A stretch of 64,000 bases of DNA from Astrocystis sublimbata. Taxonomy: Eukaryota > Ascomycota > Sordariomycetes > Xylariales > Xylariaceae. Location of the stretch: contig JAJNNY010000002.1 of the NCBI GenBank assembly GCA_022453515.1, forward strand, positions 434,001-498,000, given 5' to 3'. Shown here piece after piece: positions 1-64,000 of the stretch (positions are counted from its first letter, which is position 1; each line of letters opens with the position of its first letter). A program made the position numbers and the translations under genes. The notes under the pieces are model-generated. The model ran no database searches. It saw only the letters and a list, made by a program, of their open reading frames with translations, and was not told the origin of the DNA.

Positions 1-94
1 GTTAAGCTATATCAGTTCGAGAACGACATCCACTCGACTGAATATCCTTTCCATCGTAGATCAAAGGGCAACATCATCATCCGCGAGTGCAGAG

Positions 95-595
95 ATGGCA
101 AAATACTACGGTGTGCGTAAGGGTCGGGTTCCGGGAGTCTACGAGAATTGGAACAAAGGAGATGGGCTACTACAGGCGTTATTGCAGAATCCGACGGCTC
201 CAGATGCGGAAGAAAGGTACTGGTGCCTTGGGGATCGTGCAGCAGCAGCTCTCGAGGACTACATGAGTCGTGTGCACCTGAATAACATAAATAACGTTGG
301 CTGCAAGACAGAACTAGGTGATGTAGATGTCAAAGAGGATCGGTACGCGGACTCTGGAGCCCCAGGTCATGACTGCGAAGTTAGCTCGATTCACAAAATA
401 GAGTCCAATCGCCCATCGTCACCTCCACCCGTCAAGAAAAAGTTCGTCGCCAGCCCCATTGCGTTAGCAGCCGTTGAGGTTCCATCCAGAAGTCAATGCG
501 GAACGAAACGAGATCTGGGCGACCTGATGCAGGGTCGAGATTCTCCTGAGAAAGAGGCCACCTCGTCAATCTTTCACAAATTACACCAAACGTGA
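95..595 (+). CDS. Small protein with an RNase H1 N-terminal-like start, function unknown
   Basis: This intronless 166-codon frame runs from an ATG at 95 to a TGA. The first 20 residues (KYYGVRKGRVPGVYENW) match the opening strand of the RNase H1 N-terminal RNA:DNA-hybrid-binding domain (PF01693 family), where K-Y-Y-x-V-R-x-G-R-x-P-G-x-Y is the hallmark. The usual continuation (a conserved G and a K/R-S/A-F step about 15 residues later) is not seen, so the domain is degenerate or cut short. The rest is low-complexity with a Ser/Pro-rich stretch followed by KKK. No RNase H catalytic domain follows. Fungi carry many small proteins with this half-domain, but I cannot assign a role. It is a real gene only if transcribed; the family resemblance in the correct frame after an ATG is the main support. 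Confidence 0.45.
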   Translation: MAKYYGVRKGRVPGVYENWNKGDGLLQALLQNPTAPDAEERYWCLGDRAAAALEDYMSRVHLNNINNVGCKTELGDVDVKEDRYADSGAPGHDCEVSSIHKIESNRPSSPPPVKKKFVASPIALAAVEVPSRSQCGTKRDLGDLMQGRDSPEKEATSSIFHKLHQT

Positions 596-1162
596 CCATC
601 ACAGGACGGCGAGGGTAGAGTCACTAAGGTTCCCGTCTGTAGCGACTGCACTCCAAAGCGTGTTGATGAATGCCACGAGAAGTTGTATCGTTATATCAAC
701 CGTGAAGGCTGTACGTAATAGTAGATCAACCGGCAGGTTACCTAGGTACATGGGCCACCACGCAAGACATGTAGAAATTGTATAATCCTTTTCGACGGAG
801 TGCCGAGTTGGAAATGGGTTGGTAATCTACAATTCTACACTATAAAAAGGCATGTTCAGCCAAGTAGTAGTGGTGGTGCTTTTTTAGGCCCCTATTTCCC
901 AATAATGGATTGCTCAGCCGGATCCGAGGAGCAAGCCATGCCTAAGGAAAAAAAATAGTACACTTGATGAACCGTCCGGAGTGGTAGCAAGAACTTTTGC
1001 CTTTCCATGCAGAAACCCGCCAACCCCCTAAAGCGCGTCATACACGCGCTGCTCTTAGACATACCCGAGAACAGAATATCCACCGTCCTGGCGGAATTTC
1101 CCAAATGCTCGCCTGTGTTTCCACCCGTAGTTACCTCTCCGTTTTGGCGACAGTTTAGACAC
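596..1162. other. Intergenic, no gene seen
   Basis: This stretch lies between the small RNase H1-like ORF and the 3' end of def1. It probably contains the def1 3' UTR on the minus strand. A palindromic TACCTAGGTA-type motif sits near 739-748. No convincing ORF was seen. Confidence 0.6.
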
Positions 1163-4100
1163 CTAGTGGTAATTGCCGCCCCACCCTCCTTGGTGGCCTT
1201 GTCGTCCCTGGTAATAGCTTCCGAAGCTCTGATTGGCGTTGTAGCTACCATATGGGGTATTTCCATGGCCTTGGTTGCTGGAACCACCGAGCCCATAGCC
1301 GCCGGTTCCTGTCTGGCCACCATGAAGGCCCTGAGAGAGATGACTCGGGTAGCCGCCATAACCACCCATACTCTGTTGGGTAGATTGAGGAGGCGGCAGA
1401 CCAGACGTGGCGGGCGAGGCATTAGTAGTGGAGCCAGGACGTGCTGCGGCCGCAAGGGGGCTGGGACCGCCAGCAGCCTTCGAATCTCCGTAAGGCTTGA
1501 GGTCATCGTTGCCGCTACCCGGAGTTGCGGTAGGTGCATTTCCAGCGTTGTACGCTTGACCACCTTGCGAGGGGAAGCCTGCACCTCGGCCATAAGAATC
1601 GTGCACCGCACCTCCAAATCCGCCGCCACCAAGAGCAGCAGGAGCTCCGGATTGCTGAGCGGAACCACCACGGCCATACTCGTTGATGCCAGAAGTCAGA
1701 CCAGTTTCTCGGCTGCTGATCGAGGATTGACCAAAACCAGCGGTAGCCGCGCTAGAGCCATGATCAAAGGGGCCTTGAGGTGACATGCCATACTGATGGC
1801 CTTGACCATACAGACCGCCTTTGCCGTAAGGACCGCCGCCATACCCGCCTTGGCCATACCCGCCATATGGCTGGCTCATGTACTGAGCATAGTAAGGACT
1901 TGTGTAATATGGGTGTTGCTGATAAGGGTAAGATGGCTGCTGTTGATGTATGTTCGATTGGGGCTGAGTGCCCTGAGCGGATACTTGCTGCTGGCTCTGA
2001 CCGACCGGGTTCGGGGTGTTATGGCCGCTGTTGTGGGCATCGGCAGACGTAGCGCCGGGATAGCGGGACTGCTGGGAACCGCTCTGAGGATACTGATTCA
2101 AGTTATCAGTTTGAGAGGCATTGTAAGCGCCGTATTGACGACTCGTGGCGTTCGGTTCCCCATGATTCTGTCCGCCTTGTTGCTGGCCATATGCATAGTA
2201 TCCGCCGTACGTGTTTCGGCTCTGTTGATCGGCATTGTAGTAAGAGGAATAATCGTTGGGTCCAGAGCTAAAGGCACCGGCGGCCTGGGGTCCTGGAGCT
2301 TGGGATGTGGTAGTCGGAAAGCTATCAAAGCCCGCCGAAGTAGAGACTGGCTGTTGAGTGAATGTGTCGTAGGGTTTCTGGGGAAAGCCAGCTGGCTCGT
2401 GGCTGCTACCCTGGGGGAATCGCCCGTAGGGCGCATTGCTAGACGGTGCCTGAGGTGCTACAGGATGGTTAGCTTGTTGCTGATATATGGTGGGATACGT
2501 GGACATACGCTGAGCTGTTGATGACGCAGGACCAGTGGGTGGCGCTACTGGGGTCGCTGCTGCTCGTTAGCTAGGCTGCACCATACCATTAGGAGCACGG
2601 GAACAAACCTCCTGTGACAGGAGCCGAAGGCTGCGATGTCGGAATCTTTTGCGTTGAGGCGAGGGATTCGGGAACGGCTGCGGGTTGCGCGATGGGCGGA
2701 AGGGACGCTCGAGGCGCTGCTGGAGATTCAGCAGGGGGCTGAGTTCGTGTTTCGGGGTCCTCACGATCGCCGTCGATGTCATCCTCGGCACCGTTCAAGC
2801 TAAAGGCACCAAACTGAACTGCAGCACGATCGACTTCGCGGTTCCCAGGCATGCGAACAGCCTCTTCCTGTTCCAGCAAGCGGCGCTGGTAGCTGGGCGT
2901 ACGGGCAGCCGGGCGCTCTGTCGCCTTCAGTGCAGAAGCCACGTAGCCGCTGGCGGCCTGGCGGCCAGCCTGGTGTTGGGCGTGCGAAGCGGAGAGAGGG
3001 GTCACGGCGGCACTTTGCTGCTGCTGCGGTTGGCGAATATCCCACGAGTCAGCGGTTGTGCTGGCTGCTGTAGCGGTTGCAGGGGGGTTCGACGTGTCAG
3101 GGAGCAGGTCAAGGTTCATCTTGGTAAGATCATCCTCAGATGGAGGCAAAGCGACCTCAGGTTCAACAATCTTGGCGTCTGCAGAGACTGATGGCTCAAC
3201 CGGTGCCTCGACTGGTGTTGGCGTTTCTTCAGCTTTCGATTCCGGCTCAGGCTCGGACACAGCAGGGTCAGCAGAAGGCAGGGGTTCGAGGGGTTCGGCA
3301 GGCTTGGGCACAGGGGCCTCTTTCGGCTTGGGAGCAACTTTCGGGGTGGTCGATTGCCTTAGCATGCTGGCCCAGGTCTTGGGAGCAGCTTGGGTAGTGG
3401 CGGGTTTGGGGGCAGATTCAGTGGTGGTAGAAGAGGGAGCGAGCGGGGTGTTGTTAGTAGTGGAGTCGACGACGGCAGTGGAAGTTGCGTTACTCCAGTC
3501 ATTCGACGAGGGAGATTCATCGGCAGATATCGCGCTACCCCATGCGGAAGCTTCGTCGGTCGGGACTGACAACTGGCCATCTTTGGTTCGGTGACCGTTG
3601 GTGGTCGTGTGAGCAGCGCCCCGTCCGCGGCCGGCTCCACGAGCTCTCTCGTTGCCGCGAGCTCCACGCCCGCGAGCACCGTCCGAGCGGCCACCGCGGG
3701 CAGGTCTGTTAGCACCGGTTGACTCCGCGGGTCCAGTCGAGGAGTTATCAGGCTTCGCCTTGGGTCGAGCGGCAGGTTTCTTTGTCTTGGAAACCTCACC
3801 CACTGGGAGATCGTGCCTGCGGTCAGGCTCCGGGTCAGCACGGGTGAACACACAGCGAGCCGCTCGAGGTTAAGAATCGAGCTCAACAATAGGTAAGTAG
3901 GGAAGACGTACCATCAGCAATTCGGGTAGCAGTGAGTTCGACGTCACCGTCGGTTTCCTTGAGAGCGTAGAGGATGTCGGCATCAGACCAGTCCTCGAAA
4001 AGTTCCTTGATCAGCCCAAGCTTATCGCCGTGCTGCTTCCTTAGCTGGGCGATGTCGCCGTCGTCATCGACTGCAGGTGATTCGAAGGCGGTGGTCTTAT

Positions 4101-4215
4101 CACCATTGGCCCGTCGTGCGGTTGTGTTGCGACCGCCGAAGCCTCCTCTGCCGCCTCGGCCACCACCCCGACCCCTGGTCGTTGGGTTTTGAGTTCTGGA
4201 TTGTACTTCGGTCAT
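1163..4215 (-). CDS. def1: RNA polymerase II degradation factor 1 (Def1), three exons, apparent one-base frame break
   Basis: Exons on the minus strand are 4215-3912, 3816-2609 and 2547-1163, with introns of 95 and 61 nt, giving about 965 aa. The N-terminus has an RG-rich segment, then a CUE-like ubiquitin-binding domain at about residues 50-100 (LIKELFEDWSDADILYAL). Acidic, Pro/Ala-rich disorder follows, then a long Gln/Gly/Tyr-rich C-terminal region. This order is that of Def1, which helps ubiquitylate and remove RNA polymerase II stalled at DNA damage. Intron 2 (donor GTTTGT, acceptor CCCCAG, GCTAAC branch) keeps frame. Intron 1 (GTACGT donor at 3911, CAG acceptor at 3817) does not: the frame after it would read TISQWV..., while the long exon reads GEVSKTKK, one base out of step. 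A weak donor GTCTTC at 3907 would restore frame. Otherwise a G is missing from the run near 3803. Confidence 0.85.
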
Positions 4216-6314
4216 TGTTTATGTTGTGGTGAGGATGTGGAGTTGTATGAGTATAGCCCTTCTAACGAAGGGAGACGATAGTGGGCAGTAGCAAACCGGA
4301 GCACCAGTACACGCGTGGACCAGCGTCAGATTCACACGGCAGGAGATGGCTCGGGGGCGGGGGTAGACGGAGTCGCTGCTGCGAGGTCAATATCGGAGCA
4401 GGTAGAATGTAGGTAGGTATAACTGCAGAGTGCGTTGCGAAGGTTAGCAGCGAGGCTCGACCAAAGCGGGCCAGGGAGGGCGACGGGAACGCGAACGAGA
4501 AGGAGAACAAGAACGGGCGAAAGTGAAGTGAATGGGGGACAAAAAGGATGGAGATCAGACAGGGCAGCAAGAGCAAGAGCAAAAGCAGCCGAAGCAGCAG
4601 CAGCAGCAGGGCCACGAGACCAGGGGACCGGCAGACAGGGTGAGGTCAGCACGGTGGATGGTGGAACTGTGTCGCCTTGGTACCGACTGACGGACCGCGC
4701 TCACTACGAGTACCTACTCGCTCATTGACTACCTGGCGAGCCCTGCGTGAACTGACTGACTGACTGGCTGACTGACTGACTTTTACGAGCCTCGACGAGT
4801 GGCTGCAAGGAGTGGGAACTAACCAATTGTGAACGAGCAAGGGTCGTCATACGCTGTGCGAGGGTGCGAGGATACGTAGAGTCCTCAGCGACGCGGCGCA
4901 ACAATATGCTCTTGTGCGTTCCTGTGCGTTGTTGTCCTTGTTCTCGGGGCGGTTGTTGTGGTGTGTGGTGTGTGGAGGAATGGATGATGGTGGCAAGAGC
5001 AAGGTTGTGACGATTCAGGGCCAGTCAGAACGCAACCCGGGCAAGACGCAAGCTTGCAGGCTCGCAGCGTCCAGAGAACGGCCTAGCTGTCGCTGCTAGT
5101 CGTTGTTTGGTCACGCTTGTCAGGCAGGCCGAGCAGGCTTTTGCTGCAAGCGGTACCGAAGGGGTATGGATGGGTATCTCCTGCGTGGGGCCGGTTTGGC
5201 TGCTTAGCTCGAGGCTGTGAGCTCGGACTGGTACGTACTGTGTACATATACCACCTACATTACCTCAGGGCACCTTAGGTATGTACTTAAGTACCTACTC
5301 CCGTCTAGGCACCTCCTAGAGAGGCTCAGACCAGCTCGCCAGGTGCTGGCGGGCGAGGCGGGCACGCGCTCTGGCTCAGGCCTCTAGGTTTGCAGGGTAC
5401 TATCCCGGGCCCCGAATGTTCTGAGCATGTACCTACATGTAGGTATCTACAGCAGCACTACCTCTTTCCCTGGTAAGGGCAGGGGGGCAGGCATTGCAAA
5501 ACCTGGGGCTGGCTGGGCTTGGACTGGCCAGTGGCAGGGGCCGCTCAACAGCAAAAACACCGAGCAATTGGTCCATGTAGCTGAGGCACCGTGGTCCATA
5601 CTTTGTAACAAGGAATATTCAGGCGTCAGGATGCCAGGAGGATGCCCATGCCCACCTTGAGCAGACGACTTATCCCTGACCCCATCTCAGGTACCTAGGT
5701 AAGCTTTAATTTCCACCTAGCACGGGTACATTCAGTACAGGTAACTAGGTAGGTAGGTATCTACCAACTGGGACTCGAGACGGCCCGCAGTCTATGCCCA
5801 CAACCTTGGAGAACTTTAAAATGTCCATACCGTGGACAGGGAGGCAGGTATGAACTTACTTCCAAGGTTAGTATGTACAAAGAAGCTTACCTCCTAGAGG
5901 GTGGCCTATTGTGTGAATGATGCGCAAACAGACACGATATTACCGGCTTACGTAAACTTTGAGTTGACTATTGCAGGGGTCTGGGGGCCAATGGTCAGTC
6001 ACGTGGCTGTCTGGTTCAGTGGGGACAGGCATCCAATTAACACGGGGGCCGGGGTAGGCAAAGGTACCGTAAGGTCGTCCATCACACGATGACCTCAAGA
6101 CGACATCCTCGCCATCTCCTCTGCCCCTACTTCAGACACCAAAATCAGTCAGAATCAGTCAGAATCAGCCTCTGCTGGCTGTGGAAGCCGAGACGTCTAC
6201 GATAATAACAGCAGAAACGACGACAACGCCTTGTCCTATGAGAGACAAGCAGGAGCCCGTCCCATCGGTGATAGCTTTCTGTCACGTCATTGCCATTGCG
6301 TCGTAGCATTCACC
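4216..6314. other. Long intergenic region, divergent promoters
   Basis: These 2.1 kb separate def1 (minus) from the next gene (plus), so they hold both promoters and probably a long def1 5' leader. Simple repeats include CTGA units at 4751-4780 and TAGGTACC-type palindromes near 5278, 5691 and 5745. Short open frames here have no recognisable protein features and I do not call them. Confidence 0.6.
4751..4780. repeat. CTGA microsatellite
   Basis: About seven imperfect copies of the tetranucleotide CTGA lie upstream of def1, within its likely 5' leader or promoter. Confidence 0.8.
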
Positions 6315-7550
6315 ATGGTTGTCCGCACGCCTCCCCTCAGCTCCTTGAAGACGGGCTTTCTGCCGCAGATCCATCATCCTCTGCCACTAAACCGGCGCGA
6401 GTCTCAGCACCTTCTCGAGTCCATAACCACGTCTTTCCGCAAGAACCTCGACCGCGAGCATCCGTGGAACGCGGGCGAGCCATCGATAAACACCCCAGCG
6501 AGCTCAAGATCCGTGCCCGCTGAGCAACTGCGGACAAGCAACCATCGCCCGACCGATCGCCATCTCCGCGCAATTCTATCCAATCCTCTCTTCGCCCATA
6601 ACGCCGACACTCCTTTACCTACTACCACATCCAAGCCTTTCGATGTCTTCGACTCGGCCGTCGCCAAAGGCCTGATGACCACACGCCGTGCTGCTGGTTT
6701 CTTGGCTACTGTCCGATCACAGCTCACAGCAGAATCTCCCGATAACCTTCGCCAGCGGATGGGTGCCTCAGGCGCAGCACTCCTAGTTGTGCGATGGCTC
6801 CGCTCGTCTGGGCAGGAAAATGATCTTGATTTCCTCGGCAATCCTGCTCTTCTCGGTCTCCTGGTACCCTTCATGTATGCCGAGAACATGCAGGAGGTAG
6901 CATGGACATGGTTGGCGCAATTGGCTGCCCGAGCCACCAAATTGGAGTACAAGGAGACGCCTGGCAAGGCCAATGCTCAAGCATTGTCCAGACTCATGTC
7001 CGCCATCATCAAGGAAAACAGCGTATCGAACACGCAGACCCAAATTAGCCTGGATGGGTCTTTTGCGGCCTTGGCAAAGGCCAACGCCATGCTGCCTCGT
7101 AGGGATCTGGCTGCTATAGCTGCTGTGAGAAATAATTGGGCGCAGCTCTCGTGGATCTCTACCGTTGATGCACTGGGACGGCCCAGGCCATCTGTCCCGC
7201 TTTTCGAGGATTTTGTAGAATTGGGGCGGCCATTGAATCTTCCGCTCGATCTAGCACATCTAGATCTACATCATCCAACTATGCCCACCCACTCGACCGC
7301 GATCGAGTACCTTCGTCTTCGGCAGAAGATCGCTGAAGATGTACCTAACATGAAGCCACGGGCTCAACAACGAATCTTGTGCCTAGTATTAGATGCAGCT
7401 GAGAGGCTGAAACGAACTGGTCAGCTTACCGAAGCGCCTTGGCTGGAACGACTTAGGAACACCATTTACGAGAGACTCAATCTGGGTATTTTAAATACCC
7501 AGATTGGTGCCTCCTTGGACTCTAACCTGCCAATTCAAAGAGGTCTCTGA
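6315..7550 (+). CDS. Conserved fungal protein of unknown function
   Basis: The start is the ATG at 6315 in CACCATGG context; the frame is open further upstream only from a non-ATG codon. The single exon gives 411 aa. The N-terminus is basic with few acidic residues (MVVRTPPLSSLKTGF), which could be a mitochondrial presequence. The central part is predicted helical, with motifs such as LRAILSNPLFAHN and FDVFDSAVAKGLMTTRRAAGFL. That style is seen in fungal-specific proteins, but I cannot tie it to a named family. There are no membrane segments or catalytic signatures. Codon use and the unbroken length support a real gene. A mitochondrial gene-expression factor is possible but is only a guess from the N-terminus. 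Confidence 0.8.
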   Translation: MVVRTPPLSSLKTGFLPQIHHPLPLNRRESQHLLESITTSFRKNLDREHPWNAGEPSINTPASSRSVPAEQLRTSNHRPTDRHLRAILSNPLFAHNADTPLPTTTSKPFDVFDSAVAKGLMTTRRAAGFLATVRSQLTAESPDNLRQRMGASGAALLVVRWLRSSGQENDLDFLGNPALLGLLVPFMYAENMQEVAWTWLAQLAARATKLEYKETPGKANAQALSRLMSAIIKENSVSNTQTQISLDGSFAALAKANAMLPRRDLAAIAAVRNNWAQLSWISTVDALGRPRPSVPLFEDFVELGRPLNLPLDLAHLDLHHPTMPTHSTAIEYLRLRQKIAEDVPNMKPRAQQRILCLVLDAAERLKRTGQLTEAPWLERLRNTIYERLNLGILNTQIGASLDSNLPIQRGL

Positions 7551-7951
7551 CCACTGTCTTGCATCTAACTCATCATTTAGGCGTTAAGTTCATGGGAATA
7601 CCTGCATGCGTTTGGCGTTTAGGCTTCGGTGTCATGGGATGTATATTCGCGTTTTTATGAACAATTTGATACGTTGCAACGAGCTGAAAATATCGAATAT
7701 ATCGAACTTCCATGCACCCCGGTTTCGTTCGATTTACTGTGAAAGTCCGGGATATCGAAGGACCAGTGGTCACAACGCTATCAGTGAAATGACCAAAAGA
7801 CCATAAATGTTTCACTTGGATACTCCCTGGGACATGCGCGCATGAGATGTGAGTTCAGGAATACATGGTCATAAACTGTCATTACTCGTTTATACTATTA
7901 CACGAAGGAATTGGTGCCCCTTTCATCCCACGAGAACTACCTGATTCAAAT
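7551..7951. other. Convergent intergenic spacer
   Basis: This holds the 3' flanks of the plus-strand unknown gene and the minus-strand kelch gene. No ORF or RNA gene was recognised. Confidence 0.6.
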
Positions 7952-10638
7952 TCATGAATCCTCCAACCCGTTTACAACGCGCAACGCCCGCCTAGGTCCC
8001 AGCACAACACTGAAGAAGTTGGGTTCCCTCCCAAGGAGAGCCTCTACACTTCTACCACTCGCCGTGCTGCGTGTCGCACTGCTTTTCGATCTGTCGAGGC
8101 CGCCACCACCAACACCCAGAGAATTCCTATCCTCAGATGGACGGGGCCATCCTCCGTGCATGGACCCGATTCCCGACCCGGGACTAGGCTCATTGCTGCT
8201 GCCCATAAAACTATGCTCGCCGGGTTGCAGCTGGCCAACCCACGCATAGTGCTCCGCGTTGCCGTCGCTCGTGCCGCCTCCACTGCTGGAGCCGCGCGTG
8301 TTCGGGTCCTTCTTGTGTATTTTCTCGCTGACGGCTGCTGCAGCTGTGGCTGCGCCTCCTCCATAATCCGAGCCCTCATCGCCGTAGGCGGTATTAGCGA
8401 CGGCCATGTGACTCTTGTAAGCCCGCACTTGACGGCGCCAGAGCCAGGCGCAGAAGCCCAGATATATGGCCGTAAGGCCTGCCAGGCCAGCAACGACCCC
8501 CGCAGCGATGGTCCCGCCAGGGTCCGCTTTGCTGCCACCGCCAAAATTTCCGCTCGCCGGGTTTGTCACAGTCGCTGTGGACCCAGATCCTGTCGCCGTC
8601 ACGGTGATGACTGGAGGAACCCCGGTCTTGAATGGCCCGTCCGTCGCGGGTCCAGAGGCAGGCTGTGTCGCTGTGGCTCCGCCGTCCGAGTTACCACCAA
8701 TCACGGATTGCACAGCATCAGGGACTTGGTAGCCATGACTGCCTGCAAGAACTGTATTGTCCGCATTCTCATCGGCCGGGTGGTCCGCCGCATTGAACTT
8801 TGACTGCCAGGCCAGCTTAGACGCATCGAATACAAATACGCCTGGGTTTTCGCATTGGATGCTCTCGTCCACGTATCCGCCAACAACAACGAGTTGTCCG
8901 TCCCGCGCTGCGCAAGAGTGTCCTGCACGTCCGGGGGGCTCGTTATCGGATGGCACGTCAACTTTGATCCATGTGAACGATGGAACTGTCAAGATCCAGA
9001 CGTCGTTGTACTGCTTCTGTTCGCCGACTGGCAGGAGGTTCTGTCCACCGTACATGTAGATGTTGAAGGAGCTTGCGTCGGGTGCCGTGAAGACAACGGC
9101 GCATGGGTTCACGCGCACCCCCGGCTTTTCGTCGCCAGCTGTCTCCTGGTGATACCATTGGCTGCTGGCAATGTCGTATACATCGATGGTAGTCATTGAC
9201 GAGAAAGCGTCCGTGGAATCGTGATCGCCGACAACACCACCGCCCAGGCCGAGTAGAATGCCACCTGGACCCCAACCGGGAACGTAGATAAGAACCCCGT
9301 CCGCACGTTCAGTGAATCCGTCTTGGTTCTGTTCCCCAGCCCATGTGATGTTGCGGTAAGCGCCGCTGTCAGGCGCGCCAGAGTTGTGCAGGGAGTCGAT
9401 CTGCACATTCGAGTACCCGGGGTGAGTGAACTCGAGAAGACTCTTCAGGTAAACACGGGGAATTTGGTTCGACCACCCTGGCGTGGTTCCCCAATCTAGA
9501 TGACCGCCGAAGTACCAGCTTAGACCAAGCTCAGGGACAGATACTCCGGCTCCTTCTGCCGCGCGCTGCACTGGCGCACCTCCTGCGTCGGAATACTCGC
9601 CAGCAGACGTTTTGGGATTTTCGAGTTCCGTCCAGGTCTTCGAAGCTATGTCGTACATCCATGTGGACACAGGCGACGGATCAGTGGACGGAAAGTCAAA
9701 TTCGCCTCCATATAGGAACAGATGCTCGAAGTCGTTCCAGAGATATCCTAGCGACACGGCTGGCGCACCATCGGGTTGGGGCATCGCACTTATAGAGGGT
9801 GAGCTGACATCCCATGATTTCGTAAGGTCCAGCGTCATAAAGTCGTTGTCTATTCGAGGTCAGCGCCAAATTCTGCTTTGTAGAACATATCATTTACGTA
9901 CTCCACGAACTAGTCGTCTGGTCAACAGTTGCGTTTGCACGACCGCCATAGTAGTAAAGTGTCCCGTTTAGAACAGCGCCTGTTATTGTTAGTGTATTTT
10001 TCTTCATGTATGTGGCACCGGGTATGTTTACTTTGACCAGCCCATCTTTTGCACACGTCCGTTGGACTGTCTGCACGTTTCTCCGAAACAGGCCTGACAA
10101 GTGGTTCTCGAATCACACCTGCATCTGCACCGTTCATCGCCACCTTGGAATGGCCATTATTAAAGCCTATGGCAGGAATGACAACCGCAATGAGCAAGGC
10201 GATCAGAGTGACTTTGTGCAGGCCCGCAACTGACGTGAAACGTGCAGTCGCAGATGAGTCGATCTGCGGTCGCCTTTCCGGCATCAACTTCGACAGCCAC
10301 CGGGGTTGATCCTGTCCTGGTACCTCTCCAACGGTGTGTCTTCGTTCATATATCGGTGTTATCGGTTCTCGCGGGGGCGTCGTAGTCTCGGCATCTCGTA
10401 TTTCCTCACATGGTGTAGCAATTGCAGCATCGGTGTCGTCTCCATCAAGTCCCAGCCCAACCTCTCGAAAGACCGACTTCCTCCCTTTCTGGATATTGCC
10501 ACTCATGGGGAATACCCCAAATCTGGAGCCCTCATGCAGTCTATCCGCAGTAACCTGGGAGTTGAAACGCGGCCGTTGGAGAGCTGGACGCTGCGGGCTT
10601 GTCTCCGGGGTGCTATGGCGAGGTCGTTGGGATGTCAT
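7952..10638 (-). CDS. Kelch-repeat membrane protein with two transmembrane segments
   Basis: Exons are 10638-10032, 9979-9902 and 9849-7952, giving 860 aa; both introns are 52 nt with clear GT-AG ends. The start is the first ATG (10638); the frame extends upstream only from GTG. Order: about 140 residues of Ser/Pro/Arg-rich disorder, a hydrophobic segment at about 142-159 (VTLIALLIAVVIPAIGF), a kelch-type beta-propeller at about 200-570 with recurrent YGG, FGG and MYGG blades and W-positions, a Thr/Gly-rich linker, a second TM at about 677-699 followed by WRRQ, and a Gly/Ser-rich tail. The conserved propeller entry (DVCKRW, then LNGTLYYYGGRA) is typical of fungal extracellular kelch proteins. 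Inferred topology: propeller outside or luminal, both termini cytosolic. Partner and role are unknown. Many fungal relatives have a signal peptide instead of the N-terminal anchor. Confidence 0.85.
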
Positions 10639-11977
10639 CACAGTTATTATTGGCGGTATATACACAAGGAAGTATAAGGCATTTCTGAGTTTTCGTTGGG
10701 TTGTACTTCATTAGATGCAAAAAGGTGGGAAGAGAGGGACGGCATGAAGACAACCGATGACAGCGAAGTGTAGGATTATCTACGAGTACACACGCTACGG
10801 GCTTGCTATGCAAGGGTTTATAGGCTGTCGACCGCTCGGCCGGGTTTTGTAGACTGTTTGCCACTCTTCCTCTCCTGCCGTCGCAATTATGGCATCAGCC
10901 TAGTGTACAATGTATAAGAGATCAGCAGTCGAACAACGATGCTGCCCTATGGTTGGGCTCTGTTCAGAGATTCCAGCCGAGCAGCTAGGCGAGCTGGGCT
11001 GTACAGTAACTGCTAACGCATTGCCATCCTCGCCATCGAAGACTTTGTGACAGGGAATGAGCTGGGCCCTGGCTCACTACATCATCGTCCCAAACACAAT
11101 GGATGGTTCAATGCTCATGGGCCCATGGGGTGCGGCGAGGCAGCGCCCATAAAGGACGAGGTTCTTTGAGGCGGTATGCGAAGGAAAAGAGGACGTTGCC
11201 GGCCGGTCTTGGGGAGTTGGGTCTCAGCATATGACATCTTTTTAGTCATCCCTCCCAAGCATCTTGATCTTGGTTTTCTTTTGGCATCCGGCCCGCCATG
11301 GTTGGGTATGGAGTGAGCACCATATCTGCCTGCCCATTCAGGTTGAGCAATTGAGATTACCCCAGACTAGCAAGCAATAGCCCCTTGTCCTTGTTTCGCT
11401 CCCATGCGGTCGGTCAATTCCCGTTTCAGGACTGCTCCGTCGAAACTCCCCCGATATGATTGGAGTGCAGAGTGGTGATCGTTGTAGAATGACGACAGTG
11501 AGACCCAATCTGGTTTTGCAGTCTGCCCGGGGCAAAGTCTCCGTGAGACTACAGTACATACTAGTATGCATCGCATCGACCAAAAGAGTGTTGGCAAGAC
11601 GTCACCGAGTACCTAGGTACCTGATAGGCCTACTCCACCATGGTGTGCGTGCTCAGACGCAAGCACAGCCACAACTCGGTTACTGCGCCACTATTTCACG
11701 TAAAAGCCTCGAACAGCCACAATTTGCGAGGGGCAGGAGTTAGGAGAGCCACATTCTATGTCGTGAGGACGTCTAATTCCCTACGTTGCTCTACCTTATG
11801 TTTTTATTATCCGCAGTCATTAGCAATCACACTACTAGGTATCAATGCAGTTTGGAAAACGATCTCGATGGTGCCATGTTGCTGTACCCTTTACGTTACC
11901 ATACATGCAGCCAACTGTAATCAGACACAGGCTTAGCCTGTATATCGCCCTTGCACCCATCCATATTGTTCACACCG
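10639..11977. other. Intergenic, no gene seen
   Basis: This stretch combines the promoter of the kelch gene with the 3' flank of the dehydrogenase gene. A TACCTAGGTACC palindrome sits near 11610. Short frames show no domain features. Confidence 0.6.
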
Positions 11978-13084
11978 TTAGCAAACCTGATGCTCAGCCT
12001 TCCGTGCTGTCACAAAGCCCGCAATGTTCGCTCTGCAAGCTCGACTGTAATTTGTGAAGGTCTCTTCCGCGTACCAGGCCACATGTGGCGTTGTCACCAA
12101 GTTGAGGCCCTCCGCGCCTGGTGCGAGCAAATCATTGTTGGATGGGTTCGCTGGTTCCTTCGAATAGACATCTGTGCCGGCCCCGGCGATTTTCCCTTCC
12201 CTCAGTGCCGAGAGGAGAGCACTCTCATCCACAATACCCCCCCGTGACACGTTGATCAGCAGACTGTAGGGCTTCATCTGCTCGAACTCCGCCCCCGAGA
12301 TGAGGTTGAGGGTCTCCGGTGAGCGCGGGAGGCACACTATAATAACTGAGGCCTCGCGGATCACTGTTTCGAACAGAATACGACCAGATGTTGCCGGGTT
12401 ACCTTTTCGCCCCGCGATCATGGTCTTCATGCCTAGCAACTTCGCTGTTGATTCGATGTTCTTTCCGATCGCGCCGTAGCCGATTATGCCCAGCACCTCG
12501 TCCCGGCAAGTTCTCGGCGCCTTCCCGTCGGGACCATTCAGGATGGCCAATTGTGATCCCTTGCCGTCCCAGTCGCCGGCACGTGTCAGTGCATTCGTTG
12601 GTATGATAGCGCGACGCGTTGCGAAATAAAGCGCGAGTACGTGCTCGGTGACCGTCGTGACGTTACAGTGAGGTGTGTTGCCCACCACTATTCCTCTCGC
12701 TCGGCAAGCTGCTAGGTCTACAGTGTCTGTGCCTGACGCAATAACCGAGATCACTATCGGATTGATGGTCAGTCGTGGTTCATGTTCAGCGTCCAGGCCG
12801 CTCTAGAATTAGTGTTTGCGTGATAAGGTCAATTGGGCTATGATCCGGACAATCATACTCTTCAGGCGAGGAGTTACTTCTGGACTCAAAATATCGGCCG
12901 TCATCGGCAGTATTGTCATTATTACAATATCAGCATCTTGGGTTCGCTCCGCTATCAGGCCGGGTCTAGTTTCGGTGTAGTCCCGGAATTCACAGGTATG
13001 GCCGGCTGGCAGGACAAAATCGGGCAGCGGACAGAAGCGGGATTCCAATGCGACAATGACCCAATGGGTCTGTGATTCAACCAT
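11978..13084 (-). CDS. D-isomer-specific 2-hydroxyacid dehydrogenase, NAD(P)-dependent
   Basis: Exons are 13084-12859 and 12753-11978 with a 105-nt GT-AG intron (GTATGA...GATAG), giving 333 aa, the normal family length. The NAD(P)-binding Rossmann motif GYGAIG is at residues 167-172. The catalytic set is complete: Arg246 in NVSRGG, Glu275 in YSKEP and His299 in TPHVAW. The family reduces 2-keto acids such as glyoxylate, hydroxypyruvate or pyruvate to D-2-hydroxyacids, or catalyses the reverse. Substrate cannot be read from the sequence. The HVAWY context differs from the HxxG of phosphoglycerate dehydrogenase and lacks a C-terminal ACT domain, so serine biosynthesis is unlikely. No targeting signal is evident, so it is probably cytosolic. 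Confidence 0.9.
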
Positions 13085-13973
13085 ATTGGTGTAAGTGAGT
13101 TGCTAAAATAGAAAGAAAACCAAGTTCAACTACGATGCGATATGGGACCTCAGATTTATATTGGAAGTCCTACCCCGGTGCAAGTGCCAAATATGCCCGT
13201 CTTCGGGGACTGGTGATTCTATATGTCATCAAAGGGCGCAATTGCGATGCGGACTGAAGGTCTGCATGTCTCCACAATGTCGGTCTATCGCTGCGAAGGT
13301 TCGAGTGTGCATACAGACTTCCCAGTATATATGATTACATAATAATGGATTATCGCCGACTCAACATTCGGATTTTAGTCATAGTACCAGATCCCATATT
13401 AGACCACCTCATTGAATACATGGTCTTGAATATATGCTATTCAACCATAGTGTAATTGGAGAATCAATACGAAGAAAGCATAAATAACATGCTTTTCTAC
13501 AAGGGACTTGCTATAGATGGTTAGTTTCGCTGCTTAATGCTATTTCCATAAGTATAATTCTGCCGCAACAGATTGAAAAAAAGGTAGGCGAGCCCGCAAC
13601 CAAGAAAGCTAAACACCACCATGTCTTTAATCTAGTCCTTAAAAGATACTTGGACTTGCGGGAGGTCATTCAAGGCAACTTGATATCGCCCGACTATGTT
13701 ACCCCTCACGACCATGGATCCAGTCCATGACCAAAGAGCTAGCGACATATCGGACACCTAGAAATAGAAAAAGATGGGTCAATGGGTGCCTACCTAATAG
13801 TGCTCACGTCACTCTCTTTCTATTTCTATAACACAATCCGCGGCGGGTTTAAGTAACTCTAAGCAGGGAGGGAATCCTAACACATATATAACATACTATT
13901 AGCGAAGCTATATAGATAAACAGATGCATAAAAATGAAAATAATAGAGAACGAGAATAAAAAATAGAGTAACG
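13085..13973. other. AT-rich intergenic DNA next to the tRNA cluster
   Basis: No coding frame was recognised. A short inverted repeat (AGAAATAGAAA-type) pairs 13758-13773 with 13818-13831. The DNA becomes AT-rich towards the tRNA genes, and a run of A at 13958-13963 acts as the T-run terminator for the minus-strand tRNA-Pro. Confidence 0.5.
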
Positions 13974-14063
13974 GGTCTGGCCGGGGATTGAACCCGGGAC
14001 CTCGCGCAATTGATGGCTAAGGGTGTACCCTAAGCGCGAATCATACCACTAGACCACCAGACC
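13974..14063 (-). tRNA. tRNA-Pro(AGG) with a 19-nt intron
   Basis: The reverse strand folds as a cloverleaf: acceptor GGTCTGG/CCAGACC, D-arm GTCTAGTGGTATGA, anticodon loop TTAGGGT with AGG, and T-arm CCGGG-TTCAATC-CCCGG. A canonical anticodon-loop intron of about 19 nt (around 14009-14027) lies one base 3' of the anticodon. A T6 run follows about 10 nt downstream (13958-13963 read in reverse) and would end Pol III transcription. It is separated from the upstream tRNA-Ser by 38 nt. Confidence 0.93.
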
Positions 14064-14101
14064 TGGCATGTCACAACCTGGGTTGCGAAGTTGGACAGCT
14101 C

Positions 14102-14182
14102 CGACAACGACAGGACTCGAACCTGTGACCCCGAAGGGATATGATTTCTAGTCATACGCTTTAACCACTCAGCCACGTTGCC
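14102..14182 (-). tRNA. tRNA-Ser(AGA)
   Basis: A type II tRNA with a long variable arm (CCCTTCGGGG hairpin). The acceptor GGCAACG pairs with CGTTGTC (one G-T), discriminator G. The anticodon loop is CTAGAAA with AGA and no intron. The T-arm is ACAGG-TTCGAGT-CCTGT. The 38-nt spacer to tRNA-Pro has no run of four T, so the two may be transcribed together. Confidence 0.93.
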
Positions 14183-14414
14183 TGTTGCTCATAGGTAGAT
14201 GAGAATTTGGCTTAGTAAAAGGACCTAAGTCTAAGAAAACTCAAAAATATATTTAAAAAAAAACATCTTAGTATAATAAACTTTAAGGATAACTTCTATA
14301 GCATTAAGTAGGTATTAAGTATATGTTGTTCTTAAGTCCAACATGTTATTTTATAAGCAAAAAGCAAAAAAGAGAGGTTGTTGTTCCAAGTCAACTTGGA
14401 GGCATCAGGAATTG

Positions 14415-14548
14415 AGCCCGATGCGGGGGTCGAACCTATAGATAGATCGTCAGTCATAAGACCAAGCCATGAAAGAGCGGAAGTCTCTCTTCTTACCCGC
14501 AACCTTGAGATTAAGAGTCTCACGCTCTACCGATTGAGCTAACCGGGC
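14415..14548 (-). tRNA. tRNA-Lys(CTT) interrupted in the T-arm by a 61-nt GT-AG insertion
   Basis: The reverse strand gives acceptor GCCCGGT/ATCGGGC (one G-T), D-arm AGCTCAATCGGTAGAGC, anticodon stem TGAGA/TCTCA and loop CTCTTAA with CTT, with no intron at the usual place. After GTTGCGG the T-arm is broken by 61 nt (14436-14496). Removing them yields GCGG-GTTCGACC-CCCGC, an ordinary T-arm. The insert starts GTAAGA, has GACTGAC 13-20 nt before its end and stops at TAG, matching spliceosomal introns in neighbouring genes. The Pol III B box (GGTTCGACC) survives because the last G of the insert replaces the displaced G. A T6 terminator lies at 14366-14371. It could be a working gene with a non-canonical intron or a recently broken tRNA. 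Confidence 0.88.
14436..14496 (-). other. Spliceosomal-like insertion in tRNA-Lys
   Basis: This 61-nt insert lies between the fourth and fifth T-stem bases of tRNA-Lys(CTT). Its 5' end GTAAGA, internal CTGAC and 3' end TATAG match the splice signals of nearby protein genes; intron 2 of def1 is also 61 nt. Because G flanks both junctions the exact edges could shift by one base, but the GT-AG placement leaves a perfect tRNA. Confidence 0.8.
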
Positions 14549-15792
14549 GTCGATGTGGGATCTGGTGGGCAAAATCTGTATGTGAATGATTCCATGGGTG
14601 GTCCCGAGCTAACTTAACAACGCGTTAGGTCACGTTAGCGCGGTCGTGGGCACAACCGCTCCACGAGCGACACACGTAAATAGTATAAGTTGTTATTGCA
14701 TGGCACGGTTAGAGGCGAGGCCAGAGAAGAGCACGGGTTAGGCGGTCTCTGAATTCTTGACCGATGTGTGGTGGGAGGGGCTGAACTTGCTTGTGGGTGC
14801 CAGTGTGTAGCGAGTTATAGCCTTAAGCTGTGTTGATGGTGAGTAGCATGTGGTGTTGCCGGGAAACATTTCCCAAACGATGGTAGACTCATGATTATAC
14901 TACGTATAGTATATGAATTATGTTTGTGTGTACTAGTAGTAGGGCCTGTAGCAGACTCACGTTCGCTCCCAATTACGAACGACTCATGAGGTACCAAAGA
15001 CAATCGAAAATGCGGTGACTTCATATCGACATCATGATGATGAGGGTATATGCAATAGTCTGAATACTCCGGTGACACTTAAGGAAAAGCCCCTCGCGGT
15101 CTTCGACACCTCTTGAGCTTGTTAGAAATAAGCATCGGTAGCATGTGGCAGTTCTATGCATGTAATTTAATATGATCATATTGGGTCGCATGTCACTCAC
15201 CGAAACCTTGCCATTGCCCATATTTTCGTACCATGTTGAACCCAGAGGAGGATGTATAGACTTGTCTATAGCTGGTGAATTTGCAGGCCAAACTAAAAAT
15301 GTAGAGCATTGATCACCCTGGGTCGTCATCAACCCAATATCGGGTAAGAGGTCTAGATAACACGTGCCTGTTTCCCATAATAAGGATGACAGAGTCAATT
15401 GGCAAGTAGTGATATGGCTTCAGAAGCACTAGTCCATCTTCTTGTGTTGGTAGGAACTTCCTCACATGTGTATTTCTCAGGGTTATCGGCCATTTAACTG
15501 CGCTCTGGATGGGCTGAGGGCGGGCAAGGTATCACATGATGCGTAACAGTGACTTCATACAATACAGTCGCACTCGAATGAACATATATCCAGATTGAAA
15601 TTTTTTTTTAGCAGCTAACATTGTTTCAAAGACCTTGCGCCTTGACGTCGCTGTCCTAAAGTGCCCTGCTGACTACAGACTAGCTGCAATATGCCGAGCG
15701 TTCTGGCGTGGATGAATAGTTTGGATGACAATAGTGGCGACGGACAAAACTCCAGCGGCGTAAATCTGGGCGGTCACCGCGTCATCTTTCAC
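14549..15792. other. Intergenic, no gene seen
   Basis: This is the 5' flank of the tRNA-Lys gene and the 3' flank of the glutathione transferase gene. ORFs present lack domain features. A T9 run lies at about 15600. Confidence 0.55.
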
Positions 15793-16692
15793 TTAAATAT
15801 CGCTGAATGAAACGGCCTTCTCGCAGAGTTCAAGCTCCCCGTAGACCTTCTTGTGTTCGGGATCAGCAGCAAAGTTCTGGGCGTATGCAACAAGGTTCGG
15901 CAGCTCCTTGCGCCACTCAGCATCAATGAAATGCTTGAAAGCGATGTAGAGGTTGCTTGTGACCATATAATCGGCGAACGTCAGCTTGTCCCCAACGAGG
16001 TACTTTTTGCCCTTCAAAGAGACTTCCAGGTATTTGACATCACGCTTGAAGCCAGTAATGCAGTCATTGAAGCGCTTCTCGTCCGGAGCGTAAAGTTTCA
16101 CTGGTTGCATGATATATCAGCATTTGTAACAATACAACGCGGTGTTATGCGCTGGCACGACTCGACGATTCACGCCGACATGATGGTACTTACTGACAGC
16201 CATCACGTATGGCACGACGGTGTTGCCAAACATATCAGCCTCGGTGAAGTGTGCCCACTGCTGGATGAGGGCCTGTGACTTAGCATCTACGAAGCGGAGG
16301 AGTTAGCATCGTTCAAGATTTCTCCAACCGCAGATTATCATACCGCTGCCCATTAGTTGATCTGCGTACGGGCCAGACTTCGCAAAGTAAGTCGCAATGG
16401 CGACACTCTCGGTGAGACAGAAGCCATCGGCGCCTTCAAAAGCTGGCACTTTGCCAAGCGGGAACTTAGACACGAACTCCGGGCTCGTATTGGTTTCACG
16501 AATCACGAACGGCGGTACTTCCAGCTCTAAGCCGTTCAGGTTGGCTATAACCAAGGCCTAAAGTGCGTATTAGTGCCCCGTTGGTATTGACTAGACTGTC
16601 CAGCTTGGAAACATGACAACGAAAGTTAACAATCTTACGCGATGGAAGCGAGGATTGCCAGGGTATGTGTAGACCTTGCCGAAAGGAGCCAT
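15793..16692 (-). CDS. Glutathione S-transferase, elongation factor 1B-gamma-like class
   Basis: Four exons: 16692-16639, 16557-16344, 16286-16194 and 16100-15793, with introns of 81, 57 and 93 nt, giving 222 aa. The thioredoxin-fold N-domain starts KVYTYPGN and contains FPLGKVPAFEGADGFCLTES with the cis-Pro (VPAF) and the E-S pair that binds glutathione. The helical C-domain follows with LVGDKLTFADYMVTSNLYIAF, the N-capping/D motif of GSTs. This resembles the GST part of translation factor eEF1B-gamma, but the C-terminal EF1-gamma domain (about 160 aa) is absent, so it is a free-standing enzyme rather than the translation factor. Likely role: conjugation of glutathione to electrophiles in the cytosol; the substrate is unknown. 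Exon 3-4 joining is the least certain junction. Confidence 0.88.
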
Positions 16693-18782
16693 GTTGAACG
16701 GGATTGTGTGGGGCTTTCGGAGTTGCTTTGGAGTTGAAGTTTGGAATCGGGAGGTATCGTTCAGGGCAGAAAAGCGAGTTGGTGAGTTGAGGGGGTGGGG
16801 GGGTGTTGCAATATGGGGCACTATGTTGCAAGTCGAAGCTGGTGTGATGTAGACAGACAAGAGACGACGTGGGACCGGGCTCACCCACCTTTTATAAACT
16901 CGATCTCCGTCGACGTGGCACAATGTTGTCGACGTTCCATTTGTCAGCTACGGCCGTGTTCGACCCGGATCACTGAGCGTTGGCAATCGCGACTTACTCT
17001 ATACCTTACCCATGTTCATTGACGCCGCTTTTTGCTTCAAGTTGTGGCCCGGAAAGGGAGCCACGATACCTGAGCCCGACTTACCCACCTAGGTTAGGCA
17101 AAGGCATTAGTGAACTCTGATACTCCAAGCTATAATACAATTTCTTTACTAATCTCCACCTCTGATCTTATCTCTTCTGATGGGCTCTGGGTGCCTGCCA
17201 TAGGGTTTCCAAGCTACTCGGATTCCTTGAGGCGTGGAAAGATGCTAAATGTAAGGGGCGGGGGAGCCTTTGGCGCCTGACGAGGGGACGACAGCGGGTC
17301 GAGCTCCCGGGCAATACTCTATTTCTACTGCCAACCCAAAAGAAAAGCGTCACGATCGAGGACTTTCTGATGAGCTCTCTGTCATAATGCTGGGTGGGCA
17401 GTGCCTAGCAGACCCTGAATGCGTGATGCCGATATACTACTTCACCCCTGTGCTCTCCGCAATATCTGCCTTCCTTAGTACGTTGCTATGACCCATGCTG
17501 GCCTCTGCAACATGATACATGCCATATTGCGGTGAATGTCTCCGCATTTGTAAGCTCCATTCGCATGCGGACGGTTTAAAAGCAAAACCCCGATCTCCGG
17601 ACCGCTATGCTTAGCAGCGACTGCAAGCCGTTACCTACCTAGGTACGTTGGCATGGGGAATGCTGATCATTATGCTCCTGCATAGTGCTGCTCGAGTGCG
17701 CAACCTTGGGCAACTCAAACTTCTTGTTTTAGAATGTACCCGAGAAGACTCAAGCCTCACGATTACGTTAGGTGTGTAGGTATGCAGGTATGTACCGTGG
17801 TCTACAGCTCATAAGTACATAGGTGGACCACAAGGACGAGCAGGATGCACCACGAGAGTCCATCAACGAACATGTGTTGAATTGTATACAGACAGTACAT
17901 GGTAGTTGGGTTGCTGACAACTAATAACGCCACTCGGCACTCCGTACCTAGCTTAGGTAACAATTGTCAACAACCCGTTCAGGATCTGTTGGACCTGTCA
18001 GGTAATTCTCTTTGCCCGGTAGGGCTGACATTTACCCTGGATGCCTGGCAGCACGCCTGGCTTCCTACCAATCATCTGCATCCTGGCTTTGTCCGGCATA
18101 GACGTGGCGCATTTCCGAACTAGCGAGTAGGCATCTTGACCTGGATCCTGCATTCTCTCAACCGTGCTCGGCACGCGGGCAGGCACTCGCTTTCGACTCC
18201 CGCAATACAGCATGCGCAATCATTCCCGCCCGCTATCTGTTGTTGTCGTGGAATAAACTCTGTGCCCATGAGACCGACATCATGATACAAGCAACCCTTA
18301 GACTAATTGCTAGGTAGGTACCTAGTATCTAGGTAGAGTCTTGCGGCTTCAGGACTCGACAATTGCCGTATTTTGCCAATGCTGCTGGAGAGAAGAGGTG
18401 TACCTGATACTGTAAGACAGCTGGAGGTAGGTAAATACCTGCATGTATTGTTTATAAGTACTTTGAGTTTGGGATGACAGATCGGACTACTACGACTTAG
18501 GTAGCTTATCTGCCTTATCTGCCGCTCCCGGTATGATCTAGTGCTAGCCCCGCCAGAAAACACCCGAACTAGGACTAGCCGGGGGACCCCTACGGTGGCC
18601 CATTGCTTGAACTCTGAATCTGTGCCATATGCCCCAAAATTTTGATACGCCCACCCCGGGGTGCTAGTAAGTCCGCGCAAAGGGGCTTGTGTAGGTACGA
18701 ACCTACACTACACCCTAGCCTACAGGGTGCCTGTGTAGGTAATTCCTAGCCCGTACAGGCTATACCGCCCCACTCTTTGGAT

Positions 18783-18895
18783 CACGCCATAGCTTACGCC
18801 ACAGCCCACGCCCCACGATCTATGCCATAGCTTAGGTACGCCACAGCTTACGCTATAGACTACGCCACATATTACGCCAAGCCTACACCTCTCTA
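18783..18895. repeat. Degenerate tandem repeat of ACGCCAYAGCTT-like units
   Basis: Seven or so imperfect copies of a 12-16 nt unit around ACGCCATAGCTT/ACGCCACAGCCC follow one another, with units interrupted by TAGGTACG-like insertions. Confidence 0.65.
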
Positions 18896-18960
18896 AGTAC
18901 TTTCCTAAACAGACCCTTCGACGCGTAAATGTACCTATGTACCTAGGTATCTAGTAGATA

Positions 18961-19021
18961 GAAAGCGCGTATATAAAATGAAAGGCGCGTATACGAAATA
19001 GAAAGTACGTATACAAAAAAG
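18961..19021. repeat. Three copies of a 19-21 bp tandem repeat
   Basis: Three consecutive units fit the pattern GAAAG-(G)CGCGTATAY-RAAAT, diverging mainly at the CGCG core (CGCG, GCGCG, TACG). Confidence 0.75.
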
Positions 19022-19553
19022 GAGCTGTGCAGGCACTTATTAAAAGGTTAGTCGCGTAGGTATAAGGAGGGGGTGTGTACGAATTCAGAAATTACGGGGC
19101 ATATGGCACTGATTTAGAGATGTAGCAATGGGCCACCGTAGACCCCCTCCACGATTCCAGAGTCCGAACGCGTTCTCCAGAGCCAACCTACCTACATTAG
19201 TGCTTTGCGTACATACACCCGTGTCGCGCAGCAGCTCATCGTCATCTTTACATCCAGACCAACAACACCTTTTCCTTCCTCCCACTAAATCCTGACTGCC
19301 ACCATCATAGAACCACGCCCGCGAATTGCCCTTCTGCCCTCCTGCCCTCCGGACTCTACGCCTTCTCGCTTGCCCTGGCCTATTTCTTGCGCGCAGCATG
19401 CATTCCCCATCAAGCAGGACAATGTGCTTGAACTCGCCCGCTTGATCTGTCGCCCACTCACAGCTCACAACTTGGACTGGAACAGCGCTTGATGCAGCTG
19501 CAGCCGCAGCCGAACACGAGCACGAGCTCGCATACGCACACGTACACAAGAAG

Positions 19554-22500
19554 ATGATGGAGCGCAATCTGTCTGCGACCGGCGGCGTTCTTACCACGAA
19601 ACCAAACGGGCGCAAAGGCAACACACAACCCCTTGGCAGTCGCCGCCTCTCGAGCAGGGGCTCGGTGAAAGGCTCGGGCAGGCGCGAGTCCAAGGAGAAC
19701 GCCACCGCATCTGACGCAGGCGGAGGCGCGCGCCCCCTACATCGACCGGCCTCTTCAGGGCTGTCCAGACACCGCCATTCCGAGTCCCTGATCGAACATC
19801 CAAGCCCGAGCCCAAGCCTCCGAGTAGATCGAAGCACCGCCGCCTCCGGCACACCCGCACATTCGCAGAGCACGCGGATCCCCCGTCCGGCCAGCGTCAG
19901 CGCCAGCCGCACAGCCGACAGCGACCGTCGAGACATACCAAACCACCGCGACCCACCTCCTGATCAGTCACAGGACCCCTCCTCCCCCATGCGCCAGCCG
20001 ATGAGTCTACGGGCCGCATTCAAGCGCGCGCAGGAGCAGGCCGCGGCCGAGGAGAACACCGACTCTGACAATACAATCGACCTACAACAAGCCTTCCAGA
20101 TGGCCAATGCTGAGTTCAACACCGCCCGAGGCATTGATGGCTCCCCTAGTCCGGCCCCGCGCTCCCTACGCCGCGATTTCCAGACCAGCGTCCCGTCCAA
20201 GACCGGTGTAAGCGCGAGAACAAGCGATCTCGGCTCACACCTCGAACGCTTCGACCAGAACCATCGCCTGACGGGCCGTAGCGGACCTCTCACTGGACTG
20301 TTCCCCGAGCGCCAGGGTGTTCCTGCGGTGCCAGCGGAAGGACAGTCTTTGGCTGTGAAGAGTGGTGCCAGTAGTTTGGACGATAAGTCTGCGCGCCGTC
20401 GACCTAGTGTTCGGTCCACTGGCCTACAACGCCAAGATGAGGTTGGTAGGAATGGGGCTCTAGTGGAAGGTGTCCCAGCTGCGAGTGCGATCTCGGGTGG
20501 GGTTGATGCCGATATACCTGTGAATTCAATCGAGAATGAACATGACAATACCGATGCTTCTCTCGACTTCGGACCGTCTGCTACCTCCCCCGAAAAGAAC
20601 CCGAATTGGCACCTCGATGCCGACTTCACAGCTGAGGACCTGCAAATCTCGGAAAGCCCTCGTATTGCAATCACGAAACCGAGTCTGGAGATCAATCAGC
20701 CCGTGGGCCCGTCAGTATCTCGTCAGAGTAATGATCGATTGGACCGCATACAGCAAAGAGAAGCAGAAGCGGCGAAGATGAACTTCCCGGAGAACGCCCA
20801 AGTTCTCAAGCAGCTGAACCAACGGCTAGAGGAGATTCGAGCTCGGGAGGCGGAAGCCTTATCTAGGCGGGCCGTGGCCTCGAGCCGTCTCGACGAAATC
20901 CGAATCCGAAACTCGGAACCTCGCTCTGAGTCGCCTGAGTTCCACGAGAATCGCGAGCATCACGAGAATCCGCTTGAGAATCCGCTGGAGGAGGGAATGC
21001 CACTCATGAACAATGCAAGACCAAGTTCGTCACGTTCTAAGTCGGAACTAGAAAATAGAGGAGAGCCAATCCATGACACCCCTGTTGTGGCCCGCAACAA
21101 GAGCCTGAGCGATAAGCCCATTGCTGTCAGTGGCCAGGATGCACCCCACGATAGAGGGGATAAACGTGGTTCTTTATCGAGGAATGACTCCCATGACTTG
21201 CTTCGTCGGCTTGCTCGAGCGACTAGTTCGAGCCCCAAGGATACTCCAAAGCCAACAGGTCAAGACAAGGGCATGGATCTCCTGGACAAACTTCCTACTA
21301 AGCCACCTTTCCTGGCAGACAGCCCTACCCGTTCAGCGTCAACCCAAGAAGCACGTAAGGTCCGTCATCTGGAGGCTAAGAGCTTCAAGGACAAGCCGAC
21401 CGTTCTCTTCGCTGATATGATAGACTTCCCCTCAAGAGACTCCGTTGAAGAGAAGCAGACAAGCAAGCCTACGTCAGAAGTCGACCCCACTGATCGTATT
21501 ACGGCTGAACTCAACCTCTTCGCTCCTCTGGATAACTACTCCGAAAAGGGGTCAACCAAGGCTCCATCACCTGTTCCATCCGAATTGATGATCGATGAGA
21601 CACCTCGGCCATCGAGAACTGATCCATTGCTACGACCGACACCCCGGGTTGCCGGTGCATATATTGATACACCCGCTACGGTGCGGGTAACCGGGAATGA
21701 GGGAACCACGAGGGCCAATTCTTCTTCTACGCATTCAACCGTAGGCTCAGATGATAAAGACCGGGCAATATCTTCGAAGCATTCGGGGCCAAGGTCGTCC
21801 TCGGTGCCAACGGCCTCACGCCGTTCGAGATCTTTATCGAGACGGCGGCGGCCCCTCATAAACACCGCAAAGCCGCCCACTGTCAGAGACGATATCCTTG
21901 CAATTCTGCGTTCCAATAATATTGACGACTCGACTCTTGAAAATCTCGACTCTATCCTTACTGATCAAGCGGTCGATGATCAAGAACTCAAAAAAATGGT
22001 CAATGATAGCGTCCTCAAGGTTGAAGATGATCTCGATGTCAAGTTGACCAATATGTCAGATCGCGAACAAGAACTCGAGGCATATGATAGAATGAGCAAA
22101 TCTCTTCAGACAGGGTTGCTTGGAATTCGATCCGCCAAAAAGGGCATCGAGCGTCTGGAAGATAAAGTTATCAAGAAGGGGAGCAAAGACGACCAAGCTC
22201 AAGCTCAAGCTCAAGCTCACCCCAAGCCTACGGCGACCGCGCAGCCTCCCGTTCAACCATCGGTCCCATCAGATGAAGCAGCCCACACACTCATTCCCGT
22301 ACCAAGGCTTTATCGAAGAAACCCTACATTTAAACTCACCAAATTCGGCATTATCACAACTTGCTTTACCATCTGGTATGTGCTGGAGTGTATATTCTGT
22401 TACCATTACGCAGGTCCAGAGTACATGTGTACACCAACTATTCCTTGCAATTGGTCACCAAACGAGCCGTACTTTCCATACACAATGCCGTTCATGTTGG

Positions 22501-22820
22501 ATGAATGGGCCACCGGAGGTAAAGGGAGGGCGGCAGCCCTAAGGCTTGGCGAGGAAGTCGGGGATATCTGTGCCGAGATCTCGGACTGGGTGACAAACAC
22601 CGACTTCACCCAGTACGACGAACTCTACATGGATGTGTGGCAACGTAATCGACACAGACGCCGATTGCGTAGGCATGCATTAAACCCAAAGTGGACGGAG
22701 CCGCCGGGCTACACAGCACGTTATCCGGAGTGGCAGGCTGCAAAAGCTGCGAGAGAGGCAGCTCGAGAGTATGAGTTAAATGACGAAGATATCATAGGTG
22801 ATGATGAGATAGTCTGGTGA
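19554..22820 (+). CDS. Large disordered fungal protein with a C-terminal membrane segment
   Basis: A single exon of 1088 aa from the ATG at 19554 (a second ATG follows immediately). Residues 1-850 are Ser/Arg/Pro/Glu-rich and probably disordered, with conserved-looking islands such as LRAAFKRAQEQAAAEE and DLQQAFQMANAEF and a coiled-coil-prone stretch near 400-450. A short AQ repeat from CAAGCT hexamers lies at about 22195-22218. One hydrophobic segment at about 930-950 (FGIITTCFTIWYVLECIFCY) is followed by about 135 residues with conserved Cys and Trp (C-x6-C-N-W) and a basic RNRHRRRLRRH patch. This suggests a single-pass membrane protein with a large N-terminal domain and a structured short C-tail. 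A nuclear-envelope or spindle-pole role would fit but is not shown by any motif I can name. Confidence 0.85.
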   Translation: MMERNLSATGGVLTTKPNGRKGNTQPLGSRRLSSRGSVKGSGRRESKENATASDAGGGARPLHRPASSGLSRHRHSESLIEHPSPSPSLRVDRSTAASGTPAHSQSTRIPRPASVSASRTADSDRRDIPNHRDPPPDQSQDPSSPMRQPMSLRAAFKRAQEQAAAEENTDSDNTIDLQQAFQMANAEFNTARGIDGSPSPAPRSLRRDFQTSVPSKTGVSARTSDLGSHLERFDQNHRLTGRSGPLTGLFPERQGVPAVPAEGQSLAVKSGASSLDDKSARRRPSVRSTGLQRQDEVGRNGALVEGVPAASAISGGVDADIPVNSIENEHDNTDASLDFGPSATSPEKNPNWHLDADFTAEDLQISESPRIAITKPSLEINQPVGPSVSRQSNDRLDRIQQREAEAAKMNFPENAQVLKQLNQRLEEIRAREAEALSRRAVASSRLDEIRIRNSEPRSESPEFHENREHHENPLENPLEEGMPLMNNARPSSSRSKSELENRGEPIHDTPVVARNKSLSDKPIAVSGQDAPHDRGDKRGSLSRNDSHDLLRRLARATSSSPKDTPKPTGQDKGMDLLDKLPTKPPFLADSPTRSASTQEARKVRHLEAKSFKDKPTVLFADMIDFPSRDSVEEKQTSKPTSEVDPTDRITAELNLFAPLDNYSEKGSTKAPSPVPSELMIDETPRPSRTDPLLRPTPRVAGAYIDTPATVRVTGNEGTTRANSSSTHSTVGSDDKDRAISSKHSGPRSSSVPTASRRSRSLSRRRRPLINTAKPPTVRDDILAILRSNNIDDSTLENLDSILTDQAVDDQELKKMVNDSVLKVEDDLDVKLTNMSDREQELEAYDRMSKSLQTGLLGIRSAKKGIERLEDKVIKKGSKDDQAQAQAQAHPKPTATAQPPVQPSVPSDEAAHTLIPVPRLYRRNPTFKLTKFGIITTCFTIWYVLECIFCYHYAGPEYMCTPTIPCNWSPNEPYFPYTMPFMLDEWATGGKGRAAALRLGEEVGDICAEISDWVTNTDFTQYDELYMDVWQRNRHRRRLRRHALNPKWTEPPGYTARYPEWQAAKAAREAAREYELNDEDIIGDDEIVW

Positions 22821-23964
22821 GCTGGCTTCCTGCTGTGTTCTTGCGTCGCGATGTGCCTCGGTGTGATTTCTGTCCAACACCGAGAAACAGAGGCCTATAG
22901 CTGTCGACTCTTTGATTGTCCAATGTCTATACTACGAAGGGTGGATGTTGGGGGGGATGACCATATTGGCGATGATGGTGTTCTGGACTTGTCTTTTAGC
23001 ATTTGCAAGCGATGGCGCAGACTGGGGGTGTTAGTGGCTCGATCAATACCTAGCTTTCGCACTTTCTTTGAACAGTATTGTTGAATTGAACCAATTCGAA
23101 TTATTGGCCGAATTGTGCCGTGCCTAGTTTTAAGTTCTGTTTAATGCACCGGCCTACCTGCCAACCATCCTGTCTCGTTGCACCAGGAGCAAAGAATAAA
23201 TGAAGTAGCTGTAGATAACACCTGCAAGTCTTACACAACAAGCTTCTATAGGATCGACGCTGAGCTTTTGACAACCTTGAAGGTTCCAAGTTGATTTGAG
23301 TTTCTGTGCAACCTCGTGATAGCGAACAAATATTTTGTAATCTGCTTACTCCGGAGGTAAGGCGCCTAGGAGGTAGGTAGATAGTACTATTAGGTACCTA
23401 GATGTCACTAGTGCTCGGGTGCGGCACTCAACTGACGTAGACGACTCTACGACAGGGTACCGTCGGTCCACCTAGCCAGGCTCTGGGGACGTCGGGGGAT
23501 TTGCATGCTATAATGACGAAATATATCCAGTTTAGCATTGCCTAATTGGGCAATGAGACGCCTCCTCATACGCTGCTGGACCCCTCCCCGTGCCCTCCCC
23601 GTGCCCTCCACCGAGATCTGGCATGCAGGCCAAGAGCGGACCCAGATCTCTTTGACCATCCCGATGCCCACCAGCCATGGGCTAGTCGCTGATGTCACCG
23701 CTGATTATCAAACACAAGCCTGCTGCTGTTGCTCTTCTAGCCAACCGTGCCGGGTGCCGCTTCAGCTATGACATCGTGCAGTGGCTCGAGTGGTTGCTTG
23801 CAGCGCAACATGCATTTGTACTATTATATAACACACCTCCCAGATAATAATTAATTAGTTGTCTCCAGCGTCTTGACATTGCCACCCATCATACACACCA
23901 GACGCACAGGATCGTACACAGCAACACATCAAACTCTCCTACTTCATTGACACATACTGTGACA
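22821..23964. other. Intergenic, no gene seen
   Basis: 3' flank of the 1088-aa gene and promoter of the next. It contains TAGGTAGG/TAGGTACC motifs at 23370-23400 and a TATATAA-like box near 23824. No supported ORF. Confidence 0.55.
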
Positions 23965-26781
23965 ATGGCGTCACTATCGCACCTCGATGCTCCTGGTGCC
24001 TACCCTGAGACACCGCAGAACGAAGAACCGACATTCCAAACACAACAGCACATCTCGCAGGACCAGCGAGAGCCCCAAGACTTAAGCAATGTCGGGCAAA
24101 ATGCTTCCTCCAGCGGCCAGGACTTTGCTGCTTCCGGCCTGCACGCAAAAGAGCCTGCATTGGCCTACCGCACTGGGATGAGCCAGGAAACCCCCCGCAC
24201 TCTAGCAAGCGATACTCAGTCTCAGGCTCCTCTACGCCATGCCGGAACGTCAGTCAATGACTCAACCTTCAACCGTGAAACTAGCAAGCCTGGTGTCATG
24301 ACCGGCGCCTACAGCCGGGTCGGAAACAACGCTGCCGACACCTCAGCGCCTAGCAACTATACCTACGGTGATATCGCCTCACAGTCGCCATACGATGATG
24401 TCAAACCCGCCAACACTGGCTCTACTCGGGATGCTGGGTTCGCTTCTGGGCTGGCTTCAGACTCTCCCGCCGAGACGACGGCTGTAAATACCATCGGCCA
24501 AACTTCGGGCAGCAGCCAAACAAACAACCACAACAAAATCCAGAGCGGGCTACGTGGCTCGGCCAAAACTGCAAACGAAGAACCGTACTGGGGTGATATC
24601 CCCTTCGGTGCCGGTGTTTACAACGGTGTTACCGGCCACGGCAGTGGTGAATCAGCTGCCCACCAGAACAACCAGGGACACCAACAGCATACCCCTGAGA
24701 AGTCCGGGACTTACGGTGGTGTTATCGGACAAGGTAGCCGCGAACCGGCCACTCAGCAGGCCCTAGGAAGCACATATGATGCGTCCACTCACTTGGGAGT
24801 CCACAACGGGGTTATTGGTCACGGAAGTGATGAGTCAACTGCGCGCGCTCATCAGAGTGCTCTGCAAGATCAAAACAATGCCTTCTCAAACTCAAGTCTC
24901 AACACTGGCATCCCTGGACAGAGCATTGAGCGGCCGACAAGCAACACATCCTCTAGATACGATGAGCCTGCTACGTCGGGCGATATTAGTCATGAGCAAC
25001 GAGCTTTCCCTCTTGCTACCGTTGGAAACACCGCAAGATCAGCTATCAACACTAATGATGCTGACCAGTCCGATCGTCGAAATTCTCACTTCAAGGAAGA
25101 ATTTGCCGGTGCCGGCGCTACTGCGGCAGGTGTAGGCGCAGCGCGTCACCACTATAATAACGAGGACCGAAGATCTAAATTCGAGGAGGACAAGCTTCCA
25201 AGTATAACTACTAGTGACCGCAACTATCAGAGCCCACCGGTGCCTTCGTCGATCCTGGAGAGGCAACTCAACGCAGCTGACGAGCCTGCGAACTACCAAA
25301 AGGACGAACATTCCAACCTCGGTAAGTTCGGTGCTGGCGCCGCCGCGGCTGGAGCTGGTGCGTATGGCGCACACAAATACGCCAATCGCGACAGCACCCA
25401 GGAGCAACCGTCAGGTCCCCGGGATGGCCAACACGCATCCTACGAACCAATGACTAGCGCTTCTTCTCACAACCGCGAACCTACAAGCAGTTCGGCGTAC
25501 CTCCACAATGAGCACGAGGCTCAGCAACCCGCTAAACATCACGACTTCGGAAAGCGAGATGCTGCCACAGCCGGAGCGGCCGGAGCCGGCGCTTACGGTG
25601 CGAGCCAATATGCTAACCGCGACACCACCGCGCAGCAGTCCTACCCGGAGTCGAAGTCTGGGCTCACGAGCACTGTCTCACAGCCCGCTCATGCGGAAAA
25701 AGAGACCAAAGAACATAAAAAGCATCACTTTTTCGGAAGACATGATGCTACCAAAGACGATACCGCAACACAGCCTCCTACCGAGGACGCAAAGAAGCAT
25801 CACTTTGGAACTCGTGACGCTACAGCGGCTGGAGCTGTCGGCGCTGGCGCTTATGGAGCTAGCCAGTATGCCAACCGCGACAAGGATGCGCAGTCTTCAT
25901 CAATTCCGCAGTCCAGCGTATCGCAAGACACAACCCGCGAACCCGCGAGCAGTGTAGCGCATCCATCTAACTCCGATAACCGGTACCCGCAGAATACAGA
26001 GAAATACATAGCTGGTGCTGCAGCCACTGGTGCTGGAGCCTACGGCGCGGATAAGCTTGCCCACCGAGACAACACACAATCTTCATCGCTCCCAGAGTCG
26101 AGCGTGCCCCAGAGCACTACTCGCGAATCGATTCGGGGCGATCCTCAGACACTTGACTCGAATGTTGACAATGGATTCGCACAGAAAGATGATCGTTCCA
26201 GCATTGGAAAGTACGGCGCTGCTGCTGCTGCCGCTGCTGGAGCCGGAGCTTATGGTGCGAACAAATACGCCAACCGAGATCAGACTCAAGAACCCGGCAT
26301 CACTTCCCAAGATACTGGCCGCTCAAATGCCCAATACAACACTCTCAACGATGGTACTCCTTCCGGGATTGCAACCACCGGCGCAAACCAGCCTGACAGC
26401 AGTATTCACAACCACGCCGACCCTCTCTATAACACACTACGTGACGGTACCCCTTCGGGAATCGCTACCTCAACCGTACACCAGCCTGAGAGCAACAGCC
26501 GCTCGGCTGTGTCGCAGAGCGATCGTTACCAGACTCCATCTCAAAACAGAAACTCAATTGGCGCTAAGAGTGCTGCCGGTCGATCCTCCACGGATTCGTC
26601 GCACGGCGGCAAGTACAATGTACTCTCGTCCGGTACGCCGTCCGGTGTGAACCTTGATCAAGTACGCCACCATTCGCCGCCGCGTGTGCATGCCGAGGCG
26701 CATCAACAGCCATCGTCCACTCACACTTTTGACAACACCACTCAGCACCCAGCAAGCATGACTCAGGAGCAGAGGTTTTAA
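23965..26781 (+). CDS. Ala/Gly-repeat, low-complexity protein, function unknown
   Basis: A single exon of 938 aa starting at the ATG at 23965 (context GACAATGGCG); the frame upstream opens only from TTG. The C-terminal two-thirds carry five or six copies of a module built on GAGAYGAxxYANRD, each preceded by an Ala/Gly run and followed by a Gln/Ser/Pro spacer, often with a KHHFG or RDATAAG lead. Earlier there are three copies of a VY/HNGVIGHGS-type motif, and near the end three copies of NTLxDGTPSGI. There is no signal peptide and no clear membrane helix, although the Ala/Gly runs are mildly hydrophobic. Composition (Gln, Ser, Asn, Gly, charged) predicts disorder. Proteins of this style are common in filamentous fungi and poorly characterised; a stress-protection or scaffold role is conjecture. 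Confidence 0.85.
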   Translation: MASLSHLDAPGAYPETPQNEEPTFQTQQHISQDQREPQDLSNVGQNASSSGQDFAASGLHAKEPALAYRTGMSQETPRTLASDTQSQAPLRHAGTSVNDSTFNRETSKPGVMTGAYSRVGNNAADTSAPSNYTYGDIASQSPYDDVKPANTGSTRDAGFASGLASDSPAETTAVNTIGQTSGSSQTNNHNKIQSGLRGSAKTANEEPYWGDIPFGAGVYNGVTGHGSGESAAHQNNQGHQQHTPEKSGTYGGVIGQGSREPATQQALGSTYDASTHLGVHNGVIGHGSDESTARAHQSALQDQNNAFSNSSLNTGIPGQSIERPTSNTSSRYDEPATSGDISHEQRAFPLATVGNTARSAINTNDADQSDRRNSHFKEEFAGAGATAAGVGAARHHYNNEDRRSKFEEDKLPSITTSDRNYQSPPVPSSILERQLNAADEPANYQKDEHSNLGKFGAGAAAAGAGAYGAHKYANRDSTQEQPSGPRDGQHASYEPMTSASSHNREPTSSSAYLHNEHEAQQPAKHHDFGKRDAATAGAAGAGAYGASQYANRDTTAQQSYPESKSGLTSTVSQPAHAEKETKEHKKHHFFGRHDATKDDTATQPPTEDAKKHHFGTRDATAAGAVGAGAYGASQYANRDKDAQSSSIPQSSVSQDTTREPASSVAHPSNSDNRYPQNTEKYIAGAAATGAGAYGADKLAHRDNTQSSSLPESSVPQSTTRESIRGDPQTLDSNVDNGFAQKDDRSSIGKYGAAAAAAAGAGAYGANKYANRDQTQEPGITSQDTGRSNAQYNTLNDGTPSGIATTGANQPDSSIHNHADPLYNTLRDGTPSGIATSTVHQPESNSRSAVSQSDRYQTPSQNRNSIGAKSAAGRSSTDSSHGGKYNVLSSGTPSGVNLDQVRHHSPPRVHAEAHQQPSSTHTFDNTTQHPASMTQEQRF

Positions 26782-27804
26782 ATGTGATGTAACGTTTTTT
26801 TTTTGCGGGCAAGGTGGGTAATGAGTTGGTTGGATGGAGTTCAAATCAATTTAAGTCCCTCGATATAGCATACACGATATCATGACAATACTAAATGTAA
26901 TAATTTTTGTCAATCTTACCAGTATTTTAATATTGAAAAAATCTTATCAATATGATTACTCATGTTACCGTATGAAATTATGCAGGAACGAGATGTATCT
27001 CAGGTAGTTTTCATAATACTTTTGTATATGCTGAGCTAACTCCCAGAGTACTAAGGTAGGTAATTGAGTTTGCCATAATGTCTACCAGAGTATATGGCAT
27101 ACTGACATTATTCATTCGAGTTTGTTCTAAAAAGCATAATGCGGAGCGCATATGTCCCCAACTAAGGGTCGAGGCAGATGCGACGGCTGGGACAGTAAGA
27201 TATTAGCCGAAGACTAATGATCTTCTATGCCCAATACGTCGGTTAGTAGACGGCGACTGCCGTTGAGCACGAGTGCTCATTGGTGCTTGTGGTCTTGTCG
27301 AGATCTGCCGGCGACTTAGTGTCGCAACCAAATATTGAGGTTCGCCTCTTAATAAAGATTGTGTAGCAACTCCTTGGCAATGGGTGGTGTATATTGGTCC
27401 CCGGTAAAGGATAAGACTAGGTAAATATATTGATGCGTCGTGAGGATTGGCTACAGCATCAGGCCTGAATTGGATTTGCCGTAAATTGAGACTGCGGGGA
27501 GGCCAGGAAGGGGTCGAGGGAGGGAGGCCAGGGAGGGAGGCCAGGTACGGGTTGTTGTAATCGAGTTGTTCGTCGCCGCACACATGCGCACACTTACTAG
27601 TATGAAATACAAGGCTCGTATGAAAAAGATCAATTTTTATACTTCAATCAAGCCACCCTGTCCTGTCATTGACGAACCTATATATTACATGGTGTTTGCT
27701 GAAGGTGATTGCATCTTTCATTGTTGTTGGCTAATCGAAACACTGCGACGAATATATAGCTACCTACTGAACTCAAAAACAAACAAAGACGCAAAATCGC
27801 AAAC
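26782..27804. other. Intergenic, no supported gene
   Basis: AT-rich just after the Ala/Gly-repeat gene (26880-27010), then GGGAGG-type short repeats at 27500-27545. An open frame on the minus strand around 27203-27583 lacks an ATG start and domain features, so it is not called. Confidence 0.5.
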
Positions 27805-28663
27805 ATGCAGCTCAGCTCTCTCCTCGCGTGCGCCTTCGCCGCGGCCGGTCTGGCGCAGGAACAGGCGCCGCCTGAGGGCTACCGCGCCGTGTACATCACG
27901 TCGATGGTGAACACGAAGTTCGTCGTTGTACCCAAAGCGCGCACGAGTGGGAGCGCTCTTGTCGTGTTCGTCTTGTCTCATCTCATCCTTTTTTTCTTCT
28001 TTTTTTTTCTTTCAAAATATGCCATGAACTCATGGTTGTGATGCAGCGCAAGCGTGTCTCTAACATTTTACCATCTCTGTGTACTTTAGTCAAACGGCCG
28101 CGAGCAAAGCAGAGCAGCAGTGGTATATCAAGAGCGGCACCGATACCAAAATCCAGCTGGCGGGGACCACGCTCTGCGTGGATGCTGGTGCCAAGGGTAA
28201 GTGAGCGAGCCGTCGTGGCCGTCATTCGATGCGTAGCAGCACGCTCATATCAAGGCCGAACCCTGGCATATCGGGCTGGAGGACTGACTGGTCATGCGAA
28301 TCTAGCGAACTGGAAGGACATGGCCAACATCGCCGTGACGGAATGCTCTGATACGGCGGACGGGCAGAAGTGGAACGTCATGGCGGATGGCAGGATCGCG
28401 CTCCAGATGTCGAGCCCGCGTAGGTGGCGCCCAAGTCCCCCCCCCTTCTCCTTTTCCCTTGAGTGTTACATCGGGTCGTGTTACTTTGAGTTGATAGACG
28501 CAGAGCTGACAGTTGGGGGGCAGAGGAGTGCATCGACCTCCAGTTTATGCGAGCGACGGAAAACAACCCGGTCGGGCTGTACAGCTGTGCCGGGCTGGGA
28601 AACTCGGGCGCGGCGGACAAAGGCATCAACTGGCCGCTCGCCAACGCCACCACGACTCCATGA
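27805..28663 (+). CDS. Small secreted protein, ricin-B/beta-trefoil lectin-like
   Basis: Four exons: 27805-27965, 28090-28196, 28306-28419 and 28524-28663, with introns of 124, 109 and 104 nt, giving 173 aa. A signal peptide of about 18 residues (MQLSSLLACAFAAAGLAQ) is followed by a mature domain. It has QQW and GQKW motifs, each after a hydrophobic strand, plus LCVDAG and VTECSD. These are the QxW and CLDAxG features of ricin-B-type carbohydrate-binding folds. Four cysteines remain in the mature protein. The gene ends INWPLANATTTP with N-glycosylation-like sequence. Likely secreted, sugar-binding or simply a cell-wall protein. The first donor (GTTCGT) is the weakest junction. No catalytic residues are seen. 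Confidence 0.75.
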
Positions 28664-30868
28664 GGTGACTCCATGAGGTAGGTGACTTCATGAGGTGCGG
28701 TCGGACAGCTGTGGCCACGCCACAAGGATCGATATCGTATCCAGTCTCACCGGGGCGGCTCTGCGTGGAGTACCAGTGCGACGATGTGATGCATTGTATC
28801 TTATTTGCGGCCGTAGCTTAATCAAACTTGTTGAGGTTAAGGGTTTGCTAATAAGACCGAGTTGTGCTAGGCTGAGTAGTTGATCTGAGGCTGATCTAAT
28901 AGCTCACATGGTGGGGGCCGTTTTTAAGGCCAAGCGAGCTAAGGGAGAGCCTGCCTAGAGAACTGACAAGATTGGTTTTTTTTTTTTTTTTTTTTTTTCT
29001 TTCATCTCCCTACTTTCTCGAGAGCCCAGACATGCCTCGACGTGCTTAAGTAAGTAACTAACTCCGTAGGTAGCAACGGACTAGATTCTGAAACATCTTC
29101 TGTCACCCGTTTTATCTGAAGAATTAATTCCTCTCCTATGTACACAGGTAGCGTCTGTATACAACCGGTGCAACATACAGTACCTGAATTACCAGTCATG
29201 CATGTTTGCTACCTAATACTCTGCTCTTGCGGTAGCTTTGCTTATCGAAGGAAGCGTCTGGTCATAGGTAGTATGTATTAGTTCAAGCATGAAGAACAAC
29301 AAACGACGGATATAATCGGAAAATATCATGATGGTTGAAGTGTGTCGCAGAATGAGACAATCAAGTGGTAAGCTCGACAATGGCAGTCGCTTATTGGTGC
29401 TCTGCACCAAGAGAGCCAAGGCCACCCACAGCTCTGCTCTACTAATAATAGCCCTAGGAGGTAGTGACATATGCCAAGGCTAGGGCTGACGGCCGAGGAG
29501 ACTATTGGTTCTCGGTACCAAAACGAAACCAACACGCGACCCATTGCTCATCCCATCTCGTTCCATCTGGGAGGTATGGGTCCTTTTTTTATTTTTTTAC
29601 GATGAGTGTGAAGCAGCTCAATGTCATCCTCGAGTTAAAGGCCATAGGCATTCAGTAACCTGAGTATCTATCCATTGGTCGAAGTCGCTATTATGAACTA
29701 TCTACCTTTTTACGCTTAGCCTCGCAAGAAGAGGAGGACGAAGAGTAGGTAATGAGTATCAACCCCACAGGAGCTACTGAGTATCTGCTCTTTTTTCTCT
29801 GCTTTTTTCTCTCCCTCGCTTTTGTTCTGTAAAACGACGAGACGTGGTCAGGGCGTTTCAATTGCTCCCAACTCGAAAAGGGTACATTTCCCACTCCTCT
29901 TCCAGCACATGAGCTTTGTCCCAAAAATAAGTTGTAACCTGGGGGCCGGGGGCCTGGGGCACGGTAGATTGAAGGGCTGAGACACGAGCTTGACAAGGGG
30001 TTCAGCCTGACTCTTTGGTGGAGTTCCATTTGCCGTGCCACCGTCTCGCCCCCCCACTCTCACTCAGGATGTCAGGCTGAGGCACATCGCAATGCGCGCT
30101 GTGCGCACCAATGTTGTGCTATCCACATACTGTACTACCTATGTACATTTATGTAGGATCGGGGACCGAACCACCAATGTCGACACGTCCTATCTACTCT
30201 GTACTAGTACACCTGGCATGCCTGGCGGGCCTGGGTAGTGGTTGTGCAGGATGGCAGGGTTACACTCGTTTGTTTGCCTTAAAAGATACTCGTAGGACCT
30301 CCATGCGGTCAGTGCTACGGTAGCCATAGGTCATTCCGACCTCATGTATTCTATAGTGCGGCTGTGCCTCGAAAAGTGGATGTACTTACAGCATAGCATA
30401 TTACCGTACCTACGGGCGGCGGGCGAGGCGGGGCGGCATCCTGATCGGCGCCGGGTACCAGCATCCAGGCTGTGTTGTGTAAGTAAGTGTTTGCGAGCCA
30501 ACAATCTTTTTTAAAAATAGTAGAGGTAGGGAGACCTTAAGTAGCTTCAAAGCCCACTGCGTCCCCTCCCGCCAGATTTATTCCCTCTATTCACATCCTG
30601 TCTCTTTGTTTGTGTTCTCGCGAACCTGTTCTGTTCATTCGAGTCCGGTTGCCATTCACTGCTATCTATCTATCTATATACTATATATATAGTATTAGTG
30701 CACTTATACCCCGACTACATATCGTGCCAATCTTGTCATTCTTTACTGTTTCTTAGCTACACCCACCTACGTCTTCGATTCGTCATTACCACCGTTTAGG
30801 GCGCGTTGCAACAAATAGAGACGCAATCTAACTTGCTTAATACAACCCCTTGGTTTCTCTCTTCCACC
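28664..30868. other. Long intergenic region
   Basis: No recognised gene in 2.2 kb. A poly-T tract of about 22 bases is at 28978-28999. A TCTATCTATC...TATATATA stretch at 30663-30694 lies about 175 bases upstream of the PLAC8 start and could act as a TATA region. Confidence 0.5.
28978..28999. repeat. Poly-T tract
   Basis: About 22 consecutive T residues in the intergenic DNA downstream of the secreted lectin-like gene. Confidence 0.9.
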
Positions 30869-31594
30869 ATGGCGACACAGGAGAAGTACGGCCAGGAACA
30901 AGGTGTTTACGGCCAGGCCCCGATGAGCCACCAACAGCCATACCAACCACAACACCAACAGCAACACCAACACCAACAGCCTTATACTCAACCACCACCG
31001 ATGGCGGCCAACCACCAGTCACACCGGCAGTTGGAGAAGGAGGCGGGCGAGTGGCAGACGGGAATCTGCAGTTGCGGGCCGTGTAGCTCATGTCTGCTAG
31101 CATGGTGCTTACCGTGCCTCCTTCTGGGACAGACTTCAGAGCGCATGCGCGACCCTTCGATGCAGAGTGCGGATAACTGCAACTCCGACTGTCTGATTTA
31201 CACCGCTATCAGTTGCTTTACTGGCTGCGGCTGGATGTAGGCAACATTCTCCCCCCTCTCTGTCCCATTGATCATGACGCTAACTCATCGGCCCACAGCT
31301 ATGCCATGCTCAAGCGTGGCGAGATCCGTGAACGGTACGGCATCCAGGGAAGTGGATGCAACGACTGCTGCGTGTCATACTGGTACGTGGGCGTCTCAAC
31401 TCTCCTGCTGGCTGATCCCTTGGCCATTCGGCAACCCCAACTAACACAATCCCAGGTGCCCATGCTGCGCTCTCATACAACAGGACAACGAAGTGAAGAT
31501 CCGACACGAAGCACAGCCTCTTGTTCAGGGCTATCAGGCCCAACCCGGCATGCACATGCCGCAACCAGCACCTGCTTACCAACCCCACCAATAA
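30869..31594 (+). CDS. PLAC8-family cysteine-rich membrane-associated protein
   Basis: Exons 30869-31236, 31299-31382 and 31456-31594 with introns of 62 and 73 nt give 196 aa; the ATG lies in CCACCATGG context. The first 55 residues are Gln/His/Pro-rich (QPQHQQQHQHQQ). The PLAC8 domain follows: W-Q-T-G-I-C-S-C-x2-C-x2-C, then W-CLPCLLLGQ, a CNSDC and Cys-rich hydrophobic stretch, an ERYGIQGSGCNDC segment, and YWCPCCALIQQDNEV at the end. These CxxC and CPC clusters are the family signature. Fungal and plant members act in cell size control or in cadmium and zinc tolerance at the plasma membrane. The specific role here is unknown. The tail is Pro/Gln/Met-rich. Confidence 0.92.
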
Positions 31595-34500
31595 ATCGAG
31601 TAAATACAACATGCTCAATGCTGCTCACAATAGAGACAAAGTCCAGATCAGCAGTGGGTTGGGATCTCTGGCTCGCTGAGCGTCGCATTTCATCGCCAAT
31701 GCAAACGCGTAGCGGAACACCCCGTGGTGTTGAGTTTGCAGCCACCCGCAATCGTGCTACACCGGCTCGACAAAATTCAAAGAATTCGGCATCCCCCGCT
31801 CGGCATGCTTGCTGTGGGAAAGATCTACGGCACAGGCATTTTATAAAGCCAGATGTGGTGGAGAGAAGCCCATGGCCGTTAATTACGGACAGGCTATTGT
31901 AGCTTCCCTGGGATGCCAAAACTTGACGTGCCCAGTATAACACTGCTATACAACAAATAATATACCCCCAATAAATATTTATTTACCCATGTCCTCTCAT
32001 ACTACTGAATGAGTTTTATGTGATACTACAATGAACTTGCTGAATGGTGGACCATGTCATTGATTTGATTCCTCAGGTTAAGCGAAAGATAGCACCGGCC
32101 GCTGACATGGGTTCGATATAGATTCACAATAAGCTAGTATGCCAATACCATATTCACTTTCCCCTCCATACGTCTTCATACGCCATCTTCATCCATTTCA
32201 AGAAGCTTTTCCAACCTTCACCATAAAGTTCAACACCACCGATCACGCTCGGGCATTGCGCTGTAAGTGTCACGTGGCAGCGCGGCAATACATATAATCA
32301 TCATGATCCCGTACCCAGGTAAAAAGCCATCGGTCTCATTCAACTACCGCCAACGGCAGCAATCTTGAGCATGAAGGAAGTGATGAACAATCCCTTTCAC
32401 GGCAAGTAGGGAGCTGAGCATGAGTTTAAGTTATGTAACGCCCCAGCACTCTCAACATGGTTATTTACGTACCTGGAGGAACTGTCTTCTTTGTGCGGAA
32501 TTAACCTCCCAACATTCTAGTTGGCGTAGTCTGGAAAGAGACTGACATTGACTGTATAGCAGGATACACCCCTGTCACTTTCTTATCCGTCAAATGGCCT
32601 TTCCCCACCAAAAGTCAGTAGGTATACAGCTTAATAACTCCAGCTTGAATAGTATATTAAAATTAAAGAAAAGTATATAAGGCTAGAATGAACCTGGATA
32701 AAGGCTTAATAGAAAGTTTCGTAATTTTCCTATTTTTAATGGCGTATTGGTCGCGTATTAAAGCTAGGTTATAAGGTCGGCTGCAGGAAATTACACAGTG
32801 CCCCACCAAAATCACAGTCCCTCCTAAAACGCTATTCTTTAATAACCTACTATATAGTATAGTAAATAGTTAAAATAAATCGATGTACTATAGCTTACTC
32901 CTTAAGCTTTAAATAATCTCTAAGTATTTTTATTCTTTTTATTTATATAAGGTAAGTATTTTCTATGAATTAGCAAAGGTAGTGAGTTTTGGCGCTAAAA
33001 TGGGGTTTGACGCGTATGAAAGTTACCCCATAGTAGACGCGCTGGGCTTGCTATTTGCTTGCTCATCTAATCACCCCCAAACAGAAGGATTCGGACCAAT
33101 TGAGACCAACATCAGGTTAAGCGCCTGCCGCCTCCGCCTTCGGCACGGATTAAGAATGTAGACCGTGATGAACATCCGTCCTCGCCCCGTAGCCAAGATG
33201 ATCACGAAAGCTAACAGCTAACAAAGCATTCGCAGGTTGAGTCCAGAACGAAACGTCTGCTGAAGGGTCCCATGCCAGCGAGTCGGCACCATCCTCCGGC
33301 CCTACGAGACACTGGTGATGACGAACATGACGGTGAATGTCATGTAGAAGGCGGCCAATGCGCACCAAATGGAGGAGCAATCCACGCTCGTCAGATGTTT
33401 CCGGTGGCAACCGAACCCGCGAGCCCGAGGGTGTGTGAGAAAGACTCCTCCGCGGTAGTGAACTTCATTGTAGGAAGTGGCAGATGATGAGGGTGGTATC
33501 CAGCATGAGCAAGTGTTGTGTTTGATGCTATTGGTATAGGGGAGATATGGGTGACGAGTGACTAAATGACCAATTTAAAAAAAATTCCATTATATGCAGT
33601 CAGGAGGCGTGATGTCAATCTCGGCGAAAGAGGCGCAGTTTTGATCCTCAACATTGACGACCAATGCCGTAGTCGTTCACATGCAAGGGACGGACTGTTA
33701 GTACTCTGTGTCCTAGCCACCAGCCTCAACGATGATCTTCCAAGGTGTGCTGAACTTTGCTGTATATTTTCACATCAAAAAGTAGCGATGATCTTCTCCG
33801 CCAGCTCGACTTTACGGACACGGTCGATATAGCTGGCTGCTTGTCGGCCTTATTTTGATGTAGGGTTTCAGAATGGACTCCGCCATGCCGTTTGTTCGAG
33901 ATAAGTAGAGAATTAAAGAGAAGAACTAGCGCACGTGGTTGGCTCGGCGCAACACACAAGAGGGTCAGATATCTATTTCCAACACTATCAAAGTCAACGA
34001 CGACCACATCAGGCTCCTTCCTACCTCCGTCTATCTTGTAAGATCACCATGACATTTCGAAATTAGCATCCCACGATATCGTCTATATATAGCACAGGAT
34101 ATAATATACTTTCCTAGAACTTCCCCTATCTTGGCTACATTCCCAGGCTTTTAGAGAACCCTTTGAACTTAGCCGGCAGATTCGTGAGTCTAACATGCCC
34201 AGAATGAACGGTCTACGATTATCCCGGTTCTGTATAAAGTGACTGCAGTTGGTGAGGTTGGCTGCATGATAATATTTTCATGAATGGCGTCAAGGTATAA
34301 TGTTGCAATCCTATTCTGTCACTATAATAACTTTAAGTGTATTAGAGAAAAGGTCAGCGACCCTATCCCATATTCAGGCCTGCTCAATATGTTTCGTCGC
34401 GGATTTACGGCCCAAAAGATAACGCTTCACTCTTAATGGCAGCTACTGGATTCAACGATTTGGTGTGATATGTAATAAAATGGCACATGCGATTCTAGCA

Positions 34501-35917
34501 AATGATATTTCCAGACATATGTTATTACTAGAGTACCATTAGACGAGTCGAATCCGGGGATACGCATCCGAATGGGATTCAAAGCAGATGAGGATGCTGT
34601 CGCACGGTCAGAGCTTGTCGCGAGCTCGCACTGAGGATGACAGGCCTTTCGGTTCTACGACCATTGCACTGGTATACCATGCTGATCTCGTGACATAAAA
34701 TGTAACTTGCCACGCTTGCATGCGATCAAAGTCTTGACGCATCCCGGGGACTACAGTAAGGACAAGACAATGACCACACACTTGTCAGCGACGTTGCAGC
34801 GATTTGGGCGCTCGCGTGGAACATACAGGCTCGCTTCCGCGACACGACTACCTCGATCCTATGTGATGACATTGCTGCGCTTTCTGGCATAATCCCAGGC
34901 TGGCACGAATTCTTCTACGTCGAGTTCAGGATAGCAAGGGATAGCATATGGGTAACTTCGGCGGCAATTCTGAGCCTCTTTGCTCGCAAGAGGAGTGAAG
35001 GGTGGGAAACACATAGGGAATCAACAGAGCTTGTTCCTTAGTCACGCTGTCATCACGCAAGGGGCGAATGCCACCGGTGCCACTATCATTTTCGACATTG
35101 CTGGTATTGCCAGACATGGCATTTGCGTGGCCAGTAGTTGGCAAGGGACAGCGTACCTATTCACCCTATTGGGAACTTAGTCGAGGGTGTGTAATTATCT
35201 GAACTCGGCGAGCTTTAATAGTTGGTATTCAGATGTGCTACGGATACTTATAATTCGGCGATTAGTATTTAATGTTCTATATGTAGTGTTATAACTCGTG
35301 TCACCACTTCTATGGAATGAAGAGCTACCCATGCAAATGTCGCTGCAGCTACACTGCGGACGGATGTGGTTTCAATATTTTATTTGCAACAACCCTGCCA
35401 TTTTACGTGCCCTACAATTGTTATACTGCGCTATCGTGACACGGCTCCTCTTGCCTCATCATGGCTGGCATCTGTCGTTGATAGGCACGACCCTGTGCAC
35501 GATATCAAAGTATGGTGAAGATGGATAGGCCGTAGATTCAATAGCTGACCTGCCCAGGTTAAGAGTGTCGGAGCGGTATGTCAATCGATGGTTGTTGTTG
35601 TGTAAATTGCGCACAATCCACAAGCCTACTTACTGCACCTGTCGTCTTCCCCAAGAGCAAGTATTTGAAGACTGTTACGGTTCTAGTTCAGGTTTTCACA
35701 TCATAGGGGCAATTGATTAGGAGCAAACCACAACACAAGGAAGGTTGGTGTGTGTTTTTGGTTGACGTACTTGTCCGATGGATGACTTTAACTGCCTCTG
35801 TCCATAGGCGCGCATCTCTATATGTAGTAGAATAAAACATCTGACTTGCAAGGTTGCGCGAGTGGCTAATGGAAAAGGAGGTTTGAGCAAATGGAAAAAG
35901 AAATGCAAAATTGTTGG
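31595..35917. other. Gene-poor region, partly AT-rich
   Basis: 4.3 kb without a supported gene. The segment 32630-32960 is strongly AT-rich and is bounded by short sequences containing CCACCAAAATCAC (about 32803) and its near-complement GTGAGTTTTGGCGC (about 32982), which suggests a decayed DNA element. The other open frames are short and without domains. Confidence 0.5.
32795..33000. mobile_element. Possible decayed small DNA transposon (MITE-like)
   Basis: A left end reading CAGTGCCCCACCAAAATCAC and a right end containing GTGAGTTTTGGCGC are imperfect inverted repeats enclosing AT-rich DNA of about 170 bases. No target-site duplication could be fixed. This is weak evidence. Confidence 0.25.
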
Positions 35918-36024
35918 TGCGCCAGGTGAGGATTGAACTCACGACCTTTGCATTTCTACCACACAGGTTACGCTGGGGCATAACAAGTATAAGAGCAATA
36001 TGCTAACCACTACATCACAAGCGC
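35918..36024 (-). tRNA. tRNA-Ile(TAT), intron-containing, slightly degenerate
   Basis: Reverse strand: acceptor GCGCTTG/CTGGCGC with one mismatch (T-T) and one G-T, D-arm ATGT-AGTGGTTA-GCAT, anticodon stem TTGCT/TGCAA with a closing T-T, loop CTTATA giving anticodon TAT, an intron of about 33 nt after position 37, and T-arm GTGAG-TTCAATC-CTCAC, discriminator A. T-rich sequence follows downstream. Fungal tRNA-Ile(TAT) genes normally carry an intron, which fits. The two mismatches leave some chance of a pseudogene. Confidence 0.7.
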
Positions 36025-38456
36025 TACCTTGGTTGAAAATCAAATTAGTTCATATACCTGCTGCTCATGCTTAGTAAGCTGCTCTCTGGACAGTACACCT
36101 CCGCTTCTACCAACACCTTTTTCTGTTTTGGGAATAATCTGATTTCCCCACGTTCCACTTGGACATCTACATTATTGCAGTAGTGGTAATATCAAGAAAC
36201 TGTCTCTATCCTGGTATTAGGCACGACGTGGCGTATGGACTTTTACCACTACCTTCCTTGGCGCATCAATTATTGGTTAATTGAATCACGATTAGTAGAT
36301 TCAATGCAAGACATTGCATACAAACAAGATTCGACCTTCAATAACGAGCATGCCTGGACATGCGATAATCTTGTAGTCATGGCTCACGGATGCCGCTATG
36401 CTCCATGCAGTCAGTACCTCCTATTGAGATATAGAACTGAAGCGATCCAGCAGTACCGCTGGAAGAAGAGTATGATATCCGACTTCCAAGATGGATAATG
36501 GATTCACCCGGCCCAAGTAGAAGAAAACAGGCAGCTGAACGAACCCTCAAGGCACTGAAATGCCGTCCAAGACTTCCAAGCAATTCGGCTGGCTTTCCGC
36601 TCCTCATAAGCTTTGTGTAGGGCATAAGCTTTGGCAAAGTCTGGGTTCCGAGATAGCCGTGGTGGTGCAGCAGACCCATTCTAGACGAGCCAGATCCAGC
36701 CGCAGGGTGTGACTACGGCACCACGGCAGAGCCGCTGGCCCCGCAGCCATCAGTGGTGATGCCGGATCCCGCGTGTTTCATAGCTATCAGGGTCTGCCTT
36801 GGTCTGTCTTCCTTGGTCTGTCTGTCAGGCACGTCAGGGTAGGTAGCACCGAGGCGTGCCTAGCCCGTTCCACCGATATCTCGCATCAGATCCATTGCTG
36901 GGTATTGATCTCTAGAGTCTAGACACCCCGCTTTTCACTCCTTCCCAAGCATTCGGGACCAGGGACGAATCATGCCCTGCGGGAGGATCTGTACATGTAT
37001 GCGACGGTATCGTGCGGAGCACGAGCAGCTGCGTTACCGCCACCTCAGGTGACTCTCCTCACTACACCGCTCCATTGTAAGCTGAAAGTGAGGCAGATGA
37101 CGATCCCCCACGCCCTCCCCCACGGGAATTTATCAGCTCCAGAGATGAATGTGATGATTCATCAGATTCGTCAGCTATAACCTTCAAGTTGATTCATATA
37201 TCAATCGCACTGAGCAGCCAGAAGCGCCTCAACGGCAATCACTTGCCGGGAGTATCGGGAGGCCCATGCCTGGCTTCAGAAGCAGTCATGCAGTCTGCTC
37301 ACACCCACAGGATTAGCGGAATGATTCATTGGTTTCTTGTCCAAATGCACCCATTTAGATCTCTGGGCAAAGAAACGCCATGGTTAGATCGGCAAAGATC
37401 CTGTGCGATATTTTCGATACCTTCAGCGGAAGCACATCACGGAGCAAGGTGAGTCCTGTGAAAGTTTGAAGTAGTATCGCAATACCATAATAATGTTCAG
37501 GGTAGCCAGGCGATCTAAAGTCATATTGGCTTTACATAGACTTAGTCTTGGCCATAGTCTTGTGAGCCTAGATGCCATGCCTGGCAGGACGGGGTTCAAC
37601 CAAACTCGGCATGAAACAAAAACACGCAAGGGATGATGGCATATCCTAGGGCGTATTTGAGGGTGATTAAATATCTCTGCTAATGCTGATATAAGCCTTG
37701 TATCTGAGATATAATTAGTAATTAGGTGGACAATGTGTCATTGTGTGGCTTCGGGGACAAGAGCTGATAACTATATCCCGATTCCCCGAGATCTTCTGCA
37801 TTTGGAGAGCTATACTTGCGCATCTATGACCTGTAAAGCGAGCCTTGTGGCAACCTCTGATTATCAACGAATCAAAACAGCATGCGTATACTCAATTCCG
37901 CCGAGCGTCGCTACCCCGTGCAGCCCCAACAAATATGATTGCTAATCACTGGTTATGCTTAGCTGAATTCTTCCTCACTTGGTCAAAGTAGCTAATATCA
38001 TGCTTACAAACTGTGTCATATGTTACCGTCCTAACGTTGCAAAGCTGGTTCGGATGTCAATCTTCGACCAACCTTTGAGAATCGTCCAATGTCTCAATGA
38101 TGGTAATTAATGCACAAATGAAGAAGAGAATTCAGCGATTCATTTCGACATTCGAGTGCCACATTAGGCTTTTTTAAGGAACGGTGATCCGATATAACAA
38201 TCAATATAAATATGGTATAACTTGGACAAATGTTAATGAATGAAGCTGTTCGTAACAGTGGTTATTGAACAAATAGATGGGATTGCGATATGGATATATG
38301 TTAGGTATGTATGTAGGTATAAATCTCCAATGTATCATATGGGTAGCCACCCATATCTAGATAATCTCATTTGGCAATAAGGGAAAAACGGCTAAGAAAT
38401 TCGTACAGCACTCATTATCAGTCCATTTTCATTTGACAACACCGCCCTCAACGATC
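36025..38456. other. Gene-poor intergenic region
   Basis: 2.4 kb between tRNA-Ile and the 3' end of the lyase-family gene. No domain-bearing ORF was recognised. The last 400 bases are AT-rich. Confidence 0.5.
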
Positions 38457-39812
38457 CTATAAATCGCCTGCGAAAGAAGCACCACCGGCATTCATATCGA
38501 CAGCCATGCTGTGCTTGAGACCGCATACCTCGAATAACTTGACAGGTGTGATGTTGGAGGGAGTACCCACGACACCTTGGTTCTTCAAACGCGTGAGTGT
38601 CTCGCGGATGGCGATATAGGCAGGAGCGATAGTAGCAAAGCTGAAAATCATGATGCGGAAGCCCATCTTGCGAGCCTCCTCGACAGTGATGAGGGGACTC
38701 TTGCCATTCTCGACCGAGTTCAGCAGGAGCGGCCAGGGAGCGAGGTCCTTGACCGCCTGTGCAGCTTGCTCTTTGGAAGAGAATCCCTCGAGCAGACCGA
38801 CATCAGCACCTTCATCTCGCGCCATGCGCAGTCGGTGGATGCACTCATCATAGCCCAGAGTCTGTAGGGCATCGGTGCGGGCAATGAGTACGAAGTCAGA
38901 CTGAAGGCGGACGCGAGCGGCGTGGGCAGCTCGGATGCGGGCAATGTATTCATCGGCGGGCACGACTCTCTTTCCGCCGAGATGTCCGCAGCGCTTCATC
39001 AGGACTTGGTCTTCGAGATGGGCTCCTGCTACACCGGAGCGAATGTATTGTTCCACGGTGCGAGCAGCCATGATGGGACCTGAAGAAGGAATATGTTAGC
39101 GTTACAAATACTTGGCGGCGTTGTTGTTATGTAACAAGATTTTGGGGGAGAGGCGTGGACTTGATTGCGATTGGAGCATCTTACCTCCATAACCAGTATC
39201 CATGTCCGCGATCAGAGGCGGGCCGAAGGGATCAAGGTTGGCAATCATCTCGGCATTCTCACGCATCTCATGCAGCTGGGCGATTGCCAGATCGGGCTGA
39301 CCAAGGCGGGAAGCCGTCGTCCCTGCCCCTGTCTATAAACAATAAGCATTAGCCAATACTCTGGAAGAGCGCTTCGCAGGGGTTATGTTACGTACCATAT
39401 ACATGGCATTAAACCCTAATTCAATGGCCGTCCGAGCTGATAGGCCATCATAGACGCCAGGGCAGATAATGAGTTCGTCGGTTTCAAGAAGCATCTTTCG
39501 TAGCTTCTTGGCACCCGACATGGGCTCGCTGACACTGGGAATGACATGATTGAGGGATAGCCAGTTGTTCGACTTGACAGTCTTAGTCTCTTCGACAAGC
39601 TCTGTCTGTGGACTATCGATGAACCCATCACAGGCCGGGGAAGGCTCTGCAGAGTCTTCAGAGGTGATTTCAGTGGCGATAGGGGTAAGAGATGGTTTGA
39701 CTGGTTCAAAGTGCGGGTTAGACTTGACGTCTATCTTTGCCGCTTCGATGAATAAGGAGGTCTCGTTCTCGAGTTGAGACACGGGGTCTTCTGAGATAGC
39801 CGAGGGAGCCAT
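38457..39812 (-). CDS. Isocitrate lyase / PEP mutase family enzyme
   Basis: Exons 39812-39396, 39332-39185 and 39079-38457 with introns of 63 and 105 nt give 395 aa. The first 90 residues are an acidic, Ser/Pro-rich extension. The catalytic barrel begins at ICPGVYDGLSARTAIELGF and runs through TGAGTTASRLG, IADMDTGYG (metal-binding Asp pair), HLEDQVLMKRCGHLGGK (catalytic loop with the KRCGH signature), LIARTDA and LLNSVENGKSP. The family includes methylisocitrate lyase, oxaloacetate hydrolase, dimethylmalate lyase and carboxyphosphonoenolpyruvate mutase, all C-C or C-P bond enzymes acting on 2-oxo or 2-hydroxy dicarboxylates with Mg2+. The length rules out true isocitrate lyase (about 540 aa). 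Substrate cannot be read from this sequence. No signal or targeting peptide is seen, so it is probably cytosolic. Confidence 0.92.
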
Positions 39813-42237
39813 TCTTGTGATTTGATGTGGAAGGAGGGATAATGAAGAGAGAGTACTGTGATGTTGGTTGGATGATAGAGAAGTGAGTGATGCTGTTCAG
39901 GAGATTGAAAATTATCGCTGGGTCGGTGGCCTATTTATATTCAACTGTGAGGCCTTCGACAGCTCTACAACACTCGAAAATTTCCAAACAACGGAAATGG
40001 TCAGCCAAGCCAGTCGTCCGTCGTCCCCCCAATTCTGCAGATATCTCTATCTTACTGTAACCGTCGGTTGAAATGAGCCACTTGACTTGGCGCATAGGCT
40101 GGTGGATTGTACTCTTGCAACCACGAAGGGCGGTATACGGTATGCCAAGGGGACTCGCAAGAATCACAAGCATTCATCATCTCTTGTGAGTCAGTCCAAG
40201 AAATATTGCCATCGGTTAGCCTATTGTAGATCGAAATCGATACTTGGTTTCCGAGACGTATCATGCTACCCCAGATAACCAGCCCCTTGACGAGGAGTTC
40301 TTATTCACTCAGGAGGCCAATGACTACAGCGAGAGCATACAACTACGATACACCTTTCAGAAAGATCTGGTCTTAGAGTATTTGACTCCACTAGATAGCC
40401 TATACAACGAACAAAGAGGCAAATTCCTAGTGGAGGGTGTGATGACTTGCTCGTCGGGATACTCACAGACAAGCTGGGACACCTACATAGGCGACGTTTA
40501 GACTGGCGCAGGTAGGGATACGAAATCTCGAGCAACCGTGGTACGGGGCAATGAGTTCAAAAATTTACTAGTAAAGTGGGATTCGCGGGCAGATGGTCTG
40601 CAGTAGCATCGCTGCGGATCTGCCTAGGTCTGGTATACAGCCACGATGCCATTCTTTGTGACTGCACTCGCTCGCAACGGAATCGACCGTTCTAGGTCAG
40701 CGTGACGATGGCATACCTCAACGCCACCGTGTCACACGAATCGATTGATTCATCGTGGGCTTGATCAAATGTCCATTCATTGTCTTATGTCTGAGTTTTA
40801 CTGCCAACAGTGGCCCAGCCCTGACGCCTCGTAGCCACGCGATACGCACACCCGGATATTCCTGCGTGAACAAACACATCGTGATATACTTAGTGTAATC
40901 GAGCATATTCTCCAGAAAGATCCGGGATATTCTTTTCCAGGCATCCGTACCACCCCGGTCTATAGTTCCAAATCGAGGTTTAAGAAGCGGATCGCGTCGT
41001 CGGGCAGGATTTCGCCAAGCGTGAACGGAGGGTCTCCCCAGGTCTCACGGAATGATCCAGGGTTTGCCCAGTGTCATTCAGCCTTCGCGCAACGTGACTG
41101 GACGGAATGATTTTACGTGGTGACCGGGTGATAAATCTTAACACACCGGTTTTGTGGGCCAGGTCGACCTAGGTAAGTTACGTGGTTAGCTAGTTGCAAC
41201 ATGACTTATCTCGACTATGTACAAAGCTGCTGTTACAGTCTGCAGGGATGTAAAGCACCTCGCATGTCATCTTACACACCTTATCTCGTCCCGTTCAGAG
41301 CCAAGCTGACGGTAGCCGCATGCTAGTTGCGATGCCATTCATCTGCGAGCGGTGGAACACTCCAGGCTGTGAACAGTTAAAAAGTATGGCCTACACTTAA
41401 CTTAGCATGCTTTCTCCCACAACGCAACTACCGTTAGCGAAGGGGAAATCCACGCGGAGCCCCCTGGGGAATACGGAGTCTTTTACCCCAGATTGTACCC
41501 AGAAGTTTTTGGTTGCAGCAACGTTCGTTTCTGCAGCCCGCTGCCTTTAAAACACCATAGTACATGTCCCTAAGTTAGTTTCTGGCCCGGGCGGACTCTG
41601 CATATCCCTTCCGCTGTCATCGTTGCCACGCAAACCCCCAAGACAGCCAAGATTCTTGGACACGAGCCACCTTCTATAAGCTTCCGGTCGCAGCACGGGC
41701 CGTTTGTAATTGCTTTGCATCGTGTTTCACTCTACCAAAGTATCTCCCACTTGTCAAGAAAGCCATTATCTCATCCCGCCCTCTTGGCACATGTGGTTGG
41801 TCTAAGTGCCGAACCACACAAGCCAGGATGACTTTCGACCTGATCGATAGGTTGTTGATGGGGCCTAGAAGGGCAAGCGGCCTGCAGACGAGCTGATTTT
41901 GCGAGCTTGTGATGTGAAATCGAAGACTGCAAGAAGAAAATAAACCGGGCATGTGAGATGGGCTCCGTCTCGTCCGTTGTGGTCGATGCAGGTGAGAGAA
42001 AGAGTGGAATACAACCCACATTGTATTACTACGCGAAGGGACTTCCCACAGGTGAGGACCATGATCGGATACGCCGTGTAAGTTGCATACCAGAAGACAG
42101 GCTAACATGTCGAAAGAACCGTCTCACTTACAAACGCATGAGAGCCAACGCCCAGGCCAACTTGAGCGAACTATGTGGCCTCAGTAACGATCATATTGAA
42201 TGCCGCGAATTCGAGCGTTCGTGTGGATGACGACGCC

Positions 42238-42273
42238 AATTCTGCCAACACTGCCAACACTGCCAACACTGCC
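42238..42273. repeat. Tandem ACTGCCAAC repeat
   Basis: About four head-to-tail copies of a 9-bp unit (CTGCCAACA), nearly identical, in gene-poor DNA. Confidence 0.85.
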
Positions 42274-43259
42274 AGTCGCCCGTACAGGAATATGTTGCGG
42301 GAAACCTAAGCAATTACAGTGCAATGGCCATGAGCAGTCTCCTTGGTATACTATAGTGTTGATGGCACCCCTGCACCTCGGCGTGCGTTGATCTTTGTCA
42401 CGATGGCCACGGCTGTCTGTGAAACGGGGACATTCCGGTGGACAGAGGAGTGGCCAAGCCAGCTTTATCAAGCAGCGCAGCCGAAATTGTCCCGTACAGG
42501 GTGTGTACACAGGAGTTGCTGCAGCCAAGCACGAATAGACCTCGTTGCCACGATCTCGGCATGGTCTCGGCGCGCCGGATCGGGGTCGGTGTCGCGGGCC
42601 GCTGTAGATGCGCGCACGGCAGTCATGATAAGGACCCCTTTGCGAGGAGCCTCCAGGACCGGACACGGAGGAGGCATGCGAGGCATGGCGAGAAGATGCG
42701 AAGAGTATCACAGCCGAGCCAGGCGTGCCAGGTTGACGAACTCTATACGTCGAAGGCGCTTGACCCCGGTATGTCTTGGACTCTTGGAAGGTGGATGAGA
42801 CCCTCTTTTTCTAATCTCGACGCCGACATCTGATTTTCGTCTACTATCAGCCTTGGAGGCGCCAGGAACCTCCCAAGAAACTTGGCTGCAGTTCCGGTGG
42901 CGTTTTACGGCCCCTCAGGTGTTGAGTTGCGACCTGCGACCTGCGCTCCAGTTTATCCCCTTTATGTCTTGACGCTCAACAGAAAATTGGGAGGGATCGT
43001 TACACTCATCCGCCATTGACCAGTGACTTGTCAAGATACCTGGTAGACGCCCTCGACGCCAACGCCACGAGCCGTATTCCGCGCTACGCGCATCTCCCTT
43101 AGTCCTTAGTCCATTCCGCTAAGGTATAGTAAGTAAAGTGCCCGGTTCGCCAAGCCTACTCTGGCCCTGGTGCCGATCACGCAACTTTTCTGTCAGCTAC
43201 TTCATTTCATATCTTCTCGGCGCCTCCCTTTCCGAATTAGGAGACCAATTTTCCAAGGG

Positions 43260-43470
43260 TCGCTAATGGCAAAGTTCTTTATCAGCCATTGACACAATTC
43301 CTTCATAGTCATTGGCACAATCCTTCACCACCCATGACAGGATTCTTTTTATCAGTCACCGACAATAGTGTTCAACAGTTATTGGCAATTGACACAATTC
43401 TTTATCAGACCTTGGCAAGATTGTTTATCGGCCATCGACAGAATTACTTATATAAGTCATTGATTGACCA
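43260..43470. repeat. Degenerate minisatellite, unit about 35 bp
   Basis: Units resembling ATTGACACAATTCTTTATC recur about six times with changes (GGCACAATCCTTCA, GACAGGATTCTTTTTATC, GCAAGATTGTTTATC, GACAGAATTACTTATA). They lie 115-325 bases upstream of the DUF1275 start codon, so they may sit in its promoter. Confidence 0.7.
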
Positions 43471-43584
43471 CGGCCCCTCGACCCTTCGACGATCGTTGGG
43501 CCCTTGAACTGCGGGCTGTACAGTGATCGTTGACGCATGCGCTCTGCTCAATAGTTACTCCGTATCCCGCAAAACATACACATA

Positions 43585-44638
43585 ATGTTGGACGAGGAGA
43601 AAGCGGCGCCGCCCAATCTGGGGGGTGACTCCCTAGGCAACAGTTCATCAGAGCAGATCAACGATAAAAAGCCCAAGTCGAGTCTCATCGCCAAATTTTC
43701 CGAAGACCTCGATCCACGCTTCGTCTACCTACCTCTGCTCGTTTGTTGTCTGGCTACTGGTCTCACCGATGGCACGCTTTACAATGGTCAGTGACACCAC
43801 AACAACGATTGACGGGAATGAAGTGGCTAATATATCTCTAGCTTACGGCACTTTCGTATCCATGCAGACCGGTAAGTGCTGCCATTGAACTCACTAATGC
43901 TAAGATAGTTGTCTCTAACTCGGCCAATTCATCTAGGCAACACCGTCTTCGTGGCATTGGGCACGTCAGGGCAGAACAATAGGCCATTTGGGTGGGCTCG
44001 TTCTTGTAAGTCACAATCTCTTTGTCTCGAAACAAAGCCTACCATATCAACTGTCTACGGATCGGGCTCTGCAATTGGAAGCAGTGCTAATGAAGAATTT
44101 AGTGACCTCTATCGGGGCCTTCATAGTAGGCTGCGTCAGCTTCTCGCGCTTCCACGCGTTCGTCGGGCGCGGGCGCCAGCGGCGCACCGTCTTCATCTCC
44201 TTTCTTGTTCAGACCATCTTCGTGACACTGGCGGCGGGTCTCATTCAGGGCGGTCTCATTGACGGACGGTACCCGTCGCAGCGAGACCCTGCCGACGTTG
44301 ACTTTAAGGAGCTGCTACCCATCGCGCTGCTCTCCTTCCAGGCTGCCGGACAGATCGTGAACAGCCGTGGCCTGGGCGTTGCAGAAGTGCCCACGGTTGT
44401 CATCACCACACTACTCTGCGACCTAGTCAGTGACCCTAACATATTTGCCCCGTTTACCAAGAACCCCAAGCGGAACAAGCGTGCTGTTGCCTTTACGCTC
44501 ACCCTCGTCGGTGCGATTGCTGGAGGTTTCATATCTAAGGCCACAGCTCAGGTGCAGAACAGTTTGTGGCTCGTTGCGGCGATCAAACTTTCTATCACAA
44601 TTTTTTGGCTCTTCTGTGGAAAGGAAAAAAAGGCATAA
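43585..44638 (+). CDS. DUF1275 (YoaK-type) multi-pass membrane protein
   Basis: Four exons: 43585-43786, 43842-43871, 43937-44005 and 44103-44638, with introns of 55, 65 and 97 nt, giving 278 aa. Exon 2 is only 30 nt. After a 45-residue hydrophilic N-terminus come hydrophobic helices starting LPLLVCCLATGLTDGTLYNAYGTFVSMQTGNTVFVALG. The D-x-TLYN-AYGTFVSMQTGN region is the DUF1275 signature. Further helices follow at FIVGCVSFSRF, LVQTIFVTLAAGL, LLPIALLSFQAAGQIV, VAEVPTVVITTLLCDL, AFTLTLVGAIAGGF and LWLVAAIKLSITIFWLFC. The family is widespread in fungi and bacteria and unstudied; transport of a small solute is a guess from the topology. Confidence 0.92.
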
Positions 44639-45177
44639 ACAGTGAGCCGCTGGTATTGCTGGGGTTGGAAAATAGATGTGTCATACAGGACCGATTAAAG
44701 AGACGAACGATAGACCGGACAGGGCGAGGCATTTTGATATCTTATTCGCCGAGGTAGAGACTCATGGTTAGACCGGACTAGGTCGGAGCAGAATGATGAT
44801 GCGACGAGAATTTGTAATTCCCTCATGAACTCATTTCTTAATACAATTAGACGATGCAATGAATTTCGATTCTTGCTATTCTCGCCATACTATCTAGGGG
44901 AATTTGCTGTTTCAATCAACATGCGAACTGAACTTGCGATTTGTCCCGACATGCTAACGCCTTGAATGAAATGCGAAGTCCACCCCCACACACAAGCCAT
45001 ATCCTCCACATGCCTAGATACAAGACCCCCAAAATAAGACCTTCAAAACAAGGCCCAACAAAACACAAGAATGCCAACGCCTGGTATGGTACATGCGCCA
45101 TTGGGAATCCGAAAAACCAGAAGCATATTTCCTTTGCCCGCCCGTGCCCTAGTCACGCCTTTCCGCACCAATATAAC
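44639..45177. other. Convergent intergenic spacer
   Basis: 3' flanks of the DUF1275 gene and of the minus-strand membrane protein. No ORF or RNA was recognised. Confidence 0.6.
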
Positions 45178-47181
45178 TTATTCGTTCAGCACACTATATC
45201 GCGAATATCTTGGGCCTGCTAAGCCCTCCTCAGCGGCCTTTCCGCTCACGTTACGGCGGTATCCCTTCTTGCTCGCAGTCCCTAGGTCATAGTCATTCCC
45301 AGATGACACTTGGCGGCCCTGCTGTTCACTAGCATCCAGCCTCTCGCTGCCATATGGGATAGGCGGCGTAGCGCTTTTGAGCTCGCCGTAAGGCTTAGAG
45401 TAGAACTGCTCGTCGGTCTGGATTGAGGAGTTTCTATTTCCCTGTTTCCGGCCCCAGGCGCCCAGTATGGTTGGTCTACGTGCCGGCGCCGGCCGCGGAG
45501 CAGATTGGGCGTCTACGATGTCCTGGCTACCGCTCACGCTGCGCCTGTTTGAACTCATTTCCACAAGGACGGGCAACGACTGCTGGGAATCGCGTAGTCT
45601 AGGCGTCGCCAGCGGCCGCACCGCATTTTCATTACCTTGCGGGGTTTTCAAGGGGAGCGGGTTCAGACGCAATGGGTTGGGATGCATATTCTGCATGACG
45701 TTAATCGGGCCATCGTCGTCTTCGAGATCGGAAGCGTCATCGGGCCGCATCGCGTTCTCCTGGTCCGAATCTGACTCGTCGTCGTCTCCGTACCGCTGAT
45801 TCAGCGCCTCGTATGTCTTGGCTCTCTCCGCCACCGTCCGCTCAGCGCCCTTCATGTCGCGCTGCTTCTGCTGTGTGCGATTGATGAGCGACTCTGAGGT
45901 GTACCACGCTTCTGTGAATCTGGGTACTCGCGTTGGTGAGGCGTTGATGGGTTGTGAGGTGGCCGCGCTGCTTGGTCGCGACGATGATGGGGAGCCCGTC
46001 TGGTGCAGCGGAATCTCCACGTAGCTGCCACGCTGTGCCGGTCTGGGATTCGATCTACGTTTTTGATCGGCGGGGGAGACTACGCTGTTGCGAGGTGAGT
46101 TGCCTGGCGTGATCTGGTACTGACGACTGGGTAGATCTACACGAGAGTCACGATGTGACGAGACGAGTGAGCCCTGTGAGCCATTGCGTGTGTGCATGAA
46201 GGGAATGCTCGGAGGTCTAGATAGATCTTCGTAAGGCACTCCCGAGCGGCGGTGGTCCTCGAGAGGCGTTGATAAACGCTTGCTGTCCGCTGATACAGCG
46301 GTATACACGCTTGCCATGGATGACTTGTTGCGCTTGTGCTTCGTACGCGATGTCAAGTTGCTTTCCAAAGGATTCATGTCCGGCGGCATGTTCGCGATGC
46401 GCTTGAAGACCACAGCCAAGTACACGGAAATGCCAAGCGATATTGCGTGCAAGCCGATCGCACCGAGGAGCCCATAGTACTCTGATTTGATGAAGATTGG
46501 GAGTAGAGATTTGTTCGCTAAAATCGTGTCCCAGCTATCACTGTCCTTAGAGACCGTGATCGCTCCGTAGGCGTAAAAGGGCAATATAGCCAGATCCGTG
46601 AGGCAAGCGAATACCTGATACGCAGCCGAAGAAGCAGGCGGTCTCGCCCTGGCCGGCTTCGCAAGGTGCAAGATAGCGTATGCGCTGCAAACGACAATGA
46701 CGCCAGGCTACGAGCTGTGTTAGACTCCGTTTGAGCTCTTTGGGTGGCGGGAAGGGAAAGCATACGGCAACGCGCAAGATCCAAGTCTCAAGCGCCGGTA
46801 CTTTGGTAATGAGGATCATAAGCGCGAGGAGTCCGGCGCCTACAATCAACTCCAAGGCGCGCAACCCAATCTGGAAATATCTGGTCCATCTTACCCACCA
46901 TTTCGTAGATTCACTCATAGGCCGAAAGTTGTAAGTGCGGCCTGTAGGCACCATATGTGCACTGCAGAGGTCAGCATGCCAGCGATGACATGTCGCAGAA
47001 GCTGGCTCGTTCAAACTCACTCTGGGTGTCGACCGAAAGTCACAAGGGGTCCCTTTTTCTTCGGTGTCTTAGGCTTGACCTCCCAGCTCGCCCTCGTCAC
47101 AGCTTTCGGGTCGAACGGTTTCTCTGGGAACTGCGAGTCGACACGTACCGCATCGTACATGTAAGGTTGTTGGGGCCCCAT
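45178..47181 (-). CDS. Conserved fungal multi-pass membrane protein with long disordered tail
   Basis: Exons 47181-47021, 46961-46766 and 46707-45178, with introns of 59 and 58 nt, give 628 aa. The start is the ATG at 47181; upstream the frame opens only from TTG. Helices: ALELIVGAGLLALMILITKV, PGVIVVCSAYAILHLAK, AYQVFACLTDLAILPFYAYGAI, then LGAIGLHAISLGISVYLAVVF; this gives a four-TM core at about residues 90-260. A basic, Ser/Pro/Arg-rich cytosolic tail of about 350 residues follows, with an acidic DDESDSDQEN patch. I do not recognise a family. The layout suggests a plasma- or internal-membrane protein whose tail could be phosphorylated or bound by partners; this is inferred from composition. 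Confidence 0.85.
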
Positions 47182-47410
47182 CCTAGCGAATGACTGATCC
47201 AAGCAAAGGCTGGATGCTTATCGCCAGAGGAGAAAAGAATGATTGGAATTCGATGTTTAATTATGCATGCACGATCGCAAAAAAACCTGAGCCAAATCTG
47301 TCGAGCTGTGGGTAAACATGCGAACTACATGACGTTGATCAATGATTACTGCAGTCAAAGCGCAACCAATGGGGGTTGAGCGCCGTCTCCATGGCAACAT
47401 CCGCCGTTAG

Positions 47411-47419
47411 GGTAGTTCC
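47411..47419. other. Left target-site duplication of MITE
   Basis: The 9-bp sequence GGTAGTTCC stands immediately before the left end CAAGTGC of the inverted-repeat element and is repeated exactly after its right end. Confidence 0.8.
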
Positions 47420-48114
47420 CAAGTGCAATTCTGGAACGTTAGATTTTCGTAGTGGGACGTTAAACTAGCATGCTTTCAGTTAGCCCGCGGCCATTCCTCT
47501 TTTGCTTCAAACTATACTAAATTTGTATGGGCCAAGGAGCAGGGCTCGTACTTTAGCGGGAACTGCCAAAACCAACAGTCAGTAGCCTTCAGAACGTAGG
47601 AATCGTCGGATCTGGTGTTTTTGACTGCAATTGCCACAAAGCACGCTTTTATGGGTATTTTTGGCTGCAAACACGTCAATTAAGTGTTGCTAGATTGATT
47701 GTGAAGCATAAGTGTAGGTAGAGAATTGCAGTAAGGTAGGTTTTCGTAGTGTTGAGTGCCCAGGTAGTTAAGTGCAGTGGTTGCGACGCATATGCGTTGT
47801 AATTATAATGGACTTAGTGGTGTTAGCCACTGAAGCTGGGTGCTATAGCGCCCTACACCACTGTAATTACAGCGCACTTCGTGGTACATAGTGCATTTCA
47901 ATCTCACGGGCCCCCCAGGACTTGTGTTTTTAAATATTTCTCTCCAAAAGTGTTGTAGCCTCATTTTGAACACAAGGGTATGCTGACAAGTGCATACAAA
48001 TTTGGTGTGGCGTGGAGCAGGGGTGTGTGGTACAGGGGTATGACCCACATTATACTAGAAACATGCTAGTTTAACATCCCATTACGAAAATCTAACGTTC
48101 CAGAATTGCACTTG
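47420..48114. mobile_element. MITE of 695 bp with long terminal inverted repeats
   Basis: Positions 47420-47477 and 48057-48114 are inverted copies of about 58 bp differing at only a few positions (both read CAAGTGCAATTCTGGAACG inwards). GGTAGTTCC flanks both sides as a 9-bp duplication. A 9-bp target duplication with long inverted repeats is the pattern of Mutator-like elements. Internally there is no transposase ORF, but two copies of a unit starting TGTAATTA (47798 and 47862, 64 bp apart) form an imperfect direct repeat. It is non-autonomous and fairly young, since the ends are well preserved. Confidence 0.88.
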
Positions 48115-48123
48115 GGTAGTTCC
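48115..48123. other. Right target-site duplication of MITE
   Basis: GGTAGTTCC follows the right inverted repeat directly, matching 47411-47419. Confidence 0.8.
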
Positions 48124-48628
48124 CGCTCCGCCTCATGCAGGTACCTGCTCGCCTGGTACTATCTCTGTTGTCGTGATGCTAATTTTAGATAGGTAGATAT
48201 GTACCTACATTGCCGATAGCACCATGCAAACCTGATTGTGATTTTTGCTTAGGTAGCCGAACAGACCTTAAAAACTTAAAAGGCTTCTTTATGGCAAGTC
48301 TTCATTAAGGAAAGATGAAAAATACTAGAAAATCCTACTAGCTCGCCTCCCGAGTGCCCGGGCTCTGAGTACCTAGGTACTTATCTCCTACAGTACATCT
48401 TTAGCACCTAAAGACGCAGACCCGCAGAGTCGATGCGAACAGTGCCAACACCGTACCGTACCAATGGCTCCCTAGTCCCGTTCGTCCCCGGTACGAGTAG
48501 CTGTGCCTACAGTAGACCCCTAGAGAAGTACCCAGTAGAATGGCCGATATAGGATTCCGAGCTTCAACATCGCGACAAATTTCATCCAAGTTTGAAACAG
48601 GTTCATATGTCGAGTCTTGATTTACTCC
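48124..48628. other. Promoter-side intergenic DNA of arh1
   Basis: No gene was seen. Contains TACCTAGGTAC near 48370. The arh1 frame extends a few codons upstream from a TTG, but the first ATG is at 48629. Confidence 0.55.
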
Positions 48629-50294
48629 ATGATGGCGTCTCTTGCCAAAGCATGGCTTTGCAGTGCCTGTTTACACAAGGCTGCCAGTAGAAACACCTGG
48701 CTGACGAGATCGTCATCCATCACCACCCCACGTTCATATGTCACTGCGAGTCGCAATGACCAGCCATTTCGCCTGGCAGTTGTCGGCTCCGGCCCAGCTG
48801 GCTTCTATACGGCATATAGGGCCATGACGAAAATACAACAAGCCAAGGTCGATATGTTTGAGGCCTTGCCGGTGCCTTTCGGCCTAGTGCGATTCGGCGT
48901 GGCGCCGGATCATCCCGAAGTCAAGGTATGACGCAGAAGCAAACCGCTTCACGCCACTCCCACTGACCCCTTTTGGAGCTAGAATTGTCAGGATAAGTTT
49001 GAAGAAGTGGCCAGTTCACCAAACTTCACCTTCATCGGCAATGTGGCTGTTGGCAATGCGGATAATCATTTTGGGGGGTGCACCGTTCCCCTGGCCTCAC
49101 TGATGCGCCATTACGACGCCGTGGTGTTTGCCTACGGCGCATCCAAGGACAAGAAGTTAGGGGTCCCAAATGAGTCTGTGCTACGGGGCATCTACTCGGC
49201 GCGCGAGTTCGTCGGCTGGTACAATGGCTTGCCGGAGTACGCGGACCTGGCGCCGGATCTGACACAGGGCGAGGACGCCGTCATTATCGGCCAGGGCAAT
49301 GTCGCACTGGATGTTGCGAGAATGATGCTGGAGAACCTGGACGTGCTGCGAAAGTCCGATATCACAGAAGCCGCCATAGAAGCGTTGTCCAAGAGCCGTA
49401 TTAAGCGAGTACATATAGTCGGGAGACGAGGTCCAATGCAGGTGTGTTCTTTCTTTCGTGTCGGCGCTACTGTGTTATCATGAGCTGACAAGAGGCCAGG
49501 CGGCATTTACGATCAAGGAGGTTCGGGAGCTGATGAAATTACATTCGGTGCACTTCCACCCTATTGATATGAGTCTCTTACCGGACGAGATATCTAAGTT
49601 ACCGCGAGCCCGGCGGCGGCTGATGGAGATTATGGTGAAGGGCTCCACCAGCTCGGCCGAGCATGCCGCGAAGTCCTGGTCGCTTGATTTCTGTCTGTCG
49701 CCCTCGAAGTTCAATGGTACAGCCGACGGCAGGGTGCAGAGCACAACGTTCGAAAGAACCTCCCTCTCAGCACCCTTCGATCCCTCATCAAGCGTACAAA
49801 ATATTGGCGACAAGTTAAACATTCCGTCGTCGGTAGTATTTCGTTCCATCGGATACAAGTCGGTTGCCTTGCCTGGTTTTGCTGAGGCTGGTATACTTTT
49901 CGATGACAGGAAAGGCGTTATTGGAAACGATGGGTTTGGCCGTGCGCTACAGATGGCCGAAGATGGTGTGGGAACCACTACTTTACCCGGGGTATACTGC
50001 GCCGGATGGGTGAAGAGGGGACCGACAGGTGTTATCGCATCGACGATGGAAGACGCATTCTCCACCAGCGATGCTATTGCCGCCGACTGGGCCGCTGACA
50101 TTCCATTTCTAAACCCAGGTGAAAGTCATGGCTGGGAAGGGTTGCGCACCCAAGTTGACAAAGACAGTTGTCGAGTTATTAGATGGGAGGACTGGAAAAG
50201 GATCGACAAGGCAGAAAGGGAGCGCGGTCTCTTGGTAGGCAAGGAAAGAGAAAAATTCACGAGTGCAGATGAGATGATAGCTGCCAGTCGGTAG
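48629..50294 (+). CDS. arh1: Mitochondrial NADPH:adrenodoxin (ferredoxin) reductase
   Basis: Exons 48629-48925, 48983-49441 and 49500-50294, with introns of 57 and 58 nt, give 516 aa. A Ser/Arg-rich leader of about 45 residues fits mitochondrial import. FAD is bound by VVGSGPAGFYTA (51-62), NADPH by IIGQGNVALDVARM followed by GRRGPMQAAFT, and the FAD C-terminal contact is in GWVKRGPTGVIASTM. All key motifs are present. The enzyme passes electrons from NADPH to mitochondrial ferredoxin (Yah1/adrenodoxin) for Fe-S cluster assembly, heme A and sterol-related reactions. It is essential in yeast (ARH1). The gene is convergent with ETF-alpha, with only 84 bases between stop codons, so their 3' UTRs may overlap. 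Two adjacent ATGs exist at the start. Confidence 0.95.
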
Positions 50295-50378
50295 CGACCG
50301 GACATTATAACTTTAGCGGTTAATGTTGCGCGCGCGCACAATCAATTCATGTTATATTTGATCTTGTAATTTCCCCAT

Positions 50379-51532
50379 CTATGAGCTCTTTAATTTCTCA
50401 GTCAGTTCAGGGACCTTCTCGAAAAGATCGCCGACCAACCCCACATCCGCTACTTGGAATATCGGGGCATCGGCGTCCTTGTTGATGGCGGCAATGACCT
50501 TGCTATCTTTCATACCCGCCAGATGCTGGATGGCGCCCGAGATACCCACAGCCATGTACAGCTGGGGTGCGACGACCTTGCCTGTCTGCCCAACCTGCAA
50601 GCTGTTGTCCGCATAGCCACTATCCACGGCAGCACGGGATGCGCCTATAGCAGCGCCGATTGTGTCTGCCAGGGGCTGCATAACCTTGTCGAAGTCGTCC
50701 TTGGACTTGAGGCCGCGTCCCCCCGAGACCACCTTCCCAGCTGTCGCTAGATCCGGGCGGTCTGACTTGGCCAGATTTTCAGAAACCCATTCGGCCAGAG
50801 CCTCGGCCTTGGGGTCAACGCCATCCTCGATGGTAGCTGAGCCGCCTTGGATCTCGGCGGCTGGGAAGGAGGTGCCGCGGATGGTTATGACCTTGACGGG
50901 GTCGGACGACTCGACGGTGGCAATGGCGTTTCCGGCGTAGATCGGGCGCACGAAGGTGTTCTCGCTCTCGCAAGCAGTGATGTCGGAGATCTGCTGCGAA
51001 TCGAGGAGGGCGGCGACGCGGGGCATCAGGTTTTTCCCAAACGCTGTGTGGCCGGCGATGACGTGGGTGTAACCCCCCTTCTTGATGTTCTCTACCACCA
51101 AGGGGGCAAAGTTCTCGGGCAGGCCCTGTGAAGAGGCTAGTGAGCATCGAACCATTGGACCAACGGATCATCCAGCTTCGATCCAATGCGCAACAAGCGC
51201 TACGTTGAGCAGACGGGGGCGGGGATAACGGCGGTGCCCACCTTGTCGTAAGCGGCATTGTCTACAGCAATGATCTTGTCAACGCCTTCTGCTTTGGCAG
51301 CCTCGTCGGCAACGGCCCTGATGTTGCTTCCGGCAACAAAGGCATGGACAGACCCGCCAAGGGCCTTGGCCGCAGTGATTGCGCTCAGCGAGCCGTGGTT
51401 CAGGGTGCCTTCGCGTTGCTCGAGTATGGCGAGCGACGATAGTAGCCTCTGCAGGGCGGATCGACTGAATGGGCCGCCATAGGCAGCGGACGCAACGCCG
51501 CGAAGGGTGGTCCTCCTGGCGATTGAAAACAT
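50379..51532 (-). CDS. Electron transfer flavoprotein subunit alpha
   Basis: Exons 51532-51242 and 51125-50379 with a 116-nt intron (donor GTGGGC, acceptor CACAG) give 345 aa. The splice joins YDK to GLPENFAPL, the conserved sequence. A leader of about 30 residues ([16 protein letters not shown]) suits mitochondrial import. The C-terminal FAD-binding signature [20 protein letters not shown] and [22 protein letters not shown] is perfect, and the VVSGGRGL and SRAAVDSGY motifs precede it. ETF-alpha pairs with ETF-beta, takes electrons from acyl-CoA and other matrix dehydrogenases and hands them to ETF:ubiquinone oxidoreductase. Upstream there is a TCGATC microsatellite within about 60 bases of the start codon. 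Confidence 0.96.
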
Positions 51533-52562
51533 CTTCCCCCGGTGTTGGAGAAGCTCTCGTCCCGGTCTCGATCTCGATCTCGATCTCGATCTCGGTCACG
51601 GTCTCGGTCTCTATAGGTAGGTAGGTACCCAAGGTCGAATATCTCGAGCTCGTGATTCTCACAGCCTTGACTATTGTATGAGTATGTCAGACAGAGCACC
51701 GGAACTACATGCCTAGGTAAGTTCAGGTGGCTATATGCGAAGTTCACCGGACGTGTGTATGTAGGTTCGACGTAGCTGATTTTAGGTGACCAGGTAGAGG
51801 AACGGCGCCGCTGCTGCACATGTGAAATACGAGCGGCGGCTGCCCACGGCTCAGACTTGCCCGCACACCACCGAGGTTAGTTACCCCCCCTCCGGTTTAG
51901 GTATCTCTCACTAAGGTACGTACAGTACAGGGATGGTCCGAGCAACGGGGAGCTCCACTCGTCCCCGGGCCCCAAGTAGGTAAGTACCTACGTTAGGGTG
52001 GCGCCAGCTGCTGTCTGTGGTGGTGCTGTGGCTGGGAAGAACCCACCTGGACACTGCAGTGACTGCAGGTGAGTGGGCTCCACTGCTCCAGAGTGTTACG
52101 GGATCCAACAACCAGACCAAACCAAAACCAAGCTTGAATGCCCAGTGCCCACTGCCCAGGCCAGAATCAATCGCTCGCTGCTCCAATCGCGCCTGGATTA
52201 TTTCACCAACCAAACACGCGATCTAGGTCTACATAGCCTCGTCGCTCATCGCATTCAGCACCGCATTACATACCCAGGTACCCAACATCGCATTGCGCAC
52301 CGCACCGCGTCGCATCGCGTCCAGAGTCTGACCTCCGCATCAGAACACTGTTTTCTGCAAAGGCCGCTCCTCTTGCTTTGGTTTGGCCTTTTTGTTCCTT
52401 GATGAGTCCCCACACGTAGAGTTAGACCGCCGTCGCGACAGCGCATTACGCCCATCCCGCCCATCCATTCGGAGCCTCGTCTCCCAAACCACGTCTCTGG
52501 TATTTCGTCATTCTCCCTCCCACTGCGCCCTGCCACTGCCCGTAGCTTCCTCACTCTCAAGC
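51533..52562. other. Divergent promoter region, ETF-alpha and RSC8-like gene
   Basis: No gene was seen. Contains the TCGATC microsatellite, CCTAGGTA-type motifs near 51713 and 51988, and GCATTGCGCACCGCACC-like short repeats before the RSC8 start (about 52250-52320). Confidence 0.6.
51566..51607. repeat. TCTCGA/TCGATC microsatellite
   Basis: Seven or so hexamer-like copies (CTCGAT) run through 51566-51607, ending in CTCGGTCACGGTCTCGG. They lie 35-75 bases upstream of the ETF-alpha start codon, in its likely 5' leader. Confidence 0.85.
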
Positions 52563-54767
52563 ATGGAGGAGCACGTCAACTACGACTCCCCCGCCAACGA
52601 GGCTTCCCTCGGCTCCATGCCTCCCCAGGCGCAACCCGGTCTGGCGTCTGATGCCACTGCCGTGCCTGGACAAGCTGATGGTGAGTTACCACGCGTCTTG
52701 GCTTTGCCGCGGCCTTTGCAGGCCAAACACTCATGTCTGGAGACTTATGCGCCGCGTAGACGTCCACATGTCCGAGGTGCCCTCTTCCGAACCTGTCATT
52801 AAGCAAGACAGCTCTACGCCTGTTCCCACGGCCACCTCAGACAACCCCCTGGATGCGCCTCCGGCACCGCCGGCCGAATCCACCATGGCCAAGGAGGACG
52901 AGGAGATGGGTGAGGCACCTGCCGTTCCCCAAGACGGAGAGCAGCCCCCCAAGGACGGCGCACTGGCCGCACCAGCCGCCGACGGTGCCGCCCCCGAGAC
53001 CAAGTCCAAAGAAAGCATCGAAACTGCCGCCCGCGAACATCTCATCTCTCAAACCCACGCCATTGTCTTGCCGAGCTATAGTACCTGGTTTGACATGAAC
53101 GACATCAATAACATCGAACGCAAGGCGTTGCCCGAGTTCTTCAATAGTCGTAACCGAAGCAAGACCCCCCACGTTTATAAGGACTACCGAGATTTCATGA
53201 TCAACACGTACCGGTTGAATCCCGTCGAGTACCTGACTGTCACTGCGTGCCGACGCAACCTAGCTGGCGATGTATGCGCCATTATGCGGGTACATGCCTT
53301 CTTGGAGCAATGGGGTTTGATCAATTACCAGGTACTACCTATAGCTGCGCCCTTCTCCCATCATCTACTCACACTGTACAGGTTGATGCTGATCAGCGAC
53401 CCTCGCAAATCGGGCCCCCGTTCACCGGCCATTTCAAAGTCATCTGTGACACACCTCGTGGACTCCAGCCTTGGCAACCTGCAGCTGATCCTGTCCTGCT
53501 CGAGGGTCAGAAAAACCAGGATACAGATCAGAAAGCCCATGCAGTGGCTACTGCGGCCGGAGAGCGAAATCTCGAAATTGGCCGCAACATCTACGAGGCT
53601 AGTGCCAAAGGCACGAAGCTTACCAAACCAGACGGCAAAACTAATGGCGATTCTGGTGCCAACGGTAGCTCTGGCGCCGCCGGCACAGACGAGAGCCTGA
53701 AAGGACCCATCGCCAAGGTGTTCTGCCAGAACTGTGGCATCGATTGTACCCGTGTCTACTACCACCTCCCAGAAGCTAAGCCTACCGACAAGACCAAGCA
53801 TGATGTCTGCCCAACCTGCTTTTTGGAAGGGCGCATACCTAACAACCTGACCAACACCCAATTTGTTCGCACAGAGAACAAAGCTTACTCGACCATTCTC
53901 GATCGCGATGCTCCGTGGAGTGATACGGAGATTCTAAGACTGCTCGAGGGACTGGAGAAATATGACGATGACTGGTCGGAGATTGCCGAACATGTTGGTA
54001 CTCGGACTAGAGAGGAATGCGTGCTGCAGTTCCTTCAATTAGACATCGAGGATAAGTATCTCGAGACAGAAGCTCCCGTTCGAGCGCCCACGGGCTTGCC
54101 CATGCTAGGGAATCACGGTGGCTTCCTGCCGTTCACCCAAGCTGACAACCCTGTCATGTCCGTCATCGGCTTTCTGGCTAGCCTTGCAGACCCGAAGACG
54201 ACTGCTGCTGCTGCGAAGAAGTCAGTCGAGGAGCTTCAAGAGGGACTTCGCAAACGTATCGAGGGTGGTGATGCAGATAAGGTAAATGGAAAGGGCAAGG
54301 AAAAAGAGGGCGACTCGATGGAGATTGATATTCAGCAAGAAACAACCACTACAACTACTACCACCACCACAACGACGACGAACGCGATCGCAAGCATACC
54401 ACTAGCCTCCATGGGCGCGAGAGCTGGGGGGTTGGCTTCACACGAAGAACGGGAAATGACTCGTCTTTTGTCCGCCGCAGTCAATGTTACCCTACAGAAA
54501 ATGGAGCTTAAGCTCAAGTACTTCGACGAAATGGAGGGCATCCTGCAAGCTGAACGACGCGAGCTTGAGAGAGGCAGGCAGCAGCTTTTCTTAGACCGTC
54601 TGGCATTTAAGAGACGGGTTCGCGAAACGCAGGACAGCTTGAGATCTGGGGCTGGCCTCAAAACTGCTGATCTGAACGGTCACGGCTTGACATTCACACC
54701 TACCCCGGCTGCCAGTAATGTTCAGCCTCTGAGCAGTGATGGAAACCCGAAGAGCTATGAGGCTTAG
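52563..54767 (+). CDS. RSC8/SWI3-type chromatin-remodelling subunit
   Basis: Exons 52563-52680, 52760-53331 and 53382-54767, with introns of 79 and 50 nt, give 691 aa. Order: Pro/Ala-rich acidic N-terminus, SWIRM domain at about 139-235 ([19 protein letters not shown], then [19 protein letters not shown]), ZZ-type zinc finger at about 345-385 (C-x2-C ... C-x2-C), SANT domain at about 405-455 ([20 protein letters not shown]), then a C-terminal leucine-rich coiled coil with EEREMTRLL and [13 protein letters not shown]. This is the layout of Rsc8/Swi3/SMARCC, a scaffold of the RSC and SWI/SNF ATP-dependent remodelling complexes. A run of 13 Thr codons (54344-54382) precedes the coiled coil, encoded by ACN repeats. 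Confidence 0.95.
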
Positions 54768-55170
54768 TTGGCGAAATACAACAGATGGTGACCATGCGCG
54801 GGAGCCGCCCGCGATTGGGTATCTTTGGACCTAGTAGAGAGTTTCAGGCTGTCGTTTCCATGCATTCCTTAGTATTTTTACGGCGTTTTGAAGGGGCTTC
54901 ACACACCAGACATGGTGGATTGCCGGGTCTGCTGCGGATAGTATCAGTTGATATATGTATCACTATAAAATGGTCGATTACTGGTGGGTTTTTATTTTGT
55001 TTTTGTTAAAGTGATAAACTCACTCTTGTAGGGGATAAGTCTAGCAAATACCACCAAATAATTCCCACTTTGAGTATCAACTCTAGCCCTGAAAGTCTAC
55101 CTGGTCCGGCCGTCCTGGCTTCTTCTTCACTTCCTCTTTGATGTGCCGCTCAGTACCTAGGTATGTACGA
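54768..55170. other. Convergent intergenic spacer
   Basis: 3' flanks of the RSC8-like and RRN5-like genes. No gene was seen. A TACCTAGGTA motif is at about 55156. Confidence 0.6.
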
Positions 55171-57003
55171 TCAACGATTTTGTGCACCGCAATTGCCGCG
55201 AAGCATGGCCAATAGATGAGTCTCGGCATCTACGCTAGATTGTGCATCAAGCAACTCGGCTTCCTGCTCCAGTCCATGTTCGACACGAATTTGGGACATG
55301 ATTGCCCGTGTCGCATCCGCCCCGACGACGGTATGCTCGGTGGACGTCAGGGAAACCATTGCTTCTTCGGCATCTAATGCTAAGGCTTTTGAGTTTATAC
55401 CCACATCCAACACTCTGTTTTGGTGTTCTATTTCAATGTCCCCTGCATGTTCGCCCACTTCGTCGCGTTCTGGGTGTTGGTTTTGGAATTGCTCTTCGTC
55501 ATGCGTCTCCTCTTCAGAACTGCTGAAGGTGTCGGTGGCGGTCGACGCGTCACATTCTGGAGTGCTCAGTCTGCTGTGCATATCCTCAATGATGGCGTGA
55601 CCAAGCGCCGCCTCAATCTCATCGTAGCCCATGAAATCGTTATCATCATCCTCACTTTCTTCTCCATCTTGTACCGACATCTCTGTATTCTGAGACTCAG
55701 ATTCTACCGTACTCTGTAGTGGATGACTTTGGCTCATCTCTGTGACATTGTGTGTTCGGGGCTCCTCCTGCTCCGTGTCAGTGAGGGTGTCTTCTTCAGC
55801 ACCATCATCTTCGACATGCAACTGCAGCCTTCTCGCGCACTGTGCCCAGAATCGATCGGAATTTTGCCTCATGCCTAGCGATGACACTGCTGCTAGCACG
55901 TCTTCGACCTTTAGGACGAGTTTTCTGTGCCTTTGTACGAGCTCGAAACTATTTTTGCGAATACGAGATTCCGCCACGTACATCGCAGCGAATAATAGCC
56001 GTCTAGTGACACTGACCGCGAGCGCGTAAAAATCTGAGAGTGCCGTCATCTGTATTGCAGGGCGTTCGTGGTCCTCCGACATCTGACGCCAGTTGTTGTC
56101 CGGTATGGACGAGTTCATGAAGATACGAGCAGACAGCCTAAGCCAGTTTGGTATGCAAAACAAATGAAAGAACGGCTCATCGGTATTCCCTCTGCCTTGT
56201 CTCTCGAACGTCGTATCTTCCGCCTGTGACTGCTCCCCGCTATCCCCTCCTTCTTGTCGCTGTTCTTTCCTACGCGACCGCTTGCGCGTATGTGGTCGCG
56301 GCATGAGCGAGCCCCTATTTCTCCTCCCTTGTGGTGTCCCGAGACTTTCCGCAAGCGGCGCGGTAACGCGCCAGCGCAAACCCCACCGCTCCTTTTCCAC
56401 TTGTTCCTCATAGCTCTCCTGGTGCAAGGACAGCACGTCCGCAGCCGCCTCCAACGCTGCGTCGCACTCGGCCCCAATCTCCACAGCAGCGGGCACGTCA
56501 ACTGGTCGCAGCGGGTTCCGGCGGGCGCCCCTCCACTTCCCTTTAACTTCGGCTGCATCGAGAAGGGCCAGGAACTGGCAGACCTCGGGCACACTCTTGG
56601 TCCTGATCCGCGCGGCGATGCCTGCTTGATCGCGCCGACCAAGCCGCCCCACGGCCGTGAAGAAAGCGTCCTGCTCGGCGGCGCTCCACAACACGGCCCC
56701 GAGCTGCATATCGGCGGTGCGCCTCTCTGAGTCTTCGCCGCGGATGAGTCCCGAACAGGCGTCGCTGATGTCGCGGTTAAGAAGCTCCAGATAGGCGAGA
56801 TTTATGTGCCCCTTGGTGCGCTTGAGAGGTGGTGGTGGGCCTGCAGAGGGTGCTATCGAGCTCTCTTCCACCCGTCGTTTTCGGCGGATGGGCATGCTGC
56901 CTTGTATTGGCGAGGCACCATGCTTACCCCTGGCTATGGGAGATGAGCTGGATTGGTCTTCGCTGCTTGTTTCGTGATAATCGTCATCTGAGTTAGAATC
57001 CAT
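55171..57003 (-). CDS. Rrn5-like RNA polymerase I transcription factor (UAF subunit)
   Basis: A single exon of 610 aa starting at the ATG at 57003. An acidic Ser-rich N-terminus and a basic patch (RRKRRVEE) precede a core: YLELLNRDISDA (about 70-81), then a SANT/Myb-like segment at 105-150 (LWSAAEQDAFFTAVGRLGRRD, VCQFLALLDAA). Around residues 330-400 is a histone-fold-like segment (LVLKVEDVLAAVSSLG). The C-terminal 200 residues are very acidic. This arrangement is that of Rrn5, a subunit of the upstream activating factor that recruits RNA polymerase I to rDNA promoters in the nucleolus. The family assignment rests on the domain order; the sequence itself is highly diverged in ascomycetes. The gene is divergent from IRC3. 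Confidence 0.75.
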   Translation of the reverse strand: MDSNSDDDYHETSSEDQSSSSPIARGKHGASPIQGSMPIRRKRRVEESSIAPSAGPPPPLKRTKGHINLAYLELLNRDISDACSGLIRGEDSERRTADMQLGAVLWSAAEQDAFFTAVGRLGRRDQAGIAARIRTKSVPEVCQFLALLDAAEVKGKWRGARRNPLRPVDVPAAVEIGAECDAALEAAADVLSLHQESYEEQVEKERWGLRWRVTAPLAESLGTPQGRRNRGSLMPRPHTRKRSRRKEQRQEGGDSGEQSQAEDTTFERQGRGNTDEPFFHLFCIPNWLRLSARIFMNSSIPDNNWRQMSEDHERPAIQMTALSDFYALAVSVTRRLLFAAMYVAESRIRKNSFELVQRHRKLVLKVEDVLAAVSSLGMRQNSDRFWAQCARRLQLHVEDDGAEEDTLTDTEQEEPRTHNVTEMSQSHPLQSTVESESQNTEMSVQDGEESEDDDNDFMGYDEIEAALGHAIIEDMHSRLSTPECDASTATDTFSSSEEETHDEEQFQNQHPERDEVGEHAGDIEIEHQNRVLDVGINSKALALDAEEAMVSLTSTEHTVVGADATRAIMSQIRVEHGLEQEAELLDAQSSVDAETHLLAMLRGNCGAQNR

Positions 57004-57769
57004 GATGATTATTGCTTCAAGTCGCTAATACTCGAATACCATGTCGGCGGTGATCTACAGCTGCGTTCGGATCTTTGTTCAAAGGACCAAAGCTGCAGGG
57101 TCCATTTTTCACAATGATTGACAACGGATAGGTACAAGCAGCATATGTAAACAGGAAAGCTGAAGCTGGGGCCAACAAAAGTGTTTTCGGTTGCCGTCTG
57201 GTCAAAGTATTGATGATCCAAGCCCCCAAGATTCCTAGCGCTGTAGGTACCTACCTGTAGATAAGCATAGGTATGAATACTGAAGCTGGCATGGCTGGCG
57301 AGGATATAGAATGGCTGTTGCCCACCACCACTGTTCGCGGGAACCCACTAAAATGGACCAAGCTGGGCACGTACACACTTAGTGCCCACCTGGGTGATAG
57401 CACCCACAGGCACATTTCTCCGAGAGGGTACTTCTATGTACCGGGTACATGGTAAGCCTACCTATGGTACCTAGTAGGTACATGCAACTTTCAATTGGAG
57501 GCCGTCTCAGACTGAGGTAAGTTTGCCTAAGGTATTAAAAACACACACACTTTTGGATGAGTTGTATATTCTGGCCCTTCTGTTTTCAGCCACGCGCAAA
57601 GTGTTGACGTTGCGTTGCCTCATGTACTTATCCTTAGCTACATGCATGCACTAGGAACCGGACTATAGAGACGGATCATACAAGGATAAATTGATCCATC
57701 ATCCCCCCTGATCCGAATGCGTCACAACCTTCAGCCCTCGGAACAAAGTTCATCACTACCAACCAAGCC
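57004..57769. other. Divergent promoter region, RRN5-like and IRC3-like genes
   Basis: No gene was seen. TAGGTACCTAC-type palindromes at 57244 and 57463, plus a short (AC)n run at 57540-57552. Confidence 0.6.
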
Positions 57770-59767
57770 ATGTCACGCGTCCTCTCCGCATGGCCTTTAA
57801 TAGCAAAGTTCCCACGGACACGGAGCCTCCTGCTGAACAGATCCGCGGTAGTGCCCGAGACGAGGCATGTATTTGCGTCTCCGGGCAAGGCGCAGATCCG
57901 CTCGTTCCAGCCAGTGCGCCTTCGTGAATACCAGGAAGAATGCATCCAAGCCGTCACGTCGTCTTTACAGCTTGGGCACAAGCGAATCGGCATCTCCTTG
58001 GCCACAGGCTCCGGCAAAACAGTGGTTTTCACTCAATTAATCGATCGCATCGAACCCAGCTCCAAGCATGCGACGCGCACCCTGATCTTGGCTCATCGAC
58101 GAGAGCTCGTGGAACAGGCAACGCGGCATTGCAGCAATGCCTATCCCAATAAAACTGTTGAAATCGAGATGGGGAAGCTACATGCCTCAGGGACGGCGGA
58201 TATAACCGTTGCTAGTATTCAGAGTATCACCTCCGGAGACCGGATGAGCAAATTCGACCCCAGACTATTCAAACTTGTGCTTGTAGATGAAGCTCACCAC
58301 ATCGTGGCTCCCGGCTATCTGCACCTTCTGGAGCACTTTGGTCTCCATGAAAAAAGGGACGAGTCCCCGGTTCTCATCGGGGTTTCTGCGACTTTCTCAC
58401 GTTTCGACGGGCTCCGGCTCGGCTCCGCCATAGACGAGATCGTGTACCACAAGGACTATATCGATATGATCGGGGGAAAGTGGCTTTCGGATGTCATCTT
58501 CACGACGGTTGAGTCGACTGCAGACATAAGGCATGTACGGAACGGTGCAAACGGGGACTTTCAGCTCGGCGAACTCTCCAAGACGGTCAACACGGGCGAA
58601 ATCAACGAAATCACTGTTCGCAGTTGGCTAGCAAAGGCATCCGAGAGAAAGTCCACGCTCGTCTTTTGTGTAGATCTCGCTCATGTGACCGGTCTGACCA
58701 AGACGTTTCGTCAGCATGGCCTTGACGCCCGATTCATTACGGGGGACACGCCCAAGCTAGAAAGGGGCGAACGCTTGGACGCTTTCAAGAGGGGCGAGTT
58801 CCCCATCCTCGTGAACTGCGGCGTCTTCACTGAAGGTACCGATATACCCAACATCGATTGCGTTTTGCTTGCCAGGCCCACTCGCTCTCGCAACCTTCTC
58901 GTGCAGATGATTGGCAGAGGTATGAGATTACACGCTGGCAAGACCAACTGCCACATTATCGATATGGTTTCCAGCCTCGCGACCGGGATTGTCACAACGC
59001 CGACACTTTTTGGACTAGATCCGTCGCAATTGGTTGAGGGGGTTTCTGTGGATGCGCTCAGGGATCAAGAAAGCCGCAAGGAAGCGGAGAAAGTAAGAGA
59101 GAGCGATGCCTTGACGGTGACTTCGTCTGACTACGAAGCTACGGGTGATGCCAGTGTCACATTCGTTGAGTATGACTCAGTATTAGATCTGATCTCCGAC
59201 ACAAGCGGCGAAAGGCACATCCGTGCCATTAGTAGGCATGCCTGGGTGCAGGTAGGACCGCACCGATACGTCCTCTCAGGCCCAGATGGATCACATATCC
59301 GACTTCAAAAAGCCGAGGAGGAGAAAGAGGGAGGTGCCATGTTCGAAGCTTGGGAGACACGTGCATTGCCGAAGAGTGTGGCGTCCAAGTCACCGTTTGC
59401 GGCACCACAGAAACTCCTCGAGGCCGCCACATTTACCGACGCTGTACACGGCGCAGACAAATACGCTTCTGAAAAGTATCCGTCTTTTCTCATTGTGAGC
59501 AACTTCCCCTGGCGCAAACAGCCGCCTACGGAGGGCCAGCTCAAGTTTCTGAACAAGCTACGGGGAGAGAACGAACAGCTCAAGGCGACGGAAATCACCA
59601 AAGGCAAAGCGGCGGATATGATAACGAAGCTTCGGCACGGGGCTCGAGGTCGGTTCGCAACGCACGAAGCGGCCAAGCGACGAATACAGAAGCAAGTGTT
59701 GAAAAGGGAGCAGCAGCAAGCTAAGAAGATTCGAGAGCTGGTGGCTGTCGGGCCATTGGAGGTGTAG
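57770..59767 (+). CDS. irc3: Mitochondrial SF2 ATP-dependent helicase, Irc3-like
   Basis: A single exon of 665 aa. The first 35 residues are basic with few acids (MSRVLSAWPLIAKFPR), fitting mitochondrial import. Helicase motifs: Q-motif-like VRLREYQEECI, motif I ATGSGKT (78-84), Ia LAHRRELV, II VDEAHH, III VSATF, IV STLVFCVDLAHV, V EGTDIPNIDCVLLARPT and VI QMIGRGMRLH. These belong to the SF2 group with Irc3. In yeast Irc3 is a mitochondrial double-stranded DNA helicase that supports mtDNA maintenance and branched-DNA remodelling. The C-terminal third contains FLIVSNFPWRKQPPTEGQLKFLNKLRGE, a conserved tail. All catalytic residues are present. Confidence 0.93.
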   Translation: MSRVLSAWPLIAKFPRTRSLLLNRSAVVPETRHVFASPGKAQIRSFQPVRLREYQEECIQAVTSSLQLGHKRIGISLATGSGKTVVFTQLIDRIEPSSKHATRTLILAHRRELVEQATRHCSNAYPNKTVEIEMGKLHASGTADITVASIQSITSGDRMSKFDPRLFKLVLVDEAHHIVAPGYLHLLEHFGLHEKRDESPVLIGVSATFSRFDGLRLGSAIDEIVYHKDYIDMIGGKWLSDVIFTTVESTADIRHVRNGANGDFQLGELSKTVNTGEINEITVRSWLAKASERKSTLVFCVDLAHVTGLTKTFRQHGLDARFITGDTPKLERGERLDAFKRGEFPILVNCGVFTEGTDIPNIDCVLLARPTRSRNLLVQMIGRGMRLHAGKTNCHIIDMVSSLATGIVTTPTLFGLDPSQLVEGVSVDALRDQESRKEAEKVRESDALTVTSSDYEATGDASVTFVEYDSVLDLISDTSGERHIRAISRHAWVQVGPHRYVLSGPDGSHIRLQKAEEEKEGGAMFEAWETRALPKSVASKSPFAAPQKLLEAATFTDAVHGADKYASEKYPSFLIVSNFPWRKQPPTEGQLKFLNKLRGENEQLKATEITKGKAADMITKLRHGARGRFATHEAAKRRIQKQVLKREQQQAKKIRELVAVGPLEV

Positions 59768-60423
59768 GCATATGCATACCTAGGTATAGGCCATGGTACG
59801 GACGTAGCAAACCCGACTGGCTGGCTTGTTTCCCTTGTTTCCCTCAATTCCATCCCAGAGCGCAGGGTGGCTTCGTTTCGAATGCAAGCCTACCAACACC
59901 AACTTTGGAAGTACAAGTAGGTAGTTTAATCTCTTCGAGTTTGATTGTCATATAGCATTCATCCACTGCGACGTGCTCCCTTGTTGGAGCGCGCGCGTGA
60001 TGACCGTCTCGCGCAGCTCTGCTAGTCCATCAGAGGAGGGAGGCCTGCGCCCTAGAGTCACTTACACCATCTCCCACTTCCACGCCTCGGGCCAATTCAA
60101 TGCACAGACTCTGTGAATGTGCATTTGCATTTGCAACTCGCATGCAACTCTTTTCTCTCTCGTACTGGCACTACTACTACATCTGAGGTAATAGGTACTA
60201 AGTATTCATTGTGCCTGTCACCAATCTGTGGTTGCATTGGAAACAAGCAGGAGCTCCTTATCCACGCCGTGTCCTCTTTCCTTCCAACGAACAAACCTTC
60301 GATGGCGTCGAGCAAATGCCCTCTTCCTCTTCCTCTTCCTACCTACACCTAATCTCTCATCCTAGGTCTGTCTCTACCTTAAGTAAACAGGTAGAGCTGC
60401 CCTAGCCAGCCATCCTCCTGAGA
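59768..60423. other. Intergenic, no gene seen
   Basis: Promoter region of the zinc-finger gene. CTTCCTCTTC-type pyrimidine repeats at about 60320-60345 and TACCTAGGTA near 59777. Confidence 0.6.
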
Positions 60424-62349
60424 ATGTCCTTATGCTCCTTCTTCGTTCGAGACGTCAGCACCAGAGCCAAGCAAATGGATCCCTCGGGCGGCTGTGATGA
60501 GGTGACATATACCGGTCCCTCGCCTTCGCTTTGGCCCGAGCCCGAGCCCGCGCAACCGATCCCGATCGCGGCTCGTCGGGTACAGTTCAATGGCGAACCA
60601 CAGGCGCGCGCCTCATACGAGCGCCGACGAGATGCCCATACGGACGGCGCAGCCTCCAGCGGGTATTCTGCAACACCTGGGATGGATTCTGGCTCCACGT
60701 TCCCGTCCGTGAGCTCGGCCACCACATATTCCTCCCCGAGACGGGTCGAGGCTACTGTGACCAACATATTCGAGCCGCAATATCCCGCGTGGTACCACTA
60801 CCCGCCTATCCTCCCCACCGTTTTCGAAAGCAGGACGCGCATCGAGACGATGAAGAACGACTTTGCCGACCCCACAGAGCCATTTTTCCAGCAATCCCGC
60901 GCTTTTCGGGACTGGGTGAAGCAGAAGAACGAGGCCAGGATCCAGCTGCGACATACACCAACGATGGAGATGCTGGTTGCCGAGCGACACAAGTACCAAT
61001 ACATCACCCATCACAGCTTTAATCCTACCGTCCGTGCCGATGCGAGACAAGCCCTGCTTGAGATCGAGGCAGAAATGGTAGAGGAGCGCAAGAAACTCGC
61101 GGCCGAAGAGCTGCAGCACATTAGAGACATTGAAAAGGGATGGGTATCTTTCGTTAGACTCGAGAACCACGAGCATAAAACCCCCAAGCAAGGTTGCGAA
61201 CCAGCCACACTGCCAAAAAAGCCGGAGCGTTCGTTATCCAAAGTCGAACTTCTTCTCGGTTCAAATGGCTCTAGCTGGGCAACCGTAGTCCAGAAACACC
61301 CATCCGGACTAGTCGTCGGCTCTCCTGATGTTGGTCGCCATGATGCAAAACCAGCGACGTCAGATTCGCCTCAAAAGCTACCCGCACTCACGGGAGCCAG
61401 CCCTTGGCCAGAAAAGCAATATGAGATTCTCGTCCCCGACTGGTTCCCTGTGGCGGAATCTCGAGGGTTTATCGAAATCATGGACGGCGCGACTGTCAAG
61501 GAACGTTTTAAAGGCCTGCTCAATTACATCTACCAGCTGGAAATCGAGAGAGGCCAGCAGGCATACCAAGCTAAACATCCCAAGAAAGGTAAGTATTATC
61601 GCAACAGATGAGGACCTCTGCTCGCTTTCACTTCCAACACGCTACTCCAACCAGATGATACTGTCTGCTTGCATGCCTCTCGAACTCACTGTCGTGCATG
61701 GTCCTATGTCTACCGATATCAACACTAACACATCGACTGCACAGAGGGTGCTGTGAAGAACTACAACTGGGATATGTATTGGCATTCACCGAACCCGGGT
61801 TGGACCCACGAACACCAGAGGAGAAAGGGTGGTTGGTGGAAGTGCCAAAAAGGATGTAAAGGCACCGCGACCGAAAATAGCTGCGAGATCTGCCCGGTGG
61901 CCGAGATTTTCGAGCCCCCTCCCCCGAGTCAAGCGCTCGATAGCTTGATGAAGGAGATCAGAAAGGCGATGGCCATCGTATCACGAGACGACAAGAAAAC
62001 GATTATGGAGCGTGCTACTAAGTGCAAGCCTGCGAATGCCGGATTGTTCAGGCAGCTTGACGAGGATGTAAGGATGTGGGCTCTCCACCAAGAGGTCCCC
62101 TCCGCTCTCACTCAATTCGGGAGGATCTCGCTCGGTGCCCGCGAGCCTTGGATCAACTACAACCCACTTCGAGGCCTAGACACGTCGGAGACCACGGCTT
62201 CAGAGCAGGAAGATATGGACGAGTTTGACGGCACGCATGATGACCTGGGGGGTTCCGGTGAAAATGAGGCTGGCAAGGGAAAGGGGGGGGAACAGAACCC
62301 CTTCGACTCAGAGTTCACGAGTGAAGATACTATGGAGTTTCATCCCTGA
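60424..62349 (+). CDS. Conserved fungal protein with a RanBP2-like zinc finger
   Basis: Exons 60424-61588 and 61745-62349 with a 156-nt intron give 589 aa; another in-frame Met follows at residue 18. Mid-protein there is a helical, charged stretch (EEELQ/ERKKLAAEELQHIRDIEKG) that may form a coiled coil. After the intron comes YNWDMYWHSPNPGWTHEH, then WWKCQKGCKGTATENSCEICP, a C-x3-C-x8-C-x2-C finger resembling RanBP2-type zinc ribbons that bind RNA or ubiquitin. The C-terminus is acidic, ending in EDTMEFHP. I do not recognise the full family. The finger and its Trp context are the only functional hint. Confidence 0.82.
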
Positions 62350-63487
62350 GAATAGTTCGGCACCGAACATTGGTTGAGCTTCCATGAAGCGCAGCTGCCA
62401 AATTCCCACGGAAGCAGATACAGCAGTAGTCGATGATATCGCTCTACTTGCGTTGCAAGGGCAGTTCAAGTCAACTGCGAAATGGTCCCTTGGCGGCTTT
62501 ATATAATATGTAATGGCCTCGATGCAATACTTGTCTGTGAAACTAGATAATGATTCCATGATCTAGTTTGTAAATACACAATGCTTTCTATTGCTAAATC
62601 ATTGCCTCATTTCAAGCATGTTGTTTCTAACTATTAAGACCTCGGGAGATAGGGTATTTTTGAGAAAGCCATATCCAGTATATAGCAACCAGGTACTGAG
62701 CTTTTAAACGAGCACACGATGCGTTTAGATACATATACCTAGGTTATATAAACATAGAGTTTGTAAGACTCATAATAACTCTTTTCTTGTTCGCTTACCA
62801 TCCTTTCATAGGTACATATACATGGATATAGGTAGGTACCTATTTGGCCTTAGATTTCCATGGAGAGTTCATCCCAACACAGCAGGAAAAGTAGCAGTTT
62901 TAATCCACGTACTTGCCCGAGCTACTAATTATACATACCTAATCTAAGTACTTAGGGGCACCTTACCTGAAGCTACCTTCGTCTCTTATTACACCCACAA
63001 CTTAACTCGTACCTACCTACCACCTGTCATTTTTCATGTTGCCAACCACGGTAGTTGCCTTCCTTTTTTAACCACATGCATACACTTACCTACATCCTAA
63101 CCTACCTACTTATGTACCTGCTCTCTCAACTACATCCGCCGCCGCAGGTTTACAAGCATGCTCACAACGTCTGAGGCCCTAAATAGATTCTTTCCACTCC
63201 CACACTACCTACGTACCTACTTGAGTAATCTTAGTTGTTTTCGCTTCCCAACAACTGCCCATACCTAGGTAGGTAGGTTACCTTGGGAGTCCACCTGCAC
63301 TTCTCTCCGTCCTACACCTTCCTTCTGGTCATTGCCCTATCTTTTTCAAGGCTTACCTACCTCCCTACCCAAATCAAGTACATTGCACCAAGCATATGCC
63401 CGTGGCACGGCTTGTGCTTCGCAGTTCTGCGGTTTTTGGTCCTTTGTGGTCAGGGCTTGGAAACGATTTGAAATTACATTCCGCACC
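62350..63487. other. Intergenic, motif-rich
   Basis: No gene was seen. Dense TACCTACC/TAGGTAGG motifs through 62700-63300, including TACCTAGGTAGGTAGGTTACC at about 63262. Confidence 0.6.
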
Positions 63488-64000
63488 ATGTCCACACCAA
63501 GAAAGAAGGTCGACGATAGAGGTAGTCCAATCCCAGTCAATGGGCGTGTGGGTATGTCTCCCGCGACATCCGACAGCTCGGGCACCGTGTTCACGTCAGC
63601 TACGCCGCTTCGCACTCGCCTAGCATCGAATACCAAAGCTAGTGCAGCCATGATCGCACCCGAGACGATGTCTCCCTTGGATAATGGTAAGTTACTTGAT
63701 GTTTGCCGGTAGCTATCACTAAAGTTCATCTCACTGATTTATTCGTTTTCCCAGAAACCTCGAATCAATCACAATCGTCGCAAGGCGCGGAAGCTAAAGG
63801 CACAAAGAGTTTGTAAGTGCTACTCGGGGTATTCCCTACCACTTTGACCAAGATCGTGAACCCGATCATCGGGAGTTCTGTCCTCTTACACACGTGTGTC
63901 TAATGATGAGGTTTCCATTCAGTGCACATCCAGCATTCACGGACCTGGGAGACAAGTTGAAAGAGTGTAACAGCGCGTTGGGTGAAATCCAGCTGATTGG
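63488..64000 (+). CDS. N-terminal part of a probable dynamin-like GTPase (cut by the window end)
   Basis: Exons 63488-63686, 63755-63812 and 63923 onwards, with introns of 68 and 110 nt; frame is kept across both. The first 90 residues are Ser/Thr/Pro-rich and disordered. The third exon reads FAHPAFTDLGDKLKECNSALGEIQLIG, which matches the helix just before the G domain of fungal dynamin/Mx-type GTPases; the P-loop would follow beyond the window. Without the GTPase motifs the family call rests on about 25 residues. Confidence 0.6.

Follow-up and report, generated by a model that had tools for sequence, protein, structure and literature searches.

Candidate U2-type spliceosomal introns in the T-arm of nuclear tRNA-Lys(CTT) genes of the fungus Astrocystis sublimbata

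Introns of the mRNA type in fungal nuclear 18S rRNA genes were reportedly described by Rogers et al. in 1993, and rRNA genes are transcribed by Pol I. Among genes transcribed by Pol III, the U6 snRNA gene of fission yeast contains an intron in which Frendewey et al. in 1990 reportedly noted a match to the B box. This Schizosaccharomyces pombe intron is a GT-AG spliceosomal intron that is spliced from a Pol III gene product, according to two papers (PMC8917221, PMC10484740). The word 'intron' is absent from a study of Aspergillus niger U6 promoters (PMC5806293).

Insertions at unusual positions of tRNA genes have been explained differently. In the sections of a review that deal with them (Yoshihisa 2014, PMC4090602), the ectopic introns of archaea and Cyanidioschyzon are ascribed to the splicing endonuclease and bulge-helix-bulge (BHB) motifs, and the inserts of 3-24 nt in Guillardia nucleomorph tRNAs are given as removed by unknown means. 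Eukaryotic insertions in the D- or T-arm are there said to affect mostly one of many synonymous genes and to mark supposed pseudogenes, with nucleomorphs and Cyanidioschyzon as the exceptions. The string 'spliceosom' is absent from the text of this review and from the tRNAscan-SE 2.0 paper, which describes its search for non-canonical introns for archaea. Among the open-licence PMC papers listed in literature searches, judged by titles and abstract openings, none describes a nuclear tRNA gene with a spliceosomal intron.

Here we analysed a window of 64,000 nucleotides (positions 434,001 to 498,000 of contig JAJNNY010000002.1, assembly GCA_022453515.1), which contains an interrupted tRNA-Lys(CTT) gene at 14415-14548 on the minus strand. 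The Rfam tRNA model RF00005 matched this interval with 53.1 bits (cut-off 29) and passed over some 63 nt in the T-loop. Exon 1 (14497-14548, minus strand) extends from the 5′ strand of the acceptor stem to the 5′ strand of the T-stem and includes the anticodon CTT (14513-14515), while exon 2 (14415-14435, minus strand) provides the T-loop, the 3′ strands of the T-stem and acceptor stem, and the discriminator. The two are separated within the T-arm by a 61-nt GT-AG insert (14436-14496, minus strand), which by its sequence and by family comparison has the character of a spliceosomal intron. As an earlier note on this DNA had described, the insert begins with GTAAGA, contains CTGAC and finishes with TATAG; the CTGAC, a putative branch-site motif, lies at 14449-14453 on the same strand, and its presumed branch A precedes the end of the intron by 14 nt. 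In the GT-AG register the insert falls between tRNA positions 52 and 53, and the exon sequence GGGT permits four insertion registers. Owing to this ambiguity the initial GT is weak evidence by itself, and the weight falls on the RAG that follows, the branch site and the terminal YAG.

ARAGORN missed the gene in its default bacterial mode and called it Lys(ctt) when introns were allowed. Together with an ordinary tRNA-Ser(AGA) (14102-14182, minus strand; Rfam) and a tRNA-Pro(AGG) with an ordinary anticodon-loop intron (13973-14063, minus strand; ARAGORN with introns allowed), it forms a small tRNA cluster. Elsewhere in the window, at 35918-36024 on the minus strand, lies a tRNA that by eye is Ile(TAT) with an ordinary anticodon-loop intron and one mismatch each in the acceptor and anticodon stems; ARAGORN called it Gly(ccc).

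The 42.6-Mb host assembly (189 contigs), whose ITS resembles that of Xylariales, was searched for related genes by BLAST with the tRNA and with a 36-base exon 1 pattern, allowing up to three mismatches. The pattern was found at nine genomic places, eight of them exact and one with three mismatches, and BLAST agreed. Eight intact Lys(CTT) genes are present, of which five are interrupted at the identical site and three (C189, C102:1309997 and C1) are uninterrupted; exon 1 of the window gene is identical to that of the seven others. The insert measures 61 nt in the window gene (C102), 60 nt in the copies on C88 and C13, which have one and the same insert sequence, 55 nt in C24 and 67 nt in C117. 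With introns allowed, ARAGORN still missed the C24 and C117 copies. The regions C88:16519-19575 and C13:2739-5795 are 99.7% identical over 3 kb, and both lie near contig ends in matching orientation. They may represent an assembly overlap that was left unmerged, or else a duplication of very recent date; in the former case the distinct interrupted genes would number four of seven.

When the exons were joined, all four distinct interrupted copies matched the uninterrupted gene at 74 of 74 bases (the 73-nt tRNA plus one trailer base), the C13 letters being the same as those of C88. The expectation that removing the insert would restore an ordinary tRNA is thus borne out by three uninterrupted tRNA-Lys(CTT) genes of identical sequence in the same genome. 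No exon base is changed in any interrupted copy, so the decay of exons or stems that would mark a pseudogene is not seen. The earlier note had offered a freshly broken gene as an alternative; this finds no support, as the site recurs in five of eight genes and the exons are invariant. Chance or a local assembly error is unlikely, given that other Lys(CTT) genes carry three more GT-AG inserts, each of a different sequence, at this site. Beyond about 17 nt upstream, the flanks of the distinct interrupted loci showed no BLAST similarity to one another (E 1e-5). The three uninterrupted genes have about 125 nt of upstream sequence in common and so constitute a single group, in which the intron was never present or was lost, perhaps in one event.

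To what extent the inserts resemble introns was assessed by shuffling, with GT and AG held fixed and the interior shuffled by single bases (200,000 shuffles per insert). All four distinct inserts (55-67 nt) have a GTRAG 5′ splice site and a YTRAC motif, which we take to be the branch-site motif, with its A 12-14 nt from the end; YTRAC at 8-20 nt from the end arose in 6-8% of shuffles. The 3′ splice site is YAG in all four (TAG, TAG, TAG and CAG), which is weak alone, as it arose in 52-61% of shuffles. For each insert, shuffles that combined all three signals (with YTRAC at 8-20 nt) made up a fraction of 0.0006-0.0009. Multiplied, the four frequencies give 3.5e-13, a value that presumes independent inserts and is too extreme if they share ancestry. 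With six bases trimmed from each end, the inserts aligned with one another no better than shuffled sequences did (six pairs, z -0.4 to 1.4). The persistence of the signals in all four despite this shuffle-level similarity suggests that the exons and splice signals were kept while the remaining insert sequence turned over.

The mRNA introns read in the window yield no branch consensus for the host. Three homology-guided mRNA introns there, in SWI3-, ETF-alpha- and ARH1-like genes, showed an obvious CTGAC by eye only in the ARH1-like gene; these protein names come partly from Pfam. A de novo scan of the window for mRNA introns was dropped, having given 35 GT-AG sites compared to 31-53 for five control end pairs.

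The ninth place matched by the exon pattern (C107:246730-247230) is a decayed copy. It has three changes in 36 exon bases, GC instead of GT at the 5′ splice site and an insertion in the D-loop, and it has lost the branch region and most of exon 2. Among five copies compared, this relic aligns best with the C88 gene (local score 92, compared to 64, 64, 60 and 60 for the other four), and on this sequence basis it probably descended from an interrupted copy related to C88. That descent rests on the whole colinear alignment including the trailer, because the intron part alone, when aligned with the C88 intron, reached a score of 30, which exceeds the mean of 1000 shuffles (18.7, sd 2.9) but not the highest of them (36). 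Set against this relic, which has lost both exon sequence and its 5′ splice site, the intact interrupted copies show no pseudogene behaviour, and the difference suggests that their exons and splice signals were kept by selection.

The window gene has the sequence motifs expected for transcription by Pol III, namely A and B boxes and a terminator-like T-run. We take the A box to be TAGCTCAATCGG (14530-14541, minus strand) and the B box to be GGTTCGACCCC (14426-14436, minus strand), both assigned by the general consensus of these boxes. The first G of the B box is the last base of the intron, as the earlier note had also proposed. The insert extends the distance between the boxes to 93 nt instead of 32. 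A terminator-like T6 run lies 43 nt past the discriminator (14366-14371, minus strand), and a downstream run of five or six T is found in all eight Lys(CTT) copies.

The 3′ trailer preceding this run is structured, a property conserved in all eight Lys(CTT) genes. In a first hairpin (14402-14424, minus strand), the 3′ strand of the T-stem and acceptor, GCATCGGG, can pair with the trailer sequence CCTGATGC; all eight pairs of GCATCGGG with the trailer motif CCYGRTGC are possible in each of the eight copies. As this hairpin engages the 3′ strand of the tRNA itself, it would exclude or compete with the acceptor stem. A second hairpin is formed in the window copy by TCCAAGTTGACTTGGA (14385-14400, minus strand); among six distinct sequences, two of its six pairs vary on both sides and three are broken in one sequence each. 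The length of the trailer was compared across the 65 distinct genes called by ARAGORN. The first run of at least four T lies at 40-43 nt in the six Lys(CTT) entries; in the 59 other genes it lies at 24 nt or less in 50 and at 32 nt or more in seven, and two have none in the sequence covered. Being present in the uninterrupted copies as well, the trailer is not intron-specific. Speculatively, it could prevent the precursor from folding and thereby let splicing precede the processing of the ends. Three tRNA-Ala(AGC) genes (L079, L080 and L081) also have a hairpin-like trailer, GGAGG...CCTCC, with the first T4 at 32 nt. In the minimum-energy fold of the window precursor the cloverleaf stems are kept and the insert occupies an enlarged T-loop, with a stability at the level of shuffles (z -0.47); the corresponding folds of the other three distinct precursors lack the cloverleaf.

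Inserts of a similar kind were found in U6 snRNA genes of the same genome. A search with the Rfam U6 model, in which 47 of 2232 candidates were scored, gave four matches, three of them above the cut-off. Two genes scoring more than 60 bits (C1:11589-11744 and C130:152546-152701, both on the minus strand) contain a 57-nt GT-AG insert, GTAAG...TTACAG, directly after ACAGAGAAGAT. The two inserts are alike at 50 of 57 bases, have YTRAC 12 nt from the end, finish with CAG and enclose a B-box-like stretch, AGTTCGAACC or GGTTCGAACC, so that these genes combine such a stretch with a T-run and an insert. Judged from these sequences, the genome appears to splice Pol III transcripts anyway. A third U6-like gene (C135:326268-326365) is diverged, scores 56.6 bits and has no insert; the fourth match is below the cut-off. 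The fungal SRP RNA contains no insert (298 bases for 293 model positions).

Whether the T-arm site is used in other tRNAs was investigated by pattern scans, in which a splice motif was sought upstream of AG/GTTCRANNC (the slash marking the junction) and the reversed motif served as control. Hits numbered 26 for GTAAG (control 26), 21 for GTGAG (28), 4 for CTAAC (9) and 12 for CTGAC (10). As these totals are not above control, only the tRNA context discriminates. A full 5-bp T-stem was present in four of the 26 GTAAG hits, all of them Lys(CTT). Four of the 16 CTAAC and CTGAC hits were Lys(CTT), the remaining flanks being judged by eye, and one of the 21 GTGAG hits was Lys(CTT); for the other 20 the matched letters were covered.

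Candidate tRNA genes were also surveyed directly. Rfam scored 63 of 1291 first-look candidates, ARAGORN made 84 calls (65 distinct) on 93 loci plus the window, and 17 tRNAs combined into one query found 42 matches (40 of 93 candidates scored). No other split tRNA was found in this partial survey, which covers part of the isoacceptors and in which introns outside the anticodon loop, where ARAGORN looks, can escape. The two tRNA-Lys(TTT) genes seen (L077 and L078) have ordinary anticodon-loop introns, and the lysine isoacceptors thus differ in intron type. A scan of a prokaryote contig collection and of viral contigs gave no match.

The earlier note had raised reverse splicing of an mRNA intron into the gene. 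This is possible but unsupported, as no insert matched elsewhere in the genome: the four inserts, used as one joined query, gave only self-matches at E values up to 10, with a method that leaves out simple repeats and common words and has little power on short, diverged sequences. If reverse splicing occurred, it took place long ago or the donor has since diverged.

Several other accounts of the insert were weighed against this evidence. That the interrupted genes are broken and silent, with the three uninterrupted genes supplying all tRNA-Lys(CUU), is improbable. Those three copies exist and could in principle do so, yet the interrupted genes are the majority (five of eight or four of seven) and are all split at a single site; their exons match the uninterrupted gene letter for letter, their inserts have kept splice signals without residual similarity, and the C107 relic of this genome differs markedly from them. 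Gene conversion restricted to the exons could preserve exon identity without function, but it would tend to erase the introns. Distinctly improbable, too, is a transcript that is spliced by the spliceosome but made by Pol II, with the tRNA ends produced afterwards. Most substrates of the spliceosome are capped Pol II RNAs, and the wider spacing of the A and B boxes in the window gene (93 nt instead of 32) would suit this account. However, the boxes are contained in invariant exons and the intron end, the T-run of five or six is found in all eight copies, and U6 offers a parallel both in this genome, with its B-box-like stretch, T-run and insert, and in S. pombe, where it is a spliced Pol III transcript.

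We consider it very improbable that the tRNA splicing endonuclease excises the insert as an ectopic tRNA intron, in the manner of archaea, Cyanidioschyzon or nucleomorphs. When a BHB was sought, a full 4-bp central helix was lacking in three of the four inserts across four registers and two geometries, whereas the C117 insert allowed one in one of the two geometries tried. The insert is found at 52/53-53/54 instead of the canonical 37/38, and all four inserts have spliceosomal signals, which the endonuclease does not need. Such an origin has precedents in non-canonical introns that include those at 53/54 and other positions in archaea and those in the T-arm in nucleomorphs, with similar cases in a red alga (PMC4090602). 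Scarcely credible is the retention of the insert in a long RNA with another role, for example as a tRNA-like regulator or a Pol III decoy: the window RNA does keep its cloverleaf stems when folded, at a z of only -0.47 compared to shuffles, but the inserts share no sequence, the other three distinct folds lack the cloverleaf, and conservation is confined to the exons, the trailer and the splice signals.

Taken together, these results make it very likely that the insert in the window is a U2-type spliceosomal intron and that the nuclear tRNA-Lys(CTT) gene around it is functional and belongs to a family of similarly interrupted genes. The reading of the earlier note as a spliceosomal-type T-arm intron is strengthened by the shared site in five of eight genes, the invariant exons, the diverged inserts with their splice signals and the U6 parallel. 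Judged from the genomic sequence, it is likely that most copies of the Lys(CUU) gene are transcribed by Pol III and have a T-arm intron of the U2 type, and that a nuclear tRNA is matured by the spliceosome. From the same features we infer transcription by Pol III, removal by the spliceosome and a share of the spliced RNA in the tRNA-Lys(CUU) pool. In this model, transcription by Pol III would be directed by the A and B boxes within the gene, with the last intron base completing the B box, and the transcript would end at the T-run some 40-55 nt downstream. The spliceosome would recognise G/GUAAG, the CUGAC branch site and UAG and remove the intron, which would restore the T-stem and make a normal tRNA fold available to RNase P, RNase Z and modification enzymes. 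Most parsimoniously, a Lys(CTT) gene would have gained the intron once, long ago, and would then have been duplicated while its intron diverged, with the intron never present in the three uninterrupted copies or lost from them; repeated gain at one proto-splice site also fits the data.

A tRNA dependent on the spliceosome would break the taught division between tRNA and mRNA splicing. If the model is correct, two lysine isoacceptors depend on two different splicing machineries, and the supply of one major tRNA is tied to spliceosome capacity, as is that of U6. Short Pol III transcripts besides U6 could then be spliceosome substrates, and translation capacity would be linked to the state of the spliceosome. 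Identical tRNA exons with four unrelated introns, together with three intronless copies, form a natural assay. Since standard annotation can miss such genes, as ARAGORN did here, similar cases may have been overlooked in other fungi.

Like the canonical nuclear tRNA introns at 37/38, exemplified in this genome by the anticodon-loop introns of tRNA-Pro and tRNA-Lys(TTT), the Lys(CTT) inserts lie in a nuclear tRNA gene and would be removed before maturity. They differ in lying in the T-arm, in their length of 55-67 nt, in their splice signals and in the machinery predicted to remove them. With the ectopic introns of archaea, Cyanidioschyzon and nucleomorphs they share a non-canonical place, including the T-arm, and the need for removal, but they have U2-type signals and three of the four lack a BHB motif. 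Compared to the eukaryotic D- and T-arm insertions, the interrupted Lys(CTT) copies are the majority and contain splice signals. The fungal 18S rRNA introns are likewise mRNA-type introns in a structural RNA gene, although the host there is rRNA and not tRNA. The fission yeast U6 gene likewise has an mRNA-type intron in a Pol III gene, and the Astrocystis U6 genes carry such inserts. Here, by contrast, the intron interrupts the T-stem of a tRNA, a host RNA that stands outside the spliceosome; moreover, while the U6 intron carries the B box whole, the end of the Lys(CTT) intron completes it. A spliceosomal intron in a Pol III gene was thus already known, and it is the tRNA as host that is the new part.
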